Source of the DNA: Janthinobacterium sp. 67
GTDB lineage: Bacteria; Pseudomonadota; Gammaproteobacteria; Burkholderiales; Burkholderiaceae_D
Length of the DNA: 64,000 bases
Assembly (NCBI RefSeq): GCF_002797895.1
Contig: NZ_PGES01000002.1
Span: forward strand, 186,001-250,000
Reading direction: 5' to 3'
The notes beneath the pieces are model-generated. The model saw only the letters and a program-made list of their open reading frames with translations. It had not been told where the DNA came from and made no database searches. The translations under genes were made by a program, and so were the position numbers. Positions 1 to 64,000 of the stretch are shown piece after piece (the stretch's first letter is position 1; each line of letters opens with the position of its first letter).

Positions 1-1
1 T

Positions 2-475
2 AACCCTCATACGGCCGAGGCGATTGCAAAGCAAGTTGGTATCGACGAGGCGCGCGGCAACCAGCTGCCTGAAGACAAGCTAAAGGCCATCGAATCTGTT
101 GTGGGCGGCGATGGCCAAGTCGGGATGGTGGGCGATGGCATCAACGACGCACCGGCACTGGCGCGCGCTGACATCGGTTTTGCAATGGGCGCGGCAGGTA
201 CGGATACCGCAATCGAGACTGCCGATGTCGCGCTGATGGATGATGACCTTCGCAAGATTCCAGCCTTTGTACGGCTGTCACGGACCACAGCAAGCATCCT
301 GACCCAGAATATTGTGCTGGCCTTAGGTATCAAGGCGGTATTTCTAGTGCTGACGTTTTCTGGCCATGCGACGATGTGGATGGCGGTGTTCGCTGATATG
401 GGTGCAAGTCTGCTGGTAGTGTTTAATGGTCTGCGCCTACTACGCCACAACCAGCTCAAGCACTCAACGACATAG
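2..475 (+). CDS. cadA: Cd/Zn/Pb P1B-type ATPase, C-terminal part
   Basis: This is the 3' end of a heavy-metal exporting P-type ATPase; the start lies before the window. The reading frame is open from base 2. The visible part carries the end of the P domain with the hinge motif [20 protein letters not shown], then the last two membrane helices (around NIVLALGIKAVFLVLTFSGH and MWMAVFADMGASLLVVFNGL) and the LRLLRHN tail usual in the CadA/ZntA/PbrA subfamily. These proteins pump Zn(II), Cd(II) or Pb(II) out of the cytoplasm. The metal-binding N terminus and the CPC helix are outside the window, so the exact metal cannot be read here. Confidence 0.85.
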   Translation, partial: NPHTAEAIAKQVGIDEARGNQLPEDKLKAIESVVGGDGQVGMVGDGINDAPALARADIGFAMGAAGTDTAIETADVALMDDDLRKIPAFVRLSRTTASILTQNIVLALGIKAVFLVLTFSGHATMWMAVFADMGASLLVVFNGLRLLRHNQLKHSTT

Positions 476-910
476 TCATGCCTTAAGCTTGGGCGAAATC
501 GCCAGCTTGCTCAAGCTTGAGGGTTACCGATGCGGTCAATCAGCACATTTAAGTTAGCGGCAAAGGCGAAAAAAGGCGCTGCCCCCCAAATGCGGAAGAG
601 CCCGTCAACAGCGCATTCTATGGGAAATTGCCGGGCATCGGCGTCGCCGATTTGTTGATGTTCGCTCATCAGCGAACGGTTTTTTTTGAAATCATTCACG
701 CACGTGCTAGACCGCTGCGTAAATTTGGACGATGACCCGGTGCGGATAGCCGAACTGACTGAGTAGTTTCGGCCGTGGACGGCAGGTTTTACGCATCAGA
801 TCGAGGCTCAGGCTGATGGCTTTTACCAAACCCATCACTTCATCTATCCAATGGGCCCTGCTTAAGGTGCTCAGTGGATACGTCCCTTCGGCACAGCCGC
901 ATATGTCCGA
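476..910. other. Stretch without a recognisable gene
   Basis: This stretch lies between the ATPase end and the integrase stop codon. Short open frames exist on the minus strand (511-699 and a start-less frame ending near 713), but neither shows a known family or a convincing ribosome binding site. They could be remnants of older mobile genes. Confidence 0.4.
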
Positions 911-1861
911 TCACGTGATCTCAGGAGGATGCAGGTTCTGCTCAATGCGGTGCTGGTTAAAGGGATCTTCCCTGTCAATGTAGCGCATGGCGGACTGGGC
1001 ATTTTTCCATCCGACGTGTTCCATCAGCGTTCTCAGATCCCACCCATTGGCGGTTGCCCAACTGGCAAAGCCGCGCCGCAGCGAGTGGGCGCTGTACAAC
1101 TCAGGCGCATCCACGCCGGCTTCATGCAGGATAGTGCGTAGGAGCGGTACCAAGCTATCGATATTCAGTCCGTTAGCGCGGATGTTGCCCCAGCGATCGA
1201 TAGCGCGGAACACGGGCCCAGCCCTCAATGTCGCTGTGGCGATCCATTCCTCATAAGCGCTGACTGGGCACAGGCGCGACAGCAACGGCACCTTGAAGTT
1301 ACCTCCCTTGAGCTGGCGATCACCTTTGGTGCGCGGCAAGAAGCAAGTCATCCCTTCGCCAGGCGTGACGTGAACATGCTCGATCTGCAGGCGAGTCAGC
1401 TCGTCGCCGCGAAACCCTCGCCAGAAACCGAGCAAGAACAACGCTTTGTTGCGGCGGTACCTCAGCTCGTTAGCCAGTTCTCCCTGGGATTGCGCGGCAT
1501 CGACTCTGGCCGTCAACCAATGGTCAACCACTATGAGTTGATTGATTTGGAATGGCTTTGCGCGCTTTTCCTGGGCTGGGTGCAGCGTCTGGATGCCGCG
1601 CAAGACCTGGCGTACTACCGGTGCCTTGGTCGGGTCTGGAAAGCCTTGGTCGAGATGCCACTGGGCTAATGCGGCCAGTCGCTGACGCAGGGTGTTGACG
1701 ACGTGCTTACCAGCGCGGTCGGCTAGGTAATGTGCCACGCTATCGGCCGTCGCCGGCAAAAAACCACCCCATTCCACTTCAAAGTCACGGATTGCGCCTT
1801 GATAGCTTTTTCGCGTGTTCTCGCGTGTAGCAGCCTGCAGAAAGAGGTCGATATCAGACAT
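911..1861 (-). CDS. Tyrosine recombinase/integrase
   Basis: This is a 316-residue site-specific recombinase of the phage integrase/XerC-D class, which cuts and joins DNA through a tyrosine. The N-terminal SAM-like core-binding domain covers about residues 1-100. The catalytic domain shows the first Arg in GFWRGFRGDELTRL, HSLRRGFASW (His259, Arg262), His282 in MEHVGWKNAQSA and the nucleophile Tyr294 in MRYIDRED. All expected residues are present, so it should be active. It is divergent from the KfrA-like gene, with about 250 bases between them, an arrangement common on plasmids and islands. A diverged copy of its last 45 codons is found at 33331-33469. Confidence 0.9.
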   Translation of the reverse strand: MSDIDLFLQAATRENTRKSYQGAIRDFEVEWGGFLPATADSVAHYLADRAGKHVVNTLRQRLAALAQWHLDQGFPDPTKAPVVRQVLRGIQTLHPAQEKRAKPFQINQLIVVDHWLTARVDAAQSQGELANELRYRRNKALFLLGFWRGFRGDELTRLQIEHVHVTPGEGMTCFLPRTKGDRQLKGGNFKVPLLSRLCPVSAYEEWIATATLRAGPVFRAIDRWGNIRANGLNIDSLVPLLRTILHEAGVDAPELYSAHSLRRGFASWATANGWDLRTLMEHVGWKNAQSAMRYIDREDPFNQHRIEQNLHPPEIT

Positions 1862-2064
1862 GGCATGACAAGGAGAAAAAAGCGGGCGGGAAACGCCGGC
1901 GGTAGATCGTTGCGAGCGGCGTCACCAATTATGTCTGCCGCCATCGGCAAATGTACAGCAAACGCGGCCAAAATGGCACAAAAGCAGGTATGACACAGGA
2001 TAACCTTATATTATCCGGCCTCAATTTCAAGCCGAATATCACCTTGATTTTCGCCAAAAATGGT

Positions 2065-2076
2065 ATGTAATTACAT
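2065..2076. promoter_or_regulatory. Perfect 12-bp palindrome upstream of kfrA-like gene
   Basis: The sequence ATGTAATTACAT is a perfect palindrome in the AT-rich part of the integrase/KfrA intergenic region, 36 bases before the KfrA start. KfrA is known to repress its own promoter by binding an inverted repeat, so this is a reasonable operator candidate. The link to KfrA is inference. Confidence 0.4.
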
Positions 2077-2112
2077 GGTACGTAAGACGTTATCTTATTT
2101 CATGGAGTGGCC

Positions 2113-3156
2113 ATGGCTCGTGCTGGACTGTATCATTCGGATGTCAAAAAAGCACGCGATGCCTTGCTTGCGCAGGGGCGTCACCCTTCGGTTGACGCTG
2201 TTCGTGTGGCGTTGGGTAACACCGGGTCCAAGACCACTATCCACAAGTACCTCAAGGAACTGGAGGCTGAGGACGGCGGCGCCGGCGGTAAGCGCTCATC
2301 GATCAGCGACGCCTTACAGGATCTGGTCGAGCGGTTGGCCGCTCGGCTGCAGGAAGAGGCAGAGGAAGACGTAACGGCGCTCCGCGCTGAAGCCGACGCG
2401 AAGGCGGCCGCGCACGTGGTTTCCTTACAAGCGGCCCAGATGGAGAACTCGCAGCTGCGGTCTCGCGTATCGGAGCTTGAAATAGCCCTGGAAAAGCAAG
2501 GTGCGGCACTGGTGGCCAGCCAGGCCGATCATCAAAGCGAATCAATCATGCGCCTGGTCGCCGAGCAGCAGGTGGCGGATCTCGTGCAGCGCCTAGCCGA
2601 GAACCAGGCACATCACCAATCGCTGGAAGAAAAGCATCTGCATGCGCGCCAAGCGCTGGAGCACTACCGCCAGTCCGTAAAGGAGCAACGCGAAGCCGAC
2701 ATACGGCGCCACGAGCAGCAGGTCCAGCAGGTGCAGGCCGAGCTACGCTTGGCACAGCAAACGATCGCTGTGAAACAAGACGAAACGACCCGCCTGAACC
2801 AGGAGGGAGCGAAACTGGTTGCCGAGCTGGCGCACGCTAAGCAGGACCGATATGAGCAACTGACGCGGGGCCGCAAGCTGGAGGAGAAGATCGACACGCT
2901 GCAATCCTCGCACACCCACGCTGCCGATACGGAGCGCCAACTCGCCGGAAAAATCGCCGAGGCAGAGCTGCTGGCTGAACAGCTGAGGGACGCCAACGAT
3001 CAGATGGCGCCCGTCCGGGCCCAAGTTCGCGAACTAGAGCTTTTACTTGCGCAGGCAAACGCGAAGCTGCAGGCGCAGGAGCAAATTGGCGAGCAGATGC
3101 GGGCCTACCTCGACAAGATCGCGGCCGTTCCAACAACAGAACGGGCAAATCATTGA
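2113..3156 (+). CDS. kfrA: KfrA-like DNA-binding coiled-coil protein
   Basis: This 347-residue protein has the KfrA_N-type DNA-binding region at about residues 1-115 (GRHPSVDAVRVALGNTGSKT, with the SKTTIHKYLKEL helix) followed by a long Glu/Gln/Ala-rich coiled coil to the C terminus. KfrA proteins are plasmid-borne autorepressors that also act in plasmid partition, with the coiled coil giving a cytoskeleton-like assembly. I chose the ATG at 2113 because GGAG lies five bases upstream; an in-frame GTG at 2107 would add two residues. Its presence next to an integrase suggests that the segment derives from a plasmid or an integrative element. Confidence 0.75.
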   Translation: MARAGLYHSDVKKARDALLAQGRHPSVDAVRVALGNTGSKTTIHKYLKELEAEDGGAGGKRSSISDALQDLVERLAARLQEEAEEDVTALRAEADAKAAAHVVSLQAAQMENSQLRSRVSELEIALEKQGAALVASQADHQSESIMRLVAEQQVADLVQRLAENQAHHQSLEEKHLHARQALEHYRQSVKEQREADIRRHEQQVQQVQAELRLAQQTIAVKQDETTRLNQEGAKLVAELAHAKQDRYEQLTRGRKLEEKIDTLQSSHTHAADTERQLAGKIAEAELLAEQLRDANDQMAPVRAQVRELELLLAQANAKLQAQEQIGEQMRAYLDKIAAVPTTERANH

Positions 3157-3297
3157 GCTTCTCCGGTCGCTACGGCTGAACTCGACGATGCGGGCCTCTG
3201 ATTGCTTGCTTTAGGCTTCGGCACATTCATGTTCTAATTGTGAAAGGGAGAAGTTCGTGAGCGGAATATGTCAAATTTATTGAGAAGGTAGGTCGAT

Positions 3298-4188
3298 ATG
3301 GGACAATCAAAAATCAAGCAGCGTGAAGGCTTTCCACCAAAGCTTATCGACGAGTGGGAAGCGGACGATTGCGTCAATTTCGCGGTCGCATTGGCTAGGC
3401 TAACTGGCTGGCTGCTTCACGTCGACTGGATCGTCAAATCGCTACCGCCATACGATGATGTATCGGACGACAAACTCTCACCCTTGCGTGTCTACGTCCA
3501 AGACAATCGTGAGGGGATTTTTGATGTGCGCGGAGTGAAGACACTTGTCGAATTCCAAGAAAGCACAATTGCCAAACGCGCTATAAAAGTCCTGACGGCA
3601 TTGAGGATTAATGGCGGAGTGCTCACGCGGTTCTACTCTGAGAACAAGCTATCCACGCTGCCATTGAGAAGCTTGCCGGATGAAAGTAAGATCGCGCAGG
3701 CTTTGGAGGCAATCAAGGCAAATCCCACCTATCTCGAAGCAATCCCCCAAAAGCCGCAGTCGCGTATTCCTGTACACGATGCCGCTAGATACACTTTTGG
3801 ACGGTGCGTCGCTTATGCCGAGGCTATGCATGAGCTGACAGGTCTACAGCCCGTCGCAATCTTGGGGAAGAAGTTTTCCCCACTGTACAGTGCAACGGAG
3901 CGCTCTAGCGATGGCTATGTCCACAGTATTGTCGTGCATCCTGACGGAATGGGGGAGGACGCATGGGGTATCGCGCCCATTCAGGATATAGCTGGGCGCT
4001 TTGGGGCGGTCGAGTTTGAGATTAGTAGCGATACCCACGGAGAGGTCGTTCAAAATTATCATCGAACTTCCAGCGATATATATGAAGCCGAACTGAAGGT
4101 TGCTCGTCAATTGATAGCTCAATATCGACTGGAATCGAGTGCCGCATTACGAGCGAGGCCCCGTCATCCTGGCCGACCCTCTTCTTGA
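3298..4188 (+). CDS. Unknown protein with two papain-like C-H-D repeats
   Basis: No named family is recognised for this 296-residue protein. It contains an internal duplication. Copy 1 starts at Cys25 (CVNFAVALARLTGW) and copy 2 at Cys170 (CVAYAEAMHELTGL). They align without gaps over 52 residues, ending in IFDVRG and GEDAWG. Copy 2 keeps Cys170, His209 and Asp221, the order and spacing (39 and 12) of a papain-like triad. Copy 1 has Cys25, Arg64 and Asp76 at the same spacing, so its histidine is replaced. The start has AAGGTAGG upstream. A HigA-N-like gene follows after 50 bases. A cysteine peptidase or toxin role is inference only. Confidence 0.6.
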   Translation: MGQSKIKQREGFPPKLIDEWEADDCVNFAVALARLTGWLLHVDWIVKSLPPYDDVSDDKLSPLRVYVQDNREGIFDVRGVKTLVEFQESTIAKRAIKVLTALRINGGVLTRFYSENKLSTLPLRSLPDESKIAQALEAIKANPTYLEAIPQKPQSRIPVHDAARYTFGRCVAYAEAMHELTGLQPVAILGKKFSPLYSATERSSDGYVHSIVVHPDGMGEDAWGIAPIQDIAGRFGAVEFEISSDTHGEVVQNYHRTSSDIYEAELKVARQLIAQYRLESSAALRARPRHPGRPSS

Positions 4189-4238
4189 AGTCGCTTGAAT
4201 GGTCGGCCCCACAAAAGTAAAGTTTGAGAGGTCTATAC

Positions 4239-4481
4239 ATGGAAAATCAATTTATCGAAACACCTGAGAATTATGCTGATGCGCTCAAAGAAATAGATGT
4301 ACTTATGTCAGCAGAACCTGGAGCTTCAAAAGGACGGCGCCTAGAGATTTTGGTGGACCTCGTTCAGAAATATGAGGCGAAACATTTCCCGATGAACCTT
4401 CGTACAGAGGCAGATGAGGGCCTGCCGATTGACGAGGAGATCCCTGGCCGGCCTAGCGCCACATCAAACCGGGCACATTAA
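4239..4481 (+). CDS. HigA N-terminal-like small protein
   Basis: This 80-residue protein has an acidic helical N terminus (YADALKEIDVLMSAEPG, GRRLEILVDLVQKYEAKHFP) that matches the N-terminal part of HigA/COG5499-type antitoxins, which normally continue into a helix-turn-helix. Here the protein ends shortly after HFPM in an unrelated tail, so the DNA-binding domain is missing. It may be a truncated antitoxin, or a stand-alone version working with the papain-like protein just upstream. The ATG at 4239 fits the family start; an in-frame TTG at 4224 is less likely. Confidence 0.6.
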   Translation: MENQFIETPENYADALKEIDVLMSAEPGASKGRRLEILVDLVQKYEAKHFPMNLRTEADEGLPIDEEIPGRPSATSNRAH

Positions 4482-4768
4482 CCGGTATGGTGATTACACA
4501 CTCGATCAGGAACTACAACTGCCACCGATGAACTACATAACGAGAATTTTCCAATAAATCAAACAGTTACAGCATGATTTGGGTATTTTTACACGAATCA
4601 CGGCCGCCCCTCCAAAGGCAGATCACTGAGCATCCGTCTATTGCCAATATCAGAATGACAATTATATAATCGTTTTTTGAGAAAATGACCGTTTTGTAAT
4701 CGTTTTTGAGTCAAATTAATTGTTTTTGCGTGCTTATGTCGATCAGTAGCAGTCCATTCAGCGGCTGG
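4482..4768. other. AT-rich intergenic region
   Basis: No gene is seen here. The region separates the HigA-N-like gene from the convergent end of the mer cluster, where merA would be expected in many mer operons. It holds the short repeats listed separately. Confidence 0.5.
4667..4730 (+). repeat. Three short TAATYGTTTTT direct repeats
   Basis: Three copies of a TAAT(C/T)GTTTTT motif start at 4667, 4697 and 4717. The first two share TAATCG, five or six T and GAG. The unequal spacing (30 and 20 bases) argues against a classical iteron array, but protein-binding sites or an element end are possible. Confidence 0.35.
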
Positions 4769-4981
4769 CTAGCCACAGCACCCACGCTGCAGTTGGATTG
4801 GCGGACATTTCACTGTGCCGTATGAACAGAAGACGCAACAGTCGCCGGCCTTCGGCCTCAACACGATGGCGCAGCCCGTACATTCATAATAGAACTGGCA
4901 CGCATCGGTAGGCATGACTTCCTGCTTGCTTAGTCGGCAGTGCGGGCAGGTCAGGGTCGATGTGAGAATTGCCTCGGCCAT
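4769..4981 (-). CDS. GDCCVxC-domain protein
   Basis: This 70-residue cytoplasmic protein is Cys-rich, with a zinc-ribbon-like CPHC...CTGC arrangement followed by GDCCVFCSYG and CPPIQ. This is the hallmark of the GDCCVxC family found beside mercury and other metal resistance genes; some members are selenoproteins, but this one has only Cys codons. The ATG at 4981 lies four bases beyond the merP stop, so the gene is the last in the merT-merP transcription unit. A metal-handling role is inferred from the cysteines and the context. Confidence 0.75.
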   Translation of the reverse strand: MAEAILTSTLTCPHCRLSKQEVMPTDACQFYYECTGCAIVLRPKAGDCCVFCSYGTVKCPPIQLQRGCCG

Positions 4982-4985
4982 GGCG

Positions 4986-5261
4986 TTACTTCCCGACCGT
5001 CGACGGGAAGCCCGCATCGGCGGTTGCCTTGGTCAGCAGCGCGATACTGGCCTTGTCCGCATCCAGATGCACCGTTGCGGTCTTGTGCTCGAAATCGATC
5101 TTCACATCGCTCACACCTGGAACCTGCTCCAGCGCTTTTTTGACGGTGATCGGGCATGCCGGACAAGTCATATTCTGGACATTGAGGGTGACGGTTTTCG
5201 GCGAACTGGCGAAAACCGATCCAGCCAGTAGCAGCGAGAAAATGAAGGTGGGGATGCGCAT
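4986..5261 (-). CDS. merP: Periplasmic mercury-binding protein MerP
   Basis: This 91-residue protein has a signal peptide (IFSLLLAGSVFAS) and one heavy-metal-associated domain with the metal site MTCPACPITVKKALE. MerP binds Hg(II) in the periplasm with its two cysteines and hands it to MerT. Length and motifs fit the family. It sits 11 bases after merT. I chose the ATG at 5261; the longer upstream frame overlaps the merT end and adds no signal peptide. Confidence 0.92.
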   Translation of the reverse strand: MRIPTFIFSLLLAGSVFASSPKTVTLNVQNMTCPACPITVKKALEQVPGVSDVKIDFEHKTATVHLDADKASIALLTKATADAGFPSTVGK

Positions 5262-5272
5262 AGAATATGCTT

Positions 5273-5617
5273 TCAATAGAACAGCGGGGCATACAAGGGA
5301 AATGCCAGCAGCAGTATCACTGGCAACGTAACGAGCCAGTACAGGATGCGTTGGTTCCTGATGACTCGATCTGTAGCGCACGCGTCACCCGGCGCGCAGG
5401 CGCGTCGACGCACATAGAGATTGTAGAAGGCCAGGCCGAGAAGCAGCAGCGTCAGGCCGGTGAAATAAGGACTGTACAGTTCAAATGCGATAAGGCGCGA
5501 CGCCCAACCACCGCCGACGCCAAGCATCAGCAGGACGAGCGGGCCAGCGCAGCATGCAGATGCGCCAAGCGCCGCCAATACCCCAGCGGCCAGAGTGCCT
5601 TTCGTTCCGATCGTCAT
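5273..5617 (-). CDS. merT: Mercuric transport protein MerT
   Basis: This 114-residue inner-membrane protein has three hydrophobic helices. The Cys pair in the first helix (GASACCAGPLVLLMLG) and the cytoplasmic pair in RRACAPGDACATD are the Hg(II) relay sites. MerT imports Hg(II) for reduction by MerA. Because merA is not in this window, import alone would sensitise the cell unless a reductase or another Hg(II)-handling protein is encoded elsewhere. Confidence 0.92.
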   Translation of the reverse strand: MTIGTKGTLAAGVLAALGASACCAGPLVLLMLGVGGGWASRLIAFELYSPYFTGLTLLLLGLAFYNLYVRRRACAPGDACATDRVIRNQRILYWLVTLPVILLLAFPLYAPLFY

Positions 5618-5646
5618 GGCGACTCCAATTGGTTTTACACGAGAAT

Positions 5647-5678
5647 AGGATAAACTCCGTACATAGATACGGAGTCAA
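5647..5678 (-). promoter_or_regulatory. MerR-type operator and merT promoter
   Basis: The dyad ACTCCGTA-N6-TACGGAGT (5654-5675) lies between merR and merT. On the merT strand it sits between a -35 TTGACT (5673-5678) and a -10 TTATCC (5648-5653) with a 19-base spacer, the overlong spacing that MerR-family activators correct by twisting DNA. The same site should serve autorepression of merR. Confidence 0.85.
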
Positions 5679-5682
5679 GTGC

Positions 5683-6081
5683 ATGATCGAGAAAATGACC
5701 ATCGGCCGTTTGGCCGGCGCCGCCGGCGTGAACGTGGAAACAATCCGGTTTTACCAGCGTAGCGGGCTAATCGACGAACCGGCGCGGCCGCACGGAGGCT
5801 ACCGGACCTATGGAGAAGAAGACATCCGTCGGATTCGGTTCATCAAGCGCGCGCAGCGACTTGGCTTCACGCTCGATGAAATTACGAGCTTGCTCAAACT
5901 GGAAGGTTCGCTGGCCTGCATCGGCACGCGCGATCTGGCTGCCAGGAAGCTTGCCATGGTGGAGTCAAAATTGGCCGACCTGCAGGCGATGAAAATCGCT
6001 CTCACAGGCATGGTTGCGCGGTGCGACAACGAGGAACGGGACGATTACTGCCCAATCATTCAGGCGCTGATCGACGACTGA
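5683..6081 (+). CDS. merR: Mercury-responsive regulator MerR
   Basis: This 132-residue MerR-family regulator has the N-terminal winged helix (MTIGRLAGAAGVNVETIRFY), a dimerisation helix and the three metal-binding cysteines in the MerR arrangement: SLACIG, ARCDNE and DDYCPII. It is divergent from merT, with the operator between them. MerR represses the operon without Hg(II) and activates it with Hg(II). The cysteine pattern and the neighbouring merTP favour Hg over Pb or Cd as ligand. Confidence 0.88.
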   Translation: MIEKMTIGRLAGAAGVNVETIRFYQRSGLIDEPARPHGGYRTYGEEDIRRIRFIKRAQRLGFTLDEITSLLKLEGSLACIGTRDLAARKLAMVESKLADLQAMKIALTGMVARCDNEERDDYCPIIQALIDD

Positions 6082-6140
6082 AATGCAAACCCTTGTAGCC
6101 CAGACACGAAAAGCCGTTGAGGCCGAGCTGTACTACCATA

Positions 6141-6449
6141 ATGCCATCTTATGATAAGGACCTTCGAAACAAAAGTTGGGTGCGGATCACTTGGCGTTTT
6201 CTTAAAAGGACTTTTGTGAGAGCGAGAATCTATCTTGTCGATGATGCATTAGTTGCGGACTGCGAAAGCGGCCTTCGTTTATCGCACTCTGATGCCACTG
6301 AACTGGCTGATCTTCTTTGGACAAACGATGTGACATCGGAAGAAGTATCCATGATTGACTGGCATGAGGACGTAGAGCGCGCTCCTCTGTCCGGGCACAA
6401 GATAGCCATCTATCAGCGTCTACGCCTGCATGAGCAATCATTGGAGTGA
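6141..6449 (+). CDS. Hypothetical protein
   Basis: This is an unrecognised 102-residue protein, basic at the N terminus and acidic toward the C terminus, with no membrane segment or motif that I can name. The ATG at 6141 is chosen; an internal GTG at 6216 is possible. It follows merR by 59 bases and could be co-transcribed with it, but it is not a standard mer gene. Confidence 0.4.
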   Translation: MPSYDKDLRNKSWVRITWRFLKRTFVRARIYLVDDALVADCESGLRLSHSDATELADLLWTNDVTSEEVSMIDWHEDVERAPLSGHKIAIYQRLRLHEQSLE

Positions 6450-6708
6450 CAGCCGGCTTGGCGCACAGGCAGGAGTTGATTAAGTAGCACAGCGGGAGTG
6501 CTCAAAATGCTGTTGGCGCACATGTAGATTGAATAGAACACAGGACCCACGACCCACGACATAAAAGTCTATCCATTTATAAAAAAACATCAATAGGAGA
6601 CTATTGTATCCACGGGGGATAGAGAATTATGTCGCTTTACCATTTCTTTCCATGTAATCAATAGCTTAGTTAGCTTTTCGCGAAAAAAACCGCAATCCCG
6701 GCCGACCC

Positions 6709-6891
6709 TCAGTCCGGGCAAAAACCGCGCTCTTCGAGCGCCTGGTAGACGCCAGCTTGGTAAGCACCCATAGCGCCCCCTCCCTGCAGGACAAGGGCGA
6801 CCCGCTTCTTTCGGACGGGCGCAGGAGAATTCACGCTGGTGTTCATTTGAATGGAGTCATCTCTCGCATGTAAGTTGGCCGGGGATGGCAT
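6709..6891 (-). pseudogene. Patatin-like phospholipase, N-terminal fragment
   Basis: The frame encodes RVALVLQGGGAMGAYQAGVY, the oxyanion-hole start of a patatin/RssA-type phospholipase, then stops after GFCPD, just before the GxSxG nucleophile segment that should follow. No continuation is seen downstream, so this is a truncated remnant of a gene normally about 300 residues long. The start could be 6891 or 6846. Confidence 0.75.
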
Positions 6892-6920
6892 GTTGCTGTT
6901 GCACGAGACATAGTCTGAAG

Positions 6921-7379
6921 CTAATCGTGCTCTGCCTCAGCCTTATTTCGAACGTTGAAATTGCGCTTGGTGAACGTTGCCCAGCCCGGCACGTGGTGCA
7001 AAACCAGCATGGCATAGATAAGCCCTGTCGTGAGAGCGGCGAGCACGTACATACCAAAACCGCATGCCATGCCAATGGCTGCGGTGGCCCACAAAGTTGC
7101 AGCGGTTGTCAAGCCAGCAATTCTGCCTCGCACCTGAAGGATCACCCCAGCGCCAAGAAAACCGATACCTGTGACGACTTGAGCCGCAATTCTCGCAGGA
7201 TCGGCCGGAGACACATGCCAGGAAATCAAGCTAAAAACGCAAGAGCCGATCGAAATCGCCATGCACGTCCTCACGCCGGCGTCACTGCCTTGCCGTTCTC
7301 GATCCCACCCGATCAAGGCGCCGAACAGTGCGGCGAGTATAACGCGCCATGAAAAGAGTAACTCTGTTTTCCAATCCAT
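6921..7379 (-). CDS. MgtC/SapB family membrane protein
   Basis: This protein of about 152 residues has the MgtC family signature: VILAALFGALIGWDRERQG, then GVRTCMAISIGSCVF and GIGFLGAGVIL. Four hydrophobic segments are visible. MgtC proteins sit in the inner membrane and help growth at low Mg(II) or acid pH by affecting the F-ATPase. The C-terminal cytoplasmic domain of long MgtC proteins is absent, as in the SapB-type short forms. I chose the ATG at 7379; a longer N-terminal extension to 7478 is open but looks non-coding. Confidence 0.8.
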   Translation of the reverse strand: MDWKTELLFSWRVILAALFGALIGWDRERQGSDAGVRTCMAISIGSCVFSLISWHVSPADPARIAAQVVTGIGFLGAGVILQVRGRIAGLTTAATLWATAAIGMACGFGMYVLAALTTGLIYAMLVLHHVPGWATFTKRNFNVRNKAEAEHD

Positions 7380-7543
7380 ACCCGCCCATTCAGTTTTGAA
7401 AAGTGTTCGACTCACCCGGCTACTCGGTTTCCACCCGGACGTAGGATCGAACATGGATCGCCTGGAAGAGGAGTGCAACTCTTGGCAAGGCCACTGTCGC
7501 TCAGCATTATAGGTGTTGATCAGGGTTGCACCAATCGAATTAG

Positions 7544-8880
7544 CAGGCTGCTGAAATACCAGCCGACGGAAAACGGTCGTATGGCGAAATCATGAGGATT
7601 TCGAAATTCGTTTCGTAAAGTGAAAAGTCTTACGCGAACATGACCGTTTTCTCCTGTTTTCGTCGGATTTCGAACCCGTTTTCCCTTACTGCGCGCCCTG
7701 CGGACGGATTTGTCCTAGGGAACGCATGCGCACCAAGTTATAAGCCGCCATGTTGAGCACGAACATCTGGTCAACTTTGCGCAGGCCGCGCACCATCACC
7801 TGGCGGATACCGCCAATCATCTTGGCCCAGCCAAACCCCTGCTCGATGAGCTTGCGCTTCTGCTGAGAAATCGCGTAGCCCAGGCTCTGGGCAATCGTGT
7901 CAGGCACCGCCGAGCTGCGGCCCGACTTGTTCTGCGCCACATGTGGCATCACGTTCATGGCCGCACAGGCCTGGATGAATTCTGCCGCGTCGTACCCCTT
8001 ATCGGCGCCCACCGTGATCACAATTGCGGGATCGCTCAGCGCTTGCCGCGCATCGTTCACCATCGCCTTCGCCGCTTCCCGTTCAGCATAGCCGTCGGCC
8101 TGGGTCACACGCGCATTGGCGATCAGTCCGTGGCGGTTGTCGCTCAGGGTATGGCCCATGTAACGCAGCTCGCTGCCTGTGTTGCCCTTGCGGTACAGGC
8201 GCGCTTCGGGATCGGTCTTCGATTGGTGTGTTTCGTTGCTGCGCTTCTTGCCCCTGAAGTCACCGCCGTCGCCATTGCCGTCGCCGCCATCACCGTCTTT
8301 GCGCACGAAGCTCTTGTGGCCTGCCCAAGCTTGGATCAAGGTGCCGTCCACGCTGAAATGCTCGCCCGATAGCCAGTTGTTCTGGCCGGCGATGGCCAGC
8401 ACTTCATTGAAGAATTCGATGACGGCGTCGTGCCGAATGAGGCGCTCGCGGTTCTTGCTGAAAACGCTGGCCACCCAGACGTTGTCGTCCATGGCCAGGC
8501 CGATGAACCAGCGGAACAGCAGGTTGTACTGAACCTGTTCCATCAACTGCCGCTCGGAGCGAACGCTGTAGAGCACTTGCAGCAGCATGGCGCGCAGCAG
8601 CTTTTCCGGCGCGATGCTGGGGCGGCCGCCTTTGCTTTCCGATTCGTACATGCCGGCGAACAGACCTGCCATCTTTTCCAGCGCCGCGTTGGCCATCTTG
8701 CGGACCTCCCGCAGCGGGTGATCTTGGGGAATGAAGTCTTCCAGCTTGCGCATCATGAACAAGCTTTCGGTGAAGGTGTCGGCGCCGCGCATCGATTCTC
8801 AGGTAGGGGAACGGGAGTGACAGGATAACATTCAGATCGCCGCTCTGGACGGGCGGCCGCTCTGGTATTTCAGCAGCCTG
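7544..8880 (-). mobile_element. IS5-family insertion sequence, complete
   Basis: The element is 1,337 bases long. Its ends share the perfect 19-base inverted repeat CAGGCTGCTGAAATACCAG (7544-7562 and its complement at 8862-8880). It is flanked by the direct repeat TTAG at 7540-7543 and 8881-8884, a 4-base target duplication of the YTAR type used by the IS5 group. One transposase gene fills it. Intact ends and target repeat suggest a recent insertion. Confidence 0.92.
7686..8792 (-). CDS. IS5-family transposase
   Basis: This is a 368-residue DDE transposase. The N-terminal part matches the transposase helix-turn-helix region (GRPSIAPEKLLRAMLLQVLY). The catalytic acidic residues are likely in FSVDGTLIQAW, VGADKGYD and a Glu after RKLIEQGFGWAK. 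The middle holds a Gly/Asp-rich low-complexity loop (DGDGGDGNGDGGDF). It looks full length and is the only gene of the element. Confidence 0.92.
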   Translation of the reverse strand: MRGADTFTESLFMMRKLEDFIPQDHPLREVRKMANAALEKMAGLFAGMYESESKGGRPSIAPEKLLRAMLLQVLYSVRSERQLMEQVQYNLLFRWFIGLAMDDNVWVASVFSKNRERLIRHDAVIEFFNEVLAIAGQNNWLSGEHFSVDGTLIQAWAGHKSFVRKDGDGGDGNGDGGDFRGKKRSNETHQSKTDPEARLYRKGNTGSELRYMGHTLSDNRHGLIANARVTQADGYAEREAAKAMVNDARQALSDPAIVITVGADKGYDAAEFIQACAAMNVMPHVAQNKSGRSSAVPDTIAQSLGYAISQQKRKLIEQGFGWAKMIGGIRQVMVRGLRKVDQMFVLNMAAYNLVRMRSLGQIRPQGAQ

Positions 8881-9035
8881 TTAGGCGGAGCGTGAGTGGC
8901 TCGGATTGAAGAAGCCGAGGAACTTTGGTCTTCGGCTAGCCAGTATCGTGACAACTACGTTGACAAACACCGTGGTCGGAACCTAAGTCATTCTTGGCTG
9001 TGCCATGAGAGAAAACCGCCCACCATATTTCAAAA

Positions 9036-9062
9036 AAAATCGCGCTGTCAAGGCGCGATTTT
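9036..9062 (-). terminator. Rho-independent terminator
   Basis: A 10-base stem (AAAATCGCGC with its complement) and a 7-base loop are followed on the minus strand by a run of eight T. It lies about 85 bases after the stop of the RcnB-like gene and should end its transcript. Confidence 0.75.
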
Positions 9063-9146
9063 AGATTTTAGTCTAACTACTGCTGCGTCAGCCCTGAGTA
9101 TGGACGTCATCGGATTACGGCCGGATTGAAAGAATTCCTGATCGGG

Positions 9147-9527
9147 TCAGTGATGGCCCCGTGGCGACATACTCACTCGGCGGTGGCGCCCTTCGTCGTA
9201 AGCGTAACGGTTGTCGCTGAATTCATGGCCGCGACGTTGGCCCCGGTGCAAGTCTTGGTAGCGGTTTGCGGCACGAGCGTTGTCGCGACGATGCTGCTGA
9301 TCATAGTCATTGCGATAGCCGTAGCTATTGTCGCGCAGCCCCATAATTTGAACGTTGCCATAGCGGCCATTGTTTTGTTGATAGCGCTCCTGCACATTCC
9401 GGTCACTGTTTTGCTGGTAGCGCTCAGACATATCCCGGTCTCCCTGGTAGCCATGTTGGGCAAATGCGCTGCCGGTGGTGGCAATGCTCAATACAAAAAA
9501 AGCTGATGCAATCAAAGTAGTTTTCAT
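9147..9527 (-). CDS. RcnB-like secreted protein, short C terminus
   Basis: This 126-residue protein has a clear signal peptide cut after GSAFA and a mature part rich in Gln, Arg, Tyr, Asn and His. Its end (LHRGQRRGHEFSDNRY, RHRRVSMSPRGHH) resembles the RcnB family core, where a tryptophan and about 20 more residues usually follow; here a stop codon comes at that point. RcnB is a periplasmic protein acting in Ni/Co homeostasis. The start has GAGGAG nine bases upstream. Family membership is moderate; the tail may have been lost. Confidence 0.55.
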   Translation of the reverse strand: MKTTLIASAFFVLSIATTGSAFAQHGYQGDRDMSERYQQNSDRNVQERYQQNNGRYGNVQIMGLRDNSYGYRNDYDQQHRRDNARAANRYQDLHRGQRRGHEFSDNRYAYDEGRHRRVSMSPRGHH

Positions 9528-9699
9528 TGTAATTCTCCTCTGGCGAAACTGCGGGGCTGCAGCGACAAAGCCATTACATCGCAAGTTTGGCCTACGAGGT
9601 GAAGCAGTTCGGTAAGCAATGCAACTAAACGTATCAGGTCTCCCCCGCGCGAAGACTTCCAACAAACGAGGGTTTATTGGACTCCCGCGCGCGGCCGGC
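9528..9699. other. Left flank of the Tn402-like insertion
   Basis: No gene is seen. If the Tn402-like element at 9705 is removed, this sequence joins 20112 onward and becomes the far upstream part of the resolvase gene at 20206. Confidence 0.5.
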
Positions 9700-9704
9700 A
9701 TGTG
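9700..9704 (+). repeat. Target site duplication ATGTG, left copy
   Basis: ATGTG directly precedes the left inverted repeat; the same five bases follow the right inverted repeat at 20107-20111. A 5-base duplication is the rule for Tn402/Tn5053-family transposition. Confidence 0.95.
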
Positions 9705-9847
9705 TGTCATTTTCAGAAGACGACTGCACCAATTGACGGGGCGTAACGCCAGGTGTGCAGTCGGCTCCTGACCACGCAATATCAGAAGTCATCTGCACCA
9801 ATCTCGACTATGCTCAATACTCGTGTGCACCAAAGCGAGGTGTGAGC

Positions 9848-11527
9848 ATGGCGTCAGACACATTACCAATTGCCGAGCAGGGCGTGGCCACCCTGCCCGA
9901 TGCGGCATGGGCACAGGCCCGGCACCGGACCGAAATCATCGGGCCGCTGGCAGCGCTTGAAGTGGTTGGGCATGAAGCCGCCGATGCCGCTGCTCAAGCG
10001 CTGGGCCTATCCAGGCGGCAGGTGTATGTCCTGATCCGGCGTGCCCGGCAAGGTGCTGGGTTTGTGACGGACCTGGTTCCCGGCCAGTCCGGCGGCGGAA
10101 AAGGCAAGGGACGCTTGCCGGAATCAGTTGAGCGCATCATCCGCGAGTTGCTGCAAAAGCGCTTCCTGACCAAGCAGAAGCGTAGCCTGGCGGCGTTCCA
10201 CCGCGAGGTCGCGCAGGCTTGCAAAGCGCAAAAGCTACGGGTGCCGGCGCGCAACACTTTGGCCCTGCGGATCGCCGGCCTCGACCCGCTCAAGGCCACT
10301 CGCCGCCGGGAAGGTCAGGATGCGTCCCGCAGCCTGCAAGGTGTCGGTGGTGAGCCTCCCGCCGTGACCGCGCCACTGGAACAAGTGCAGATTGATCACA
10401 CGGTCATCGACCTGATCGTGGTGGACGAGCGCGACCGGCAACCGATTGGCCGTCCGTATCTGACCATCGCCATCGACGTGTTTACCCGCTGCGTGCTCGG
10501 CATGGTCGTCACGCTGGAAGCGCCGTCATCTGTTTCGGTCGGCCTGTGCCTTGTGCATGTCGCCTGCGACAAGCGTCCCTGGCTGGAGGGTCTGAATATA
10601 GAAATGGATTGGCCGATGAGCGGCAAGCCCAGGCTGCTCTACTTGGACAACGCGGCCGAGTTCAAGAGCGAGGCGCTGCGCCGTGGCTGCGAGCAGCACG
10701 GCATCCGGTTGGACTATCGTCCGCCAGGGCAGCCGCACTACGGCGGCATCGTGGAACGGATCATCGGTACGGCGATGCAGATGATCCACGATGAATTGCC
10801 AGGGACGACCTTCTCCAACCCTGACCAGCGCGGGGACTACGATTCCGAAAACAAGGCCGCCCTGACATTGCGTGAGCTGGAGCGCTGGCTCACGTTGGCG
10901 GTGGGCACCTATCACGGCTCTGTGCACAACGGCCTGCTTCAGCCGCCGGCGGCGCGCTGGTCAGAAGCCGTGGCGCGTGTCGGTGTACCGGCTGTCGTCA
11001 CCCGCGCCTTGGCTTTTTTGGTCGATTTCCTGCCCATCATTCGCCGTACTCTGACTCGCACCGGCTTTGTCATCGACCACATTCACTACTACGCCGATGC
11101 GCTCAAACCGTGGATCGCACGACGCGACCGCTTGCCCGCTTTCCTGATCCGGCGCGACCCGCGTGACATCAGCCGTATCTGGGTGCTGGAACCGCAGGGG
11201 CAGCATTACCTGGAAATCCCCTACCGTACCTTGTCGCACCCGGCTGTCACCCTCTGGGAACAACGGCAGGCGCTGACGAAATTGCGGCAGCAGGGACGCG
11301 AACAGGTGGATGAGTCGGCGCTGTTCCGCATGATCGGGCAGATGCGCGAGATCGTGACCACCGCACAGAAGGCCACGCGCAAGGCGCGGCGCGACGCGGA
11401 TCGACGCCAGCACCTCAAGGCATCGCCTCCGCCGGACAAGCCGATTCCGCCGAAAACGGACGTTGCTGATCCGCAGGCAGACAACCTGCCTCCGGCCAAA
11501 CCGTTCGACCAGATCGAGGAGTGGTAG
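9848..11527 (+). CDS. tniA: Transposase TniA
   Basis: This is a 559-residue DDE transposase of the Mu/Tn7-TnsB type. The N-terminal DNA-binding part has a helix-turn-helix (ALGLSRRQVYVLIRRAR). The integrase core shows Asp in QIDHTVIDL, Asp in LLYLDNAAEFKS and Glu in HYGGIVERIIG. The C terminus is a charged TniB-interaction tail. It cuts and joins the transposon ends. I chose the ATG at 9848, the usual family start (MASDTLPIAEQG); an upstream frame reaches 9755 but overlaps the TniA binding sites. Confidence 0.95.
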   Translation: MASDTLPIAEQGVATLPDAAWAQARHRTEIIGPLAALEVVGHEAADAAAQALGLSRRQVYVLIRRARQGAGFVTDLVPGQSGGGKGKGRLPESVERIIRELLQKRFLTKQKRSLAAFHREVAQACKAQKLRVPARNTLALRIAGLDPLKATRRREGQDASRSLQGVGGEPPAVTAPLEQVQIDHTVIDLIVVDERDRQPIGRPYLTIAIDVFTRCVLGMVVTLEAPSSVSVGLCLVHVACDKRPWLEGLNIEMDWPMSGKPRLLYLDNAAEFKSEALRRGCEQHGIRLDYRPPGQPHYGGIVERIIGTAMQMIHDELPGTTFSNPDQRGDYDSENKAALTLRELERWLTLAVGTYHGSVHNGLLQPPAARWSEAVARVGVPAVVTRALAFLVDFLPIIRRTLTRTGFVIDHIHYYADALKPWIARRDRLPAFLIRRDPRDISRIWVLEPQGQHYLEIPYRTLSHPAVTLWEQRQALTKLRQQGREQVDESALFRMIGQMREIVTTAQKATRKARRDADRRQHLKASPPPDKPIPPKTDVADPQADNLPPAKPFDQIEEW

Positions 11528-11529
11528 CC

Positions 11530-12438
11530 GTGGACGAATATCCCATCATCGACTTGTCACACCTGCTGCCAGCGGCACAGGGGCTGGCTCGGCTGCCGGC
11601 GGACGAGCGCATCCAGCGCCTTCGCGCCGACCGCTGGATCGGCTACCCGCGCGCGGTCGAGGCGCTGAACCGGCTGGAAACCCTGTATGCGTGGCCAAAC
11701 AAGCAACGCATGCCCAACCTGCTGCTGGTTGGCCCGACCAACAACGGCAAGTCGATGATCATCGAGAAATTCCGGCGCACGCATCCGGCCAGCTCCGACG
11801 CGGACCAGGAACACATGCCGGTGCTGGTCGTGCAGATGCCGTCCGAACCGTCGGTGATCCGCTTCTACGTCGCGCTACTTGCCGCGATGGGGGCACCATT
11901 GCGCCCGCGCCCACGGCTGCCGGAAATGGAGCAACTGGCGCTGGCACTGCTGCGCAAGGTCGGCGTGCGCATGCTGGTGATCGACGAGCTGCACAACGTC
12001 TTGGCCGGCAACAGCGTCAACCGGCGGGAATTTCTCAACCTGCTGCGCTTCCTCGGCAATGAGCTGCGCATCCCATTGGTCGGGGTCGGCACGCGCGACG
12101 CCTACCTGGCCATCCGCTCGGATGACCAATTGGAAAACCGCTTCGAGCCCATGATGCTGCCGGTGTGGGAGGCCAACGACGATTGCTGCTCACTGCTGGC
12201 CAGCTTCGCCGCTTCGCTTCCATTGCGGCGACCCTCGTCGATTGCCACGCTGGACATGGCCCGCTACCTGCTCACACGCAGCGAGGGCACCATCGGCGAA
12301 CTGGCGCACTTGCTGATGGCGGCGGCCCTCGTCGCCGTGGAGAGCGGCGAGGAAGCGATCAACCACCGCACGCTCAGCATGGCCGATTACACCGGCCCAA
12401 GCGAGCGGCGTCGGCAATTCGAGCGGGAACTGATGTGA
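11530..12438 (+). CDS. tniB: Transposition ATPase TniB
   Basis: This 302-residue AAA+ protein has Walker A at GPTNNGKS and Walker B at MLVIDELHN. It regulates target capture for TniA, like TnsC or MuB. The GTG at 11530 gives the usual N terminus (DEYPIIDLSHLLP) three bases after the tniA stop; a GTG at 11521 would overlap tniA. The end overlaps tniQ. Confidence 0.93.
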   Translation: MDEYPIIDLSHLLPAAQGLARLPADERIQRLRADRWIGYPRAVEALNRLETLYAWPNKQRMPNLLLVGPTNNGKSMIIEKFRRTHPASSDADQEHMPVLVVQMPSEPSVIRFYVALLAAMGAPLRPRPRLPEMEQLALALLRKVGVRMLVIDELHNVLAGNSVNRREFLNLLRFLGNELRIPLVGVGTRDAYLAIRSDDQLENRFEPMMLPVWEANDDCCSLLASFAASLPLRRPSSIATLDMARYLLTRSEGTIGELAHLLMAAALVAVESGEEAINHRTLSMADYTGPSERRRQFERELM

Positions 12439-13652
12439 AGCCAGCGCCACGCTGGCCGCTGCATCCGGCTCCCAAGGAAGGCGAAGCCTTGTCTTCATGG
12501 CTCAACCGCGTGGCCCTTTGCTATCACATGGAGGTGTCCGACCTGCTGGAGCACGATCTTGGTCACGGCCAGGTTGATGACCTGGATACCGCGCCACCAC
12601 TGTCGCTGCTGATGATGCTCTTCCAGCGGAGCGGCATCGAGCTGGACCGGCTGCGTTGCATGAGTTTCGCCGGCTGGGTGCCTTGGCTACTGGATAGCCT
12701 TGATGATCAGATTCCAGACGCATTGGAAACCTATGCGTTCCAGCTCTCGGTGCTGCTGCCGAAACTCCGCCGTAGGACGCGATCCATCACGAACTGGCGT
12801 GCCTGGCTGCCCAGCCAGCCGATACATCGCGCCTGTCCGCTCTGTCTGAACGACCCGGCAAACCAAGCCGTACTGCTTGCATGGAAGCTGCCCCTGATGC
12901 TGAGCTGCCCGCTGCATGGTTGCTGGCTGGAATCCTATTGGGGCGTGCCTGGGCGGTTTCTCGGCTGGGATAACGCCGACACTGCGCCGCGCACCGCCAG
13001 CGACGCGATTGCAGTGATGGACCGGCGTACCTGGCAGGCACTGACGACCGGCCATGTGGAGCTGCCGCGCCGACGCATCCACGCTGGATTGTGGTTTCGG
13101 CTAATACGCACGCTGCTCGATGAGCTGAACACCCCGCTTTCGACGTGCGGAACCTGCGCGGGGTATCTCCGCCAAGTATGGGAAGGCTGCGGGCATCCGC
13201 TGCGTGCTGGGCAAAGTCTGTGGCGACCGTATGAAACCCTGAACCCGGCAGTACGATTGCAGATGCTGGAGGCGGCGGCAACGGCAATCAGCTTGATTGA
13301 GGTGAGGGATATTAGCCCGCCAGGCGAGCATGCAAAGCTGTTCTGGTCCGAGCCCCAAACCGGGTTCACCAGTGGCCTGCCGGCGAAAGCGCTGAAGCCC
13401 GAACCCGTCGATCACTGGCAGCGTGCGGTCAAGGCCATTGATGAGGCCATCATTGAAGCGCGGCACGACCCCGAGACGGCACGCTCGCTGTTCGCGTTGG
13501 CTTCCTATGGTCGGCGCGACCCCGCTTCCCTGGAACAGTTGCGCGCTACCTTCGCGAAGGAAGGCATCCCCACGGAATTTTTGTCACATTACGAGCCTGA
13601 CGAGCCCTTTGCATGTCTTAGACAGAATGACGGGTTAAGTGACAAATTTTGA
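12435..13652 (+). CDS. tniQ: Transposition protein TniQ
   Basis: This 405-residue protein is related to TnsD/TniQ, which help target selection. It has the N-terminal signature GEALSSWLNRVALCYHM and zinc-binding Cys/His clusters (HRACPLCLNDP, LSCPLHGCW, LSTCGTCAGYL). The GTG start at 12435 overlaps the tniB stop by four bases, so translation is probably coupled. Length is normal for the family. Confidence 0.93.
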   Translation: MKPAPRWPLHPAPKEGEALSSWLNRVALCYHMEVSDLLEHDLGHGQVDDLDTAPPLSLLMMLFQRSGIELDRLRCMSFAGWVPWLLDSLDDQIPDALETYAFQLSVLLPKLRRRTRSITNWRAWLPSQPIHRACPLCLNDPANQAVLLAWKLPLMLSCPLHGCWLESYWGVPGRFLGWDNADTAPRTASDAIAVMDRRTWQALTTGHVELPRRRIHAGLWFRLIRTLLDELNTPLSTCGTCAGYLRQVWEGCGHPLRAGQSLWRPYETLNPAVRLQMLEAAATAISLIEVRDISPPGEHAKLFWSEPQTGFTSGLPAKALKPEPVDHWQRAVKAIDEAIIEARHDPETARSLFALASYGRRDPASLEQLRATFAKEGIPTEFLSHYEPDEPFACLRQNDGLSDKF

Positions 13653-13676
13653 CGACCAGAACTTTCCGGTTCACAC

Positions 13677-13704
13677 TGTCACATAATCGAACGTATATGT
13701 GACA
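13677..13704. promoter_or_regulatory. Putative res subsite of the transposon
   Basis: TGTCACATA and its inverted copy TATGTGACA are separated by ten bases just before tniR. Related GTGACA and GTCACA half-sites occur in the preceding 100 bases. This fits the resolution site where TniR separates cointegrates. Confidence 0.65.
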
Positions 13705-13712
13705 GGTGCAAG

Positions 13713-14327
13713 ATGCTGATTGGCTACATGCGGGTATCGAAAGCAGACGGCTCACAGGCCACCGACTTGCAGCGTGATGCACTGATCGCTGCCGGCGTCG
13801 ATCCGGCCCATCTCTACGAGGATCAAGCGTCGGGCAAACGCGAGGATCGTCCCGGCCTGTTGAGCTGCCTGAAGGCGCTACGACCGGGGGATACGTTGAT
13901 GGTGTGGAAACTTGACCGGCTCGGGCGCGATCTGCGGCATCTCATCAACACCGTGCATGACCTGACCGGGCGAGGCATCGGTCTGAAAGTGTTGACTGGG
14001 CACGGTGCAGCCATTGACACCACGACGGCCGCCGGCAAGTTGGTCTTCGGCATCTTCGCCGCGCTGGCCGAGTTCGAGCGCGAACTGATTACCGAGCGCA
14101 CGATTGCAGGATTGGCTTCGGCGAGGGCGCGCGGTAGGAAGGGCGGCCGGCCCTTCAAGATGACTGCCGCCAAGTTGCGGCTGGCGATGGCCGCTATGGG
14201 GCAGCCCGAAACCAAGGTCGGCGATCTATGTCAGGAACTGGGCATCACAAGACAGACCTTGTATCGGCACATTTCGCCGAAGGGCGAGTTGCGCCTTGAT
14301 GGCGAGAAACTGCTCAGTCAAGTTTGA
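13713..14327 (+). CDS. tniR: Serine resolvase TniR
   Basis: This 204-residue serine recombinase begins MLIGYMRVSKADGSQATDLQ, with the nucleophile Ser in RVSKADGS and the active-site Arg residues in KLDRLGRDLRHL. The C-terminal DNA-binding helix-turn-helix is LGITRQTLYRHI. It resolves cointegrates at the res site directly upstream. It closes the tni module. Confidence 0.93.
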   Translation: MLIGYMRVSKADGSQATDLQRDALIAAGVDPAHLYEDQASGKREDRPGLLSCLKALRPGDTLMVWKLDRLGRDLRHLINTVHDLTGRGIGLKVLTGHGAAIDTTTAAGKLVFGIFAALAEFERELITERTIAGLASARARGRKGGRPFKMTAAKLRLAMAAMGQPETKVGDLCQELGITRQTLYRHISPKGELRLDGEKLLSQV

Positions 14328-14393
14328 TGGCAGGACAGCGGTTACTGTAGACGAATCGTGACGACTGGTTGAGTCAGTATGTCCTACCTGTTA

Positions 14394-14825
14394 TCACTTG
14401 AACGCCAATAACAGAACGCCTCCGGCGACCATCGAAATGCCGGACCACTCCCTCAGTGACGGGCGTTCGCCCAAAAAGGCGAAAGCAAATACCGCCACCA
14501 GGACAAGACTGAGTTTATCCACTGGCGCAACCTTGGATGCATCGCCAATCTTGAGTGCGCGGAAGTAGCAGACCCACGATGCCCCTGTCGCCAAGCCGGA
14601 CAGCCCGAGAAAAAGCCATGTCTTGGGTGATAACTCCAAGGGGTTGGTCCATTTCCCCGTGTAGGCAACAAACGCCGACAGGACGACGATGATGATGGCC
14701 GTGCGGATCAAGGTGGCCAGATCGGAATCAACTCCCTGAATGCCAACCTTGGCAAAAATAGCCGTCAGTGCCGCAAGGATAGCGGACAGCAAAGCCCAAT
14801 AAAACCACCCCGCCGAATTAACCAT
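14394..14825 (-). CDS. Small EamA/DMT-family membrane protein
   Basis: This 143-residue inner-membrane protein has one EamA repeat of about five helices, starting with WALLSAILAALTAIFAKVGI and ending SGISMVAGGVLLLAF. It is half the size of usual DMT transporters (two repeats), so it probably works as a dimer, as small multidrug and ArnE/F proteins do. The substrate is unknown. It is the last gene of the minus-strand cargo operon and follows the sensor kinase after 28 bases. Confidence 0.8.
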   Translation of the reverse strand: MVNSAGWFYWALLSAILAALTAIFAKVGIQGVDSDLATLIRTAIIIVVLSAFVAYTGKWTNPLELSPKTWLFLGLSGLATGASWVCYFRALKIGDASKVAPVDKLSLVLVAVFAFAFLGERPSLREWSGISMVAGGVLLLAFK

Positions 14826-14853
14826 TTAGCCTGCCTCCGCGTTTCTCAAACCG

Positions 14854-16206
14854 CTACCGCATGGGAGCGATAACGGCAACATTTAAGCCAGTTTGCTTCT
14901 CTTGATCTGAGAAGTCGAGGCGGATTTCAGCACCGATGCGATTGGCAATCGTCTGGACAATGGATAGTCCCAGACCCGAGCCGATCTGCTCGCTCCCCAG
15001 CGTGCGGTAGAAGGGATCAAACACTCGATCCCGTTCAGCCAACGGAATGCCAGGCCCACTGTCCTGAATACGTAGTACGACCTTCCCTTCCGAAACACCC
15101 ACAGAAAGATCAACACGCCCTCCCTCTGGCGTGTAGCGGATGGCGTTATCGACTAGGTTCTTGACCACAGCGATCATGTCCAGCTCGCTTGCCCACACTT
15201 CGGCGTCCAGCGCGCCTTCGACACCGATGTCGATGTGCTTGGCCTCGGCCAGCGGCATGAGGTCTTCCAGCACGCGGCGGTAGATGCTCTGGACAGATAC
15301 AGGCGACTTCGGCAGGTCGGTGGCCGACTGTGCCTTGGCCAAGGTCAAGAGTTGATCGAGCAGGCTGCGGCCGCGCTCGATCCCTTGGCGCAAAACCGTC
15401 AGCCGTTCGCGCGCCACGCTGGACATTTCCGCTTCCGCGAGCCGTTCTGCTTGCAGCGACATGGCTGTCAGCGGCGAACGTAGCTCGTGCGCGGCATCCG
15501 CCACAAAGCGGCGCTGAGATTCCATCGACTGGCTGACACGAGCGAGCAGGCGATTGATCGCCACGGCAAACGGACGTACCTCGACCGGAAGGTGGCGGTC
15601 TTCGACGGGATGCAGTTCCTGCTCTGCCCGCTGGTCTATTTCCTTGGACAGCGCCGCGATGGGCTGGAACATCTTGCGCACCAGGTCAGCAACGATCAAC
15701 AGCAGCACCGGCACGAGAATCAAGAAAGGCATCACCGTGCGCAGTGCCCCGTCGCGGGCAATTTCATTGCGGAAACCGGACTCCTGAGCCACAGCAATGC
15801 GTTCGCCGCTCGCCGTGGTCTTGACCAGCACGCGAAACGTCTCGCCACCAACTTCCAGCGTGTGCAATCCATCCGCCAAGGTCGCCGGGAGCGGGAGCAC
15901 GCCTCCTGCATCCACGCCTACCGTAGAGGGACTGACCTCACCCAAGCGCTGGACGATCACGCGCGACTCTTCATCGACATCCTTGAGACGGATATCGGTG
16001 GTTGGCACGGCAGGCAACAAGCGCTGGCGATCCATGAGCTGCGCCACCTGGCGCAGTACATCGTCCTGTAGTTCGTGCGCTTCATCGAAGGCGGACAGGA
16101 ACGAGAATACGCCCGCCACAACGGCCACCACGAGGATGGCCAGCGACAAGGTGAAGGACAGCTTGAGCTGAACTGATTCGTTCAAGCGCCTTTTGAGACC
16201 ATCCAT
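14854..16206 (-). CDS. Two-component sensor histidine kinase
   Basis: This is a 450-residue membrane sensor. Two membrane helices (about residues 17-38 and 158-180) enclose a periplasmic domain of about 115 residues. Then come a HAMP-like linker, the H box DAAHELRSPLTAMSLQ near residue 240, and the ATPase with N box VKNLVDNAIRYTP, DSGPGI and GSGLGLSIV. It belongs to the QseC/PmrB-like group. Its start overlaps the regulator stop by 25 bases. The signal is unknown; metal or envelope stress would suit the neighbours. Confidence 0.9.
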   Translation of the reverse strand: MDGLKRRLNESVQLKLSFTLSLAILVVAVVAGVFSFLSAFDEAHELQDDVLRQVAQLMDRQRLLPAVPTTDIRLKDVDEESRVIVQRLGEVSPSTVGVDAGGVLPLPATLADGLHTLEVGGETFRVLVKTTASGERIAVAQESGFRNEIARDGALRTVMPFLILVPVLLLIVADLVRKMFQPIAALSKEIDQRAEQELHPVEDRHLPVEVRPFAVAINRLLARVSQSMESQRRFVADAAHELRSPLTAMSLQAERLAEAEMSSVARERLTVLRQGIERGRSLLDQLLTLAKAQSATDLPKSPVSVQSIYRRVLEDLMPLAEAKHIDIGVEGALDAEVWASELDMIAVVKNLVDNAIRYTPEGGRVDLSVGVSEGKVVLRIQDSGPGIPLAERDRVFDPFYRTLGSEQIGSGLGLSIVQTIANRIGAEIRLDFSDQEKQTGLNVAVIAPMR

Positions 16207-16847
16207 CCGACCCCCCTGACGTTCTTGATGACCTCGCCACCGAGCTTGCGCCGCAGTGCGTGGATCAGATATTCGACGGCATTGCTTTCGACTTCTTCCC
16301 CCCAGCCATAGATGCGATCCTCCAGTTCGCTGCGCGAAAGGATGGCACCAGGCCGAACCAGCAAGGCTTGCAGTAACGAGAACTCGCGGTTGGACAGTTG
16401 CACTTGGGGGCCATCATTGGCACAAGCCTCTTTGGTGGCCGGGTCGAGCGTCACCACGCCGTTGCTGAGCACGGGAGCTGCCGTGCCACCTTTGCGCCTC
16501 AGGACGGCGCGCATCCGGGCCAGCAGTTCCGCCATCTGAAAGGGCTTGGACACATAGTCGTCGGCCCCGCCATCCAGGCCGCGCAGGCGATCATCCAGAC
16601 CATCGCGAGCCGTGATGATGAGCAGGGGAACCGGGTTGTCCTTGGCTCGGATGCTGGCCAGCACCTCCAGCCCATCCTTTCCGGGCAGACCGAGGTCGAG
16701 TAGCACCAGGTCGTAATGCTGGCAGCCCAGCGTGGTGAGCGCCGTCTGCCCGTCCTTCACCCAGTCGGCGGCGTAGGACGCATCCTTCAATGCGCCCTGG
16801 ATCGCGTCACCGATCATGGGATCGTCTTCGACAAGCAATACCCGCAT
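16182..16847 (-). CDS. OmpR-family response regulator
   Basis: This is a 221-residue regulator. The receiver domain has the acidic pair in LLVEDDPMIGD, the phospho-acceptor Asp in LVLLDLGLPGKDGL and Lys in VSKPFQ; the C-terminal winged helix ends HALRRKLGGEVIKNVRGVGW. It resembles QseB/PmrA. The ATG at 16847 follows a strong GGAGGGGG. It is co-transcribed with the sensor downstream and with the membrane genes upstream, so it probably regulates the cargo operon itself. Confidence 0.92.
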   Translation of the reverse strand: MRVLLVEDDPMIGDAIQGALKDASYAADWVKDGQTALTTLGCQHYDLVLLDLGLPGKDGLEVLASIRAKDNPVPLLIITARDGLDDRLRGLDGGADDYVSKPFQMAELLARMRAVLRRKGGTAAPVLSNGVVTLDPATKEACANDGPQVQLSNREFSLLQALLVRPGAILSRSELEDRIYGWGEEVESNAVEYLIHALRRKLGGEVIKNVRGVGWMVSKGA

Positions 16848-16869
16848 TCCCCCTCCGTTCAATCGTTGT

Positions 16870-17628
16870 TCAATGTGCCGTCCTGGCTGCTCTCTGCCTG
16901 AACAGCAGGATCGCAGTCAGCATGAAGGCCAACAGTGCGGCCGATGCCGAATAGCGGCTCAACGCCAGACCACCCGCGCTCAGTGGCTTGTCCAGAAAAT
17001 CCCCGACCACGGCACCCAGCGGGCGAGTCAGGATGAACGCCGCCCAGAACAGCAGCGTGCGGGACACGCTCGTCCAGTAGTAGGCTGCCACGACCAGCGC
17101 GAGCAGCCCGCCGAACACGACGGCCGCACCCGTGTAGCCCAAGCCCGCCGTGTCGGCTGTCCAGTCGCCTAACGCGGTGCCCAGCGTTTGGGAGAACATG
17201 ATCGTCAGCCAGTAGAAGGCTTCTGCCTTGGGCGAGCTGACCGTGCTCACCGACACGGAGCCGAGGGTGCGATGCCAGACGAAGAGCGAGCCGAGCAGCA
17301 AGGCCAGCAGCAAGCTCGAACCTCCAGCGTACCCGATTCCCAGCGATCGATCCGCAAAATCGGCCAATGTCGTGCCGACCGTGGTCGTGGCGATGATGGT
17401 TGTCCAGTACAGGAAGGGATGGAAGCCTTTGGCCTTGACCTGCGCGACGACGGCAGCCAGGAAGATCGCCGCGAAGATGGCTGTACCGACCAGGTAGCCC
17501 AGGTTCATGGACATCGAAACCGCATCACCGCCAGTTTCACCGAGCGTCGTGGCGGCAATCTTGATGAGCCAGAAGCCCAGCGTGACTTCGGGCACCTTGG
17601 CCAGCGCGTGTTCAGTGGATGTTTTCAT
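16870..17628 (-). CDS. Multi-repeat membrane protein (COG4705-like), copy A
   Basis: This 252-residue integral membrane protein starts KVPEVTLGFWLIKIAATTLG. Four internal repeats each carry a T/P-L/V-G-x3-G/A-D motif: TTLGETGGD, TTVGTTLAD, QTLGTALGD and RPLGAVVGD. This is the pattern of the uncharacterised COG4705 membrane-anchored family. A paralogue lies two genes upstream (18117-18899). Regular acidic residues inside helix pairs suggest a transporter or channel, but no function is established. The start follows the lipoprotein gene after nine bases. Confidence 0.75.
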   Translation of the reverse strand: MKTSTEHALAKVPEVTLGFWLIKIAATTLGETGGDAVSMSMNLGYLVGTAIFAAIFLAAVVAQVKAKGFHPFLYWTTIIATTTVGTTLADFADRSLGIGYAGGSSLLLALLLGSLFVWHRTLGSVSVSTVSSPKAEAFYWLTIMFSQTLGTALGDWTADTAGLGYTGAAVVFGGLLALVVAAYYWTSVSRTLLFWAAFILTRPLGAVVGDFLDKPLSAGGLALSRYSASAALLAFMLTAILLFRQRAARTAH

Positions 17629-17637
17629 GGGGCGCGC

Positions 17638-18087
17638 TCACTTTCCTTCGAGCGTGTTAAAGGTTTTCAGCAGGGCATCCATCGCAGCCTTGCAGTCAGC
17701 CTGGCTTGGCGTGTCTGCGCGAAGCGTCGCAAGCGACTTGTCGATGGCCTTGTCGAGCAGATGCCAGTCATCTGCCGCGCGCGGTTTGAGTCCGGCTTCG
17801 GCCGAATCCCATGCGACTTCCAAGTCCTTGATGCGTGACTTGGCAGCAGGCAGATCGCCCTTGTCAACGATGGCGGCGACATCGGTGGCGATGCTGCGGA
17901 AGGCCGACAGGTCGCCCAGCTTGGATGCAGTTTTGACTTGCAAGGCCGAGACAGTCTGGGCCGGTGTAGTTGATGCCGAGCTTGCGTTGTTCTGATCGGC
18001 AGATTTGGAACAACCAGCCGCGAGGACCACGAGCACGGCGGCCGAAATGGCGGCAACAGGGCGAGCGATTGAGTGCTTTATGAGCAT
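17638..18087 (-). CDS. Periplasmic lipoprotein of unknown function
   Basis: This 149-residue protein has a signal peptide ending in a lipobox-like VVLAAGC, a Ser/Ala/Thr linker, and a helical domain ([31 protein letters not shown]). An AAGGAG sits before the ATG at 18087. It lies between the two COG4705-like genes and is probably a periplasmic partner of one of them. I do not recognise a named family. Confidence 0.7.
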
Positions 18088-18116
18088 GTTTTTCTCCTTG
18101 TGTAGAGCGAAGATGG

Positions 18117-18899
18117 TTATTCGACGAGCTGGGCCGAGCGGCGTCCATTCATGCCGATCTGCGCGACGGCCACCAGCATGACGATCACCGTGAGGAACAA
18201 GGCGCTTGTCCACATGGCACCCATGCCAAGGCCGCCATAGGTCTTGGCCTGAGTCAGCAAGTCGCCGAGTGCGGCCCCGAAGGGGCGGGTCAATATGTAG
18301 GCGATCCAGAAGGTCAGAACGGCGTTGCCGCCCATGCGCCAGGCGGTATAGGTGATGCCAATCAGCACACCGAACGCCACCGCGCCCCAGGTAAAGCCCA
18401 AGCCCAATGCCTCGGTCGCCAAATCGCCAGCAGCCGTGCCCAGCGCGAACGTGCAGAGGATGGCAGCCCAATAGAACAGCTCCCGGCTGCGCGTCACAAT
18501 GTCGTGAATGGACAGGGTGCGCTCGATCCGATACCAGACGAAGAAGATCGCGGCGAGCGCAACGGCGAACGCCGAGGTGCTGATGTACAGGCTGACGCCA
18601 AGGCCATCGGTCAGCAGATCGGTGATCTGGGTGCCGACCACGCTGACCAGTACCACCGTCAGCCAGTAAATCCAAGGGGTATAGCGTCGGGTGCGCAACT
18701 GCATGAACAAGGCGGCCGCCAACAGGGCAGCCATGACGGTTCGAGTCACGCCTTGCCCCCACCCTGCGTTGACCGCCAGGAAATCGGCTCCCGTCTCGCC
18801 CACCGTGGTGGACATGATCTTGATGATCCAGAACGACAGCGCGACTTCCGGGACTTTATTGAGCCAGCCAGTGGTGCTGCTCGTGGGCAATTTGTTCAT
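18117..18899 (-). CDS. Multi-repeat membrane protein (COG4705-like), copy B
   Basis: This 260-residue membrane protein is a paralogue of the one at 16870-17628. It shows the same opening ([20 protein letters not shown]) and the same four motifs ([36 protein letters not shown]). The start at 18899 has GGAGAA upstream. Two diverged copies in one operon suggest a heteromeric complex or two specificities. Confidence 0.75.
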
Positions 18900-18969
18900 G
18901 GTGTTCTCCTGCCGGGGGTGAAATGGTTTGCCAGCAGTTTGAACATGCTGACTTAGCCCGCCCATAGGC

Positions 18970-19566
18970 TCACTCGCGCACCCATCCAAGCGCGATCAAC
19001 CCGCTGAAAAGCCGCCGATGGATTCCGGTGGCAAGTTGATAACTTGGCAATAGATACCAGTGTGCTTCACGTAACGTCAGCCAGGCACAGATTGCAGCAA
19101 CGGCGATGGCCCCGAGCATGTCGAATGGGAAGTGCACTCCAAGGTAGATGCGCGCCCAGGCAATGGGAACGCCCAGCAAAGCCAAAGTCACGCCTGCAAT
19201 TCGTGGGCCTCGTTGCAGCGCGAGGCTGAAGGCAACCGCCCACCACAGCGTCAGGTGATCGCTTGGGAAAGACGAATCGGCAACATGAGGGATGAGGGTG
19301 TGACCCAGGCCGATCATGAAAGGTCGGGGATGCAACCAAGCCAGGCCGATGATCTGGTTGATGAGCAGGCCCAGCAATCCCGATGCGCTAGCAACGAGCA
19401 TCGTCTTGCGGGTAGGCTCGCCGCCGCGAAGCCAGCCGATGCCGATCAGGAGTGGAACCGCCCAGATGAGCTGTTCGGCCAAGAAGGTGGCCAACGTCAG
19501 AGCCAAAGCACTGGGATGCTCCGGTGCGTTGAGCCAGAGAAAAAATGTATGGTTGAGTGATTCCAT
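18970..19566 (-). CDS. PAP2-family membrane phosphatase
   Basis: This 198-residue membrane protein has the PAP2 phosphatase motifs WLHPRPFMIGLG, SSFPSDHLTLWWAVAF and RIYLGVHFPFDMLG. It resembles BcrC-type undecaprenyl-diphosphate phosphatases, which recycle the lipid carrier of peptidoglycan at the outer face of the inner membrane. The motifs look complete, so activity is likely. The start at 19566 has GGAG upstream. It suggests that the cargo operon works on the envelope. Confidence 0.85.
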   Translation of the reverse strand: MESLNHTFFLWLNAPEHPSALALTLATFLAEQLIWAVPLLIGIGWLRGGEPTRKTMLVASASGLLGLLINQIIGLAWLHPRPFMIGLGHTLIPHVADSSFPSDHLTLWWAVAFSLALQRGPRIAGVTLALLGVPIAWARIYLGVHFPFDMLGAIAVAAICAWLTLREAHWYLLPSYQLATGIHRRLFSGLIALGWVRE

Positions 19567-19622
19567 GAGGTCTCCGGGCCGGATCGCCTCCGAGGGAAAC
19601 GATCCGGCCATACTGTCGGGAG

Positions 19623-19958
19623 TCAGTCCCGCTTGTCGTGGTCATCATCGTGATCCGCCTTGTCCTCGGCAGACGAGATGACCGTGCCCTTGTCGGCATC
19701 GACCCGGACATCGAAGACCTTGGCCCCGCTGACGACTTCCACGTCGTAGACCCAGCCTTGCTTCGAGTTCTCGTACTCGGCGCGTGACGCCTTGCCATTG
19801 GCGTGCTGCTCGGCGACGGTGACCGCCTGTGTGAGGGGAATCTTGGCCTTGCTGATTGCCAGTGCGTCGTTTTCCATACCGCCATTGGCGGCGTAGGCGA
19901 CCGCGCCGGTTGCAGCGATGGCGACGGCCAGAAGGGAAAGTTTGGTATAGCGGTACAT
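19623..19958 (-). CDS. PepSY-domain periplasmic protein
   Basis: This 111-residue protein has a signal peptide ending AVAYA and a single PepSY domain (KAKIPLTQAVTVAEQHANGK, YDVEVVSGAKVFDVRVDA), with a His/Asp-rich tail (DKADHDDDHDKRD) that could bind metal. PepSY proteins are often first in operons of two-component systems. It is the first gene of the minus-strand cargo; its promoter must lie in 19959-20106, inside the right end of the transposon. Confidence 0.82.
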   Translation of the reverse strand: MYRYTKLSLLAVAIAATGAVAYAANGGMENDALAISKAKIPLTQAVTVAEQHANGKASRAEYENSKQGWVYDVEVVSGAKVFDVRVDADKGTVISSAEDKADHDDDHDKRD

Positions 19959-20106
19959 GATGCTTCTCCAGAAGAGTGCAGGGATTTGCACAGTGGAGAA
20001 GGTACGCAGGCAGACTTAGCTCGCACTGAGCCGGGAAGTTTTCGCTCTCGCCGATGTAGTGTTATCGACTCCTGACAATTGGTGCAGTCGTCTTCTGAAA
20101 ATGACA

Positions 20107-20205
20107 ATGTGGCGGCCTTTTCAAGCACACCGACAATCCACAATCCCTATCCAATATTCAAAGTCCAGCTATACTGAGTTTTCGTGATTAATTGGACAAG
20201 TCGCC
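20107..20205. promoter_or_regulatory. Resolvase upstream (res) region with TSD right copy
   Basis: The first five bases (ATGTG) are the right target duplication. The next 94 bases lead to the resolvase start and contain GACA-type half-sites (CCGACAATCC, TTGGACAAG) that could be recombinase subsites. The Tn402-like element therefore sits inside or beside the res site of the downstream resolvase. Confidence 0.6.
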
Positions 20206-20781
20206 ATGCTGATCGGCTACGCCCGCGTCTCGACCGACGACCAAAATCTGGACTTGCAGCGCGATGCGTTGCAGGCGGCCGGCTGCGAGCGGGTTTTCGA
20301 GGACATGGTGAGCGGTGCCAGGGCGGAGCGCACCGGGCTGGCCACCCTCATGAGCATGCTGCGCGCCGGCGACACGGTGGTCATCTGGCGGCTGGACCGG
20401 CTGGGGCGGTCGCTCAAGAACCTCATCGAGCTGGTCGAACGGCTAGAGGCCGCCAAGGTCGGGCTGCGCAGCCTTCAAGAGAACATCGACACCACATCGA
20501 GCGGCGGCAAGCTGGTCTTCCACCTGTTCGGCGCACTGGCCGAGTTCGAGCGCAATCTGATCCGCGAGCGCACGCAGGCCGGGCTGCTCGCGGCGCGTGC
20601 ACGCGGCCGCATGGGCGGACGGCCCAAGCGCCTCGATCCGGCCAAGCTCGCGCTGGCCCTGAAATTGCACCGGGAGCGAAACCATACTGTTGAGGAAATC
20701 TGCAAGATGATGGGGATTTCCAAATCCACGCTCTACAACTACCTCGACAAGGCTGACGGTGATGGCGGCCGGGTGGCGTAA
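20206..20781 (+). CDS. tnpR: Serine resolvase
   Basis: This 191-residue serine recombinase starts MLIGYARVSTDDQNLDLQ, with the catalytic Ser in RVSTDDQ and Arg residues in WRLDRLGRSLKNL. A C-terminal helix-turn-helix reads MMGISKSTLYNYL. It is translationally coupled to the transposase gene, which starts before its stop. It is distinct from TniR at 13713 and belongs to the second transposon. Confidence 0.92.
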   Translation: MLIGYARVSTDDQNLDLQRDALQAAGCERVFEDMVSGARAERTGLATLMSMLRAGDTVVIWRLDRLGRSLKNLIELVERLEAAKVGLRSLQENIDTTSSGGKLVFHLFGALAEFERNLIRERTQAGLLAARARGRMGGRPKRLDPAKLALALKLHRERNHTVEEICKMMGISKSTLYNYLDKADGDGGRVA

Positions 20782-22420
20782 GCAGATATCGGTCGAGTCG
20801 CTGCTGCAATTGCGGCAGCGACTCGACCGTCTGCCGCACAAAAGTTCGGAGCGCGCCGCCCAGGTGCGGGCCATGTCCGAGCTGTACGGCATCTCCACTT
20901 CAACGGTATATCGCGCCCTGACGGAATTTTTGAAACCTCGCGTGATCCACCGCACCGATCACGGCAAGCCTCGCGTGCTGCCGAAATCGGAACTGGAGCG
21001 CTACTGCGAGCTGGTCGCCGCCCTCAAGCTGCGCACCACCAACAAGCAGGGCCGCCACCTGTCCACGAAGCGCGCCATCGAGCTGCTGGAAGAGTATGGC
21101 GTCGAGACGGCGCAAGGCCTGGTGCGCGCGCCGCAAGGCGTGCTGACGCGCAGCACGGTCAACCAGTACCTCACGCTTTGGCACCTCGACCAGCCGCGTC
21201 TGCGCCGCCAGCCGCCAGCGGTACGCTTCCAGGCCGAACACAGCAACGACTGCTGGCAGTTCGATATGTCGCCATCCGACCTCAAGCGGATCGACCGGCC
21301 GGAATGGGTGGAGCCAGGTAAGGGCGAACCGACCATGATGCTGTACAGCGTCGTGGACGACCGCAGCGGCGTGCCTTATGTGGAGTACCGCTGCGTTTAT
21401 GGGGAGGATGCCGAATCGGCGCTGCGCTTCCTGTTCAACGCGATGGCGGCGAAGGCCGACCCTGAATATCCGTTCCAAGGCCGGCCGCTGATGATCTACC
21501 TCGACAACGGCCCGGTCGCCAAGAGCCGGGTTTTCCAAAACGTGATGCAGGCGCTGGGCATCGAGTGGATGACGCACATCCCGGCCGGCAAGGACGGCGA
21601 GCGGGTTACGGCGCGCTCCAAGGGAAAAGTTGAACGACCGTTCCGCACGGTGAAGGAAGCCCACGAGACGCTGTACCACTTCCACAAACCGGAGACCGAG
21701 CAGCAGGCCAACGAATGGCTGATGCGCTACCTGATGCGCTACATTCGCCAGGATCACCGATCCGAGCCGCATTCGCGCATCGAGGACTGGCTTGCCAACT
21801 TCCCCAGCGGCGGCATCCGGGAAATGTGCGCATGGGAGCAGTACTGCCGCTTCGCCCGCGAGCCGGAACGGCGCCGGGTGGGAGTGGACGCGCGCGTGTC
21901 GGTCGAGGGCACCAGCTACGAAGTCGAGCCGGACATGGCCGGCGAATACGTGCTTCTGCTTTGGGGGCTGTTCGACAACGAACTGTACGTCGAGTACGAA
22001 GGCGTGCGCACCGGCCCATACTATCCGGTCGCCGGGCCGATCCCATTAAACCGCTACCGTGCATTCAAGCGTGGCGCGGCCGACGCGCGCGCCGACCGCA
22101 TCCGCACTCTGGCCGACCAGCTCAAACTGCCCATCGAGGCGCTGGCCGGCAAGGAGCTGCACTTGGCCCCACTAAATCTACCAGGCGAATTGCCAATCCA
22201 GCCCTTCAACGCCGAGGCGCACGAATTCCATTTTGCGAACGTCATCGCCGCCAAGCTCGCGATTGCGGACGAGCTGGCCAGGCCGCTGGCCAAGCTGTCG
22301 CAAGAGGATCGCGCCGTCATCGACCAGGTGCTGAGCGAGACGCTGACACGCAGCGTCGTGCTCGCTCGCATACGAGATTATTTCCGAAACAAGAAGACTG
22401 GAGAGGACCATGCGAGTTGA
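20762..22420 (+). CDS. DDE transposase of the second transposon (TniA/TnsB-like)
   Basis: This 552-residue protein has an N-terminal helix-turn-helix (MSELYGISTSTVYRALTEFL), a retroviral-type integrase core with Asp in WQFDMSPSDLKR, Asp in MIYLDNGPVA and Glu in SKGKVERPFRTVKE, and a C-terminal Mu-type beta domain. With an AAA ATPase gene overlapping its end, it matches the TnsB/TniA plus TnsC/TniB plan of Mu-like transposons. An adjacent GTG at 20759 could serve as start. Confidence 0.85.
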   Translation: MAAGWRKQISVESLLQLRQRLDRLPHKSSERAAQVRAMSELYGISTSTVYRALTEFLKPRVIHRTDHGKPRVLPKSELERYCELVAALKLRTTNKQGRHLSTKRAIELLEEYGVETAQGLVRAPQGVLTRSTVNQYLTLWHLDQPRLRRQPPAVRFQAEHSNDCWQFDMSPSDLKRIDRPEWVEPGKGEPTMMLYSVVDDRSGVPYVEYRCVYGEDAESALRFLFNAMAAKADPEYPFQGRPLMIYLDNGPVAKSRVFQNVMQALGIEWMTHIPAGKDGERVTARSKGKVERPFRTVKEAHETLYHFHKPETEQQANEWLMRYLMRYIRQDHRSEPHSRIEDWLANFPSGGIREMCAWEQYCRFAREPERRRVGVDARVSVEGTSYEVEPDMAGEYVLLLWGLFDNELYVEYEGVRTGPYYPVAGPIPLNRYRAFKRGAADARADRIRTLADQLKLPIEALAGKELHLAPLNLPGELPIQPFNAEAHEFHFANVIAAKLAIADELARPLAKLSQEDRAVIDQVLSETLTRSVVLARIRDYFRNKKTGEDHAS

Positions 22421-23381
22421 AGTGATGCAGTACTACGGGCTGACACAGCCGCTCAGCCAGGCCGGCTACTACGAAACCGACCACCACAAGCAGCTGATCA
22501 AGGACATCAAGGGCGCGGTCCTTGAGGGGCGGCTGATCGCCCTGTGCGGCGTTGTCGGCAGCGGCAAGACGGTCACGCTGCGCCGCCTTCAGCAGATTTT
22601 GAAGGACGAGAACCGCGTGGCTGTCGCCAAGTCGCTATCCGTGGAAAAGCACAGCATCAAGCTGGCCACCTTGATCTCCACGCTCTACTACGACCTGACG
22701 CAGGACAAGCAGGTACAAATTCCCAAGCAGAGCGAGAAGCGCGAACGCGAATTGCAGGAAATCGTCAAAAAAGGGAAGCGGCCGGTGGCGCTGTTCGTCG
22801 ACGAGGCGCACGACCTGAACGGACACACTCTCATCGGCCTCAAGCGCCTGATGGAAGTGGTCGAGGACGCGGGAGGCCGGCTGTCAGTGATCCTGGCCGG
22901 CCATCCTAAACTGCGCAACGACCTGCGCCGGCCGACCATGGAGGAAATCGGCTACCGCACCGACATCTTCACGCTCGATGGCGTCGCCGGCAGCCAGCGC
23001 GAGTACATCCTGTGGCTGCTTGGCGCGAGCGCGGCCCCGAACACCGATCCCGAGTCGATACTCGACGGCGAAGCAATTGATATCCTGTCCACCAAACTGC
23101 GCACGCCGCTACAAGTCCAACTGCACCTGACCCTGGCGCTGGAGGCGGGCTACCAGACCGGCGAGAAGCCCGTCACGGCCGCGCTGGTGGAAACCGTGCT
23201 GTCGCGCCAGCTGGACGATCTGGAGCCGACCCTGACCCGCCACGGGTACAGGCTGAAGGATATGGTCGAGCAGTTCGACGCCAAGCCGGCGGAAATCCGC
23301 GCGCTGTTCAACAACAAACTCGAACCGGCGCGCACCGCAGAGCTGCGCGACCGGATACTTGCCGCAGGCCTGCCGATCTGA
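22410..23381 (+). CDS. AAA ATPase of the second transposon (TniB/ExeA-like)
   Basis: This 323-residue ATPase has Walker A GVVGSGKT and Walker B VALFVDEAHDL, with YYGLTQPLSQAGYY at the N terminus. It resembles ExeA and TniB proteins, which load on target DNA and activate the transposase. The start overlaps the transposase stop by 11 bases, showing one transcription unit. Confidence 0.88.
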   Translation: MRVEVMQYYGLTQPLSQAGYYETDHHKQLIKDIKGAVLEGRLIALCGVVGSGKTVTLRRLQQILKDENRVAVAKSLSVEKHSIKLATLISTLYYDLTQDKQVQIPKQSEKRERELQEIVKKGKRPVALFVDEAHDLNGHTLIGLKRLMEVVEDAGGRLSVILAGHPKLRNDLRRPTMEEIGYRTDIFTLDGVAGSQREYILWLLGASAAPNTDPESILDGEAIDILSTKLRTPLQVQLHLTLALEAGYQTGEKPVTAALVETVLSRQLDDLEPTLTRHGYRLKDMVEQFDAKPAEIRALFNNKLEPARTAELRDRILAAGLPI

Positions 23382-23389
23382 TATTGCCC

Positions 23390-24094
23390 ATGAAATTTAA
23401 ACAATTTACCGTCGCCTCCTGCTTTTCGTCCTTTATGCTGCCGCACGTCCTGTTCTTGAACGAACTGGAGGCGCGGAAGAAGGCGGTCATGAGCTGCTGC
23501 CTGGCGTGGAACATCAGCCTGTTTCCTGACGCCGAGCAAGAGGACCACGTCGACAGAATCTGGAAAATGGTCGAGGCCGACAACCAGGAGGCACCACCTC
23601 CCGGCTTGGAGCATGGATTCAAGCAGGACCTGCGCATGCTGATCGAGCAGAAACAGGAGCTGTTTCCGTGGACGCACACGAACATCCCAAAGGCAGACTT
23701 GATCGGAGCGGGCTTCCACGATGTATTGAGGATCGACACCGGCACCGCCATGACCGAGGAAGTCGAAATCCTTGCTTGGCCGAATCCGACCGGCCTGCCG
23801 CTCATTATCGAACATCTGCGGGGCATCCAGAGCGACACGGCCGCCCAGGTCGGACTGCTGGCGCAGGCCAGGCGCGTCCCTGGATCATTCACCGACATCG
23901 AGGCAACTCAGATGACGACAGCGTATTGCGTACAGCGGGCCGATCTGGTCGGCTACCGGCACATCCTGACGGTGTGGCGCGACACCCAGCCAGCGGCGAG
24001 CGTCAAGCGCGTCATCGACCACTGGCTGGGCGTGCTGGCCGAAATCGAGGCCGATACCAAGGCGGTGTTGAACATCCTGGTCAGTTGCAAATAA
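23390..24094 (+). CDS. Fourth gene of the second transposon, unknown
   Basis: This 234-residue protein begins MKFKQFTVASCFSSFMLPHV and has no motif that I recognise. It follows the ATPase after eight bases and ends inside the first 21-base terminal repeat, so it is part of the transposon. By position it replaces TniQ/TnsD, hence a target-choice or regulatory role is possible, but it lacks the Cys/His clusters of TniQ. I chose the ATG at 23390; a TTG at 23384 is in frame. Confidence 0.65.
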   Translation: MKFKQFTVASCFSSFMLPHVLFLNELEARKKAVMSCCLAWNISLFPDAEQEDHVDRIWKMVEADNQEAPPPGLEHGFKQDLRMLIEQKQELFPWTHTNIPKADLIGAGFHDVLRIDTGTAMTEEVEILAWPNPTGLPLIIEHLRGIQSDTAAQVGLLAQARRVPGSFTDIEATQMTTAYCVQRADLVGYRHILTVWRDTQPAASVKRVIDHWLGVLAEIEADTKAVLNILVSCK

Positions 24095-24197
24095 TTCTGG
24101 TTCGCGCCGATGGAATGCAAGTCCGCGCGGATAAATGCAGGTTCATTCGCAGCTAATGCTGGTTTGAGGGGGCCTTCATTCGCAGTTATTCCTGGCC
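24082..24197 (+). repeat. Five imperfect 21-bp direct repeats at transposon end
   Basis: Units of about 21 bases start at 24082, 24103, 24123, 24144 and 24177. The best pair are CATTCGCAGCTAATGCTGGT (24144) and CATTCGCAGTTATTCCTGGC (24177). Such arrays are transposase binding sites at the ends of Tn7- and Tn402-like elements. The outer boundary may be the ACA at about 24245-24247, but this was not fixed. Confidence 0.65.
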
Positions 24198-24289
24198 GAG
24201 AATCGGCTGGATTGCTGGTCCGGCCCGTTTCGATTGCAGGTCGTTACACCTAGTGTTCCGCACCCGATAATCAAACAAGGAAGTATCGT

Positions 24290-24607
24290 ATGTCGCAAAT
24301 TGTCATCAGTGAACCAGACATTGTAGCTGCTGTAGCACACCTGCGAGTGCTGCCGTATTCGGCCACGGCATCGATGCCGGTCGAGTGGTCGCGCAAACGA
24401 TTCTTGGACACGCTTGCGGCCACTTTGAAGGCGAACCCCAAGGCCAATGGCACTTTGCAGGTTGCGCCTGGCGTATGGGCGCTGGTGCAGCCCTTTGGCG
24501 TCGATCTGGCCGGTACTGAATTCGACCGGGACGAGCGGCGCCAAGTTTGGGTTCTCCTGCGTTCGGTCGGTACTGATCCCGGCCGCATCGAAACTCTGGC
24601 AATTTGA
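24290..24607 (+). CDS. Hypothetical protein
   Basis: This is an unrecognised soluble protein of 105 residues (MSQIVISEPDIVAAVAHLRV) with a good upstream AAGGAAG. It is the first of a run of small plus-strand genes after the transposon end. No catalytic or membrane motif is visible. Confidence 0.55.
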   Translation: MSQIVISEPDIVAAVAHLRVLPYSATASMPVEWSRKRFLDTLAATLKANPKANGTLQVAPGVWALVQPFGVDLAGTEFDRDERRQVWVLLRSVGTDPGRIETLAI

Positions 24608-24620
24608 TCGAGGAATTTCC

Positions 24621-24763
24621 ATGAACGACGAACGACGTGGGAAGATACAAAAAAAGACGAAGAAAAATGGTACGAAAACTCAGTTGTACAAATTGTTGCC
24701 GGTTTAATAATCGGGTACGGAATAATTCGACTAATTAGATTCTTGGTCGAGTCTGCATCCTAA
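24621..24763 (+). CDS. Small membrane protein with A7 frameshift site
   Basis: In the start frame the gene reads 28 codons and stops at 24707. A slippery heptamer A-AAA-AAG sits in the right phase at 24650-24656. A -1 shift there gives a 47-residue product with DEEKWYENSV followed by one membrane helix (VQIVAGLIIGYGIIRLIRFL) and a stop at 24761-24763. Since only the shifted frame makes a sensible protein, this is either programmed frameshifting or a one-base expansion of the A run. An AGGAA precedes the ATG. Confidence 0.55.
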
Positions 24764-24806
24764 ACTAGGATGGAAAACGCGCCCTGGGTGTAAACAAGGA
24801 GCTAAT

Positions 24807-25067
24807 ATGTATGAAAGTGAAAAATATATCGAACATTCAGCAATCCAATGCGGCGGCGTCGATATCGCTGATACAAGCAAGGGGAACACTCCGACCCGTG
24901 ATCGCATTTGGGTTGGTGTTGGCATTGAGGGAAAATGGCTGACTTCACGTGAGGTCCGTGAAGTGGCTGCTGCTCTGATAATGACTGCAGATGCGCATGA
25001 TGCACGTATGACCGATAAAGCAACGATGCCAGACTATCTGGCCGCGATGGATCACGAGAACTCGTAA
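24807..25067 (+). CDS. Hypothetical protein
   Basis: This is an unrecognised acidic protein of 86 residues (MYESEKYIEHSAIQCGG) with AAGGAG upstream. The C-terminal half is helical (REVREVAAALIMTADAHDAR). No known motif was seen. It belongs to the small-gene run at 24290-25961. Confidence 0.55.
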   Translation: MYESEKYIEHSAIQCGGVDIADTSKGNTPTRDRIWVGVGIEGKWLTSREVREVAAALIMTADAHDARMTDKATMPDYLAAMDHENS

Positions 25068-25103
25068 TTTTGTACCGGAGAGAAAGTTGATTTGGAGAGC
25101 AGA

Positions 25104-25571
25104 ATGAAACCAGACCAAAAGCAGGATTGTAAAGTATTGACGTCCGAACGCGCTATTGCAACCGCTACTCCGGCTGAGAGGACCGCACACGCAAAGTGTA
25201 TCGCTGAAGGATATATCGAGTCAGCCGCGACAAGATCGGATTTTGGCGGTGCGGATGGATTCAGCTATGCATACGCGCTTGGCCTGACCGGAGGCTGGTA
25301 TCACGGTGCCCTTATTTCGGAAGTCGAGATGGATGAATACCGGGCACGATTGGCAGCTGCCATCGTTGATCGTGAAGAGAGAGATGATCTGACGGACGTA
25401 GATGAGGAAGGCGCTGAATTGGAGCATTCCTGGTCCATCACGGCGCGTCTAGCCGCGGTCGATGTCGCAGATACGGCTGCGTTGCCGCCGCAACTGGTTG
25501 CACTGATTCAAGAGGCTAAAGAACTCCATCCATCTATGGCGATGCTAGCAATCGCCACATCTACTCATTAG
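25104..25571 (+). CDS. Hypothetical protein
   Basis: This 155-residue acidic protein has no family that I recognise. A TTG at 25092 is in frame, but the ATG at 25104 has GGAG nearby. Segments such as GFSYAYALGLTGGWYHGAL and EYRARLAAAIVDREERDD look like a folded helical protein. It lies ten bases before the next gene, so the two are probably co-transcribed. Confidence 0.55.
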   Translation: MKPDQKQDCKVLTSERAIATATPAERTAHAKCIAEGYIESAATRSDFGGADGFSYAYALGLTGGWYHGALISEVEMDEYRARLAAAIVDREERDDLTDVDEEGAELEHSWSITARLAAVDVADTAALPPQLVALIQEAKELHPSMAMLAIATSTH

Positions 25572-25580
25572 TGGGAAATA

Positions 25581-25961
25581 ATGCGATACGGAGACTTGAT
25601 GCACCCGCTGGATATGACGCAGCTTCAGCTCTCGGATGATATGCGGGCCGACCTAGAAGTGATGCGATACGCTGAGGCATATGACAGGACGCTACGAGCG
25701 GAAATTGTAAGCGACCCTGCTACTTGGACGCGTGCGGAAATAGAGGCATACGCCGGCGACGACTGGATGGGATTTTCTCGCCTACGGGGTTATACCGAAG
25801 CTGAAATTCATGATTTTCAACAGCGCCTCGACTTGTACCACTGCTTGTTAGTGAAGTATAGCGCCGATGATGTCGGATGGATTGGCTACACGCTGCAAGA
25901 AATAACGGGCATTCTTCACCTCACACCGCAGCAAATTCTTAGTCGTGATTTTCACGGCTAA
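25581..25961 (+). CDS. Hypothetical protein
   Basis: This is an unrecognised 126-residue protein (MRYGDLMHPLDMTQLQLSDD) with a helical C terminus (GYTLQEITGILHLTPQQIL). The stop is followed within 20 bases by the GTG of the IS-interrupted gene, suggesting an operon of small genes. Confidence 0.55.
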   Translation: MRYGDLMHPLDMTQLQLSDDMRADLEVMRYAEAYDRTLRAEIVSDPATWTRAEIEAYAGDDWMGFSRLRGYTEAEIHDFQQRLDLYHCLLVKYSADDVGWIGYTLQEITGILHLTPQQILSRDFHG

Positions 25962-26098
25962 CATGAAGGAAATTCGTGCTTATCACGCTCGCCGCACACA
26001 ATCGTCCAGGTACTCGCGGTGAGGCATGGCGGGTTATCTGAGGTACCCTGACTTTTTCGGACACTCTAGTTTGGTAAACTTCACCAACTGGAGAACTT

Positions 26099-26410
26099 AT
26101 GACACGCTCAACAACATACACACCGGAGCTTCGGGAAGAAGCGGTAAAACTGGTCCTGACACAAGGCCTGACGCTGGAAGACGCCGCGTTGCGTCTCACC
26201 ATTCCCAAGGGCACGCTAGCGAACTGGGTCAGTGCGGCAAGGCGCGGCACGTCGCCCAAAGTAGCCCCTGGTAGCCGCTCCGTGCCGGAGCTTGAGGCTG
26301 AGGTAACCAAGCTGCGCAAAGAGCTTGCCGAGGCACGCATGGAGCGCGATATCGTAAAAAAAGCGGCAGCGTACTTTGCGCGGGAGTCGCTGCCAAGTAC
26401 GCGGTCATGA
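26099..26410 (+). CDS. IS3-family OrfA
   Basis: This 103-residue DNA-binding protein has a helix-turn-helix (GLTLEDAALRLTIPKGTLAN) and a leucine-zipper-like helix (VPELEAEVTKLRKELAEARM). An A7 run near its end (VKKAAAY) is the -1 frameshift site that would make the OrfAB transposase. Confidence 0.92.
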   Translation: MTRSTTYTPELREEAVKLVLTQGLTLEDAALRLTIPKGTLANWVSAARRGTSPKVAPGSRSVPELEAEVTKLRKELAEARMERDIVKKAAAYFARESLPSTRS

Positions 26411-27267
26411 AGACCTTGCGACTCGAATTTCCTGTCACCATCATGTGCCGCGTCTTTAGCGTCTCGCGCAGCGGTTTCTACGCTTGGGCGAACGGCAAAC
26501 CGTCGCAGCGGGCGCAGGACGACGCACGCCTGAAGGTCGCCATCGAGGCCGTGCACGCGCAGAGCCGGCAGACTTATGGCCCGTTGCGCATGCAGCCGGA
26601 ACTGACGGCGCAAGGCTTTCCGGCCGGCCGTGATCGTATCGTCCGTCTGCGTCGCGAGCTCGCCCTGCGCTGCAAGCAAAAGCGCAAGTTCAAGGCCACC
26701 ACGAACTCGAATCATGACCTGCCGGTGGCCGACAACCTGCTCAATCAGACTTTCGCGCCGACCCGGCCGAACGAAGCCTGGGTGACCGACATCACCTATG
26801 TGGCGACCGGCGAGGGCTGGCTTTACCTGGCCGGTATCAAGGACGTGTTCACCTGCGAGCTGGTGGGCTACGCGATGGACGAGCGCATGACGCAAACGCT
26901 GACGGCAACAGCACTGTGGAAGGCCGTGCGCAACAAACGCCCCGCGCCGGGCTTGATTCACCACTCCGACCGTGGCAGTCAGTATTGCGCCCACGACTAT
27001 CAGAAACTGGTGACGCAGTTCGGCATGAAGCCGTCCATGTCGCGCCGAGGAAACTGCTATGACAACGCGCCCATGGAAAGCTTCTGGGGCAGCCTGAAAA
27101 ACGAGCTGGTGCACCATCAACGTTACGCGACCCGGGCCGACGCGAAAGCCGCAATACAGGAATATATCGAAAGCTTTTACAACCGCCAGCGACGCCATTC
27201 GCGCCTTGGCAATGTTCCGCCCGCGTTGTTCGCTGAAAAATTCAGCAAACAGCCGCGGGTGGCTTGA
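26407..27267 (+). CDS. IS3-family OrfB transposase
   Basis: This 286-residue integrase-core protein has Asp in AWVTDITYVATG, Asp in LIHHSDRGSQY and Glu in APMESFWGSLKNEL, the DDE triad. Its ATG overlaps the orfA stop (ATGA), and it can also be made as an OrfAB fusion by frameshifting. Confidence 0.93.
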   Translation: MKTLRLEFPVTIMCRVFSVSRSGFYAWANGKPSQRAQDDARLKVAIEAVHAQSRQTYGPLRMQPELTAQGFPAGRDRIVRLRRELALRCKQKRKFKATTNSNHDLPVADNLLNQTFAPTRPNEAWVTDITYVATGEGWLYLAGIKDVFTCELVGYAMDERMTQTLTATALWKAVRNKRPAPGLIHHSDRGSQYCAHDYQKLVTQFGMKPSMSRRGNCYDNAPMESFWGSLKNELVHHQRYATRADAKAAIQEYIESFYNRQRRHSRLGNVPPALFAEKFSKQPRVA

Positions 27268-27476
27268 AACAAGAGTGTCCGCTATTGACAGTACACCTCA
27301 ATCGACAAGCGCATGACGGTTGGTTTCTCCGCTCAGGCGGGGCCGTGGCTGTTGGTAGTGCCGGCGGGCTTGCCACCGGAGGCCTTTGCCGCACGCTGGG
27401 TGCATGGCATCATGGATCACGAATTTAAGGTACTACCTGGTCCACCAGGCTGAATGAACGAACAATGCTTTATGAA

Positions 27477-27514
27477 AAAAAGCACCAAATCCTATTCAGG
27501 AAATGGTGCTTTTT
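27477..27514. terminator. Bidirectional terminator
   Basis: An 11-base stem AAAAAGCACCA with its exact complement TGGTGCTTTTT encloses 16 bases. The T runs on both strands allow it to end both the plus-strand small genes and the minus-strand DndC-like unit. Confidence 0.7.
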
Positions 27515-27640
27515 CGCTTAGATGAACGGCATTTCTGCCGAAGAACGATAATAGAAACTTACTTTATTGCATGAACTCGACATCCCTTGTCGGCTTTTCC
27601 GGGGATAGTCAAGGTGAGGTTGTGATAGATGACGGCTCTG

Positions 27641-29530
27641 CTATGAAGACGTGTCAATATCGAACATGTCCAATTGTGGGGCCGGTGGTAGTAGTTTCTG
27701 GTGCTCAGCATTCGAGATGGACTTCTGCACCAGGTAGTGCTTTAACTCAACTGGAGAAAGATCAAAACGAAGGGAAAGGTTTGCGAAGTATCGATTGCGA
27801 AGCGCAATCTCCTGGTACCTTTGGGTGTGGCCAGTTGGGAGGCTGACAATCCCCTGATTCAGCCAGAAGGTGGCAGATTCAGATGCCGACATATTATTGC
27901 AATCGATCGACATCGTAGGGTATACGCAGGTGATGAACTCACAGGCTTTTTCTGCATCAACACTGAGTTGGTCGGTCTCGTTGAACCAGGTGGTATTCTT
28001 GCCTTTGATTACGCGGTGTGAAAATTGCCTTTCAGGGTGAAGGTATGGGTTCCATAACTCGTCAACCACGCTGCGCATACCTTCGGACGGGGCTTCGTGG
28101 TCATATTTCCCCACCTTGAACCATCGTGTGGTTGGAATGGTCAGTTTCGGTGCCTTGTCGGGTTTTGGGATTGAATATCGTCGTCCTAAAATGTTCACCT
28201 CATACCAGATGGCCACGGCGGGAAATGCTTCGACGGCTTGATAGTGATTGCTCCAATGCCAATCAATCAGCGCCAGCTGTTGTAAGGAAATGAGTTCAAA
28301 AGTTGGGTTGGACATTAGGCGGTTTTCTTTCGTGTCAGCCACGCTGCCTATGAAAATGGCGGCTTCCAATTCTTCCGCCCTGTCCCTTTCGTTGGCATCC
28401 ACTGACAAGAGGTAACGGAGCATGGATTGTCGAAAATCATATGAATACACGTCTGGCCGGATAGGAATGTAACCAGCTGCGCTGACCGTTCTGCCGACTA
28501 TCTCGCGCGACTCCATGTCGAATTGAGTTAGCATTAGCAGGTTGCGGAAGTCGTTGAGAGGCCGCATAAAGGCATTTCGTTCAAGAGTCAGCATGCTCTC
28601 CATGCTTTTGTCCGCTGCGCCGGTCAAAGTGCAAAATGCGCACCCGGTGCGTGCCCCGCAAGGTTGCTTATTTCCCCCGTCACCCAGCACAACGCCACAT
28701 ACACCATCGTTCGCATCTTGGTAGATGGTGAACAGTCGATGCACACTTTCTGCTGAAATCGGCGACAGATATGGGCTACTTTCTGGCTCCAACAGCATTT
28801 CTAGCGTTTCCCAAACATCGGATAGTGTCCAGTTCGCGATGATGCTCAAGACCAACTCGCCGGAAGATCCACGGACTGGTTCATTTGCTGATTCACCGCG
28901 ACTTTCCATCCGTCCTTTCCGCACGGTCGACTCGTCCAGGCGCGACCCAATTATTGTGACCATTTCACGGCCAGTTTGCGCAATCGATCGCGCGTCCAGT
29001 TCGGAGGCCAACCGCTGGGCTGGGTGGTATTTCCAGTCAACGGCACATTGGCGAGCCTTACTGTTTTCTGGAAAGCGCGGAAGCGTGCCGCGTCCGATCG
29101 TTGTTACGATGAACGACGATGCCAGCGATGGGTGTGTCAGGTATATCTCTATCGGCAGTGCATGTTCGGAGAAATGCTCGCGCATTTCATCTTGAACGGT
29201 CAATAGATGCATTTCCATCAATGGGTTTTCGATGCCAGTGCTGCTGCTGCTGATGTAGTGCGTTGTTGTGATGCCTTCGGCAACAGCTCGACGCACAGCT
29301 TCGATCATGAGGACGACACACGAAGTTGAGTCCTTGCCAGAACTGAATCGTAGATGCAGGGAATGACGCTGGCGGATGAGCTCGAGCAGTGTCTCAATGC
29401 CCTGCTCCTGGATTGATTTCGAGTGGCCAATATGGCTGGCTTTAGCATCTTGCGGTGTCGTTGATTCGAGCAGTGCCAAGAGTTCGTTGGTCGTGTCGTT
29501 ACTGGTTGGTCGTGAATGTTGAATGTACAT
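27641..29530 (-). CDS. DndC-like PAPS-reductase-family protein
   Basis: This is a 629-residue protein. A PP-loop SSGKDSTSCVVL near residues 63-74 marks the PAPS reductase/ATP pyrophosphatase fold. Further on, four cysteines in VCGVV, QPCGARTGCAFCT and the following DKSMESM match the Fe-S region of DndC, which makes phosphorothioate DNA with DndB, D and E. No other dnd, ssp or dpd genes are in the window, so the role here is open (sulfur or nucleotide chemistry on nucleic acid, defence or antidefence). The ATG at 29530 is chosen; a GTG at 29560 is in frame. A conserved leader lies 62 bases upstream. Confidence 0.75.
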   Translation of the reverse strand: MYIQHSRPTSNDTTNELLALLESTTPQDAKASHIGHSKSIQEQGIETLLELIRQRHSLHLRFSSGKDSTSCVVLMIEAVRRAVAEGITTTHYISSSSTGIENPLMEMHLLTVQDEMREHFSEHALPIEIYLTHPSLASSFIVTTIGRGTLPRFPENSKARQCAVDWKYHPAQRLASELDARSIAQTGREMVTIIGSRLDESTVRKGRMESRGESANEPVRGSSGELVLSIIANWTLSDVWETLEMLLEPESSPYLSPISAESVHRLFTIYQDANDGVCGVVLGDGGNKQPCGARTGCAFCTLTGAADKSMESMLTLERNAFMRPLNDFRNLLMLTQFDMESREIVGRTVSAAGYIPIRPDVYSYDFRQSMLRYLLSVDANERDRAEELEAAIFIGSVADTKENRLMSNPTFELISLQQLALIDWHWSNHYQAVEAFPAVAIWYEVNILGRRYSIPKPDKAPKLTIPTTRWFKVGKYDHEAPSEGMRSVVDELWNPYLHPERQFSHRVIKGKNTTWFNETDQLSVDAEKACEFITCVYPTMSIDCNNMSASESATFWLNQGIVSLPTGHTQRYQEIALRNRYFANLSLRFDLSPVELKHYLVQKSISNAEHQKLLPPAPQLDMFDIDTSS

Positions 29531-29557
29531 TTTTGAACTCGAGGTTGATCCAACAGG

Positions 29558-29588
29558 CACCCCATACGGGTGGAGTGCCCGAGGGGTG
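29558..29588 (-). promoter_or_regulatory. Leader hairpin before the DndC-like gene
   Basis: CACCCC (29558-29563) pairs with GGGGTG (29583-29588), and an inner GGG/CCC pair extends the stem. It lies between the conserved leader and the start codon, so it could affect translation or termination. There is no T run. Confidence 0.4.
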
Positions 29589-29591
29589 ATT

Positions 29592-29726
29592 GTTTAGATG
29601 GCGTGAGACCATGTATGGATGCCGAAAGCCGGCGTTTAAATTCAGCGAGACTACTCACCTTTGCATGGCAAAGATCAGTGTCGAAGTACTGAACGCGAAA
29701 TAACCAGCCGAGGTGGGCTTGGTGGT
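29592..29726 (-). ncRNA. Conserved structured leader, copy 1
   Basis: This stretch aligns along its full length with 30464-30590. Read on the minus strand, it starts with a hairpin (CCAAGCC/GGCTGG), then CTTTGC-CAT-GCAAAG, GTGAGTAGTC, a GCCG/CGGC hairpin followed by CATCCAT, and ends with CACGCCATCTA. Loops differ while stems and the linking sequences are kept between the copies. It precedes the DndC-like gene. A cis-regulatory RNA is inferred; I do not recognise a named class. Confidence 0.6.
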
Positions 29727-29842
29727 CCAGTCTGCGGGTAGTGCTATGAGGCGGCATCCTGCGGTTGGCATGGCACCAGAAGATGGGATGCGCTCACTCT
29801 ATGGCAGCATGGCTGTCATAGAGTGGCGCATGGTGTTTCGAT

Positions 29843-30034
29843 TTAAGAAGAGACCACCTTGGTAGTCATTGTTTCCTGATTCACTTGCGGTGGATGGTTT
29901 TTGTTTGACTTGATCACGATGTCATCGTCTGCTTGCGCATCGCGCTTCCAGGAAGCCAACGTAACAGGCGGACGTCGACGCATAGCTGCACGATCAGCAT
30001 CGGTGAGGGTACTGCTTGTAGGTGAGCGGGACAT
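29843..30034 (-). CDS. Hypothetical small protein
   Basis: This is an unrecognised, hydrophilic 63-residue protein (MSRSPTSSTLTDADRAAMRR). The ribosome binding site is weak, so it is less certain than its neighbours. It lies between the two leader copies and in the same direction as the surrounding genes. Confidence 0.4.
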   Translation of the reverse strand: MSRSPTSSTLTDADRAAMRRRPPVTLASWKRDAQADDDIVIKSNKNHPPQVNQETMTTKVVSS

Positions 30035-30136
30035 GGTTTTAGGTGCTTTCCGATATAAATGGCGGAGAGCACCACCGAACGGGGGTGTTTCCCCGCTAGG
30101 TTGAATGCCGCTATGCGGCTTGGTGTGGTTCGTTGA

Positions 30137-30424
30137 TTAGTCGTGGATGACGCAAGGATCACCGCTCGCATTTGAGCAATGGCGGCACTCTTGCATTTCT
30201 TTCATCATTTCTTGGTCTTTTCGGCCCTCGCTCCATGCTGCAAGCAAGGCCGGCGCCGAATTGAATTTTGCTGGGACAGTTGGATAACGATCATTGCAAG
30301 ACTGGGTTCCCAGCGTGTAAGCAGCAACCAGGCCTTCTATCGGCTGCGCCTCACCTAATTTATGGTGAACTGCGTGTAACTGCACTGGGGCGCTCGAGTG
30401 ATTATGGATTTGATTGGCTTGCAT
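30137..30424 (-). CDS. Hypothetical protein with C-terminal Cys/His motif
   Basis: This is a 95-residue protein with AGGAGAA before the ATG. The last residues, ECRHCSNASGDPCVIHD, hold CxxC plus Cys and His and could bind zinc. The rest is helical and Gln/His-rich. It is the gene directly downstream of leader copy 2. The function is unknown. Confidence 0.6.
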   Translation of the reverse strand: MQANQIHNHSSAPVQLHAVHHKLGEAQPIEGLVAAYTLGTQSCNDRYPTVPAKFNSAPALLAAWSEGRKDQEMMKEMQECRHCSNASGDPCVIHD

Positions 30425-30463
30425 GTAATTCTCCTAATTGTTTCGTTCGCAATACTTGCGAAT

Positions 30464-30590
30464 GTGTAGATGGCGCGAGGCCGTAGATGGATGCCGTGAT
30501 TCGGCGTAGATAACTGTGCGGTTACTCACCTGTGCAGGGCAAAGGTCAGTAAGACGGTCCAGTCGAACACACCAGCGCAGGGCTGGTGTG
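30464..30590 (-). ncRNA. Conserved structured leader, copy 2
   Basis: This is the second copy of the leader seen at 29592-29726, 40 bases before the start at 30424. On the minus strand the first hairpin is a perfect nine-base stem (CACACCAGC/GCTGGTGTG), followed by CCTTTGC-CCT-GCACAGG, GTGAGTAACC, GCCG/CGGC plus CATCCAT, and CGCGCCATCTA. Compared with copy 1, several paired positions change together, which supports an RNA structure. Confidence 0.6.
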
Positions 30591-30610
30591 TCATATGGAT
30601 AAGTGGAGGT

Positions 30611-30880
30611 TTAAACTTCGATTGCAGCGAGGATTCGGGTCAACTTGGTGGTCAATTCTGGTGTGCTAGAAGTGCTGCGATAGCAGTCATCTTCCAACAC
30701 CAGGTACCCAGGTTTCGTCATCGTCCCCATAATGGATTGGAACTGGTTATGCGTAGCGCCTTGGGCCTGCATGGCAGCGTAGAGCACGCCGCCAGGAGCG
30801 CCCTGCTCGCCGGCTACAGCGACCGCCTCGATGATACCCAGGCTGACTGTTGCAAGAACCATGAGCTGGTCTTTTGTCAT
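30611..30880 (-). CDS. Hypothetical protein, possible winged helix
   Basis: This 89-residue protein has a segment GVLYAAMQAQGATHNQFQSI followed by MTKPGYLVLEDDCYRST that reads like a small winged helix-turn-helix. The ATG at 30880 overlaps the stop of the upstream gene (ATGA), so the two are translated together. A regulatory role is inference. Confidence 0.55.
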   Translation of the reverse strand: MTKDQLMVLATVSLGIIEAVAVAGEQGAPGGVLYAAMQAQGATHNQFQSIMGTMTKPGYLVLEDDCYRSTSSTPELTTKLTRILAAIEV

Positions 30881-31260
30881 TCTGTAACCTCTTGCACATG
30901 TATCATCCAAACCGCAGCGGACGGCATACCCTGAATCACGTCCAGGATCTTCGATTCGCTCGGGTGGTGGACCTCGATGTAAGTGCCCTTCTGCAGAGCG
31001 CTCAGCATGTACATGCAATCAGCGAGAGTGCGTACTCCATGCTCCTCACCTATTCCAGTGAGCGTCTCGTGCGCGTCCAGCAGTTCTTGCATGAAGCTGG
31101 CAGACTTTGCTTTCCCATTGAAGATATTGGTGAGAGCCGCGGTTGCAGCGTCAGATTGTGATTCGGGATCGTCGGGTTCAAATTCGGCCTCGTTGAGCAC
31201 GCCGTGGCCAATGAGAAAATTGATGATGTTGTCGGTGAAGTCTGTGCAGGAAAAAGCCAT
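30877..31260 (-). CDS. Hypothetical protein
   Basis: This is an unrecognised acidic 127-residue protein (MAFSCTDFTDNIINFLIGHG), mainly helical with a C-terminal beta segment (GTYIEVHHPSESK). It is coupled to the winged-helix gene. A hairpin precedes it at 31282-31306. Confidence 0.55.
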   Translation of the reverse strand: MAFSCTDFTDNIINFLIGHGVLNEAEFEPDDPESQSDAATAALTNIFNGKAKSASFMQELLDAHETLTGIGEEHGVRTLADCMYMLSALQKGTYIEVHHPSESKILDVIQGMPSAAVWMIHVQEVTE

Positions 31261-31281
31261 TGTATGCTCCAATATAGGCAT

Positions 31282-31306
31282 GGGGCTCCCCTAGCGGGAG
31301 AGCCCC
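31282..31306. promoter_or_regulatory. Intergenic GC-rich hairpin
   Basis: GGGGCTCCCC (31282-31291) faces GGGAGAGCCCC (31296-31306), a stem with one bulge and a four-base loop, 22 bases before the start at 31260. There is no T run, so it may act on translation or RNA stability rather than termination. Confidence 0.45.
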
Positions 31307-31336
31307 ACTAGGGTTAAGTTTGTGTAGTAGCCGGGG

Positions 31337-31714
31337 CTAGCCCAAAGTTACTTGTGCTTGTGAATCACGGCGGTTCGTCCACCAGTCCAGTGCATCTTCT
31401 TTTGCGACCTGAACGGCTAGAGGTCGGGTTAAAGCGTGACCTTCGCCAAAGGTTTTTTTCGATCCATTTGGATATATTGCAATAACAGTCCATCCATCCC
31501 GTATCCCTCCCACATGGTGAGAAAGCAATACATACGTGGCGCCTCCAAAAAGAACTGATCCAGAGGTACTCAGCTTTCTTAAAAACTGGTCCTCGATCGA
31601 CTGCGGCAATGCGATACCGTCGCGATTACTAAGAAACACAACTGCTTCGGCGTAACATGCCAGGGGCGCCAATGATGGTGTGGTCTGCACAGGTGTGCGT
31701 AGATTTGATGACAT
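31337..31714 (-). CDS. Hypothetical protein
   Basis: This is an unrecognised 125-residue protein (MSSNLRTPVQTTPSLAPLAC) with a beta-rich centre (GGATYVLLSHHVGGIRDGWT). It is in line with the genes downstream on the minus strand. A TTG at 31726 would add four residues. Confidence 0.5.
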   Translation of the reverse strand: MSSNLRTPVQTTPSLAPLACYAEAVVFLSNRDGIALPQSIEDQFLRKLSTSGSVLFGGATYVLLSHHVGGIRDGWTVIAIYPNGSKKTFGEGHALTRPLAVQVAKEDALDWWTNRRDSQAQVTLG

Positions 31715-31807
31715 GAGTTGACCCAAGTATTTCTTAAAATGCCCAGTTAGCGAAAACCTCTGAGAATGCTTTCGATCTTTTGAGCGATGGCAGATTTGTG
31801 AAGTGAC

Positions 31808-31987
31808 TCAAGCGTGTATCTTTATGAGATGCTCAAGCATGTGTTTTGCAAGAACGCCGATAAAATTCTGGATGCCGTCGATATCGAGTGGATTTACGCA
31901 GAATGTGGCATACCCGCGATCTCCATAACTCTGGTCAACATGCCACCAGCCAAGCTCATTAGGGTTGATTAGATAAAGTGGATCCAT
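31808..31987 (-). CDS. Small hypothetical protein of 59 residues
   Basis: An ATG at 31987, six bases after an in-frame stop, opens a frame encoding MDPLYLINPNELGWWHVDQS and ending KHMLEHLIKIHA. The amino-acid pattern looks like real coding sequence. It lies beside the left end of the IS at 32009, so a longer original gene could have been cut. The function is unknown. Confidence 0.5.
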   Translation of the reverse strand: MDPLYLINPNELGWWHVDQSYGDRGYATFCVNPLDIDGIQNFIGVLAKHMLEHLIKIHA

Positions 31988-32012
31988 CAGTCAAGACACT
32001 TTCCCGACTAAT

Positions 32013-32978
32013 TTAAGCTGTGCCCGTTTCCACTGCTCCAGCTGCTCGGCGCTGACCCGTATTGCTCTCTTCCTGTGACTTCTTCTTGTCGTCACCAAAC
32101 CGGTCGACGATCAGCGCACCGCCGCCAACCCCGTCGCGGTAGACTTGGTCGGGCGTCTGGTAGCTCAGCGATTGGTGCGGCCGCTCAGCGTTATAGAACG
32201 CGAAATACTGCGCCAGGCCCACCGTCAATTCCGCCATATTGGCGTATCCTTTCAGATACACATCCTCGTACTTCACGTTGCGCCACAGCCGCTCGACGAA
32301 GATGTTGTCCAGCGCCCGACCGCGCCCGTCCATGCTGATGGCGACGCCTTCGCGCTTGAGCACGTCGGTGAAGGCCGTGCTGGTGAACTGCGAACCCTGA
32401 TCGCTGTTGAACAACTCCGGCTTGCCATGCTGGCGCAAGGCGTCCTCCAGGCAGTCCACGCAGAACGACGCGTCCATGCTGTTGCTGAGGCGCCAGGACA
32501 GCAACTTGCGGCTGTACCAGTCGATGATCGCCACCAAATACGCGAAGCCCCGCGCCAACCGGATGTAGGTGATATCGGTCGACCATACGTGATTAGGACG
32601 CGTCACGGGCACACCGCGCAACAGGTACGGATAGACCTTGTGCTGCGGATGCGCTCGGCTCGTATTCGGCCCCGGCGCCATGCCCGCCAGCCCCATGCCG
32701 CGCATCAGACGCTGCACGCGCTTGCGGTTGACTACATGGCCCGTCGCGCGCAGGAACACGACCATGCGCCTGCTGCCATAAAAAGGCCGACTGGTGTATT
32801 CCTCGTCAATCAGCGCGCTCAGCTTCAGGTCGCTCTCGTCCTCGCATGCCTGCCGGGATGCCGCGTCGATCCGGCGGTACACCGTCGCGCGCGGCACGCT
32901 TGCCAGCTCGCATTGGCGCGTCAGCGGCAGCTTCTCGTGCCCGGCTTCGATCCAGCCCAAGCGCGCCTCCTGGCTCAC
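32013..32978 (-). CDS. IS3-family OrfB transposase, second type
   Basis: This 321-residue protein has the DDE residues in HVWSTDITYIRL, ELFNSDQGSQF and DNIFVERLWRNVKYE. It starts with GTG overlapping the orfA stop. The C terminus has a charged tail (DRFGDDKKKSQEESNT). The sequence differs clearly from the OrfB at 26407. Confidence 0.92.
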   Translation of the reverse strand: MSQEARLGWIEAGHEKLPLTRQCELASVPRATVYRRIDAASRQACEDESDLKLSALIDEEYTSRPFYGSRRMVVFLRATGHVVNRKRVQRLMRGMGLAGMAPGPNTSRAHPQHKVYPYLLRGVPVTRPNHVWSTDITYIRLARGFAYLVAIIDWYSRKLLSWRLSNSMDASFCVDCLEDALRQHGKPELFNSDQGSQFTSTAFTDVLKREGVAISMDGRGRALDNIFVERLWRNVKYEDVYLKGYANMAELTVGLAQYFAFYNAERPHQSLSYQTPDQVYRDGVGGGALIVDRFGDDKKKSQEESNTGQRRAAGAVETGTA

Positions 32979-33265
32979 GGCCCCAGCTTTTTTTTAAGCC
33001 AGTCCACTTCCATCTTCAGCCGACCGATCTCGCCGTATAGTTTGTCCTCGGGACTGCTTTCATCGATCGGCTTGGGGCCGCGCTTGGTGTCGAACAGCGC
33101 GCCGGCGTTCTCCAGGATTTCCTTTTTCCACTGGCCCACCAGCACCGGATGCACGCCGAACTCTTGCGCGATCTCCGTCACCGTCTTGACGCCGCGAACG
33201 GCCTCCAGACCGACCTTGGCCTTAAACTCGGCCGTGTGTACCCGACGTTTTTTACCTTCACTCAT
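32975..33265 (-). CDS. IS3-family OrfA, second type
   Basis: This 96-residue protein has a helix-turn-helix (TVTEIAQEFGVHPVLVGQWK) and a C-terminal helix ending DWLKKKLGP, encoded over an A-rich slippery run that can shift ribosomes into orfB. Confidence 0.92.
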   Translation of the reverse strand: MSEGKKRRVHTAEFKAKVGLEAVRGVKTVTEIAQEFGVHPVLVGQWKKEILENAGALFDTKRGPKPIDESSPEDKLYGEIGRLKMEVDWLKKKLGP

Positions 33266-33330
33266 TTGCTGTCATCCTTTCACGGACCACAGCTTAAACC
33301 ATCGTCTCAGATTCGGGATCCACTATACTG

Positions 33331-33469
33331 CGAATGGGTGGGATCTGAGAACGCTGATGGAGCATGTGGGCTGGAAAAATGCCCAGTCCGCCATGCGCTA
33401 CATCGATCGGGAAGATCCCTTTAACCAGCGCCGCATCGAACAAAACCTGTATCCTCTTTATAGCAAGTA
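33331..33469 (+). pseudogene. Integrase C-terminal remnant
   Basis: The frame encodes NGWDLRTLMEHVGWKNAQSA, MRYIDREDPFNQRRIEQNL and a short end, nearly the same protein as the last 45 residues of the integrase at 911-1861. The DNA differs at several third positions, so this is a related allele and not a recent copy. The rest of the gene is missing at the side of the IS. Confidence 0.85.
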
Positions 33470-33528
33470 ATTAAACAGCTGCAGGTGGACCTTTATGAGG
33501 TGTACTGTCAATAGCGGACACTCTTGTT

Positions 33529-34389
33529 TCAAGCCACCCGCGGCTGTTTGCTGAATTTTTCAGCGAACAACGCGGGCGGAACATTGCCAAGGCGCGAATG
33601 GCGTCGCTGGCGGTTGTAAAAGCTTTCGATATATTCCTGTATTGCGGCTTTCGCGTCGGCCCGGGTCGCGTAACGTTGATGGTGCACCAGCTCGTTTTTC
33701 AGGCTGCCCCAGAAGCTTTCCATGGGCGCGTTGTCATAGCAGTTTCCTCGGCGCGACATGGACGGCTTCATGCCGAACTGCGTCACCAGTTTCTGATAGT
33801 CGTGGGCGCAATACTGACTGCCACGGTCGGAGTGGTGAATCAAGCCCGGCGCGGGGCGTTTGTTGCGCACGGCCTTCCACAGTGCTGTTGCCGTCAGCGT
33901 TTGCGTCATGCGCTCGTCCATCGCGTAGCCCACCAGCTCGCAGGTGAACACGTCCTTGATACCGGCCAGGTAAAGCCAGCCCTCGCCGGTCGCCACATAG
34001 GTGATGTCGGTCACCCAGGCTTCGTTCGGCCGGGTCGGCGCGAAAGTCTGATTGAGCAGGTTGTCGGCCACCGGCAGGTCATGATTCGAGTTCGTGGTGG
34101 CCTTGAACTTGCGCTTTTGCTTGCAGCGCAGGGCGAGCTCGCGACGCAGACGGACGATACGATCACGGCCGGCCGGAAAGCCTTGCGCCGTCAGTTCCGG
34201 CTGCATGCGCAACGGGCCATAAGTCTGCCGGCTCTGCGCGTGCACGGCCTCGATGGCGACCTTCAGGCGTGCGTCGTCCTGCGCCCGCTGCGACGGTTTG
34301 CCGTTCGCCCAAGCGTAGAAACCGCTGCGCGAGACGCTAAAGACGCGGCACATGATGGTGACAGGAAATTCGAGTCGCAAGGTCTTCAT
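33529..34389 (-). CDS. IS3-family OrfB transposase, copy 2
   Basis: This is the 286-residue transposase identical in protein sequence to the one at 26407-27267, with an intact DDE triad. Confidence 0.92.
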   Translation of the reverse strand: MKTLRLEFPVTIMCRVFSVSRSGFYAWANGKPSQRAQDDARLKVAIEAVHAQSRQTYGPLRMQPELTAQGFPAGRDRIVRLRRELALRCKQKRKFKATTNSNHDLPVADNLLNQTFAPTRPNEAWVTDITYVATGEGWLYLAGIKDVFTCELVGYAMDERMTQTLTATALWKAVRNKRPAPGLIHHSDRGSQYCAHDYQKLVTQFGMKPSMSRRGNCYDNAPMESFWGSLKNELVHHQRYATRADAKAAIQEYIESFYNRQRRHSRLGNVPPALFAEKFSKQPRVA

Positions 34390-34697
34390 GACCGCGTACT
34401 TGGCAGCGACTCCCGCGCAAAGTACGCTGCCGCTTTTTTTACGATATCGCGCTCCATGCGTGCCTCGGCAAGCTCTTTGCGCAGCTTGGTTACCTCAGCC
34501 TCAAGCTCCGGCACGGAGCGGCTACCAGGGGCTACTTTGGGCGACGTGCCGCGCCTTGCCGCACTGACCCAGTTCGCTAGCGTGCCCTTGGGAATGGTGA
34601 GACGCAACGCGGCGTCTTCCAGCGTCAGGCCTTGTGTCAGGACCAGTTTTACCGCTTCTTCCCGAAGCTCCGGTGTGTATGTTGTTGAGCGTGTCAT
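34386..34697 (-). CDS. IS3-family OrfA, copy 2
   Basis: This is the 103-residue DNA-binding protein identical to the OrfA at 26099-26410. Its stop overlaps the orfB start and the A7 frameshift site is kept. Confidence 0.92.
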   Translation of the reverse strand: MTRSTTYTPELREEAVKLVLTQGLTLEDAALRLTIPKGTLANWVSAARRGTSPKVAPGSRSVPELEAEVTKLRKELAEARMERDIVKKAAAYFARESLPSTRS

Positions 34698-34764
34698 AAG
34701 TTCTCCAGTTGGTGAAGTTTACCAAACTAGAGTGTCCGAAAAAGTCAGGGTACCTCATTAATTC

Positions 34765-34779
34765 TGACAAGATTGTAAT
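34765..34779. promoter_or_regulatory. Putative CopR/CusR box
   Basis: TGACAAGATTGTAAT resembles the metal regulator box TGACAAnnTTGTCAT. It lies 112 bases before the response regulator start and is only seven bases from the end of the IS3 element. A further TTGTCAT follows about 15 bases later. Confidence 0.5.
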
Positions 34780-34891
34780 CCTGGCGTTAGACGATTGTCA
34801 TCTTTCCAAGGTAGACTGAAGACAGAGACCGATGGCGATCTTCACCATCCGCATAACGTGGACACAGCAGTTGAACTAGTGGAAAAGTGAC

Positions 34892-35563
34892 ATGCGATTA
34901 TTAGTGGTTGAGGACGAGCAAAAGGCGGGCGAATATATTCAGAAAGGTCTGAGTGAGTCTGGTTTTGTTGTTGACTTGGCGAGAACTGGGCCCGACGGAC
35001 TTCACGCTGCCACTACTGCCCATTACGACCTGATCGTGCTTGACGTCATGCTTCCGGGCTTAGACGGTTGGCAAATCATCGCTGAGTTGCGCAAAACGGT
35101 TGATACGCCGGTGCTATTTCTTACCGCACGGGATGGGCTCGATGACCGCATCAAAGGTCTGGAGCTTGGTGCGGATGATTACTTAGTTAAGCCATTCGCT
35201 TTCGTTGAGTTGCTTGTTCGTATTCGAACGTTGTTGCGCCGAGGGCCGATCAGAGAAGCTGATATTTTTCAGATTGCCGATCTGGAACTAGACATTCCCA
35301 AGCGAAGAGTCATACGGGCTGGGGTTCGGATTGATTTGACTGCGAAAGAATTTGCACTTTTGCATCTGCTATCCAAGCGGGTCGGACAGGTTTTGTCCCG
35401 GCCGTTAATTGCATCGCAAGTCTGGGACATGAATTTTGATAGCGACACGAACGTGGTGGATGTCGCGGTACGCCGTCTACGGGCAAAAATTGACGACCCC
35501 TTCGAAGTCAAACTGATCCATACGATTCGGAGTATGGGCTATGTATTAGAAGATAGACAATGA
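34892..35563 (+). CDS. copR: Heavy-metal response regulator (CopR/CusR-like)
   Basis: This 223-residue OmpR-family regulator has the acidic pair in [14 protein letters not shown], the acceptor Asp in [14 protein letters not shown] and Lys in [11 protein letters not shown], then a winged helix with [15 protein letters not shown]. The [11 protein letters not shown] start is typical of the CusR/CopR/CzcR group. It probably controls the copper genes to the right, where paired TGTAATG sites are seen. CopR, CusR and CzcR cannot be told apart by eye; copper is chosen from context. Confidence 0.85.
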
Positions 35564-36987
35564 AGGCCAAGAACTGGTCTCTCACCACGCAGCTGGGGGC
35601 GCTCTTCGCCTGCATCTCGGTAATTGTATTTTCGGCCTTAGGCATCTATCTCTATCAAGCTCTCGCGGTGCAGCTCCAAGCACGGGATGATGCAGACCTT
35701 GTCGACCGTATTGTGTTCATCAGACATATGCTTGAGGAGACACCGAGTGTAGAGTCGATTCGTGTGGATCCGCACCGTTTTTTAGATGCTGTCGATTTGC
35801 ATGGCGGCTTTTTGCTCGTTATGCAGGCACAAGACGGTGAAGAATTAACCCGCAATACCCGTGACCGTTCATTCATGCATGCCAGCGGGGCTGTGCCGGT
35901 AGAGACGATGCCAGAGCCATCTCACGTACGTGCTGCACTAGGGCATAGCGAACCCAACCTAAGAGTTATTGCTGCGCTGGGTACCGTTGGTTCGACAGGT
36001 TCCGTGGTGAAAATCACGCTCGCCAGAAGCGAAGAGAGCCGCGCAGCTGTTCTATCTGCATACAAGTTAAAAGTGCTTGCATCGGGCTTCTTTGGTGCGG
36101 TGCTAACAGCCCTACTGGGGTTTCTACTAGTACGTCGCGCGTTGCACAAAGTAAAGCTCATCGCGCAGCAAGCTCAGCAAGTCAGTGCGCACAATTTGGA
36201 AGTGCGCTTGCATGCAAAATCAGCACCGAAGGAAATCCAGATACTGGCTGATTCGTTCAATGAGGTGCTTGACCGCCTGCAAAATAGCTTTAATAACCTT
36301 TCCCAGTTTGCAGATGACTTGGCACACGATTTGCGTACGCCTCTCAACAATCTGATGGTTCAAACAGAAGTTGCCCTGTCTCAGCCCAGATCATCCGATG
36401 AATATCAAAACCTGCTTTCATCTAACTACGAGGAGTTTGGCCGTCTAGCTAGAATGGTGGAAAGCATATTATTTTTGGCGCGGGCTGACCATGACCAAGT
36501 TTCGCTAGCAACTGAGCAGCTTGATATGGATGTTGAGCTGACGCGAATCGCCGAGTATTTTGAAGGGCCGGCATCCGACGCAGGGATATCATTCATCGTC
36601 ATCGCCTCAGGTAAAGTGCTTGCTGATGGGCACCTGCTTCGCCGCGCGGTGAGTAACCTTGTATCGAACGCTCTTCGGTACACGCCGAAGGGCGAAATTA
36701 TCTTGCTCAAGGCGATAGAGGACGACGACGGGGCCGTAGTTTCTGTTTCCAATCCTGGCCCAGGCATCGCGCAGGAACACCTGTCGCGGTTGTTTGACCG
36801 GTTCTACCGTTCCGATAAATCGAGGGCCAGTACGTCAGCCTCCGCTGGATTGGGTCTTTCAATCGTCAAATCCATCATGGCGCTTCACCATGGCCGAGCC
36901 AGTGTCACGAGTGAGCTTGATGGAGTTACCCAATTCACGCTATTTTTTCCTGGCACGACAGCATCGAACGAAACAGTTAAGCGCTGA
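35560..36987 (+). CDS. copS: Heavy-metal sensor kinase (CopS/CusS-like)
   Basis: This 475-residue sensor has a first membrane helix near residues 12-32, a periplasmic domain of about 140 residues, a second helix ([20 protein letters not shown]), HAMP, H box [16 protein letters not shown] box [21 protein letters not shown] and [11 protein letters not shown]. The layout matches CusS-type periplasmic metal sensors. The start overlaps the regulator stop (ATGA). Confidence 0.87.
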
Positions 36988-37029
36988 AAATGGATTTTTG
37001 AGGACAGAAATCTTGTGCTCAGCGGTTAA

Positions 37030-37515
37030 CTAAGCAAGCTGCAGCTCCCAGTATCCGACATCAATCCACTGATCAAATTTACAGCCAACCCGCTTGAACA
37101 TGGCCACCTTCTCAAATCCTAGGCGCTCGTGCAAAGCAACGCTAGATTCATTGGGCTGCGCAATGCCACCAATGACCACTTGCAGTTGGCGGTGCCGGAG
37201 CTCCTCGATCAGGGTACTGTAAAGCTGTCGACCGATGCCCTGACCGACTCCATCGTGCGCCACGTACACCGTTGACTCGACCGAAAAACGATAGGCGCTC
37301 CGGGCACGCCAGGGCGTTGCGTAGGCGTAACCTAGTATTTGACCATCGCGTTCAAAGACGTACCACGGCAACTGCGCACCCACAGAAGCGATGCGCTGGG
37401 CCATCTCATCGATGGCGACCATCTGCTCTTCAAACGTGATGGTGGAGCTGCTGACGTAATGGTTGTATATCGTGGCGATCGCAGCAGCATCGGCGGTAGT
37501 GGCAAGTCGAATCAT
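37030..37515 (-). CDS. arsN1: GNAT N-acetyltransferase, ArsN1-like
   Basis: This 161-residue acetyltransferase starts MIRLATTADAAAIATIYNHY and has the acetyl-CoA loop in GVGQGIGRQLYSTL and GGIAQPNESSVALHERLGF. It belongs to the phosphinothricin-type subgroup. In ars operons such proteins acetylate the arsenic antibiotic arsinothricin. It is the last gene of the leftward ars operon here, which supports the ArsN1 name; other amino-acid analogues remain possible. Confidence 0.75.
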   Translation of the reverse strand: MIRLATTADAAAIATIYNHYVSSSTITFEEQMVAIDEMAQRIASVGAQLPWYVFERDGQILGYAYATPWRARSAYRFSVESTVYVAHDGVGQGIGRQLYSTLIEELRHRQLQVVIGGIAQPNESSVALHERLGFEKVAMFKRVGCKFDQWIDVGYWELQLA

Positions 37516-37618
37516 CAGCGGGATCCAAATAGACGTGAAATGGCAGGAAGGAGCACGGCCGCAAACTACGCACGGCACCCTAAAGTATCATTCTAGCAAT
37601 AATCCATCCTATGTGGCT

Positions 37619-38278
37619 TCACGGCGCATTGCGTTGAGTAGGATCGCGCAGAAAAGCTGGTGAAGGCCCTGTGCCTCCCGAGCGGGCCCGCTCCCGTCCT
37701 GCGGCCTCTGCCCACCAGATCAACTGGGAAAAGGTGCGTTCGATATAGGAAACCCAACGCGTACTGTCGACTTCAGGTGCAAAGCTGCCATCGGCAGCAA
37801 AAACAGTATGTGCTGTCGGAATATGGATCATGGCCGACACCGGCAAACAGCCCAGCTCGGACAGAAAAGCGCGCATACCCACCGCCGCCCGCACACCACC
37901 CCACTGGCCCGCCGAATAAGTGACGATGGCGCTGGGCTTGAAGGCAAACAAAGAACTGCCAAAGTGGTTCAGTAAATGCATCAGTGCCGGACTCATTGAA
38001 TGATTGTATTCAGAACTGACCATCACATACCCATCGGCGCTGGCAATCTCACTGGCCAGTTGCTCCAACGGCAAGGGCGCGCGCCCCTGCGCATAGGAAA
38101 AGTGTGGCTTGAACACGTCACCTAGCTCGTAATCGAGCGGATCGATGAGCACCACATTGTGGCCATCATGGCGGCACTGCGCCACGATGGCCTTGGCGAC
38201 CCGTTCGCCCACGCGCGCAGGCAGGGGCGGTGTGCTGGTGCGAATAGAACCGAGAAACACCAGAATTTTCATCTTCAT
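37619..38278 (-). CDS. NADPH-dependent FMN reductase-family protein
   Basis: This 219-residue flavodoxin-like protein starts MKMKILVFLGSIRTSTPPLP and has SSEYNHSMSPALMHLLNHFG, the FMN-binding pattern of NAD(P)H:FMN reductases and quinone reductases. It lies between arsH and arsN1. It may reduce flavin or arsenicals, or protect against redox stress. The exact substrate is unknown. The ATG at 38278 is chosen for its AAGGG spacing. Confidence 0.8.
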   Translation of the reverse strand: MKMKILVFLGSIRTSTPPLPARVGERVAKAIVAQCRHDGHNVVLIDPLDYELGDVFKPHFSYAQGRAPLPLEQLASEIASADGYVMVSSEYNHSMSPALMHLLNHFGSSLFAFKPSAIVTYSAGQWGGVRAAVGMRAFLSELGCLPVSAMIHIPTAHTVFAADGSFAPEVDSTRWVSYIERTFSQLIWWAEAAGRERARSGGTGPSPAFLRDPTQRNAP

Positions 38279-38355
38279 CTTACCCTTTCCAGCCAAAACC
38301 TCGGCTAGGTCATCGTGCAGTGAAAACCCGGCGAACGGGCCAACATGAAAACAGC

Positions 38356-39099
38356 CTATTTGCTTGGCGTCTCGTGATTCATGGCCGCTTCGGCGAGGGC
38401 GCGTACTTCGGCCGGCATGGATTCCTTGCGCTCGCTATAGCGGCTGGTCAGGTAATCCGAGCGATCGCGCACCACCAGGGTGAATTTATACAATTCCTCC
38501 ATGACGTCGACCAGGCGGTCGTAATATGGCGACGGCTTCATGCGGTCGTTTTCGTCGAATTCCTGGTATGCCTTGGCAACGGACGACTGGTTCGGAATGG
38601 TCACCATGCGCATCCAGCGGCCCAGCACGCGCAAGCCGTTGACGGCGTTGAACGATTGCGAGCCGCCCGACACTTGCATCACCGCAAGGGTCCGCCCCTG
38701 CGTCGGACGCACGCTGCCCATTTCCAGCGGCAGCCAGTCAATTTGTGACTTGAACACACCTGTCACAGCGCCATGGCGTTCCGGACTGCACCAAACCTGG
38801 CCTTCCGACCAGAGCGACAGCTCGCGCAGCTCCTGCACCTTGGGATGGTCAGGGCTGACGCTGTCGACCATGGGCAAGCCATGCGGGTCGAAAACCCGCG
38901 TCTCGGCGCCAAAATTCTGCAGCAGCCGCTCCGCCTCCAGAGTCAGCAAGCGGCTGAACGAGCGTTCACGTAGCGAGCCGTACAGCAAGAGCATGCGCGG
39001 CGGATGCGTTGCCACCGTCGCTGGCATAAGTTTATCAACCGTCGGCGTATCGAGGTGCGCAGCACTGATATTGGGCAAGTCCTTGACTGGCTTATACAT
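38356..39099 (-). CDS. arsH: Arsenical resistance flavoprotein ArsH
   Basis: This 247-residue protein is an FMN-dependent NADPH oxidoreductase that oxidises trivalent organoarsenicals. It shows [20 protein letters not shown] and [20 protein letters not shown], both diagnostic for ArsH. The start overlaps the arsC stop by eight bases. Length is normal. Confidence 0.93.
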
Positions 39100-39523
39100 G
39101 GGGCACCACCCGCTTTCCTTGCGCATCGATGACCGCCTCGCCGTCTTCTTTGGCAAACGTGCCCAGTTGCGGCAAGGGCAGAACGTCAAGCACCAACTCC
39201 GATGGGCGGCATAGGCGCACGCCAAGCGGCGTGACCACGAACGGACGATTGATAAGGATGGGATGGGCCAGCATGGCGTCCAACAGTGCCTCGTCGCTGA
39301 TTTGGGCCTGGTCGAGACCCAGTTCCAGGTACGGCGTACCTTTCTGGCGAATGGCCTCGCGCACGCTCAAGCCAGCACGGGCAATCAAATCGACCAGGGT
39401 CTCGCGCATTGGCGGTTGCTGCAGGTATTCGATGACCTGCGGCTCAGTGCCAGTATTGCGGATTAACGCCAGGGTGTTGCGCGAAGTGCCACAGGCCGGG
39501 TTGTGATAAATAGTGATATCCAT
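39092..39523 (-). CDS. arsC: Glutaredoxin-coupled arsenate reductase ArsC
   Basis: This 143-residue protein has the catalytic Cys in [19 protein letters not shown] and the arginines around [20 protein letters not shown]. It reduces As(V) to As(III) with glutathione and glutaredoxin. It follows arsB after 14 bases. Confidence 0.93.
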
Positions 39524-39537
39524 AATAAATCCTTTCC

Positions 39538-40821
39538 TTAATAACTGAGGCGCAGTGCCAGCGCCGCCAGGGTCACCAGCAACACAGGCAAGGTGAGGAC
39601 GATGCCGACGCGGAAGTAATAACCCCAGGAGATGTGAATCTTCTTACTGTCGAGGACATGCAGCCACAACAGGGTCGCCAGGCTGCCGATAGGGGTAATT
39701 TTCGGCCCCAGGTCACTGCCAATGACATTGGCATAAATCATCGCCTCGCGCACGGCGCCCTGCGCTGAGGTAGGATCGATCGACAAGGCCCCGATTAGCA
39801 CCGTCGGCATATTGTTCATGATCGAGGACAGGACGGCCGTCAGCACGCCTGTGCCCATGGCCGCGCCCCATACGCCATATTGGGCAAAGTAATTGAGTAC
39901 GCCAGTCAGGTAGCCGGTCAGGCCCGCGTTGCGCAGGCCATATACGACCAGATACATGCCCAGAGAAAAAACAACGATCTGCCATGGTGCATTGCGAATG
40001 ACTTCGCGCGTGGGTATCACATGGCCTTTAGCGGCGACAGCCAGCAACAGAGCGGCGCCAACGGCGGCCACGGCACTGATCGGCACGCCCAGGCTCTCAA
40101 GCCAGAAAAAGCCGATCAGCAGCAGCGCCAGGACCAGCCAGCCGGCCTTGAAGGTCGCCATGTCGCGGATCGCGGCGCCGGGGCGTTTGAGCTGGGAGAC
40201 GTCATAGTCTTGCGGGATGTCCTTGCGGAAAAACCACATCAGTGCAAGCAGGGTCGCTATCACTGCCACCGCGTTGACCGGCACCATCACGGCCGCATAC
40301 TCGGCAAAGCCGATCTTGAAATAGTCGGCCGAAACGATATTGACCAGGTTCGACACCACCAGCGGCAGGCTGGCCGTGTCGGCGATAAAGCCGGCCGCCA
40401 TCACGAAGGCCAACGTAGCTTTGGCTGAAAACTTCAGTTCGAGCAACATGGCGATCACGATAGGCGTCAGTATCAGCGCCGCACCATCGTTGGCAAACAA
40501 CGCAGCGACAGCGGCGCCCAGCAGGACCAGCAAGACAAACAACTTGCGGCCGCTACCACCTCCCCAGCGTGCCACGTGCAGCGCGGCCCACTCGAAGAAA
40601 CCGGCCTTGTCGAGCAGCAGGCTGATGATGATGACGGCGATAAACGTGCCGGTTGCATTCCAGACGATGTGCCAGACGACGGGCATGTCCGACAACTGGA
40701 TGACACCAGCCAGCAGCGCGACGCCAGCGCCGATGGCCGCGCTCCAGCCAATACCCAAGCCACGCGGCTGCCAGATAACCAGTACCAGAGTCGCCAAGAA
40801 AATCAGGAAAGCAGTCAACAT
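39538..40821 (-). CDS. arsB: Arsenite efflux pump ArsB
   Basis: This is a 427-residue inner-membrane antiporter with about 12 helices. Segments such as [33 protein letters not shown] and [20 protein letters not shown] are typical of ArsB. It exports As(III) and Sb(III) using the proton gradient. The start overlaps the upstream arsC by seven bases, so the ars genes form one operon. No arsA was seen, so it works alone. Confidence 0.95.
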
Positions 40822-41324
40822 ACGAGCGCCTCCTTGGGGGCAGCCGGGGCAAAGACACTAGAAATGTTGTCGAGTTCAGCTTTCAGGCGTACAGGGTCAT
40901 GCTGCAGCTGCTCTAGCGGCAAGGCGAAGAAAGCCTCGATGCGTGCGCGCAGAATGCCATACGTCACCCGGAAAGCAGCGTCCTTTTCTGCGTCCGTCCC
41001 CGTGACATGGCCGGGATCGTCTACACCCCAGTGGCTACGAAGCACTGGGCCCAGGTAGGCCGGGCACGTCTCGCCAGCGGCGCTGGCACACACGGTGATG
41101 ACGATATCGGGCACGGAAGGCAGAGCGTCCCAGGACTTGCTGTAATACCCCAGGGTCGATATCTGCTCGTTGGCCAGCAACGCCAGTGCTCCTGGGTGCA
41201 GCGCCCCGGCCGGATGACTGCCTGCGCTCAGCGCATGCCAGCCTGCCGGCGCCAGATGATTGAAAGTCGCTTCTGCCAGGATGGATCGGCAAGAGTTGCC
41301 GGTACACAAAAAAAGAACGTTCAT
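40815..41324 (-). CDS. arsC: Arsenate reductase, LMW phosphatase type, copy B
   Basis: This 169-residue protein has the P-loop [16 protein letters not shown] and the distal segment [20 protein letters not shown] with two cysteines. This is the low-molecular-weight phosphatase fold of ArsC enzymes. It is the second of two such genes in the operon. Confidence 0.9.
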
Positions 41325-41393
41325 GAAATTATCGCAAAATAGTGAAAAGTAAGGCATGCCCGTTATCAACAGGCATGCCGGGGCGCTCGCCTA

Positions 41394-41894
41394 CTAGACG
41401 GCGCTTTGTCCAATTGCCTTGATCTCGTGCTGGATCGCGTTTTTTTCGAGCATGTGCAGCGGCAAACTGACGAAAACGTTCATCCGGGTCATGATCTGCC
41501 GGAACACCTTATGGAATACCTCGCGCTTTTCTGCGTCGGTGCCAGTAGCTGCAGCCGGATCTTCGAATCCCCAGTGCGCCGAAAGCGGATGACCTGGCCA
41601 GTATGGGCAGACTTCGCCGGCGGCGTTGTCGCACACAGTAATGATGAAGTCCATGTGTGGTGCGTCTGGAGTACCGAATTCATCCCAGCTCTTGCTGCGC
41701 AGTTTATCGAGCGGATAGCCGGTCGCTTCAATTTGCTCGATGGCGAATGGGTTGACGCTGCCGCCCGGGTGGCTGCCAGCCGAAAAGCCACGGAAGCGGC
41801 CCTTGCCCATGGTGGAGACCAGCGCCTCGGCCATCACGCTACGGGCTGAGTTGCCGGTACAGAGAAACAACACGTTGTACACTTTGTCGGTCAT
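41394..41894 (-). CDS. arsC: Arsenate reductase, LMW phosphatase type, copy A
   Basis: This 166-residue protein has the P-loop [18 protein letters not shown] and MDFIITVCDNAAGEVCPYWP with its cysteines. It is followed by the related copy B. Having two LMW-type enzymes and one glutaredoxin type in one operon may give activity with different thiol donors. Confidence 0.9.
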   Translation of the reverse strand: MTDKVYNVLFLCTGNSARSVMAEALVSTMGKGRFRGFSAGSHPGGSVNPFAIEQIEATGYPLDKLRSKSWDEFGTPDAPHMDFIITVCDNAAGEVCPYWPGHPLSAHWGFEDPAAATGTDAEKREVFHKVFRQIMTRMNVFVSLPLHMLEKNAIQHEIKAIGQSAV

Positions 41895-41951
41895 GACGAA
41901 TCCTTTAATCACTGCGTTGGTTGGGGGGCGATTCAATTTGTACGTTTGGAT

Positions 41952-42278
41952 TCATGCGGCATCACAGGCTGCGCCTTGCGCAGTAGTGCAAGGCGCGCCG
42001 CCGCAGCAGTTTTCGGTCAAAAAGCCGATCAGGGCATTCATGCTGTCGATATGCGCGGCGTAGATGACAAAGCGTCCATCTTGGCGCGGCACGATCAGGT
42101 CCGCGTGCACCAGTTCCTTCAAGTGAAATGACAGGGAAGATGGCGGGATGCCCAGCTGTTCGGCAATCTTCGTTGCCGCCATCCCTTGCGGTCCGGTCTG
42201 GACAAGCAAGCGAAAGATGGCCAGGCGTGACTCCTGTGCCAGTGCCGCCAACGCAGCGATGACATTTTTAGTTTCCAT
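41952..42278 (-). CDS. arsR: Arsenic-responsive repressor ArsR
   Basis: This 108-residue winged-helix repressor of the ArsR/SmtB family has a recognition part IPPSSLSFHLKELVHADLIV. It lacks the classical ELCVCDL site; instead Cys residues cluster at the C terminus (ENCCGGAPC and AACDAA), as in ArsR types that bind As(III) there. AAAAGGAG precedes the ATG. It is the first gene of the operon. Confidence 0.92.
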   Translation of the reverse strand: METKNVIAALAALAQESRLAIFRLLVQTGPQGMAATKIAEQLGIPPSSLSFHLKELVHADLIVPRQDGRFVIYAAHIDSMNALIGFLTENCCGGAPCTTAQGAACDAA

Positions 42279-42289
42279 GTGCACTCCTT

Positions 42290-42335
42290 TTAATTTCATA
42301 TTTCTATAATAATCGAATTATGAAATTAATGTAAA
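42290..42335 (-). promoter_or_regulatory. ars promoter and operator
   Basis: A perfect 11-base inverted repeat, TTAATTTCATA (42290-42300) and TATGAAATTAA (42319-42329), brackets the -10 TATTAT (complement of 42306-42311). The -35 TTTACA is the complement of 42330-42335, with an 18-base spacer. The overlap fits repression by ArsR. Confidence 0.7.
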
Positions 42336-42345
42336 CCTATTTTTA

Positions 42346-42700
42346 TGCGCGGCTATCGATTCACCTTGGTACGGAACTCTTGACGTCCTGGTCTTCTCCA
42401 GACGTATCGACATACCAATTAGCTGAATCTTCGTACTCAGTGGCAGAGGTGTGCGTCTCTCAGCACGTTGGAAACTCTGGTATCGCATGTATCTGGCGAC
42501 AAACGACTTATCGAGAGGTAATAAGCTGCTCAATCAAATGGCGGTACTGCTAGCGCTTAAAGCGAATGCTTGGCGGCCGCAACGACGGCATGCCTATCTT
42601 CACACTCGACCTACTCTTGATAAACCATTGCTGCGCCTAGCATGTTGCCGCAAGAAAGTCGCGGTTCCACTTCGAACCTGCTACCTTAATCAAATTATCA
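42346..42700. other. Stretch without a supported gene
   Basis: An open frame at 42451-42723 exists but has no start signal or recognisable protein and runs over the paired TGTAATG boxes, so I treat it as non-coding. The stretch separates the ars operon from the copper genes. Confidence 0.5.
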
Positions 42701-42707
42701 AGGTTTC

Positions 42708-42725
42708 TGTAATGAAAATGTAATG
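42708..42725 (+). promoter_or_regulatory. Paired TGTAATG boxes before the CzcE-like gene
   Basis: TGTAATG occurs at 42708-42714 and 42719-42725, an 11-base period typical for a response regulator dimer bound to one face of DNA. They lie 95 bases before the CzcE-like start and suggest control by the CopR-like regulator. Confidence 0.5.
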
Positions 42726-42819
42726 TTTCAGTCATTCGGGTGTGCGGGTCCCCTACGTAGAATAGCTTCATCGGATCCGCAACTTCATTCACCCGCACCT
42801 GAAAAATAAGGACATTCCA

Positions 42820-43164
42820 ATGAAATCCATCAAAGCCAACATCGTCGCCGTTTTTGCTGTCATCGCTCTCAGCCCGCTTGCCGCGATGGCACACCAAGGC
42901 GAAATGCACTCGAATCCAGCGTTTGGCAGTGCTGCTCCGGCGCCGGCCGCCACGCGCACTATCACGATTTCATCGACTACGAAGTATGTGAATGTCGCCC
43001 AGGGCGACGTCGTCAAGTTTGATGTGGATGGTAAGACGTTCACTTGGCAGTTCGATACGCTACGAGCCAATTCGAGCTTTGACTTTTCGGCAATTGCGCC
43101 GTCTGGCGTGAATACCCACGGCGTACGTGTGTACGTGGCACCTAACCCGACCTACGCCAACTAA
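42820..43164 (+). CDS. CzcE-family periplasmic metal-binding protein
   Basis: This 114-residue protein has a signal peptide ending PLAAMA, a mature start with HQGEMHSNP, and the CzcE domain (RTITISSTTKYVNVAQGDVV, FTWQFDTL, VRVYVAPNPTY). CzcE proteins bind Cu(I) and Cu(II) in the periplasm. Length is usual. It stands alone before the convergent NTF2-like gene. Confidence 0.82.
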   Translation: MKSIKANIVAVFAVIALSPLAAMAHQGEMHSNPAFGSAAPAPAATRTITISSTTKYVNVAQGDVVKFDVDGKTFTWQFDTLRANSSFDFSAIAPSGVNTHGVRVYVAPNPTYAN

Positions 43165-43203
43165 TTACATGTACGCCCGCCAGTGTACTGCTGGCTCATG
43201 AAG

Positions 43204-43632
43204 TTATTGAGATTTGCGGGACGACCAGTGCAGATGAAAGATGACCCATTGATCGCCCTGTTTTTCGAGCAAAGCTGTTTCCGTGCCGAATAAGTGCACA
43301 TTTTTGCCCTGGAATTGTCCTGTGGTCTCTGTTTCCTGCATCACGACGGCCAGGTTTCCATCAATACGTTCGTTTTGTTTTAGGACTTTGCTTTTAGTGG
43401 CCTTAGCAAAGGCGGTATCGGCTGGCAGGTGATGGCCAGCGTATTCATCACGTGAACGCTCAACATGCCCAGATTCGTAAATTTTAATTTCAGGGCTAAG
43501 CAAAGTGCTCGCCTGCTCGGATATTCCGCTGGCGAGCGCTTCGTGAAATGCAGCAACAGTTTCAGTTGGTGTGGCGGCGTATAGGGGAAGACTGAATACG
43601 GAAATAGCGATCAGGGAAGTAAGTTGGCGCAC
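43204..43632 (-). CDS. Secreted NTF2/SnoaL-like protein
   Basis: This 142-residue protein has a signal peptide (LIAISVFSLPLYA) and an NTF2-like fold suggested by TVAAFHEALASGISEQASTL, LAVVMQETETTGQF and WVIFHLHWSSR. Such proteins are common passengers in copper clusters; their function is unproven. The start is GTG with GGAG upstream. Confidence 0.7.
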   Translation of the reverse strand: MRQLTSLIAISVFSLPLYAATPTETVAAFHEALASGISEQASTLLSPEIKIYESGHVERSRDEYAGHHLPADTAFAKATKSKVLKQNERIDGNLAVVMQETETTGQFQGKNVHLFGTETALLEKQGDQWVIFHLHWSSRKSQ

Positions 43633-43743
43633 GAGGTCTCCAGTGTTTTTGTTTATATGATGAATTGCAGTGATGCAATTAAATCAGCGGGCGGTGATTG
43701 TGACAAGGTGGAAGTGAAAATACTCTGGAAAACTGAAATTCGC

Positions 43744-43774
43744 TTGACCTTCCGCCAGTTGGAAGGTGTAGCGT
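43744..43774 (+). promoter_or_regulatory. CueR-type copper promoter
   Basis: The -35 TTGACC and the -10-like TAGCGT are 19 bases apart. The dyad ACCTTCC-N7-GGAAGGT (43747-43767) fills the spacer. This is the layout of CueR/MerR-family promoters such as those of copA and cueO. No cueR gene is in the window, so the regulator must be encoded elsewhere. Confidence 0.75.
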
Positions 43775-44075
43775 AAAAAGGCGATTTCATCTCAGGTGGT
43801 TCAGGTAATTTGCAAGGAACTTAGTTGTCCGTCATAGGGAAGATACTGCAGATGAATTTCATGCTGACGCGCATTGTAAGCAACCGGGCCGAAATAGGTG
43901 CAGGACAGCGTACGCCTTACTCTACCTTTGGAGGCAACAATAGCCGCCACTCATTCCTCGCGTCCCTTGAGCTCCCTCCACACCACTTTCCCCGCCACCT
44001 CCTGAAATCATGCACTGGCGTTCGCCTCACCTCGTGCTGTATCCACCCAGTAACCAGTCATTTTGAAAGAGAATC
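43775..44075. other. Long leader of the copper operon
   Basis: About 300 bases lie between the CueR-type promoter and the first gene. An open frame at 43825-44172 has no family and overlaps the next gene. I see no gene here; a leader RNA is possible. Confidence 0.4.
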
Positions 44076-44429
44076 ATGCAACGCTTCCACTTATTGCTTC
44101 TGGCAACGGTTAGCTTCTCGCCGGTTGTCTATGCACAATCCACTCAACCCGCGAGCACCACGGCGACAGTGACGGATGCTAAGGCCATTGTGCCGCCGTT
44201 GAAATATGTTTCTGCTTTTGCGGATGCTAAGCCGATTGGGGAGCCCCCGATATCTCCAGATAAGGCCTGGATTCAGGCAAATAAAGAAGTGACAGGGGAC
44301 TCTCAGCATGGCGATCTGGGGGACATGTCGATGGAAATGGTACCCGGTGCAAAAAGCCAGGAAGAACCCAAGCCGTCTTCGGCGAACGATCCGCACAAAG
44401 GCCATCAAATGAACATGAAAGGCAAATGA
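44076..44429 (+). CDS. Secreted Met/His-rich copper-cluster protein
   Basis: This 117-residue protein has a signal peptide ending SPVVYA, a conserved-looking centre (PPLKYVSAFADAKPIGEPPI, DKAWIQANKEV) and a Met/His-rich tail (DPHKGHQMNMKGK) that could bind copper. It precedes the TolC-like lipoprotein by one base, so they form one operon. I recall such proteins next to TolC/oxidase genes, but I do not know a named role. Confidence 0.7.
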   Translation: MQRFHLLLLATVSFSPVVYAQSTQPASTTATVTDAKAIVPPLKYVSAFADAKPIGEPPISPDKAWIQANKEVTGDSQHGDLGDMSMEMVPGAKSQEEPKPSSANDPHKGHQMNMKGK

Positions 44430-44430
44430 C

Positions 44431-45816
44431 ATGAAGCGACTATCGTTGCCAACACCCAATCGGGTAGCTACTGTATTCGGTGTCATATTTCTTGCAGGTT
44501 GCGCCAGCTTTTCACCGGATGGTGGATTAAATGATGTCTCTCGGCTAACGCAAGAGAGGATTGGACAGGTCAAGCCCTTCACGAAAGAGACGCTGAAAGA
44601 TAGCCAACAGTCCACTTCACAGGTGCAATCACTGCTGTCCGCGCCACTGACGCCTGAATCTGCGGTTCAGATTGCGCTGCTCAATAATGCAGCGCTGAAG
44701 ATCTCCTTCGCTGAATTGGGCGTCTCGGAGGCTGAGTTTGTACAAGCTGGACGGATGCGCAATCCAAGTTTTAGTTTCGGCCGCGTCAGTGGTGGTGGCG
44801 ATGCGGAAATCGATCGCAGTGTGATGTTTGATATTGCGGGCCTGCTGACGTTGCCCACGCGTCGCCGCGTTGAGCAAGGACGCTTTGAGCAAGCCAAGTT
44901 GCTAACAGCTGCTCAGGCTGTGCAGTTGGCGGCAGAAACCCGTCGGGCATATTTTATGGCCGTTGCGGCGGCCCAATCGGCCGCTTTCGCGGAGCAAGTG
45001 CGTGGCGCCGCCGAGGCATCATCGCAACTCGCCGACAGCATGACCAAGGTTGGAAACTGGAGCACACTTGATCAGGCCCGTGAGCGTGCGTTTTACCAAG
45101 ATGCGTTGACACAATTAGCGAGGACCAGGCATGAAGCAACAGCCACGCGCGAACAGCTCATTCGCCTCCTGGGCCTGTGGGGAGAGCAGCAAAATTTCGT
45201 CCTGCCTGACAGATTGCCTCCACTGCCGGAAAAGCCGCAGGAAACGAACAATGCGGAAGCACAGGCAATGTCGCAACGTCTCGATATGCTGTCGGCCCGC
45301 CGCGATACCGAGGCAACGGCCGCGGCACTTGGCTTGACAAAGGCAACTGGCTTCATCAACGTTTTTGATGCCGGCTACACCAATAAGAGTACGACAGGTT
45401 TGCCACGCGAGAGCGGCTACCAGATTTCCCTTGAATTACCAATTTTCGATTGGGGTGGCGCCAAGGTCGCGCGGGCCGAGGCGCTCTACATGCAGTCCGT
45501 TCATCGCACCACCGACACTGCCGTGCGGGCGCGCTCGGAAGTTCGGGAGGCGTACTCCGCATACCGCACTAGCTATGACATCGCCCGTCATTATCGTGAC
45601 GATGTTGTGCCGCTGCGGAAAAAAATATCCGACGAGGTTCTGCTTCGCTACAACGGGATGCTTGCCAGCGTATTCGAATTACTGGCAGATTCGCGCGAGC
45701 AACTGGTGAGCGTAAATGCCGCCATCGAAACCCAGCGCGACTTTTGGATTGCAGAAACCAAACTTCAATCCGCCATCAACAGCGGAAATACGAACGATAC
45801 AAGGGCCATGCCATGA
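44431..45816 (+). CDS. TolC-family outer-membrane lipoprotein
   Basis: This 461-residue outer-membrane factor has a lipoprotein signal ending VIFLAGCASF and long helical repeats of the TolC/OEP family (SAVQIALLNNAALKISFAEL, GYQISLELPIFDWGGAKVAR, VREAYSAYRTSYDIA). It forms exit ducts for efflux pumps. No pump genes adjoin it; the oxidase gene follows with an ATGA overlap, so it may act with the oxidase or with CusBA. Confidence 0.87.
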   Translation: MKRLSLPTPNRVATVFGVIFLAGCASFSPDGGLNDVSRLTQERIGQVKPFTKETLKDSQQSTSQVQSLLSAPLTPESAVQIALLNNAALKISFAELGVSEAEFVQAGRMRNPSFSFGRVSGGGDAEIDRSVMFDIAGLLTLPTRRRVEQGRFEQAKLLTAAQAVQLAAETRRAYFMAVAAAQSAAFAEQVRGAAEASSQLADSMTKVGNWSTLDQARERAFYQDALTQLARTRHEATATREQLIRLLGLWGEQQNFVLPDRLPPLPEKPQETNNAEAQAMSQRLDMLSARRDTEATAAALGLTKATGFINVFDAGYTNKSTTGLPRESGYQISLELPIFDWGGAKVARAEALYMQSVHRTTDTAVRARSEVREAYSAYRTSYDIARHYRDDVVPLRKKISDEVLLRYNGMLASVFELLADSREQLVSVNAAIETQRDFWIAETKLQSAINSGNTNDTRAMP

Positions 45817-47204
45817 TTTCACGTAGAGATTTTTTCAGAGGTGCAGGTGCTGTAGCGGTAAGCGCCGCTGCCGTTAGCAAGGCCGGTGCCGCGTCATTGC
45901 CTGAGGCCATGTTGATGGACAATGCCAAGACGCACATCCCTCCGGTGCCACCCACTGGCCGGCCCTACAATCCGGTCGTGACCCTGAATGGCTGGTCATT
46001 GCCATGGCGGATGAATAACGGCGTAAAAGAATTCCATCTCGTTGCCGAACCCGTGGTGCGTGAACTTGCACCAGGGATGAAAGCCAACCTTTGGGGCTAT
46101 AACGGGCAATCCCCAGGCCCGACAATTGAAGTGGTCGAAGGTGACCGGGTGCGTATTTTCGTGACCAACAAGCTACCTGAGCACACCAGTGTTCATTGGC
46201 ATGGCCAGCGCTTGCCGAACGGTATGGATGGCGTAACGGGCCTCAATCAACCGGGTATCGCTCCGGGAAAGACTTTCGTCTACGAATTCGAGGCCAAACG
46301 GCCAGGTACATTTATGTATCATCCCCACGCCGACGAGATGGCCCAGATGGCGATGGGGATGATGGGCTTCTGGGTGACCCATCCAAAGGATCCATCGCTC
46401 CATGCTGTGGACCGTGATTTCGTTTTCCTGCTCAACGCGTATGACGTGGAGCCGGGAAGCTATACGCCGAAGATCAACACCATGCTGGACTTCAACCTGT
46501 GGACATTCAATAGCCGCGTCTTCCCCGGCATTGATTCATTGCCTGTGCGCCAAGGTGACAAGGTACGCATCCGTGTCGGTAACCTGACGATGACGAATCA
46601 CCCTATTCATATACATGGCCATGAGTTTTTCGTCACTGGTACGGATGGCGGCTGGACACCACCGGCGTCGCGCTGGCCTGAAGTCACCACCGATGTCGCA
46701 GTTGGGCAAATGCGCGCCATCGAGTTCGTCGCTACTGATCTGGGTGACTGGGCACTTCACTGCCATAAATCCCACCATACCATGAATGCAATGGGCCATT
46801 CGGTACCGACAATGATTGGCGTCAACCATCGCGGGGTTGCTGAAAAAATTAACAAAATCGTCCCTGAATATATGGTGATGGGCGACAAGGGCGGCTCCAT
46901 GGGAGGCATGGAAATGCCGCTACCAGATAATACTTTACCGATGATGACGGGTGAAGGACCGTTCGGTGGGGTTGAGATGGGGGGAATGTTTACCGTCTTG
47001 AAGGTGCGCAAGGACCAGAAGCGCGGCGACTACTCCGATCCTGGCTGGTACAAGCATCCGGCCGGAACCGTGGCATACGAGTGGACGGGTAACCTTCCTG
47101 AGCCAGAACGTGCAACTAACGCTGGGGGGCAGTCGATGCCGACGATGAACAAACCCAATATTGAAGTTACTGTTCGTAAACCGACCGGACATAGCGGTCA
47201 CTAA
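45813..47204 (+). CDS. Multicopper oxidase
   Basis: This 463-residue enzyme has a twin-arginine signal (ISRRDFFRGAGAVAVSAAAV) for folded export. Copper sites are visible in HTSVHWHGQRLPNGMDGV, GTFMYHPHADEM, NHPIHIHGHEFFVTG and WALHCHKSHHTMNAMGH. These make up the type 1 and trinuclear centres. The Met/Gly-rich segment GGSMGGMEMPLPDN may bind Cu(I). It probably oxidises Cu(I) to the less toxic Cu(II) in the periplasm. It is shorter than PcoA/CopA (about 600 residues). Confidence 0.9.
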   Translation: MISRRDFFRGAGAVAVSAAAVSKAGAASLPEAMLMDNAKTHIPPVPPTGRPYNPVVTLNGWSLPWRMNNGVKEFHLVAEPVVRELAPGMKANLWGYNGQSPGPTIEVVEGDRVRIFVTNKLPEHTSVHWHGQRLPNGMDGVTGLNQPGIAPGKTFVYEFEAKRPGTFMYHPHADEMAQMAMGMMGFWVTHPKDPSLHAVDRDFVFLLNAYDVEPGSYTPKINTMLDFNLWTFNSRVFPGIDSLPVRQGDKVRIRVGNLTMTNHPIHIHGHEFFVTGTDGGWTPPASRWPEVTTDVAVGQMRAIEFVATDLGDWALHCHKSHHTMNAMGHSVPTMIGVNHRGVAEKINKIVPEYMVMGDKGGSMGGMEMPLPDNTLPMMTGEGPFGGVEMGGMFTVLKVRKDQKRGDYSDPGWYKHPAGTVAYEWTGNLPEPERATNAGGQSMPTMNKPNIEVTVRKPTGHSGH

Positions 47205-47229
47205 TTTTTTTTAACTGAAAGGAAACATC

Positions 47230-47559
47230 ATGAAAAACCTGCACAAAGTTGTATTGGCAACCTTGATTGGCCTGTCATCCGTGGCAACGACCTCCGTGGC
47301 GCTCGCACAGCAGCAGAGCGCCTCCGCGACGCAAGACGCGATGAGCGAAGGGGAAATCAAGAAAGTGGATAAGGACGCCGGCAAGCTGACCATCAAACAT
47401 GGCGAGCTGAAGAACTTGGGCATGCCTGGGATGACTATGATGTTCAAGGTCAAAGAGCCGTCGATGCTTGACAAGGTCAAACAAGGCGACAAAGTACGTT
47501 TCGTGGTGGAAAAAGTTGGCGGTGCATTGACGGTCACTTCCATCGAAGCAGTAAAGTAA
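47230..47559 (+). CDS. CusF-like periplasmic copper chaperone
   Basis: This 109-residue protein has a signal peptide and a CusF OB-fold domain: GEIKKVDKDAGKLTIKHGEL, NLGMPGMTMMFKVKEPSML. The Met and His of this stretch with a nearby aromatic bind Cu(I) and Ag(I) in CusF. It could feed the CusCBA pump; a second CusF domain is fused to CusB at 57944-59515. Confidence 0.88.
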   Translation: MKNLHKVVLATLIGLSSVATTSVALAQQQSASATQDAMSEGEIKKVDKDAGKLTIKHGELKNLGMPGMTMMFKVKEPSMLDKVKQGDKVRFVVEKVGGALTVTSIEAVK

Positions 47560-47580
47560 ATTTAACAAAGAGAGTTGAAC

Positions 47581-47949
47581 ATGAAGACACTGCGGAAAAT
47601 GATTCTTGCCACATCCATTGTGGCGGCAACGCTGGCTACCCCATTTGCCTTGGCACATGCGAGCTTGAAGAGCTCCAATCCCGAGGCAGGTGCCTCCCTG
47701 GCAGTTGCACCAAAGGAGATTGCGCTGACCTTCAACGAGAAGGTGGAAGAAGCCTTTAGCTCAATCACTCTGAGCGATGACGAAGGCAAAGCCGTTGCTG
47801 CAGACAAGGCAAAGGTTGATGCAGCAAATCCGGCCATCTTACGCTTGGAAGTACCGACATTGAATGCTGGCGCCTATACCGTGAGCTGGGCAGTTGCAGG
47901 GCACGATGGACACCGTCGCAAAGGCGACTTTAAGTTCACGGTGAAATAA
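47581..47949 (+). CDS. copC: Copper resistance protein CopC
   Basis: This 122-residue periplasmic protein has a signal peptide ending ALAHA and then His1 of the mature chain (HASLKSSNPEAG), with the second site in WAVAGHDGHRRKGDFKFTV. These His residues bind Cu(II). CopC works with CopD, whose gene starts on the next base after the stop. Confidence 0.92.
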   Translation: MKTLRKMILATSIVAATLATPFALAHASLKSSNPEAGASLAVAPKEIALTFNEKVEEAFSSITLSDDEGKAVAADKAKVDAANPAILRLEVPTLNAGAYTVSWAVAGHDGHRRKGDFKFTVK

Positions 47950-48849
47950 ATGGATGCAGTCTCGCTGTTGCAAGTCAGTTCAGCTTTGCTGCTGAACCTC
48001 GGCTTTGCCTGGCTCGTTGGATCATGGTTTGCACGCTACTGGATGCGTTCTAGCGGTGTCGATCATGATCATTTCGAACCAGCGCTGCGCAAACTTGACT
48101 TGATGGCAGCGGCAATCAGCATGGTTGGTAGTGCATCGGCACTATTGAGCGCGACGGCGGTCATGGGAGGTGTAGGGCTACGCGAAGCGTGCCCGATGTT
48201 TTGGATGATGGTGTCGACAACTGACTACGGACATGCAGGCTGCGCCATTGTTGTGACGATGCTTGTTCTCTTTATTGTTCGATTTGTAGGCGGAGTCGGC
48301 CGCAGCAGCGATATTGCTGTCGTTCTGCTTTTGGCTATTTTTTCTGCAACACGGGCGTCCATGGGGCATGCGGGCGAGGAAGGCTTCTGGACCATTCCGC
48401 TAGCGGTTGAAGCGATCCATTATTTTGCCATCGGCCTATGGACTGGTGCAGTGATGGTTTCCGGCTGGTTTGTTCTACATAAGTCGCGGATAAGGAAATT
48501 TGATACGGGTACCACCGATCAATACCTAGAATTGATGTCCCAGGCAGCAATGCTTGCAGTAGTTGCCATTGTTGCTACTGGAATTTACAGCGCATGGCAC
48601 CGAGTGGGGAGCTCAGAGCATCTTGTTCATACCACCTATGGCATCACCTTACTGGTCAAAGTTGCAATGGTCCTTCTTGCCGTCGCCTTGGGCGGCTACA
48701 ACAAATTTCTTGGATTGCCTGCCGCCTCCCGCTCCTCCCGCGGCGTCACTCTGGTGAGAGTCGTTTTACAAGTAGAGACCTTGCTACTGCTCGGTGCACT
48801 GTTTGCGGCGGCAATTCTTACCACTCAACAACCACCTACCGCGATGTAA
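47950..48849 (+). CDS. copD: Copper transport protein CopD
   Basis: This 299-residue inner-membrane protein has about eight helices with conserved His and Met in SATRASMGHAGEEGFW, VEAIHYFAIGLWTGAVMV and GIYSAWHRVGSSEHL, matching the CopD/PcoD family. It is thought to move copper from CopC into the cytoplasm. It begins directly after copC. Confidence 0.9.
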   Translation: MDAVSLLQVSSALLLNLGFAWLVGSWFARYWMRSSGVDHDHFEPALRKLDLMAAAISMVGSASALLSATAVMGGVGLREACPMFWMMVSTTDYGHAGCAIVVTMLVLFIVRFVGGVGRSSDIAVVLLLAIFSATRASMGHAGEEGFWTIPLAVEAIHYFAIGLWTGAVMVSGWFVLHKSRIRKFDTGTTDQYLELMSQAAMLAVVAIVATGIYSAWHRVGSSEHLVHTTYGITLLVKVAMVLLAVALGGYNKFLGLPAASRSSRGVTLVRVVLQVETLLLLGALFAAAILTTQQPPTAM

Positions 48850-48881
48850 TGTCGCGACGGTTTTCTACAAGGGAGTACGAT

Positions 48882-49394
48882 ATGAAAAAGATGACCTTAA
48901 ATGCAATTGCAGTAATGTTACTGGCCAGTTTGAGCACTTTCAGCATTGCTGCGGTACCGGATAGCAACCCAGCAGCACATAGTGGCCACCAGCATGGCGC
49001 AAATGAGCAGAGCGCATCTCTTGTGGGCAAGGCGGGTGACCCGAAAAAAGCGACGCGTACCGTCACTGTCGATATGAACGACACCATGCGTTTTAACCCA
49101 GCGTCTATCGCCGTGAAACGGGGCGAGACTATTCGCTTTGTCGTCAACAATTCCGGCAAGATCAAGCATGAGATGGTCATTGGTTCTGAGAGCGAGTTGA
49201 AAGAACATGCCCAACAAATGGCAAAGTTTCCGGAGATGGAGCATGCGGAACCCAATCAGGTGACCCTGACGCCTGGGAAATCGGGAACCATTGTCTGGCA
49301 GTTCGACAAAGCCGGCAAAGTGGAATTTGCGTGCTTACAACCCGGCCACTTTGAGGCGGGCATGAAGGGGCAGGTAGTGGTTTCTGCCAAATAG
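48882..49394 (+). CDS. Periplasmic cupredoxin
   Basis: This 170-residue protein has a signal peptide ending FSIAA, a His-rich linker (HSGHQHG) and a cupredoxin fold. The type 1 copper ligands are probably His in SGKIKHEMVIG and Cys, His and Met in VEFACLQPGHFEAGMKGQ. It resembles CopI-type proteins of copper clusters. It may carry electrons or sequester copper. Confidence 0.85.
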   Translation: MKKMTLNAIAVMLLASLSTFSIAAVPDSNPAAHSGHQHGANEQSASLVGKAGDPKKATRTVTVDMNDTMRFNPASIAVKRGETIRFVVNNSGKIKHEMVIGSESELKEHAQQMAKFPEMEHAEPNQVTLTPGKSGTIVWQFDKAGKVEFACLQPGHFEAGMKGQVVVSAK

Positions 49395-49493
49395 ATGACT
49401 TCATTCGGCGGGAATGTTCAATTCCCGCCGTTGCCGCAATAGCTGGTTCCACCACAGCCAACGAAACAGGCGAATCTGGCCAAGGAGTGATTC

Positions 49494-51875
49494 ATGAGTA
49501 GAACTGACGCCGAGCATCATGCACACGAGCATCATCACGACAGCCACAGTAAAACTGAACCCGACGATGCGCGGCTGGCAGTAGACGAAAAACCATTCAT
49601 TGACCCGGTATGCGGTATGCACGTTGGCGCAAATCCCGAAAAAGAAATCACCTACAAAAGTATGGTCTACCACTTCTGTAGCGGAAAGTGCATGACAAAG
49701 TTCAACGCAGCGCCAGATTCCTTTATCGATAAAGCGAATGCGGCACCCAACCCTGCGCATGCCCCCCAGGAGGGAGCAGTCTACACCTGCCCGATGCACC
49801 CCGAGATTCGCCAGCCAGCACCGGGAACTTGCCCTATTTGCGGCATGTCGCTCGAACCTGAAATGCCGACGCTAGATGAGGCGGAAAACCCGGAGCTAGT
49901 CGATTTTCGCCATCGTTTCTGGTGGACGCTGCCTCTTACCTTAGTGGTGTTCTTACTGGCGATGTTTGGGCATGTGTTCCTTTCTATGGGGCTGCCAGGC
50001 CAAAACTGGATTGAATTCGCATTAAGTACACCTGTCGTACTGTGGGCCGGCTGGCCATTTTTCAGACGCTGGGCGCAATCGCTGGCACGCATGAGCCCGA
50101 ATATGTGGACTTTGATTGGCTTTGGCGTAATGGCTGCTTATGGCTATAGTGTCGTCGCCACAATCGCACCGGGCCTCTTCCCGCTTACCTTTGCTGCACA
50201 TGGCCGCATAGGCGTATATTTTGAAGCAGCGGCAGTCATTGTTTCGCTCACGCTTCTTGGACAGATACTTGAGCTGCGCGCACGCTCCCAAACTTCCGCC
50301 GCAATCAAATCCTTACTTGGCCTCGCTCCAAAGACGGCTCGACGCATTCAGGACGATGGCTCCGAGGATGACATCCCGCTCACGCACGTCCACGTCGGCG
50401 ACAAACTCCGTGTCCGACCCGGTGAGAAGGTACCAGTTGATGGCGTAGTGCTCGATGGCGAGAGCTCGCTCGATGAGTCAATGCTGACTGGCGAGCCCTT
50501 ACCTGTGACAAAGCGTGCAGGAGACACGTTGATTGGCGCAACGATCAATACCAGCGGGAGCCTGATTATGCGTGCCGAAAAAATCGGCAGCGACACGATG
50601 TTGTCTCAAATCGTACAAATGGTCGCGCAGGCGCAGCGCTCCCGCGCGCCTATGCAACGACTCGCCGATAGTGTTGCAGGCTATTTCGTGGTCGTTGTCG
50701 TGGCAATAGCGCTACTGACGTTCGTGTTATGGGGAATGTATGGCCCTGAACCGAGCTGGGTCTTTGGTTTTGTTAACGCCGTTGCAGTACTGATCATTGC
50801 TTGCCCATGTGCATTGGGGTTAGCCACGCCGATGTCCATTATGGCCGCCACAGGCCGCGCGGCCACCCAAGGTGTGCTCTTTCGGGATGCCGCAGCGATA
50901 GAAGACCTCAAGAAGGTCGACACACTGATTGTCGACAAGACGGGGACCCTCACTGAAGGTAAGCCTTCCTTTAACAGCGTGGTCGCAGCGCCCGGTTTCA
51001 AGGACGAAGACGTCCTGCAAATGGCGGCGAGCATAGACCAGGGCAGCGAACATCCGTTAGCGCACGCGATCGTCTACGAAGCGAACAGGCGAGCACTGGT
51101 GCTAACCAAACCTGACAGTTTTGAGTCTGCCAGCGGTATTGGCGTGCGCGGCACGCTTGGCGGGGTGCACATCGCACTGGGCAACACCGCGCTGATGGAT
51201 GCTGACAAAGTCGATTGGAGGCCGCTTGCTGAGGTCGCTGAACGCCTGCGGACAGAAGGTGCTAGCGTCATGTATCTATCCTCTGACGGCGTTTTGGCTG
51301 GACTGATTGCGGTGTCGGATCCCATCAAGGCAACGACGCATGAGGCCATAGAAGGCTTGCGCGCTGAAGGGCTGACCGTAATCATGGCCACTGGCGATGG
51401 CGTCACCACTGCGAAGTCCGTAGCCGAAAGGCTGGGCATCACGGAGTTCTACGGCGAGGTGAAACCACAGGACAAGTTGGCCTTGGTAGAAAAACTGCAA
51501 AAGCAAGGCAAGGTGGTCGCAATGGCCGGCGATGGAATCAATGATGCCCCCGCACTGGCGAAGGCCAATGTTGGTATTGCCATGGGTACAGGAACAGACG
51601 TGGCTATCAATAGCGCTCACGTCGCTTTAGTAAAAGGAGATCTGCGTGGGATTGCCCTTGCCCGTCGAATCTCGGTCGATACTGTTCGAAATATGTGGCA
51701 GAACCTGGGCTTCGCGTTTGTCTACAATGCCTTGGGCATTCCCCTGGCTGCCGGTGTGCTGTATCCATTTACTGGCCAACTGCTATCGCCGATGATCGCC
51801 GCGTTAGCGATGAGCCTGAGTTCCGTGTCTGTCATTACCAATGCACTCCGGTTGCGCGGTACCGGTCGGCCTTAA
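49494..51875 (+). CDS. copF: Cu(I)-exporting P1B-type ATPase
   Basis: This is a 793-residue pump. The N terminus is His-rich ([11 protein letters not shown]), followed by a YHS domain ([20 protein letters not shown]) and a CPMHPEI/CPICGM metal-binding motif, in place of the usual HMA domains. The core has TGEP, CPC in [18 protein letters not shown], the HP dipeptide in [10 protein letters not shown] and [13 protein letters not shown]. This layout matches the CopF/SilP group. It exports Cu(I) from the cytoplasm. Confidence 0.9.
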
Positions 51876-51917
51876 CCGCTGACTGTGGCACCGAGCGACA
51901 TTCTTGTGGAAGCAAAC

Positions 51918-53309
51918 ATGAATATACCTGCGATAGTGAAAGCTGCATCGAATAATGGCTGCTTGCTTAGCAACGAAGAATTGAATTTTCTTCCGGCTGC
52001 ACGCCTCAATAGAGACTGTTTCTGCACCAGTTTGGATAGCTCCGCATTGAAAATAGCGCTTTCTAGCGAACCGGGCATGGACGGATTGCACGAGTTGATC
52101 GAGGAGCGGTGTCCCTATCTATTTTCTGCGCGGCCTATTTTTGTCTCGTATCGCCAAAGCAAACGTATTGCGGACGTTATTGCAGCGATTGAATCCGTAA
52201 TATCGCTGCCATCGTATCGTGCGCGCGTTCTGACTGATGCTCCTGACATTGCCAAGCATAATCCTGATGATGCAAAAGGAGTATTTTTTGGCTATGACTT
52301 CCACATCCACGACGATACCTTGGCGCTCATCGAAATCAACACAAATGCCGGTGGAGCGATGCTCAACGCCGCGATGGCAAAAGCCCATAGATCGTGCTGT
52401 CTCAGCGATAGTGAATTGACACGAGCCATTGATAGCGGTGCGACCCTTGAAGATACCATCTTCAACATGTTTGAGTCGGAATGGGCGCTCTCTCAACGTT
52501 CACAGCCACTTCGGACAGTCGCGATAGTTGACGATCATCCAGAGCAGCAGTATCTCTATCCCGAGTTTGTTCTTTTTCGACGCTTGTTCGAACGCCACGG
52601 CATAGAGGCCGTTATTGCCTCACCATCGGACCTTACCTATCGTGATGGCGTTTTACGTCATGGGGATCTTGCTATCGACTTGGTCTATAACCGGCTGACC
52701 GATTTCATGCTTGAGTCGCCCCAGTGTCTCCCATTGCGTTCGGCGTATCTAGAAAGCGCAATCGTGCTAACGCCGCACCCCCAAGCGCATACCCTCTATG
52801 CAAATAAGGCAAATCTGGTTCTGCTATCGGATAAGAAAGAGCTCGTAGCGCTTGGCGTAGCCCCCGCCGTGCAAGATATTCTGCTCAAGAGCATACCGCG
52901 AACGCAGATTGTGACGGCCTCCGATGCGGACCGCTTGTGGACGGAGCGCCGAAAGTTGTTTTTTAAACCTGTTGCAGGTTACGGGGGGCGAGCCACGTAC
53001 CGTGGTGAAAAGATCACCAAACGGGTATGGCAGGACATTCTGGCTGGTGACTACGTCGCTCAGGCCCTCGTCATACCCGGTGAGCGCTCGATCGGTTCCA
53101 CCGATAATCCTAGCTCGCTGAAATTCGACCTTCGAGTCTATGTTTATGACGGAAAGGTGCAGTGGACCGCGGCCAGGATGTATCAGGGGCAAACCACCAA
53201 CTTTCGCACCCCTGGAGGTGGTTTTGCACCTGTTTATAGTTTGGACGACGAGCGCACTGCGAATGAAATCAGCTCTATCGCGACTAGAGCTAGTTCCCAT
53301 CACGATTGA
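51918..53309 (+). CDS. ATP-grasp-like protein of unknown function
   Basis: This is a 463-residue cytoplasmic protein. LALIEINTNAGGAMLNAA looks like the Mg-binding end of an ATP-grasp fold, and KLFFKPVAGYGGRATYRG with YVAQALVIPGERS looks like the nucleotide-binding loop; their reversed order suggests a circularly permuted ATP-grasp. Such enzymes form peptide or amide bonds, for example with thiol peptides. It follows the Cu-ATPase after 42 bases and precedes the FlgB-like gene. The substrate is unknown. An upstream GTG at 51885 is possible; ATG with GGAAG is preferred. Confidence 0.6.
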   Translation: MNIPAIVKAASNNGCLLSNEELNFLPAARLNRDCFCTSLDSSALKIALSSEPGMDGLHELIEERCPYLFSARPIFVSYRQSKRIADVIAAIESVISLPSYRARVLTDAPDIAKHNPDDAKGVFFGYDFHIHDDTLALIEINTNAGGAMLNAAMAKAHRSCCLSDSELTRAIDSGATLEDTIFNMFESEWALSQRSQPLRTVAIVDDHPEQQYLYPEFVLFRRLFERHGIEAVIASPSDLTYRDGVLRHGDLAIDLVYNRLTDFMLESPQCLPLRSAYLESAIVLTPHPQAHTLYANKANLVLLSDKKELVALGVAPAVQDILLKSIPRTQIVTASDADRLWTERRKLFFKPVAGYGGRATYRGEKITKRVWQDILAGDYVAQALVIPGERSIGSTDNPSSLKFDLRVYVYDGKVQWTAARMYQGQTTNFRTPGGGFAPVYSLDDERTANEISSIATRASSHHD

Positions 53310-53406
53310 GACGTGTTTGATCCTTAAAGCGAACAGGTTAGTTAGTTACTCTATCCGACCAGCTCTCTGAAACGTCAGAAATCGAATGTCAATGAGGGAG
53401 GAATCC

Positions 53407-53946
53407 ATGAATAAAATTGAATCGATCCAGGCATCTATCGGGCTCACAGTTAAGGGTAGCACCAGCGCGGAAGGCAAGACGGCAGGGCAAATGTTTTCTG
53501 CCACATTAGCTAATGCACTAGGATCGACGCCAATAGTGGCAATGGCCTTGCCTCCAGTGGCAACTATTCAACACACACAGTTTGACCTTCCATTGAATTT
53601 GACCGCTGCTAAGATTTGGCAGCAGGTGAGTATCAATGAACGTGCGCTCGGACTGCGGGCGTACCGTCAAGAACTTCTCGCATCCAATATCGCGAATGCC
53701 GATACGCCTGGATATGTGGCGGTAGATATTGACATTGAGAAGGCCTTAAAAACAGGAAAGTCAAAAGATGACGTTTCCCTGCAATTTCGTATTCCAGCCC
53801 AAGGTAGCATTGATGGAAACACCGTTGATATGGATGTTGAACGGGCCCAATTTGCTCACAATTCCCTCATGTATGAATACAGCGTTGATCGTGTCAAGGG
53901 ACGCTTCAAGGAACTAGATGACCTTTTGAAAAATACACCATATTAG
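53407..53946 (+). CDS. FlgB-like rod protein, orphan
   Basis: This is a 179-residue protein. From about residue 75 it follows FlgB, the proximal flagellar rod protein: LRAYRQELLASNIANADTPG and GNTVDMDVERAQFAHNSLMY. The N-terminal 65 residues are a Thr/Ala-rich extension not found in standard FlgB (about 130 residues). There are no other flagellar genes in the window. A GGGAGG precedes the ATG. Its place among copper genes is unexplained; it could be a captured or repurposed rod protein. Confidence 0.7.
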   Translation: MNKIESIQASIGLTVKGSTSAEGKTAGQMFSATLANALGSTPIVAMALPPVATIQHTQFDLPLNLTAAKIWQQVSINERALGLRAYRQELLASNIANADTPGYVAVDIDIEKALKTGKSKDDVSLQFRIPAQGSIDGNTVDMDVERAQFAHNSLMYEYSVDRVKGRFKELDDLLKNTPY

Positions 53947-54043
53947 TAATCTCTTCTTGGAAATACTGACAGTAGCGACTTAATGCAACTACCGCAGGCA
54001 ACGGAAAGATTAAGTCATGGCGTGATCGGGTAAGCACCTGAAT

Positions 54044-54090
54044 GGATACGATCGCTGCTGGCCGCATATGCCACCAGCAGCGATCGCATC
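54044..54090. terminator. Long inverted repeat between convergent genes
   Basis: CGATCGCTGCTGG (54049-54061) and CCAGCAGCGATCG (54074-54086) form a 13-base perfect stem that extends by four pairs after one mismatch (GGAT/ATCC). It lies between the ends of the FlgB-like gene and the convergent Met-rich gene. A stem-loop ending both transcripts is likely, but there is no long T run. Confidence 0.5.
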
Positions 54091-54107
54091 CAGCACTCAA
54101 AACCGCG

Positions 54108-54368
54108 TTACTTTTTCTTCATCATTTCCTGACAGTCCTTCATCATTTGATCCATTTTTTCATACATTTTCGGATCCATTTGATGATCCTTTTTTGGCTC
54201 CATCTGATGTTCCATTCCAGCTTGCGGGGCTTTATTGGCCGCTCGCATCATTTGCGCCTGCTTGGCCTTGCGCCCTTGCTCAATCAGTTGCCAGTCCGGG
54301 CCAGCGAAGGCGGGAAATGCAGTGCTAAGAGTGCTGATACAGAGCAGCGTAAGTAGTAATTTTTTCAT
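54108..54368 (-). CDS. Small Met/Lys-rich periplasmic protein
   Basis: This 86-residue protein has a signal peptide ending AFPAFA, a helical part and many Met, His and Asp residues (MEHQMEPKKDHQMDPKMYEK, MDQMMKDCQEMMKKK). Such residues can bind Cu(I) or Ag(I). A strong GAGGAG precedes the ATG. It is downstream of the cus genes on the same strand. Confidence 0.65.
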   Translation of the reverse strand: MKKLLLTLLCISTLSTAFPAFAGPDWQLIEQGRKAKQAQMMRAANKAPQAGMEHQMEPKKDHQMDPKMYEKMDQMMKDCQEMMKKK

Positions 54369-54426
54369 GATAGACTCCTCGATAAACTAATTTGATGTAT
54401 GCATCGTCATCCCCATGGTCAAGTGG

Positions 54427-54786
54427 CTAATTCAACCATCGACAATACAAAAGCCGCAGCGCAACTGCGGGAACGTCTGACATATCAGAAAAAAAATCAC
54501 TTCTATCCGTTTGCGAAACAAAACGCATCGTAGCAGTGGTAGCACCGAGATCCGGATAGTCGCCGCCTGCGTTATGGTCGGCAAAAGGTGGTCCCATATA
54601 GCAGAAGGCGCATGTCTGGCAGCTTGGCATGGCCATCGGCTGCGCAATCGCCGCAGATGCAGGCATGTCGTTTTGCAGTGGAAACGCCGGTATATGGCTG
54701 CACCAGATAAAACCGAACAACACCACCGCACACCTCACGAAATACACGAGGTGCTTAGCCGAGCGGTAGGTGCCGAACGGTCTCAT
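54427..54786 (-). CDS. Hypothetical protein of the cus operon
   Basis: This 119-residue protein has one N-terminal hydrophobic segment (YFVRCAVVLFGFIWCSHIP) and a Cys motif SCQTCAFCYMGPPF. It begins six bases after cusA ends and is therefore probably in the cus operon. I do not recognise the family; metal binding through the Cys residues is possible. Confidence 0.55.
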   Translation of the reverse strand: MRPFGTYRSAKHLVYFVRCAVVLFGFIWCSHIPAFPLQNDMPASAAIAQPMAMPSCQTCAFCYMGPPFADHNAGGDYPDLGATTATMRFVSQTDRSDFFSDMSDVPAVALRLLYCRWLN

Positions 54787-54791
54787 GACGG

Positions 54792-57700
54792 CTAATTCTC
54801 CTCTGCTGCTGCCGAGCCGGCGGCACGGATCTGACGCCGACGAAGCAGCAGATAAACCGCAGGGACCACAAACATGGACAACAACGGCGCGGTAATCATG
54901 CCGCCAACCATCGGCGCGGCGATGCGCTGCATGACCTCCGACCCGGTGCCGGTGCCCAGCATAATCGGCACCAGGCCGGCGATAATGACCGCCACCGTCA
55001 TTGCCTTGGGCCTCACGCGCAAGACCGCCCCTTCACGAATTGCATCGAGCAGATCGGTTTCACTAGCGTTACCATTCGCCAGACGTTCATCCCAGGCATG
55101 CTTTAAATAAAGCAGCATGATTACGCCGAATTCGGCCGAGACGCCAGCCAACGCGATGAAGCCGACGCCGCCGGCGACTGACAGGTGATAGTCGAGCAAC
55201 CACAGTAGCCAAATGCCGCCGGCCAGCGCAAACGGCAGCGTTGCCATGATCAAGGCCGCTTCATCGAAGCGCTTGAAGGTCAAATAAAGCAGCACGAAGA
55301 TAATAAGCAAGGTCGCTGGCACGACGATTTTGAGTTTTTCAGTGGCACGCTCTAGATATTCGAACTGCCCCGACCATGCAATGGAGTAACCCGCCGGCAA
55401 TTTGACTTCCCTGGCGACGACTTGCTTCATGTCATACACAGTCGAACTCAAGTCGCGATCGCGAATATCGACATACACCCAGCCTGACAGCCGGGCATTT
55501 TCACTCTTGAGCATCGGTGGGCCGTCGTCGATGCGGATCGCGGCGACATCACCCAGCCGGATTTGCGCCCCCCGCTCTGTCAGCACCGGTAGCTGGCGCA
55601 GTTTCTCAATTGAGTCGCGCACCTCGCGTGGATAGCGCACATTAATCGGGAAACGCTGCAATCCTTCAACAGTTTCACCGATATTGTCGCCGCCGATCGC
55701 CGCCGACACCACGCTTTGCACGTCTGCTATATTCAAGCCATAGCGGGCGGCCGCGTCGCGATCGATGTTGACGTCGATGTACCGTCCGCCGTTCAGGCGC
55801 TCGGCCAGCGCTGAGGAGACACCCGGCACCTTCTTGACTGCGCGTTCTATCTCACCAGTGATGCGGTCAATTTCCTGCAAGCTAACGCCTGCGACCTTGA
55901 CGCCGACCGGGCTTTTTATGCCGGTGGCCAGCATGTCAATCCGGTTGCGGATCGGCGGCACCCAGATGTTGGACAGCCCAGGCACCTTGACGGTGCGGTC
56001 CAGTTCCTGTATCAATTTTTCCGGCGTCATGCCAGGGCGCCACTGATCGCGCGGCTTGAACTGGATCATGGTTTCGAACATTTCCAGCGGCGCCGGATCA
56101 GTGGCGCTCTCGGCTCGACCGGCCTTGCCGAAGACGCTTTGTACCTCTGGTACCGTTTTAATCAGCCGGTCAGTCTGCTGCAACAACTGCGCGACCTTGC
56201 CGGCCGACAGACCGGGCAACGCCGACGGCATGTACAGCACATCGCCTTCATCCAATGGCGGCATGAATTCGCCGCCGAGCCGGGTCATGGGCCAGATCGT
56301 GATGGCTGCTACCAGTGCTGCCGCCAGCAAAGTCAGCTTTGGAAAACGCAGTACGACATCGAGCAAGGGGCGGTATAGCGCGACCAGGAAACGATTGAGG
56401 GGATTCTTTTGCTCATCGGGAATCCGGCCGCGGATCAGATAGCCCATTAAAATGGGAATCAGCGTCACCGCCAGTCCAGCCGCCGCCGCCATCGCATACG
56501 TCTTGGTAAAGGCCAGCGGCGAAAACAGACGGCCCTCTTGCGCTTCCAGAGTGAACACGGGAATAAACGAGAGAACGATGATCAAAAGCGAAAAGAACAG
56601 TGCTGGTCCAACCTCAACAGCAGCGTCGCCAATGACGCGCCAATGCTCATGACCCTTTAGCTGTTTACCTGGATGGGCATGATTCCAGGCTTCAATATGC
56701 TTATGGGCATTCTCGATCATCACCACGGCGGCATCGACCATCGCGCCTACAGCAATGGCGATACCGCCCAGCGACATGATATTGGCGTTGACTCCCTGGT
56801 AGTACATGACGATAAAGGCGATCAGGATGCCGATCGGCAGCGTGATGATGGCCACCAGCGCCGAGCGCAAGTGAAACAGGAACAGCGCACAGACCACAGC
56901 GACGACAATGAATTCCTCGATCAGCTTTTCTTTCAGGTTGGTCACAGCGCGCTTGATCAGGTTCGATCGGTCGTAGGTGGGGATGATCTCGACGCCGGGC
57001 GGAAGGCTCGCTTTTAGCTTTTCCAGCTTGACCTTGACGGCATCGATGGTTTCCAGCGCATTTTTCCCGGAACGCATGATGATCACGCCGCCAGCAACTT
57101 CGCCCTCACCATTCAAATCGGCAATCCCGCGCCGCATCTCTGGCCCGATCTGGATGCGCGCGACATCGCCCAGCCGGACCGATACGCCAGCGTCAGTCGT
57201 CATCAACGGAATCTTGCGGAAGTCGTCAAGCGACTTCAGATAACCAGAGGCCCGTACCATGTATTCGGCCTCGCCCAATTCCAGCACGGAACCGCCCGTT
57301 TCCTGGTTGGCTTTCTGCACGGCATCGATAATTTTGCCATGTGGGATGTTAAAGGCGCGCATCTTGTCTGGATCGAGCACGATCTGGTACTGACGCACCA
57401 TGCCGCCAATGCTGGCCACTTCCGAGACGTTGGGCACCGCTTTCAACTCATACTTGAGAAACCAGTCCTGCAAGGCGCGCAATTGCGACAAATCGGTCTT
57501 GCCGCTACGGTCGACCAGCGCATATTCATAGACCCAGCCGACGCCGGTCGCATCTGGTCCGAGCGCGGTTTTTGCCTGCGGTGGCAGGCGTGACTGCACC
57601 TGGTTCAGATATTCCAACACCCGTGAACGCGCCCAGTACGGATCGGTACCGTCTTCAAACAGAATGTAGACGAAGGAGTCACCGAAAAACGAGTATCCGC

Positions 57701-57947
57701 GCACCGTCTTGGCACCCGGCACCGACAGCATGGTGGTGGTCAGTGGATACGTGACCTGGTTCTCGACGATTTGCGGCGCTTGCCCCGGATAGCTGGTGCG
57801 GATAATAACCTGCACGTCCGACAGGTCGGGAATGGCATCGAGCGGCGTGCGCGCCAGCGACCAAATGCCCCAGACCGTAATGAATACAGTCGCCAACAAG
57901 ACCAGAAAACGGTTGCTGATAGACCAGCGGATCAGTTTTGTGATCAT
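54792..57947 (-). CDS. cusA: CusA-type heavy-metal RND efflux pump
   Basis: This is a 1051-residue inner-membrane pump of the HME-RND family. The start [20 protein letters not shown] and the periplasmic [20 protein letters not shown] are typical of CusA/SilA. Methionines in the cleft region and in [18 protein letters not shown] fit Cu(I)/Ag(I) export. It takes copper from the periplasm or cytoplasm and passes it through CusC. Length is normal. The start overlaps cusB by four bases. Confidence 0.93.
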
Positions 57948-59515
57948 TTCGCCACTCCCGCGGGTGCTTTCATGCCACCCATGGGTTTATTTTCGGGTTT
58001 CGGCGCACCGGAGGTCGGCGCAATGGCCACGATCTCAAAGCTGCCATCCTCGCCTTGCTGGATGTCGAAGGCGACTCGGTCACCTATGCCAATATTGCGC
58101 TGCAAGCCCGTGGAAGACACTTTGAAACCCATCGTCATCGCCCCCCACTGCAGCGACGTGATAGGGCCATGCGAAATGGTGATTTCATCCTTGCCGATCT
58201 GTTCGACCTTGCCTACCCCATGGTGGCGCGGAAGTGCCTTGTCTGCGTCAGGGGACTGCGTATCGCTCATGCGTGTCGTCGTTCCCTTCAGGCTGGCCTC
58301 GGAATCGATCAAGAACTGCGCCGAGACGACCACTTTCTGACCAGCGGATAGGCCCTTGCGAATTTCGGTGAGACCACTGCCTTCGCTGCCGACCTCCACA
58401 TCGACGGGCATAAACTTGCCGCCCTCCTGGGCAAGCATGACAACGCTGCGCGTACCCGTCTGGATGACTGCCTCCGACGGCACCTGCAAAACATCGGTGC
58501 CACTGTTTGACGCGAAGGTCAGAGTAGCAAACATACCGGGCAACAACTGAGCGCCGGGGTTAGCCAGCTCCACACGGGCTTTCAGGGTTCGCGTCGCGGC
58601 ATTAACTTCCGGCAAAATGGCACCCACCTTGCCCTTGAAAATAGTTCCGGGTAGCGCCTGTACCTGCGCTTCGACGGCGTCACCAGGGCGAACCTTGGCC
58701 GCCACGCTTTCGGGAACCTCCGCGTTGACCCATACTGTCGCAAGTCCATTGATGCGAAACAGCGGCGCACCAGCGGAGACGGTCATTCCTTCGCGGGCGC
58801 CAAGCTCTGCGATCACACCGCTGATGGGTGCTGAAACCGTCAAGCGAGGATGGACCTTTCCACTTGACTCGACTAGCCGGATTTGCCCCTCACTCATACC
58901 AACTAGCCGCATGCGCTGGCGGGCAGCGTCGACCAGGGATGCTGTTTCATTGCCTTGCATACGACGGCTTGCCAGATAGTCTTCTTGTGCCGCGATCCAG
59001 TCAGGGACATACAAGTCAGCCAAGGGTTGCCCCTTTTCCACCGGATCGAGCAGGGCACGCGCATACAAGCGCTCTACAAATCCACCGCTACGCGCCTGCA
59101 CCAGTGCCACGTCGCGCTCGTTATAGGCAACGTTACCGACGGCAACCAAGCCGGCGGACATCCTTCCTGATGTGACGAGCGCTGTGCGCACTCCCAGGTT
59201 TTGCTGGACCCGCGGGCTAATCGTAACATTACTGTCCTCACCATCCCCCGCAGCATAGACGGGCACCAGCGGCATATCCATGAACGGTGACTTACCGGGT
59301 TTGTCAAACTTCTGGCCCGGCACCATGGGGTCATGCCAATATAATGGTTTCTTGTTGGCAGCACTCGCGGCGCCTGCTGCGTTGCCGGATACCGCCTTGA
59401 CGTCACCTGTAGATACTGTCTGATGTGCTTGTCGTAAACCAAACTGGTAACCGGCATAAGCGACCGCTGCAAGGGATCCCGCAAGTACCAGGACGCGTAA
59501 TTTCTTATTGTTCAT
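57944..59515 (-). CDS. cusB: CusB membrane fusion protein with fused CusF domain
   Basis: This 523-residue periplasmic adaptor has an N-terminal anchor ([20 protein letters not shown]), a metal-binding [19 protein letters not shown] motif, lipoyl and beta-barrel domains, and a C-terminal extension matching CusF ([31 protein letters not shown]). The fusion delivers Cu(I)/Ag(I) directly at the pump. It overlaps cusC and cusA, so the three are translated together. Confidence 0.92.
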
Positions 59516-60861
59516 TTGAATTCCTGCTGGCGATGTACTGCGGAAATCTGCGTGATTGCGATGTCGGGAAAGAGGAAGCGAAGCTGTGCCCAGAACTGGG
59601 CTGTATTCATCTGCAACTGCAGCAACTGAACGTGCATGTCCGCACTGTTACGCCTGGCAGCGAGCACCTCAGCCAAAGAGGCTTTTCCGCCACGATAAGA
59701 GGCCAGGACCGCTTGGCTTCGCTTGTCGGCAAGGGGCAATAGCTGGAGCGCGTAGCGCTCGCTACGTTCTTGGCCACTCCTCCATTCGATGAGCAAGGCA
59801 CGGATGTTGGCGGCATCTTCTCGCAGCAGTTCGTCGCGTTCGCTCCTCGCTTGTTCGACCAAGGCGAGTTTGGAGCCTAGTTCGCGGTCCTGCCGGTTTT
59901 TGCGATCCCACTGTAATGGCAGGGATAGGCCAACGGAGACCATGTTCGAGTAGGCCGCGCCGCGCTGCTGGAATGCGAACTCGATACTCCAGTCCGGATG
60001 CCGATTCGCTTGCGCCAGATTGACGTCGGCCTGGGCGACTTCTTCCTGCCGATTCAACACCATGATCTGCGGGCGGTGCGCCAGTTCAGTGTCGAGCAAC
60101 ACCGGGTCCAGAGGGATGGTGCCCAAGTCGGGCATGCTGGAATCGGCAAGTTCGCCGCTGCTGCCAGTCCAACGCACCAGCATGTTTTTTGCCGTATTGA
60201 GGTCGCGTTCGACCTGACTGGCTCGGTCCTCAAGGGTTAACAAGGCAGAACGCGCAGCCAGCACGTCGGCCTGGCTGCCACGCCCGCCCCGATAGGCGGC
60301 CGTAGCGGCGTCAATTTCCTGGCGGGAAAAGACCACTTGTTCTGTCAGAACTACTGACATTTTCCGAATGTAGTAGACGTTGAGCCAGGAGATCGCCGTG
60401 TCGCGCTGAATCGCGGCGAGTGCGACATCTTTTTGCGCCTGCGCCTTGTCGGCTTCGCGCTCAAGACGTGCGGAACGCCAGCGCAATTTATCGGCGCGTG
60501 TCAGTTCCTGCGAAATGCCGATGCGCCGCATCGTCATGAAATCCCCGCTCAAACTAAAGCGATCGGTGCCACTTAAGGGCACATTATCGATGCCGACCTT
60601 GAGAGTGGGATCGGGGCGCTGCGCCACTGCTACCGCCATTTCGTGTGCGGCGACAGTTGCCTGGTCCTGCGCATGAAGTTGGCGCGAGCGGGCGACAGCC
60701 TGCTGCAGCGCCTCGGTGAAGGTGACTGGCTGGGGGGCCGCGCGCGCATCATGAACGAAGGCAAGCAGCGGAACAGTAAGGGCGAGAGTTAACGCCGTCT
60801 TCATGAATGGGTGAAGGCGGACGACGCGTGCATTTGTATGCACGGTGTACGGGATTGACAT
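59512..60861 (-). CDS. cusC: CusC-type outer-membrane factor
   Basis: This 449-residue TolC-family protein has long helical repeats (VTFTEALQQAVARSRQLHAQ, AYRGGRGSQADVLAARSALL, YRGGKASLAEVLAARR). It forms the outer-membrane duct of the Cus pump. The ATG at 60861 has GGAG upstream. An internal ATG at 60804 would give a cleaner signal peptide (MKTALTLALTVPLLAFVHDA) and may be the true start. Confidence 0.9.
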   Translation of the reverse strand: MSIPYTVHTNARVVRLHPFMKTALTLALTVPLLAFVHDARAAPQPVTFTEALQQAVARSRQLHAQDQATVAAHEMAVAVAQRPDPTLKVGIDNVPLSGTDRFSLSGDFMTMRRIGISQELTRADKLRWRSARLEREADKAQAQKDVALAAIQRDTAISWLNVYYIRKMSVVLTEQVVFSRQEIDAATAAYRGGRGSQADVLAARSALLTLEDRASQVERDLNTAKNMLVRWTGSSGELADSSMPDLGTIPLDPVLLDTELAHRPQIMVLNRQEEVAQADVNLAQANRHPDWSIEFAFQQRGAAYSNMVSVGLSLPLQWDRKNRQDRELGSKLALVEQARSERDELLREDAANIRALLIEWRSGQERSERYALQLLPLADKRSQAVLASYRGGKASLAEVLAARRNSADMHVQLLQLQMNTAQFWAQLRFLFPDIAITQISAVHRQQEFK

Positions 60862-60938
60862 GGCAGCTCCAGAATGCGATGGGAGGCATCGCCTTGTCGA
60901 ACCCGACAAGGCGATGGCGATCTAGGCAGTCTGGAGTG

Positions 60939-61355
60939 TTAAATACGGAAACAGCAATGGCGGATAGCGATAGGCGGTGCCGTTGGCCTCGCCAAGGTAA
61001 TGAGCAAAGGAGGTTTGGCTGTATACACTACGGGAGTGTCATAAATAGCTAACGTCAGAAGCAGGACAACAGGTACGAAAGATGGGTGGTCGGCGACAGG
61101 CGTCTTGTCCAGCGACTGCCTGGACGCATCCCCCACAGCATAAATTTGACACAACGTCGACTGGTCAGTGTCCATGCCGGCGCAGTCTGTCATCGCGGGC
61201 ATCGCAGACACCCCAACACCTGCGGATGTAACGGAACTACCGACTCCCATCGGTACGCCGGGGCATAGGTATGAAGCGACCGCATGCTGCATGAACAGCA
61301 TGCTAAGTATCGCGACAAGAGCCGTGAACAATCGCACTGTGCGGGAGGTCTTCAT
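60939..61355 (-). CDS. Hypothetical Cys-containing protein leading the cus operon
   Basis: This 138-residue protein has a signal-like N terminus (LVAILSMLFMQHAVA), then Cys-bearing segments ASYLCPGVPMG and TDCAGMDTDQSTLCQIYAVG, and a second hydrophobic stretch. I recall similar proteins directly before cusC in Burkholderiales, of unknown function. It lies 78 bases before the cusC start and behind the promoter at 61382-61410. Confidence 0.65.
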   Translation of the reverse strand: MKTSRTVRLFTALVAILSMLFMQHAVASYLCPGVPMGVGSSVTSAGVGVSAMPAMTDCAGMDTDQSTLCQIYAVGDASRQSLDKTPVADHPSFVPVVLLLTLAIYDTPVVYTAKPPLLITLARPTAPPIAIRHCCFRI

Positions 61356-61381
61356 AAACTATCTAAACGGATGATATTCGT

Positions 61382-61410
61382 AGCCTAGGTTGTATCAAAC
61401 CAACTGTCAA
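61382..61410 (-). promoter_or_regulatory. Promoter of the cus operon
   Basis: On the minus strand TTGACA (61405-61410) and TAGGCT (61382-61387) are 17 bases apart, a sigma-70 layout. The spacer holds GGTT-N6-AACC, a possible regulator site. The gene at 61355 follows at the right distance. Confidence 0.6.
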
Positions 61411-61616
61411 GCTATTGCTATGCTGTCACTTGACCGTGAGCAAGTACGGATCGAATGACAGATATCATCACTATACGCATTACCATAATGGGAAGGTCAA
61501 TCAAAGACATATGTCGCCGGATTGGAATGCTTTACGTTTAATTGCTTGACAAAAAACTTGCAATCGATGCACCATTTCCAGCAATTCCTTCGCTGGACCG
61601 GTGTCGATTGATTTCA

Positions 61617-64000
61617 ATGACGAATATCCATGAAACGGCTTATCCACGCCTGAAACAAGAGTTCACTGAGCAGGAGCTCGGGGCGATCTACACGCCTTCG
61701 CGCGCACAAATTGACCATATCTTCACGCTGTATCGCCAAGCATCGCATCGTACTTTTTTGCTGATCCAACTTATGCTGTTGCAAAGGCTCGGTTATTTCG
61801 TCCCTTTGTCGAGCATCCCGTCTATCGTGGTGCGGCATATCTGCGAACATAGCGGTCTGCGCGTTCCGGCAAAACGAGCGCTGGCGCAATACGATCAATC
61901 CGGTAGCAAGACAACACACCAGCGCCGTCTGCGCGGGTACGTGGGGATCCGGGTGATGGACTCGTCCGATGAATACTGGCTGGAAGATCAGGCCCTGCAG
62001 GCTGCCCATACCAAGCAGGAGCTACCCGACATTATCAATGTCCTGATTGAAGAGTTGGTCCAGCGTCGCCTGGAACTGCCTGGATTCACCTACTTGTTCA
62101 GGCTGGCTCGCCATTCCCGTACCAGCGTCAATGACGGCATCTATAAGGCGGTGGCTGGCGGATTGCCAACTTGCGTGGTCGAGCGTTTTGAACACATGCT
62201 CACTGCGGGTGAGAACCTGCGCATATGGGATAGCCTCAAACGCGAGCCGAAGCAGCCCAATGTGCGTGCGGTGACGGATTTCCTGGCCCACATTGACACC
62301 ATGATCGCGCTGGCGCAGGATCTGCCCAATACCGAGGCCATCGCCGCAACCAAGCGTGAACAACTCGTTTTGGAGGCGCGTGCCCTGGATGTGGCGGAAA
62401 TGCGGCGGATCAAGCCACTCAAGCGCCACACCCTCATCGTGCTGCTGATTCAAAGCCAGTTGCAAAAGGCAATGGACGATATCGCCGAAATCTTCATCAA
62501 GACCATCCGCAGCTTGCATAACGGTGCCGAGGAACGGTTGCGGCAATATCACCTGCAGCACGCCGAACAGATTGAGCGTTTGATCGGACAGTTCCGCGAA
62601 GTGCTGACCGTCCTGAGCGACGAGGGCAGCGACGAGGAGCGCGTCGCTAGGGTCGAGCAATCCCTCGACGGGGATCTGGGGGCATGGATCACTGAATGCG
62701 ACGAGCACATGGCGTATGCTGGCAATAACTATTATCCGTTCATGCTGGTCGGGTATGTTGGCAAGCGCAGCCTGCTCTTCAAGTGCCTCGAAGCGCTCAG
62801 TCTGGAATCGAGCTCACAGGATCAGAGCCTGCTGGCGGCGATCGCCATCATCCAAAAGCATCGCTCCAGCCACAAGGAACAACTGCCAGCGGCAGAAGGT
62901 GCGCTACCTGAATTGGCACTGGACTGGATGTCCGATAAGTGGCGCAAGCTGGTTTTTGGCCGAGTCGCAGCCGATGCCCCAGCGAACGTGCATCGCAAGT
63001 ATTTCGAACTTGCCGTGATGACGCAAGTCATGGATGAACTCAAGTCGGGCGATCTGTACGTCGAGCATAGCGGCGACTACGATGATTATCGCAACCACCT
63101 GGTGGACTGGGAGCAATACGAACGTGAAGTGAAATCCTATGGTGAACTGGCAGGGCTGTCGGTGGAAGCTCCGGCGTTTGTCGCGCAGTTGCGCGACAAA
63201 CTCGGCAGTCTAGCGCGCGACGTTGACAGCCGATTCCCACAAAATAGCCTTGCCGATATCGACGAGAGCGGCATTGTGATTCGTCGCATGGAGCGCCCGA
63301 AGCCGCCACCCGAACTTGACGCCATCGAGCAGATGGTCACCAATGAAATGGATCCGGTGAGCATCCTTGATGTATTGACCGAGACTGAAAAATGGTTGGA
63401 CTTGCATAAAATCTTCGGTCCGTTGTCCGGTTTCGAGGCCAAAGTAGACGCTCCGCGCAAGCGCTTTATCACTACGTTGTTTTGCTATGGTTGTAACTTG
63501 GGCGCCACGCAGACCGCACGCTCGATCAAGGGCCTGAGCCGCAAGCAGGTGGCCTGGCTCAATCTCAAGCATGTCACCGAGCAGCGCCTGGACAAGGCGA
63601 TCGTCAAGGTGATCAATGCATACAACCGCTTCGCATTGCCACGTTACTGGGGATCAGGAAAGAGCGCGTCGGCCGACGGTACCAAATGGAACATTTACGA
63701 GGCTAACCTGCTTTCCGAATACCATATCCGCTACGGTGGATACGGCGGCATTGGCTACTACCATGTGTCCGACAAGTACATCGCGTTGTTCAGTCACTTT
63801 ATTCCATGCGGCGTCTATGAGGCGGTTTACATCCTCGATGGGCTAATCAACAACCAGTCGGACATCCAGCCAGATACGCTGCACGGCGATACCCAGGCCC
63901 AAAGCACGCCTGTCTTTGGCCTGGCTTCGCTGCTGGGTATCGACCTGATGCCGCGCATCCGCAATATCAAAGATCTGGTGTTCTTCAAGGCGGACAAGGC
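61617..64000 (+). CDS. tnpA: Tn3-family transposase, N-terminal part
   Basis: The frame runs from the ATG at 61617 (MTNIHETAYPRLKQEFTEQE) to the window end without a stop, giving 794 residues of a protein usually about 1000 long. Typical Tn3 segments are visible: SGSKTTHQRRLRGYVGIRVM, CYGCNLGATQTARSIKGLS, and the catalytic Asp residues in SADGTKWNIYEANLLSEYHI and VYILDGLINN. The final Glu lies beyond the window. The left end of the element must lie in 61356-61616 or further left, but I could not fix its inverted repeat. Confidence 0.93.
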   Translation, partial: MTNIHETAYPRLKQEFTEQELGAIYTPSRAQIDHIFTLYRQASHRTFLLIQLMLLQRLGYFVPLSSIPSIVVRHICEHSGLRVPAKRALAQYDQSGSKTTHQRRLRGYVGIRVMDSSDEYWLEDQALQAAHTKQELPDIINVLIEELVQRRLELPGFTYLFRLARHSRTSVNDGIYKAVAGGLPTCVVERFEHMLTAGENLRIWDSLKREPKQPNVRAVTDFLAHIDTMIALAQDLPNTEAIAATKREQLVLEARALDVAEMRRIKPLKRHTLIVLLIQSQLQKAMDDIAEIFIKTIRSLHNGAEERLRQYHLQHAEQIERLIGQFREVLTVLSDEGSDEERVARVEQSLDGDLGAWITECDEHMAYAGNNYYPFMLVGYVGKRSLLFKCLEALSLESSSQDQSLLAAIAIIQKHRSSHKEQLPAAEGALPELALDWMSDKWRKLVFGRVAADAPANVHRKYFELAVMTQVMDELKSGDLYVEHSGDYDDYRNHLVDWEQYEREVKSYGELAGLSVEAPAFVAQLRDKLGSLARDVDSRFPQNSLADIDESGIVIRRMERPKPPPELDAIEQMVTNEMDPVSILDVLTETEKWLDLHKIFGPLSGFEAKVDAPRKRFITTLFCYGCNLGATQTARSIKGLSRKQVAWLNLKHVTEQRLDKAIVKVINAYNRFALPRYWGSGKSASADGTKWNIYEANLLSEYHIRYGGYGGIGYYHVSDKYIALFSHFIPCGVYEAVYILDGLINNQSDIQPDTLHGDTQAQSTPVFGLASLLGIDLMPRIRNIKDLVFFKADK

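Follow-up and report, generated by a model that had tools for sequence, protein, structure and literature searches.

The window, a stretch of 64,000 nucleotides of Janthinobacterium sp. 67 that covers bases 186001-250000 of its contig, contains two copies of an element that is, on balance, probably a new structured 5' leader RNA acting in cis on the gene behind it. Comparison at the sequence level shows that its sequence and its pairing are conserved, that it is placed before start codons, and that its conservation exceeds the background. The element (helices P1 to P5), its neighbouring hairpins and the genes of the module are arranged as follows, in window coordinates:

27641..29530, minus strand: DndC-like (PAPS-reductase family) gene, 629 aa, start ATG 29530
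29554..29581, minus strand: hairpin P6 of leader 1, GGCAC/GUGCC with inner CCC-GUAU-GGG, drawn by eye and fold
29589..29723, minus strand: element copy 1 (P1-P5), leader of the DndC-like gene
29843..30034, minus strand: 63-aa gene lying between copy 1 and the 95-aa gene; over 52 aa its product is 48% identical to the beginning of the HH102 158-aa protein
30137..30424, minus strand: gene of a 95-aa protein with C80, C83, C91 and H94 among the invariant columns of five aligned homologues
30446..30462, minus strand: hairpin UUCGCAA-GUA-UUGCGAA of leader 2, preceding the ribosome-binding site, in the place of P6 and unlike it in sequence
30461..30587, minus strand: element copy 2 (P1-P5), leader of the 95-aa gene, with a perfect 10-bp P1 from 30591
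30611..30880, minus strand: 89-aa ORF, from an inner ATG of the listed 135-aa ORF, ending 19-20 nt upstream of P1 of copy 2
30877..31260, minus strand: 127/134-aa gene, 50% identical to the gene directly upstream of the HH102 element

Three copies and their conservation

The two window copies, of about 130 nt each, align along their full length with 88 of 125 compared positions identical (70%), and local alignment of both leaders gives a score of 65, where 1000 dinucleotide-preserving shuffles average 16.7 (sd 2.2) and do not exceed 26; the original prediction of two full-length copies was thus correct, as were its coordinates and strand. It had also called the two genes unlinked, which is not so, given that both copies and both genes are neighbours on the minus strand of one contig of 257,144 bases, presumably a plasmid in view of its size and of relatives on plasmids. 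A covariance model made from window copies 1 and 2 only (model R1), as the prediction had proposed, detected a third homologue that was not part of it, on the distantly related plasmid pJAB4138 of Janthinobacterium sp. HH102 (L036 5813-5939, 53.9 bits, E 1.2e-11), where it precedes the orthologous DndC-like gene, whose protein is 74% identical to that of the window; a further model, R2, comprises three sequences. In all three copies the element lies on the strand of the gene and 36-58 nt upstream of its start codon, the distance from its 3' end being 58 nt in copy 1 (ATG 29530), 36 nt in copy 2 and 55 nt in HH102. For the DndC-like gene we prefer ATG 29530 to the listed start, GTG 29560: the HH102 annotation starts the protein at about the corresponding point, and GTG 29560 sits in hairpin P6.

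In the DndC-like gene, the window and HH102 agree at only 71 of 212 four-fold degenerate sites (33%), which is close to random, whereas the HH102 copy of the element is identical to copy 1 at 62% of positions and to copy 2 at 57%. Paired columns reach 81% and 76% in these two comparisons and unpaired ones 45% and 40%, the overall ranges being 76-86% for paired columns and 40-57% for unpaired bases. Given this excess over four-fold sites, selection on a folded leader can be argued, and the element seems to be held by selection in its stems more than in its loops. The weak conservation of unpaired bases would fit a leader recognised by a protein or by its structure somewhat better than a small-molecule pocket. 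Folding likewise departs from expectation: leaders 1 and 2 extended to the start codon give z of -4.0 and -3.8, and whole leaders of all three copies range from -3.8 to -4.0 (200 shuffles each). Counting against the leader, the elements alone, without the 3' part, are less striking (-2.7 for copy 1, -3.9 for copy 2 and -2.0 for the HH102 copy), and the opposite strand, too, folds well as RNA (z -2.2 to -3.5). That the element has no function, its similarity being a residue of duplicated or shared DNA and its folding a matter of composition, would suit a very narrow distribution with three distinct copies only; set against conservation far above four-fold sites and folding better than shuffles, this reading is largely excluded already and must be considered exceedingly improbable.

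Helices, pairing and possible modes of action

The three copies share a P1 hairpin, a long imperfect P2/P3 hairpin and the short hairpins P4 and P5. P1, cited in the original prediction as a stem that keeps pairing while its bases change, does pair in all three copies: its 10 base pairs are perfect in copy 2 and include one G-U in HH102, and in copy 1 the helix is interrupted. Its six innermost pairs, however, are nearly invariant, with one A-U to G-U change, and it is P2 and P3 that vary on both sides. P2 reads TTCAG/CTGAA versus GACTG/CAGTT, with two of five pairs switched to the opposite Watson-Crick pair, and is poor in the HH102 copy; P3 has a G.G mismatch between its ACU/AGU and AYCU/AGRU helices, while P4 is GCCG/CGGC and P5 is GGY/GCC. 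Both sides change at three pairs in P2 and one in P3 (4 of 29 pairs), and G-U replaces Watson-Crick pairs in P1, P3 and P5, as expected of RNA. Standard pairs fill 94.3% of the 87 pair cells of the three sequences, against 31-51% with slid partners; these counts lean towards the structure, since two of the three sequences had supplied the structure to which the alignment (A6) was fitted. Column shuffles equal the number of both-side changes in 31 of 500 cases and the paired percentage in 37 of 500, and the covariation among only three distinct sequences is thin. Not all of the segments named as constant are so: CATCCAT and GCCATCTA are common to the window copies only, HH102 having CATTGAC and GCCAAACC, and GTGAGTA is ATGAGTA in the HH102 copy.

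A further hairpin stands upstream of the start region in all three leaders, alike between the two DndC-like leaders and different in copy 2. In HH102, P6 is GGGCAG/CUGCCC with the inner part as in leader 1, and comparison by eye of the two finds one C-G to G-C and one G-U to G-C change. The element would be transcribed together with the downstream gene, and P1, P2/P3, P4 and P5, followed by a hairpin before the ribosome-binding site, would form a folded leader that controls that gene. How it might do so is a guess in which we place less confidence than in the cis leader itself, namely that it alters the start of translation, a mode weakly favoured over other leader mechanisms since the interval from element to start codon holds no terminator-like site and two of the three leaders are predicted to have their Shine-Dalgarno sequence paired (AGGA of copy 2 at 0.60-0.91, GGAG of HH102 at 0.98-1.00). 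Counting against the guess are the free last G of the copy 2 Shine-Dalgarno (0.15), the lack of a clear Shine-Dalgarno in copy 1, and a start region (-20 to +5) that is less paired than the leader mean in all three cases (0.37, 0.29 and 0.50 against 0.54, 0.55 and 0.57). Elsewhere in the window stretch scanned, there are four terminator-like sites where 1.5 would be expected; two of the four are on the strand of the genes, near the 63-aa gene. A simple consensus scan found no promoter-like site upstream of the elements; the sole such site in the region (30429-30401) overlaps the start of the 95-aa gene, 1.4 being expected by chance.

Since P1 of copy 2 begins so close behind the upstream ORF (19-20 nt), the element may be intercistronic; instead of regulating the gene behind it, it could then serve in the processing or stability of an mRNA, or be a small RNA in its own right. 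This is decidedly unlikely, given the constant placement before start codons and the absence, between element and gene, of any terminator-like site that would end a separate RNA. The main alternative with a known precedent is that the element acts in folded form as single-stranded DNA, by analogy with Frpo/ssi: as a promoter or priming site at which the genes of an entering plasmid would be transcribed from the transferred strand. According to PMC11541004, Frpo elements occur before leading-region genes, several per plasmid, and like the present element they are folded and stand in front of plasmid genes. The plasmid setting and the same-strand block of small genes in HH102 agree with this, as does folding under DNA parameters (z -2.8 to -5.2). 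Simple consensus scans, however, found no -35/-10-like pair inside the elements, so that in contrast to Frpo/ssi no promoter hexamers were found in the folded stretch; the longest stems have at most about 13 pairs, and the G-U replacements suggest RNA. A TrwC-type relaxase, the one type sought, is missing from the own genome, and the HH102 plasmid is typed as non-mobilizable. Taken together, a single-stranded DNA site appears quite improbable.

A cis-acting leader, the regulatory reading of the original prediction, is partly supported: for a conserved folded leader within a plasmid module, one copy of which precedes the DndC-like gene and the other the Cys/His protein, as had been stated, there are a third homologue, conservation far above that of four-fold sites and some compensatory changes. 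It is conceivable, though unlikely, that this represents a plasmid leader RNA class outside Rfam which responds to a signal (a sulfur metabolite, perhaps, or one of the module's proteins) and through which the DndC-like sulfur-transfer enzyme and the Cys/His protein are controlled together.

Distribution and known classes

The novelty of the element, which an Rfam match would have removed, is upheld as far as Rfam goes: across the window none of 4227 Rfam families matches at gathering score, five weak permissive matches (E 1.2-6.3, far below gathering) overlap neither element, and the HH102 stretch gives none at E 1 or better. Like riboswitches and the cis-regulatory leaders of Rfam, the element is a folded 5' leader some tens of nt before a start, with copies before more than one gene; it differs from them in matching no family and in being conserved in stems more than in unpaired bases. 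Among the open-licence literature matches listed, no title or abstract describes the element, and no open-licence paper brings together three of the four subjects dndC, leader RNA, riboswitch and phosphorothioation.

The element family is small and rare, with a narrow distribution in the samples searched, which are subsets of larger groups. The own genome (two contigs, 6.45 Mb) has two copies only at E <= 1, and in the genus sample 2 of 40 genomes (G000 and G263) carry the element with equal scores. Under stricter filters, which may lose weak copies, R1 matched 1 of 245 genomes of the family sample (E <= 0.1), with nothing new above noise, and one of nine plasmid records, HH102 itself; with R2, filtered likewise, 10 of 399 genomes of the order sample matched at E <= 1, only the own genome above noise, and among the 369 genomes of the class sample only the own genome did so at E <= 0.01. 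Of 392 family genomes, only the two already met in the genus sample contain a P3-core pattern, and no viral contig does. Among the 19 sources compared, a model match occurs in only three (the window, L002 and L036). By blastn, copies 1 and 2 matched no plasmid and the HH102 copy only itself, and copy 2 matched no phage. No element lies in the flanks examined at eight loci with DndC-like relatives (L004-L011), and the DndC-like genes of Caballeronia grimmiae and B. vietnamiensis (52% identical) have a different hairpin-rich leader instead.

Several candidates were set aside. The nine remaining order-genome matches of R2 (18.6-27.0 bits) were dismissed as noise, the best lying inside an open frame of 149 aa and seven of the other eight having mismatched or absent helices. 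The pattern GGTGAGTA-N18,38-CGGCATCCAT occurs at 22 loci in viral contigs, none with the remaining element and 12 of them one stretch, and was judged to be chance. In a genome of the same family, L052 1501-1539 (minus strand) is an intact P4-P5-like stretch of 39 nt without P1-P3 (21.6 bits); with an E of 0.4 per genome and 399 genomes searched, this is within chance. It lies about 80 nt before the ATG of a gene that we take to be a cysteine synthase, that is, a sulfur gene.

The module, its gene order and its significance

The DndC-like protein matches the DndC model of PADLOC at 1e-37 (in its longer 639-aa reading) and TIGR03183 at 1e-35 over residues 62-387, with 123.5 bits against an NCBIfam cut-off of 290.4, so that by TIGR03183 it is a relative of DndC and not DndC itself. 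It has no Pfam family at 0.001 and no similar PDB sequence at E 0.01, and, within the module, the nine other proteins of the ten scanned match none of the Dnd models of PADLOC. Of 72,556 plasmid records, 2,511 carry such relatives, most at below 60% identity; among plasmids HH102 alone exceeds 60%, C. grimmiae and B. vietnamiensis coming next, and two peptide patterns found none in viral contigs. In the 95-aa family, retention of C80, C83, C91 and H94 suggests metal binding.

Gene order differs between the plasmids. HH102 has the 170-aa homologue, a 147-aa gene, the element, and the DndC-like, 95-aa and 158-aa genes, whereas the window has (after the 170-aa gene, seen in L002) the 134-aa gene, the 89-aa ORF, the element, the 95-aa and 63-aa genes, the element again and the DndC-like gene; the 89-aa ORF has no homologue in the HH102 stretches compared. 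The two copies, direct repeats spaced 871-872 bp, bound the 95-aa/63-aa pair like a cassette, and together with the differing orders (element-95-63-element-DndC against element-DndC-95-158) they might point to a DNA repeat used in, or left by, recombination. That origin is scarcely probable, for the copies have diverged to 70% yet keep their pairing, the one copy found in the HH102 record occupies the orthologous position ahead of a start codon, and the own genome has no further ones. For the leader of copy 2, we conjecture that an element-DndC-95-63 block was duplicated in tandem and that the first DndC and the last 95-63 were then lost; it is no more than a conjecture because no remnant of the lost genes was found behind DndC. 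The HH102 homologue of the 95-aa gene is without the element, so the link of element and gene may stem from local duplication; the sequence ACAATTwGGAGAATT just before the 95-aa start is alike in both plasmids, as if the element had been placed just upstream of an already existing ribosome-binding site. Retention of its pairs suggests that copy 2 is used at its present place.

The surroundings have features of their own. The 63-aa gene and its HH102 homologue have another common hairpin-rich leader (window 30035-30130, minus strand; L036 8410-8493, plus strand), in which a GCCGC hairpin, AACC and a GC-rich hairpin are followed by TGCTCTCCG...CGGAAAGCA pairing just upstream of the start. Like the element, this GC-rich leader occurs on the same plasmids, has a similar GCCG(C) hairpin followed by CAU, and has a hairpin right before the start; unlike it, it has no P1-P3 and is otherwise different in sequence. 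A search for its hairpin gave 15 viral loci, all of them lacking the remainder of the leader, and one weak plasmid match besides HH102, found by blastn ahead of a gene on Pseudomonas plasmid pQBR55 (82% over 46 query bases, E 0.2). A 14-nt inverted repeat (29795-29825, 93%) in the interval from copy 1 to the 63-aa gene may be a protein site or a terminator that lacks a T-run. A contig of Janthinobacterium sp. TND4EL3 matches the module at 99.98-100% identity and is otherwise near-identical, but lacks window 26039-27300 (about 1.26 kb, 3 bases common at the junction); on this comparison the segment is a recent insertion, and its frames are presumably those of an IS3-type transposase. Identity with TND4EL3 stops at a unit, window 31975-33265, that we take to be transposase-like, and the 193-aa gene of L002 (1058-1639) has its end inside the shared part and its start outside. 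In HH102, the DndC-like gene sits within some 20 kb (L061 8957-29662) whose genes, mostly on the same strand, include helicase, AAA ATPase and HEAT-repeat genes; the region may be plasmid backbone or an establishment region.

The narrow distribution limits the weight of the finding. Nevertheless, if a leader RNA does control a relative of DndC, it would offer a way to learn when plasmid genes of this sort come into use, and it would also show a leader that was put before a second gene and retained there.
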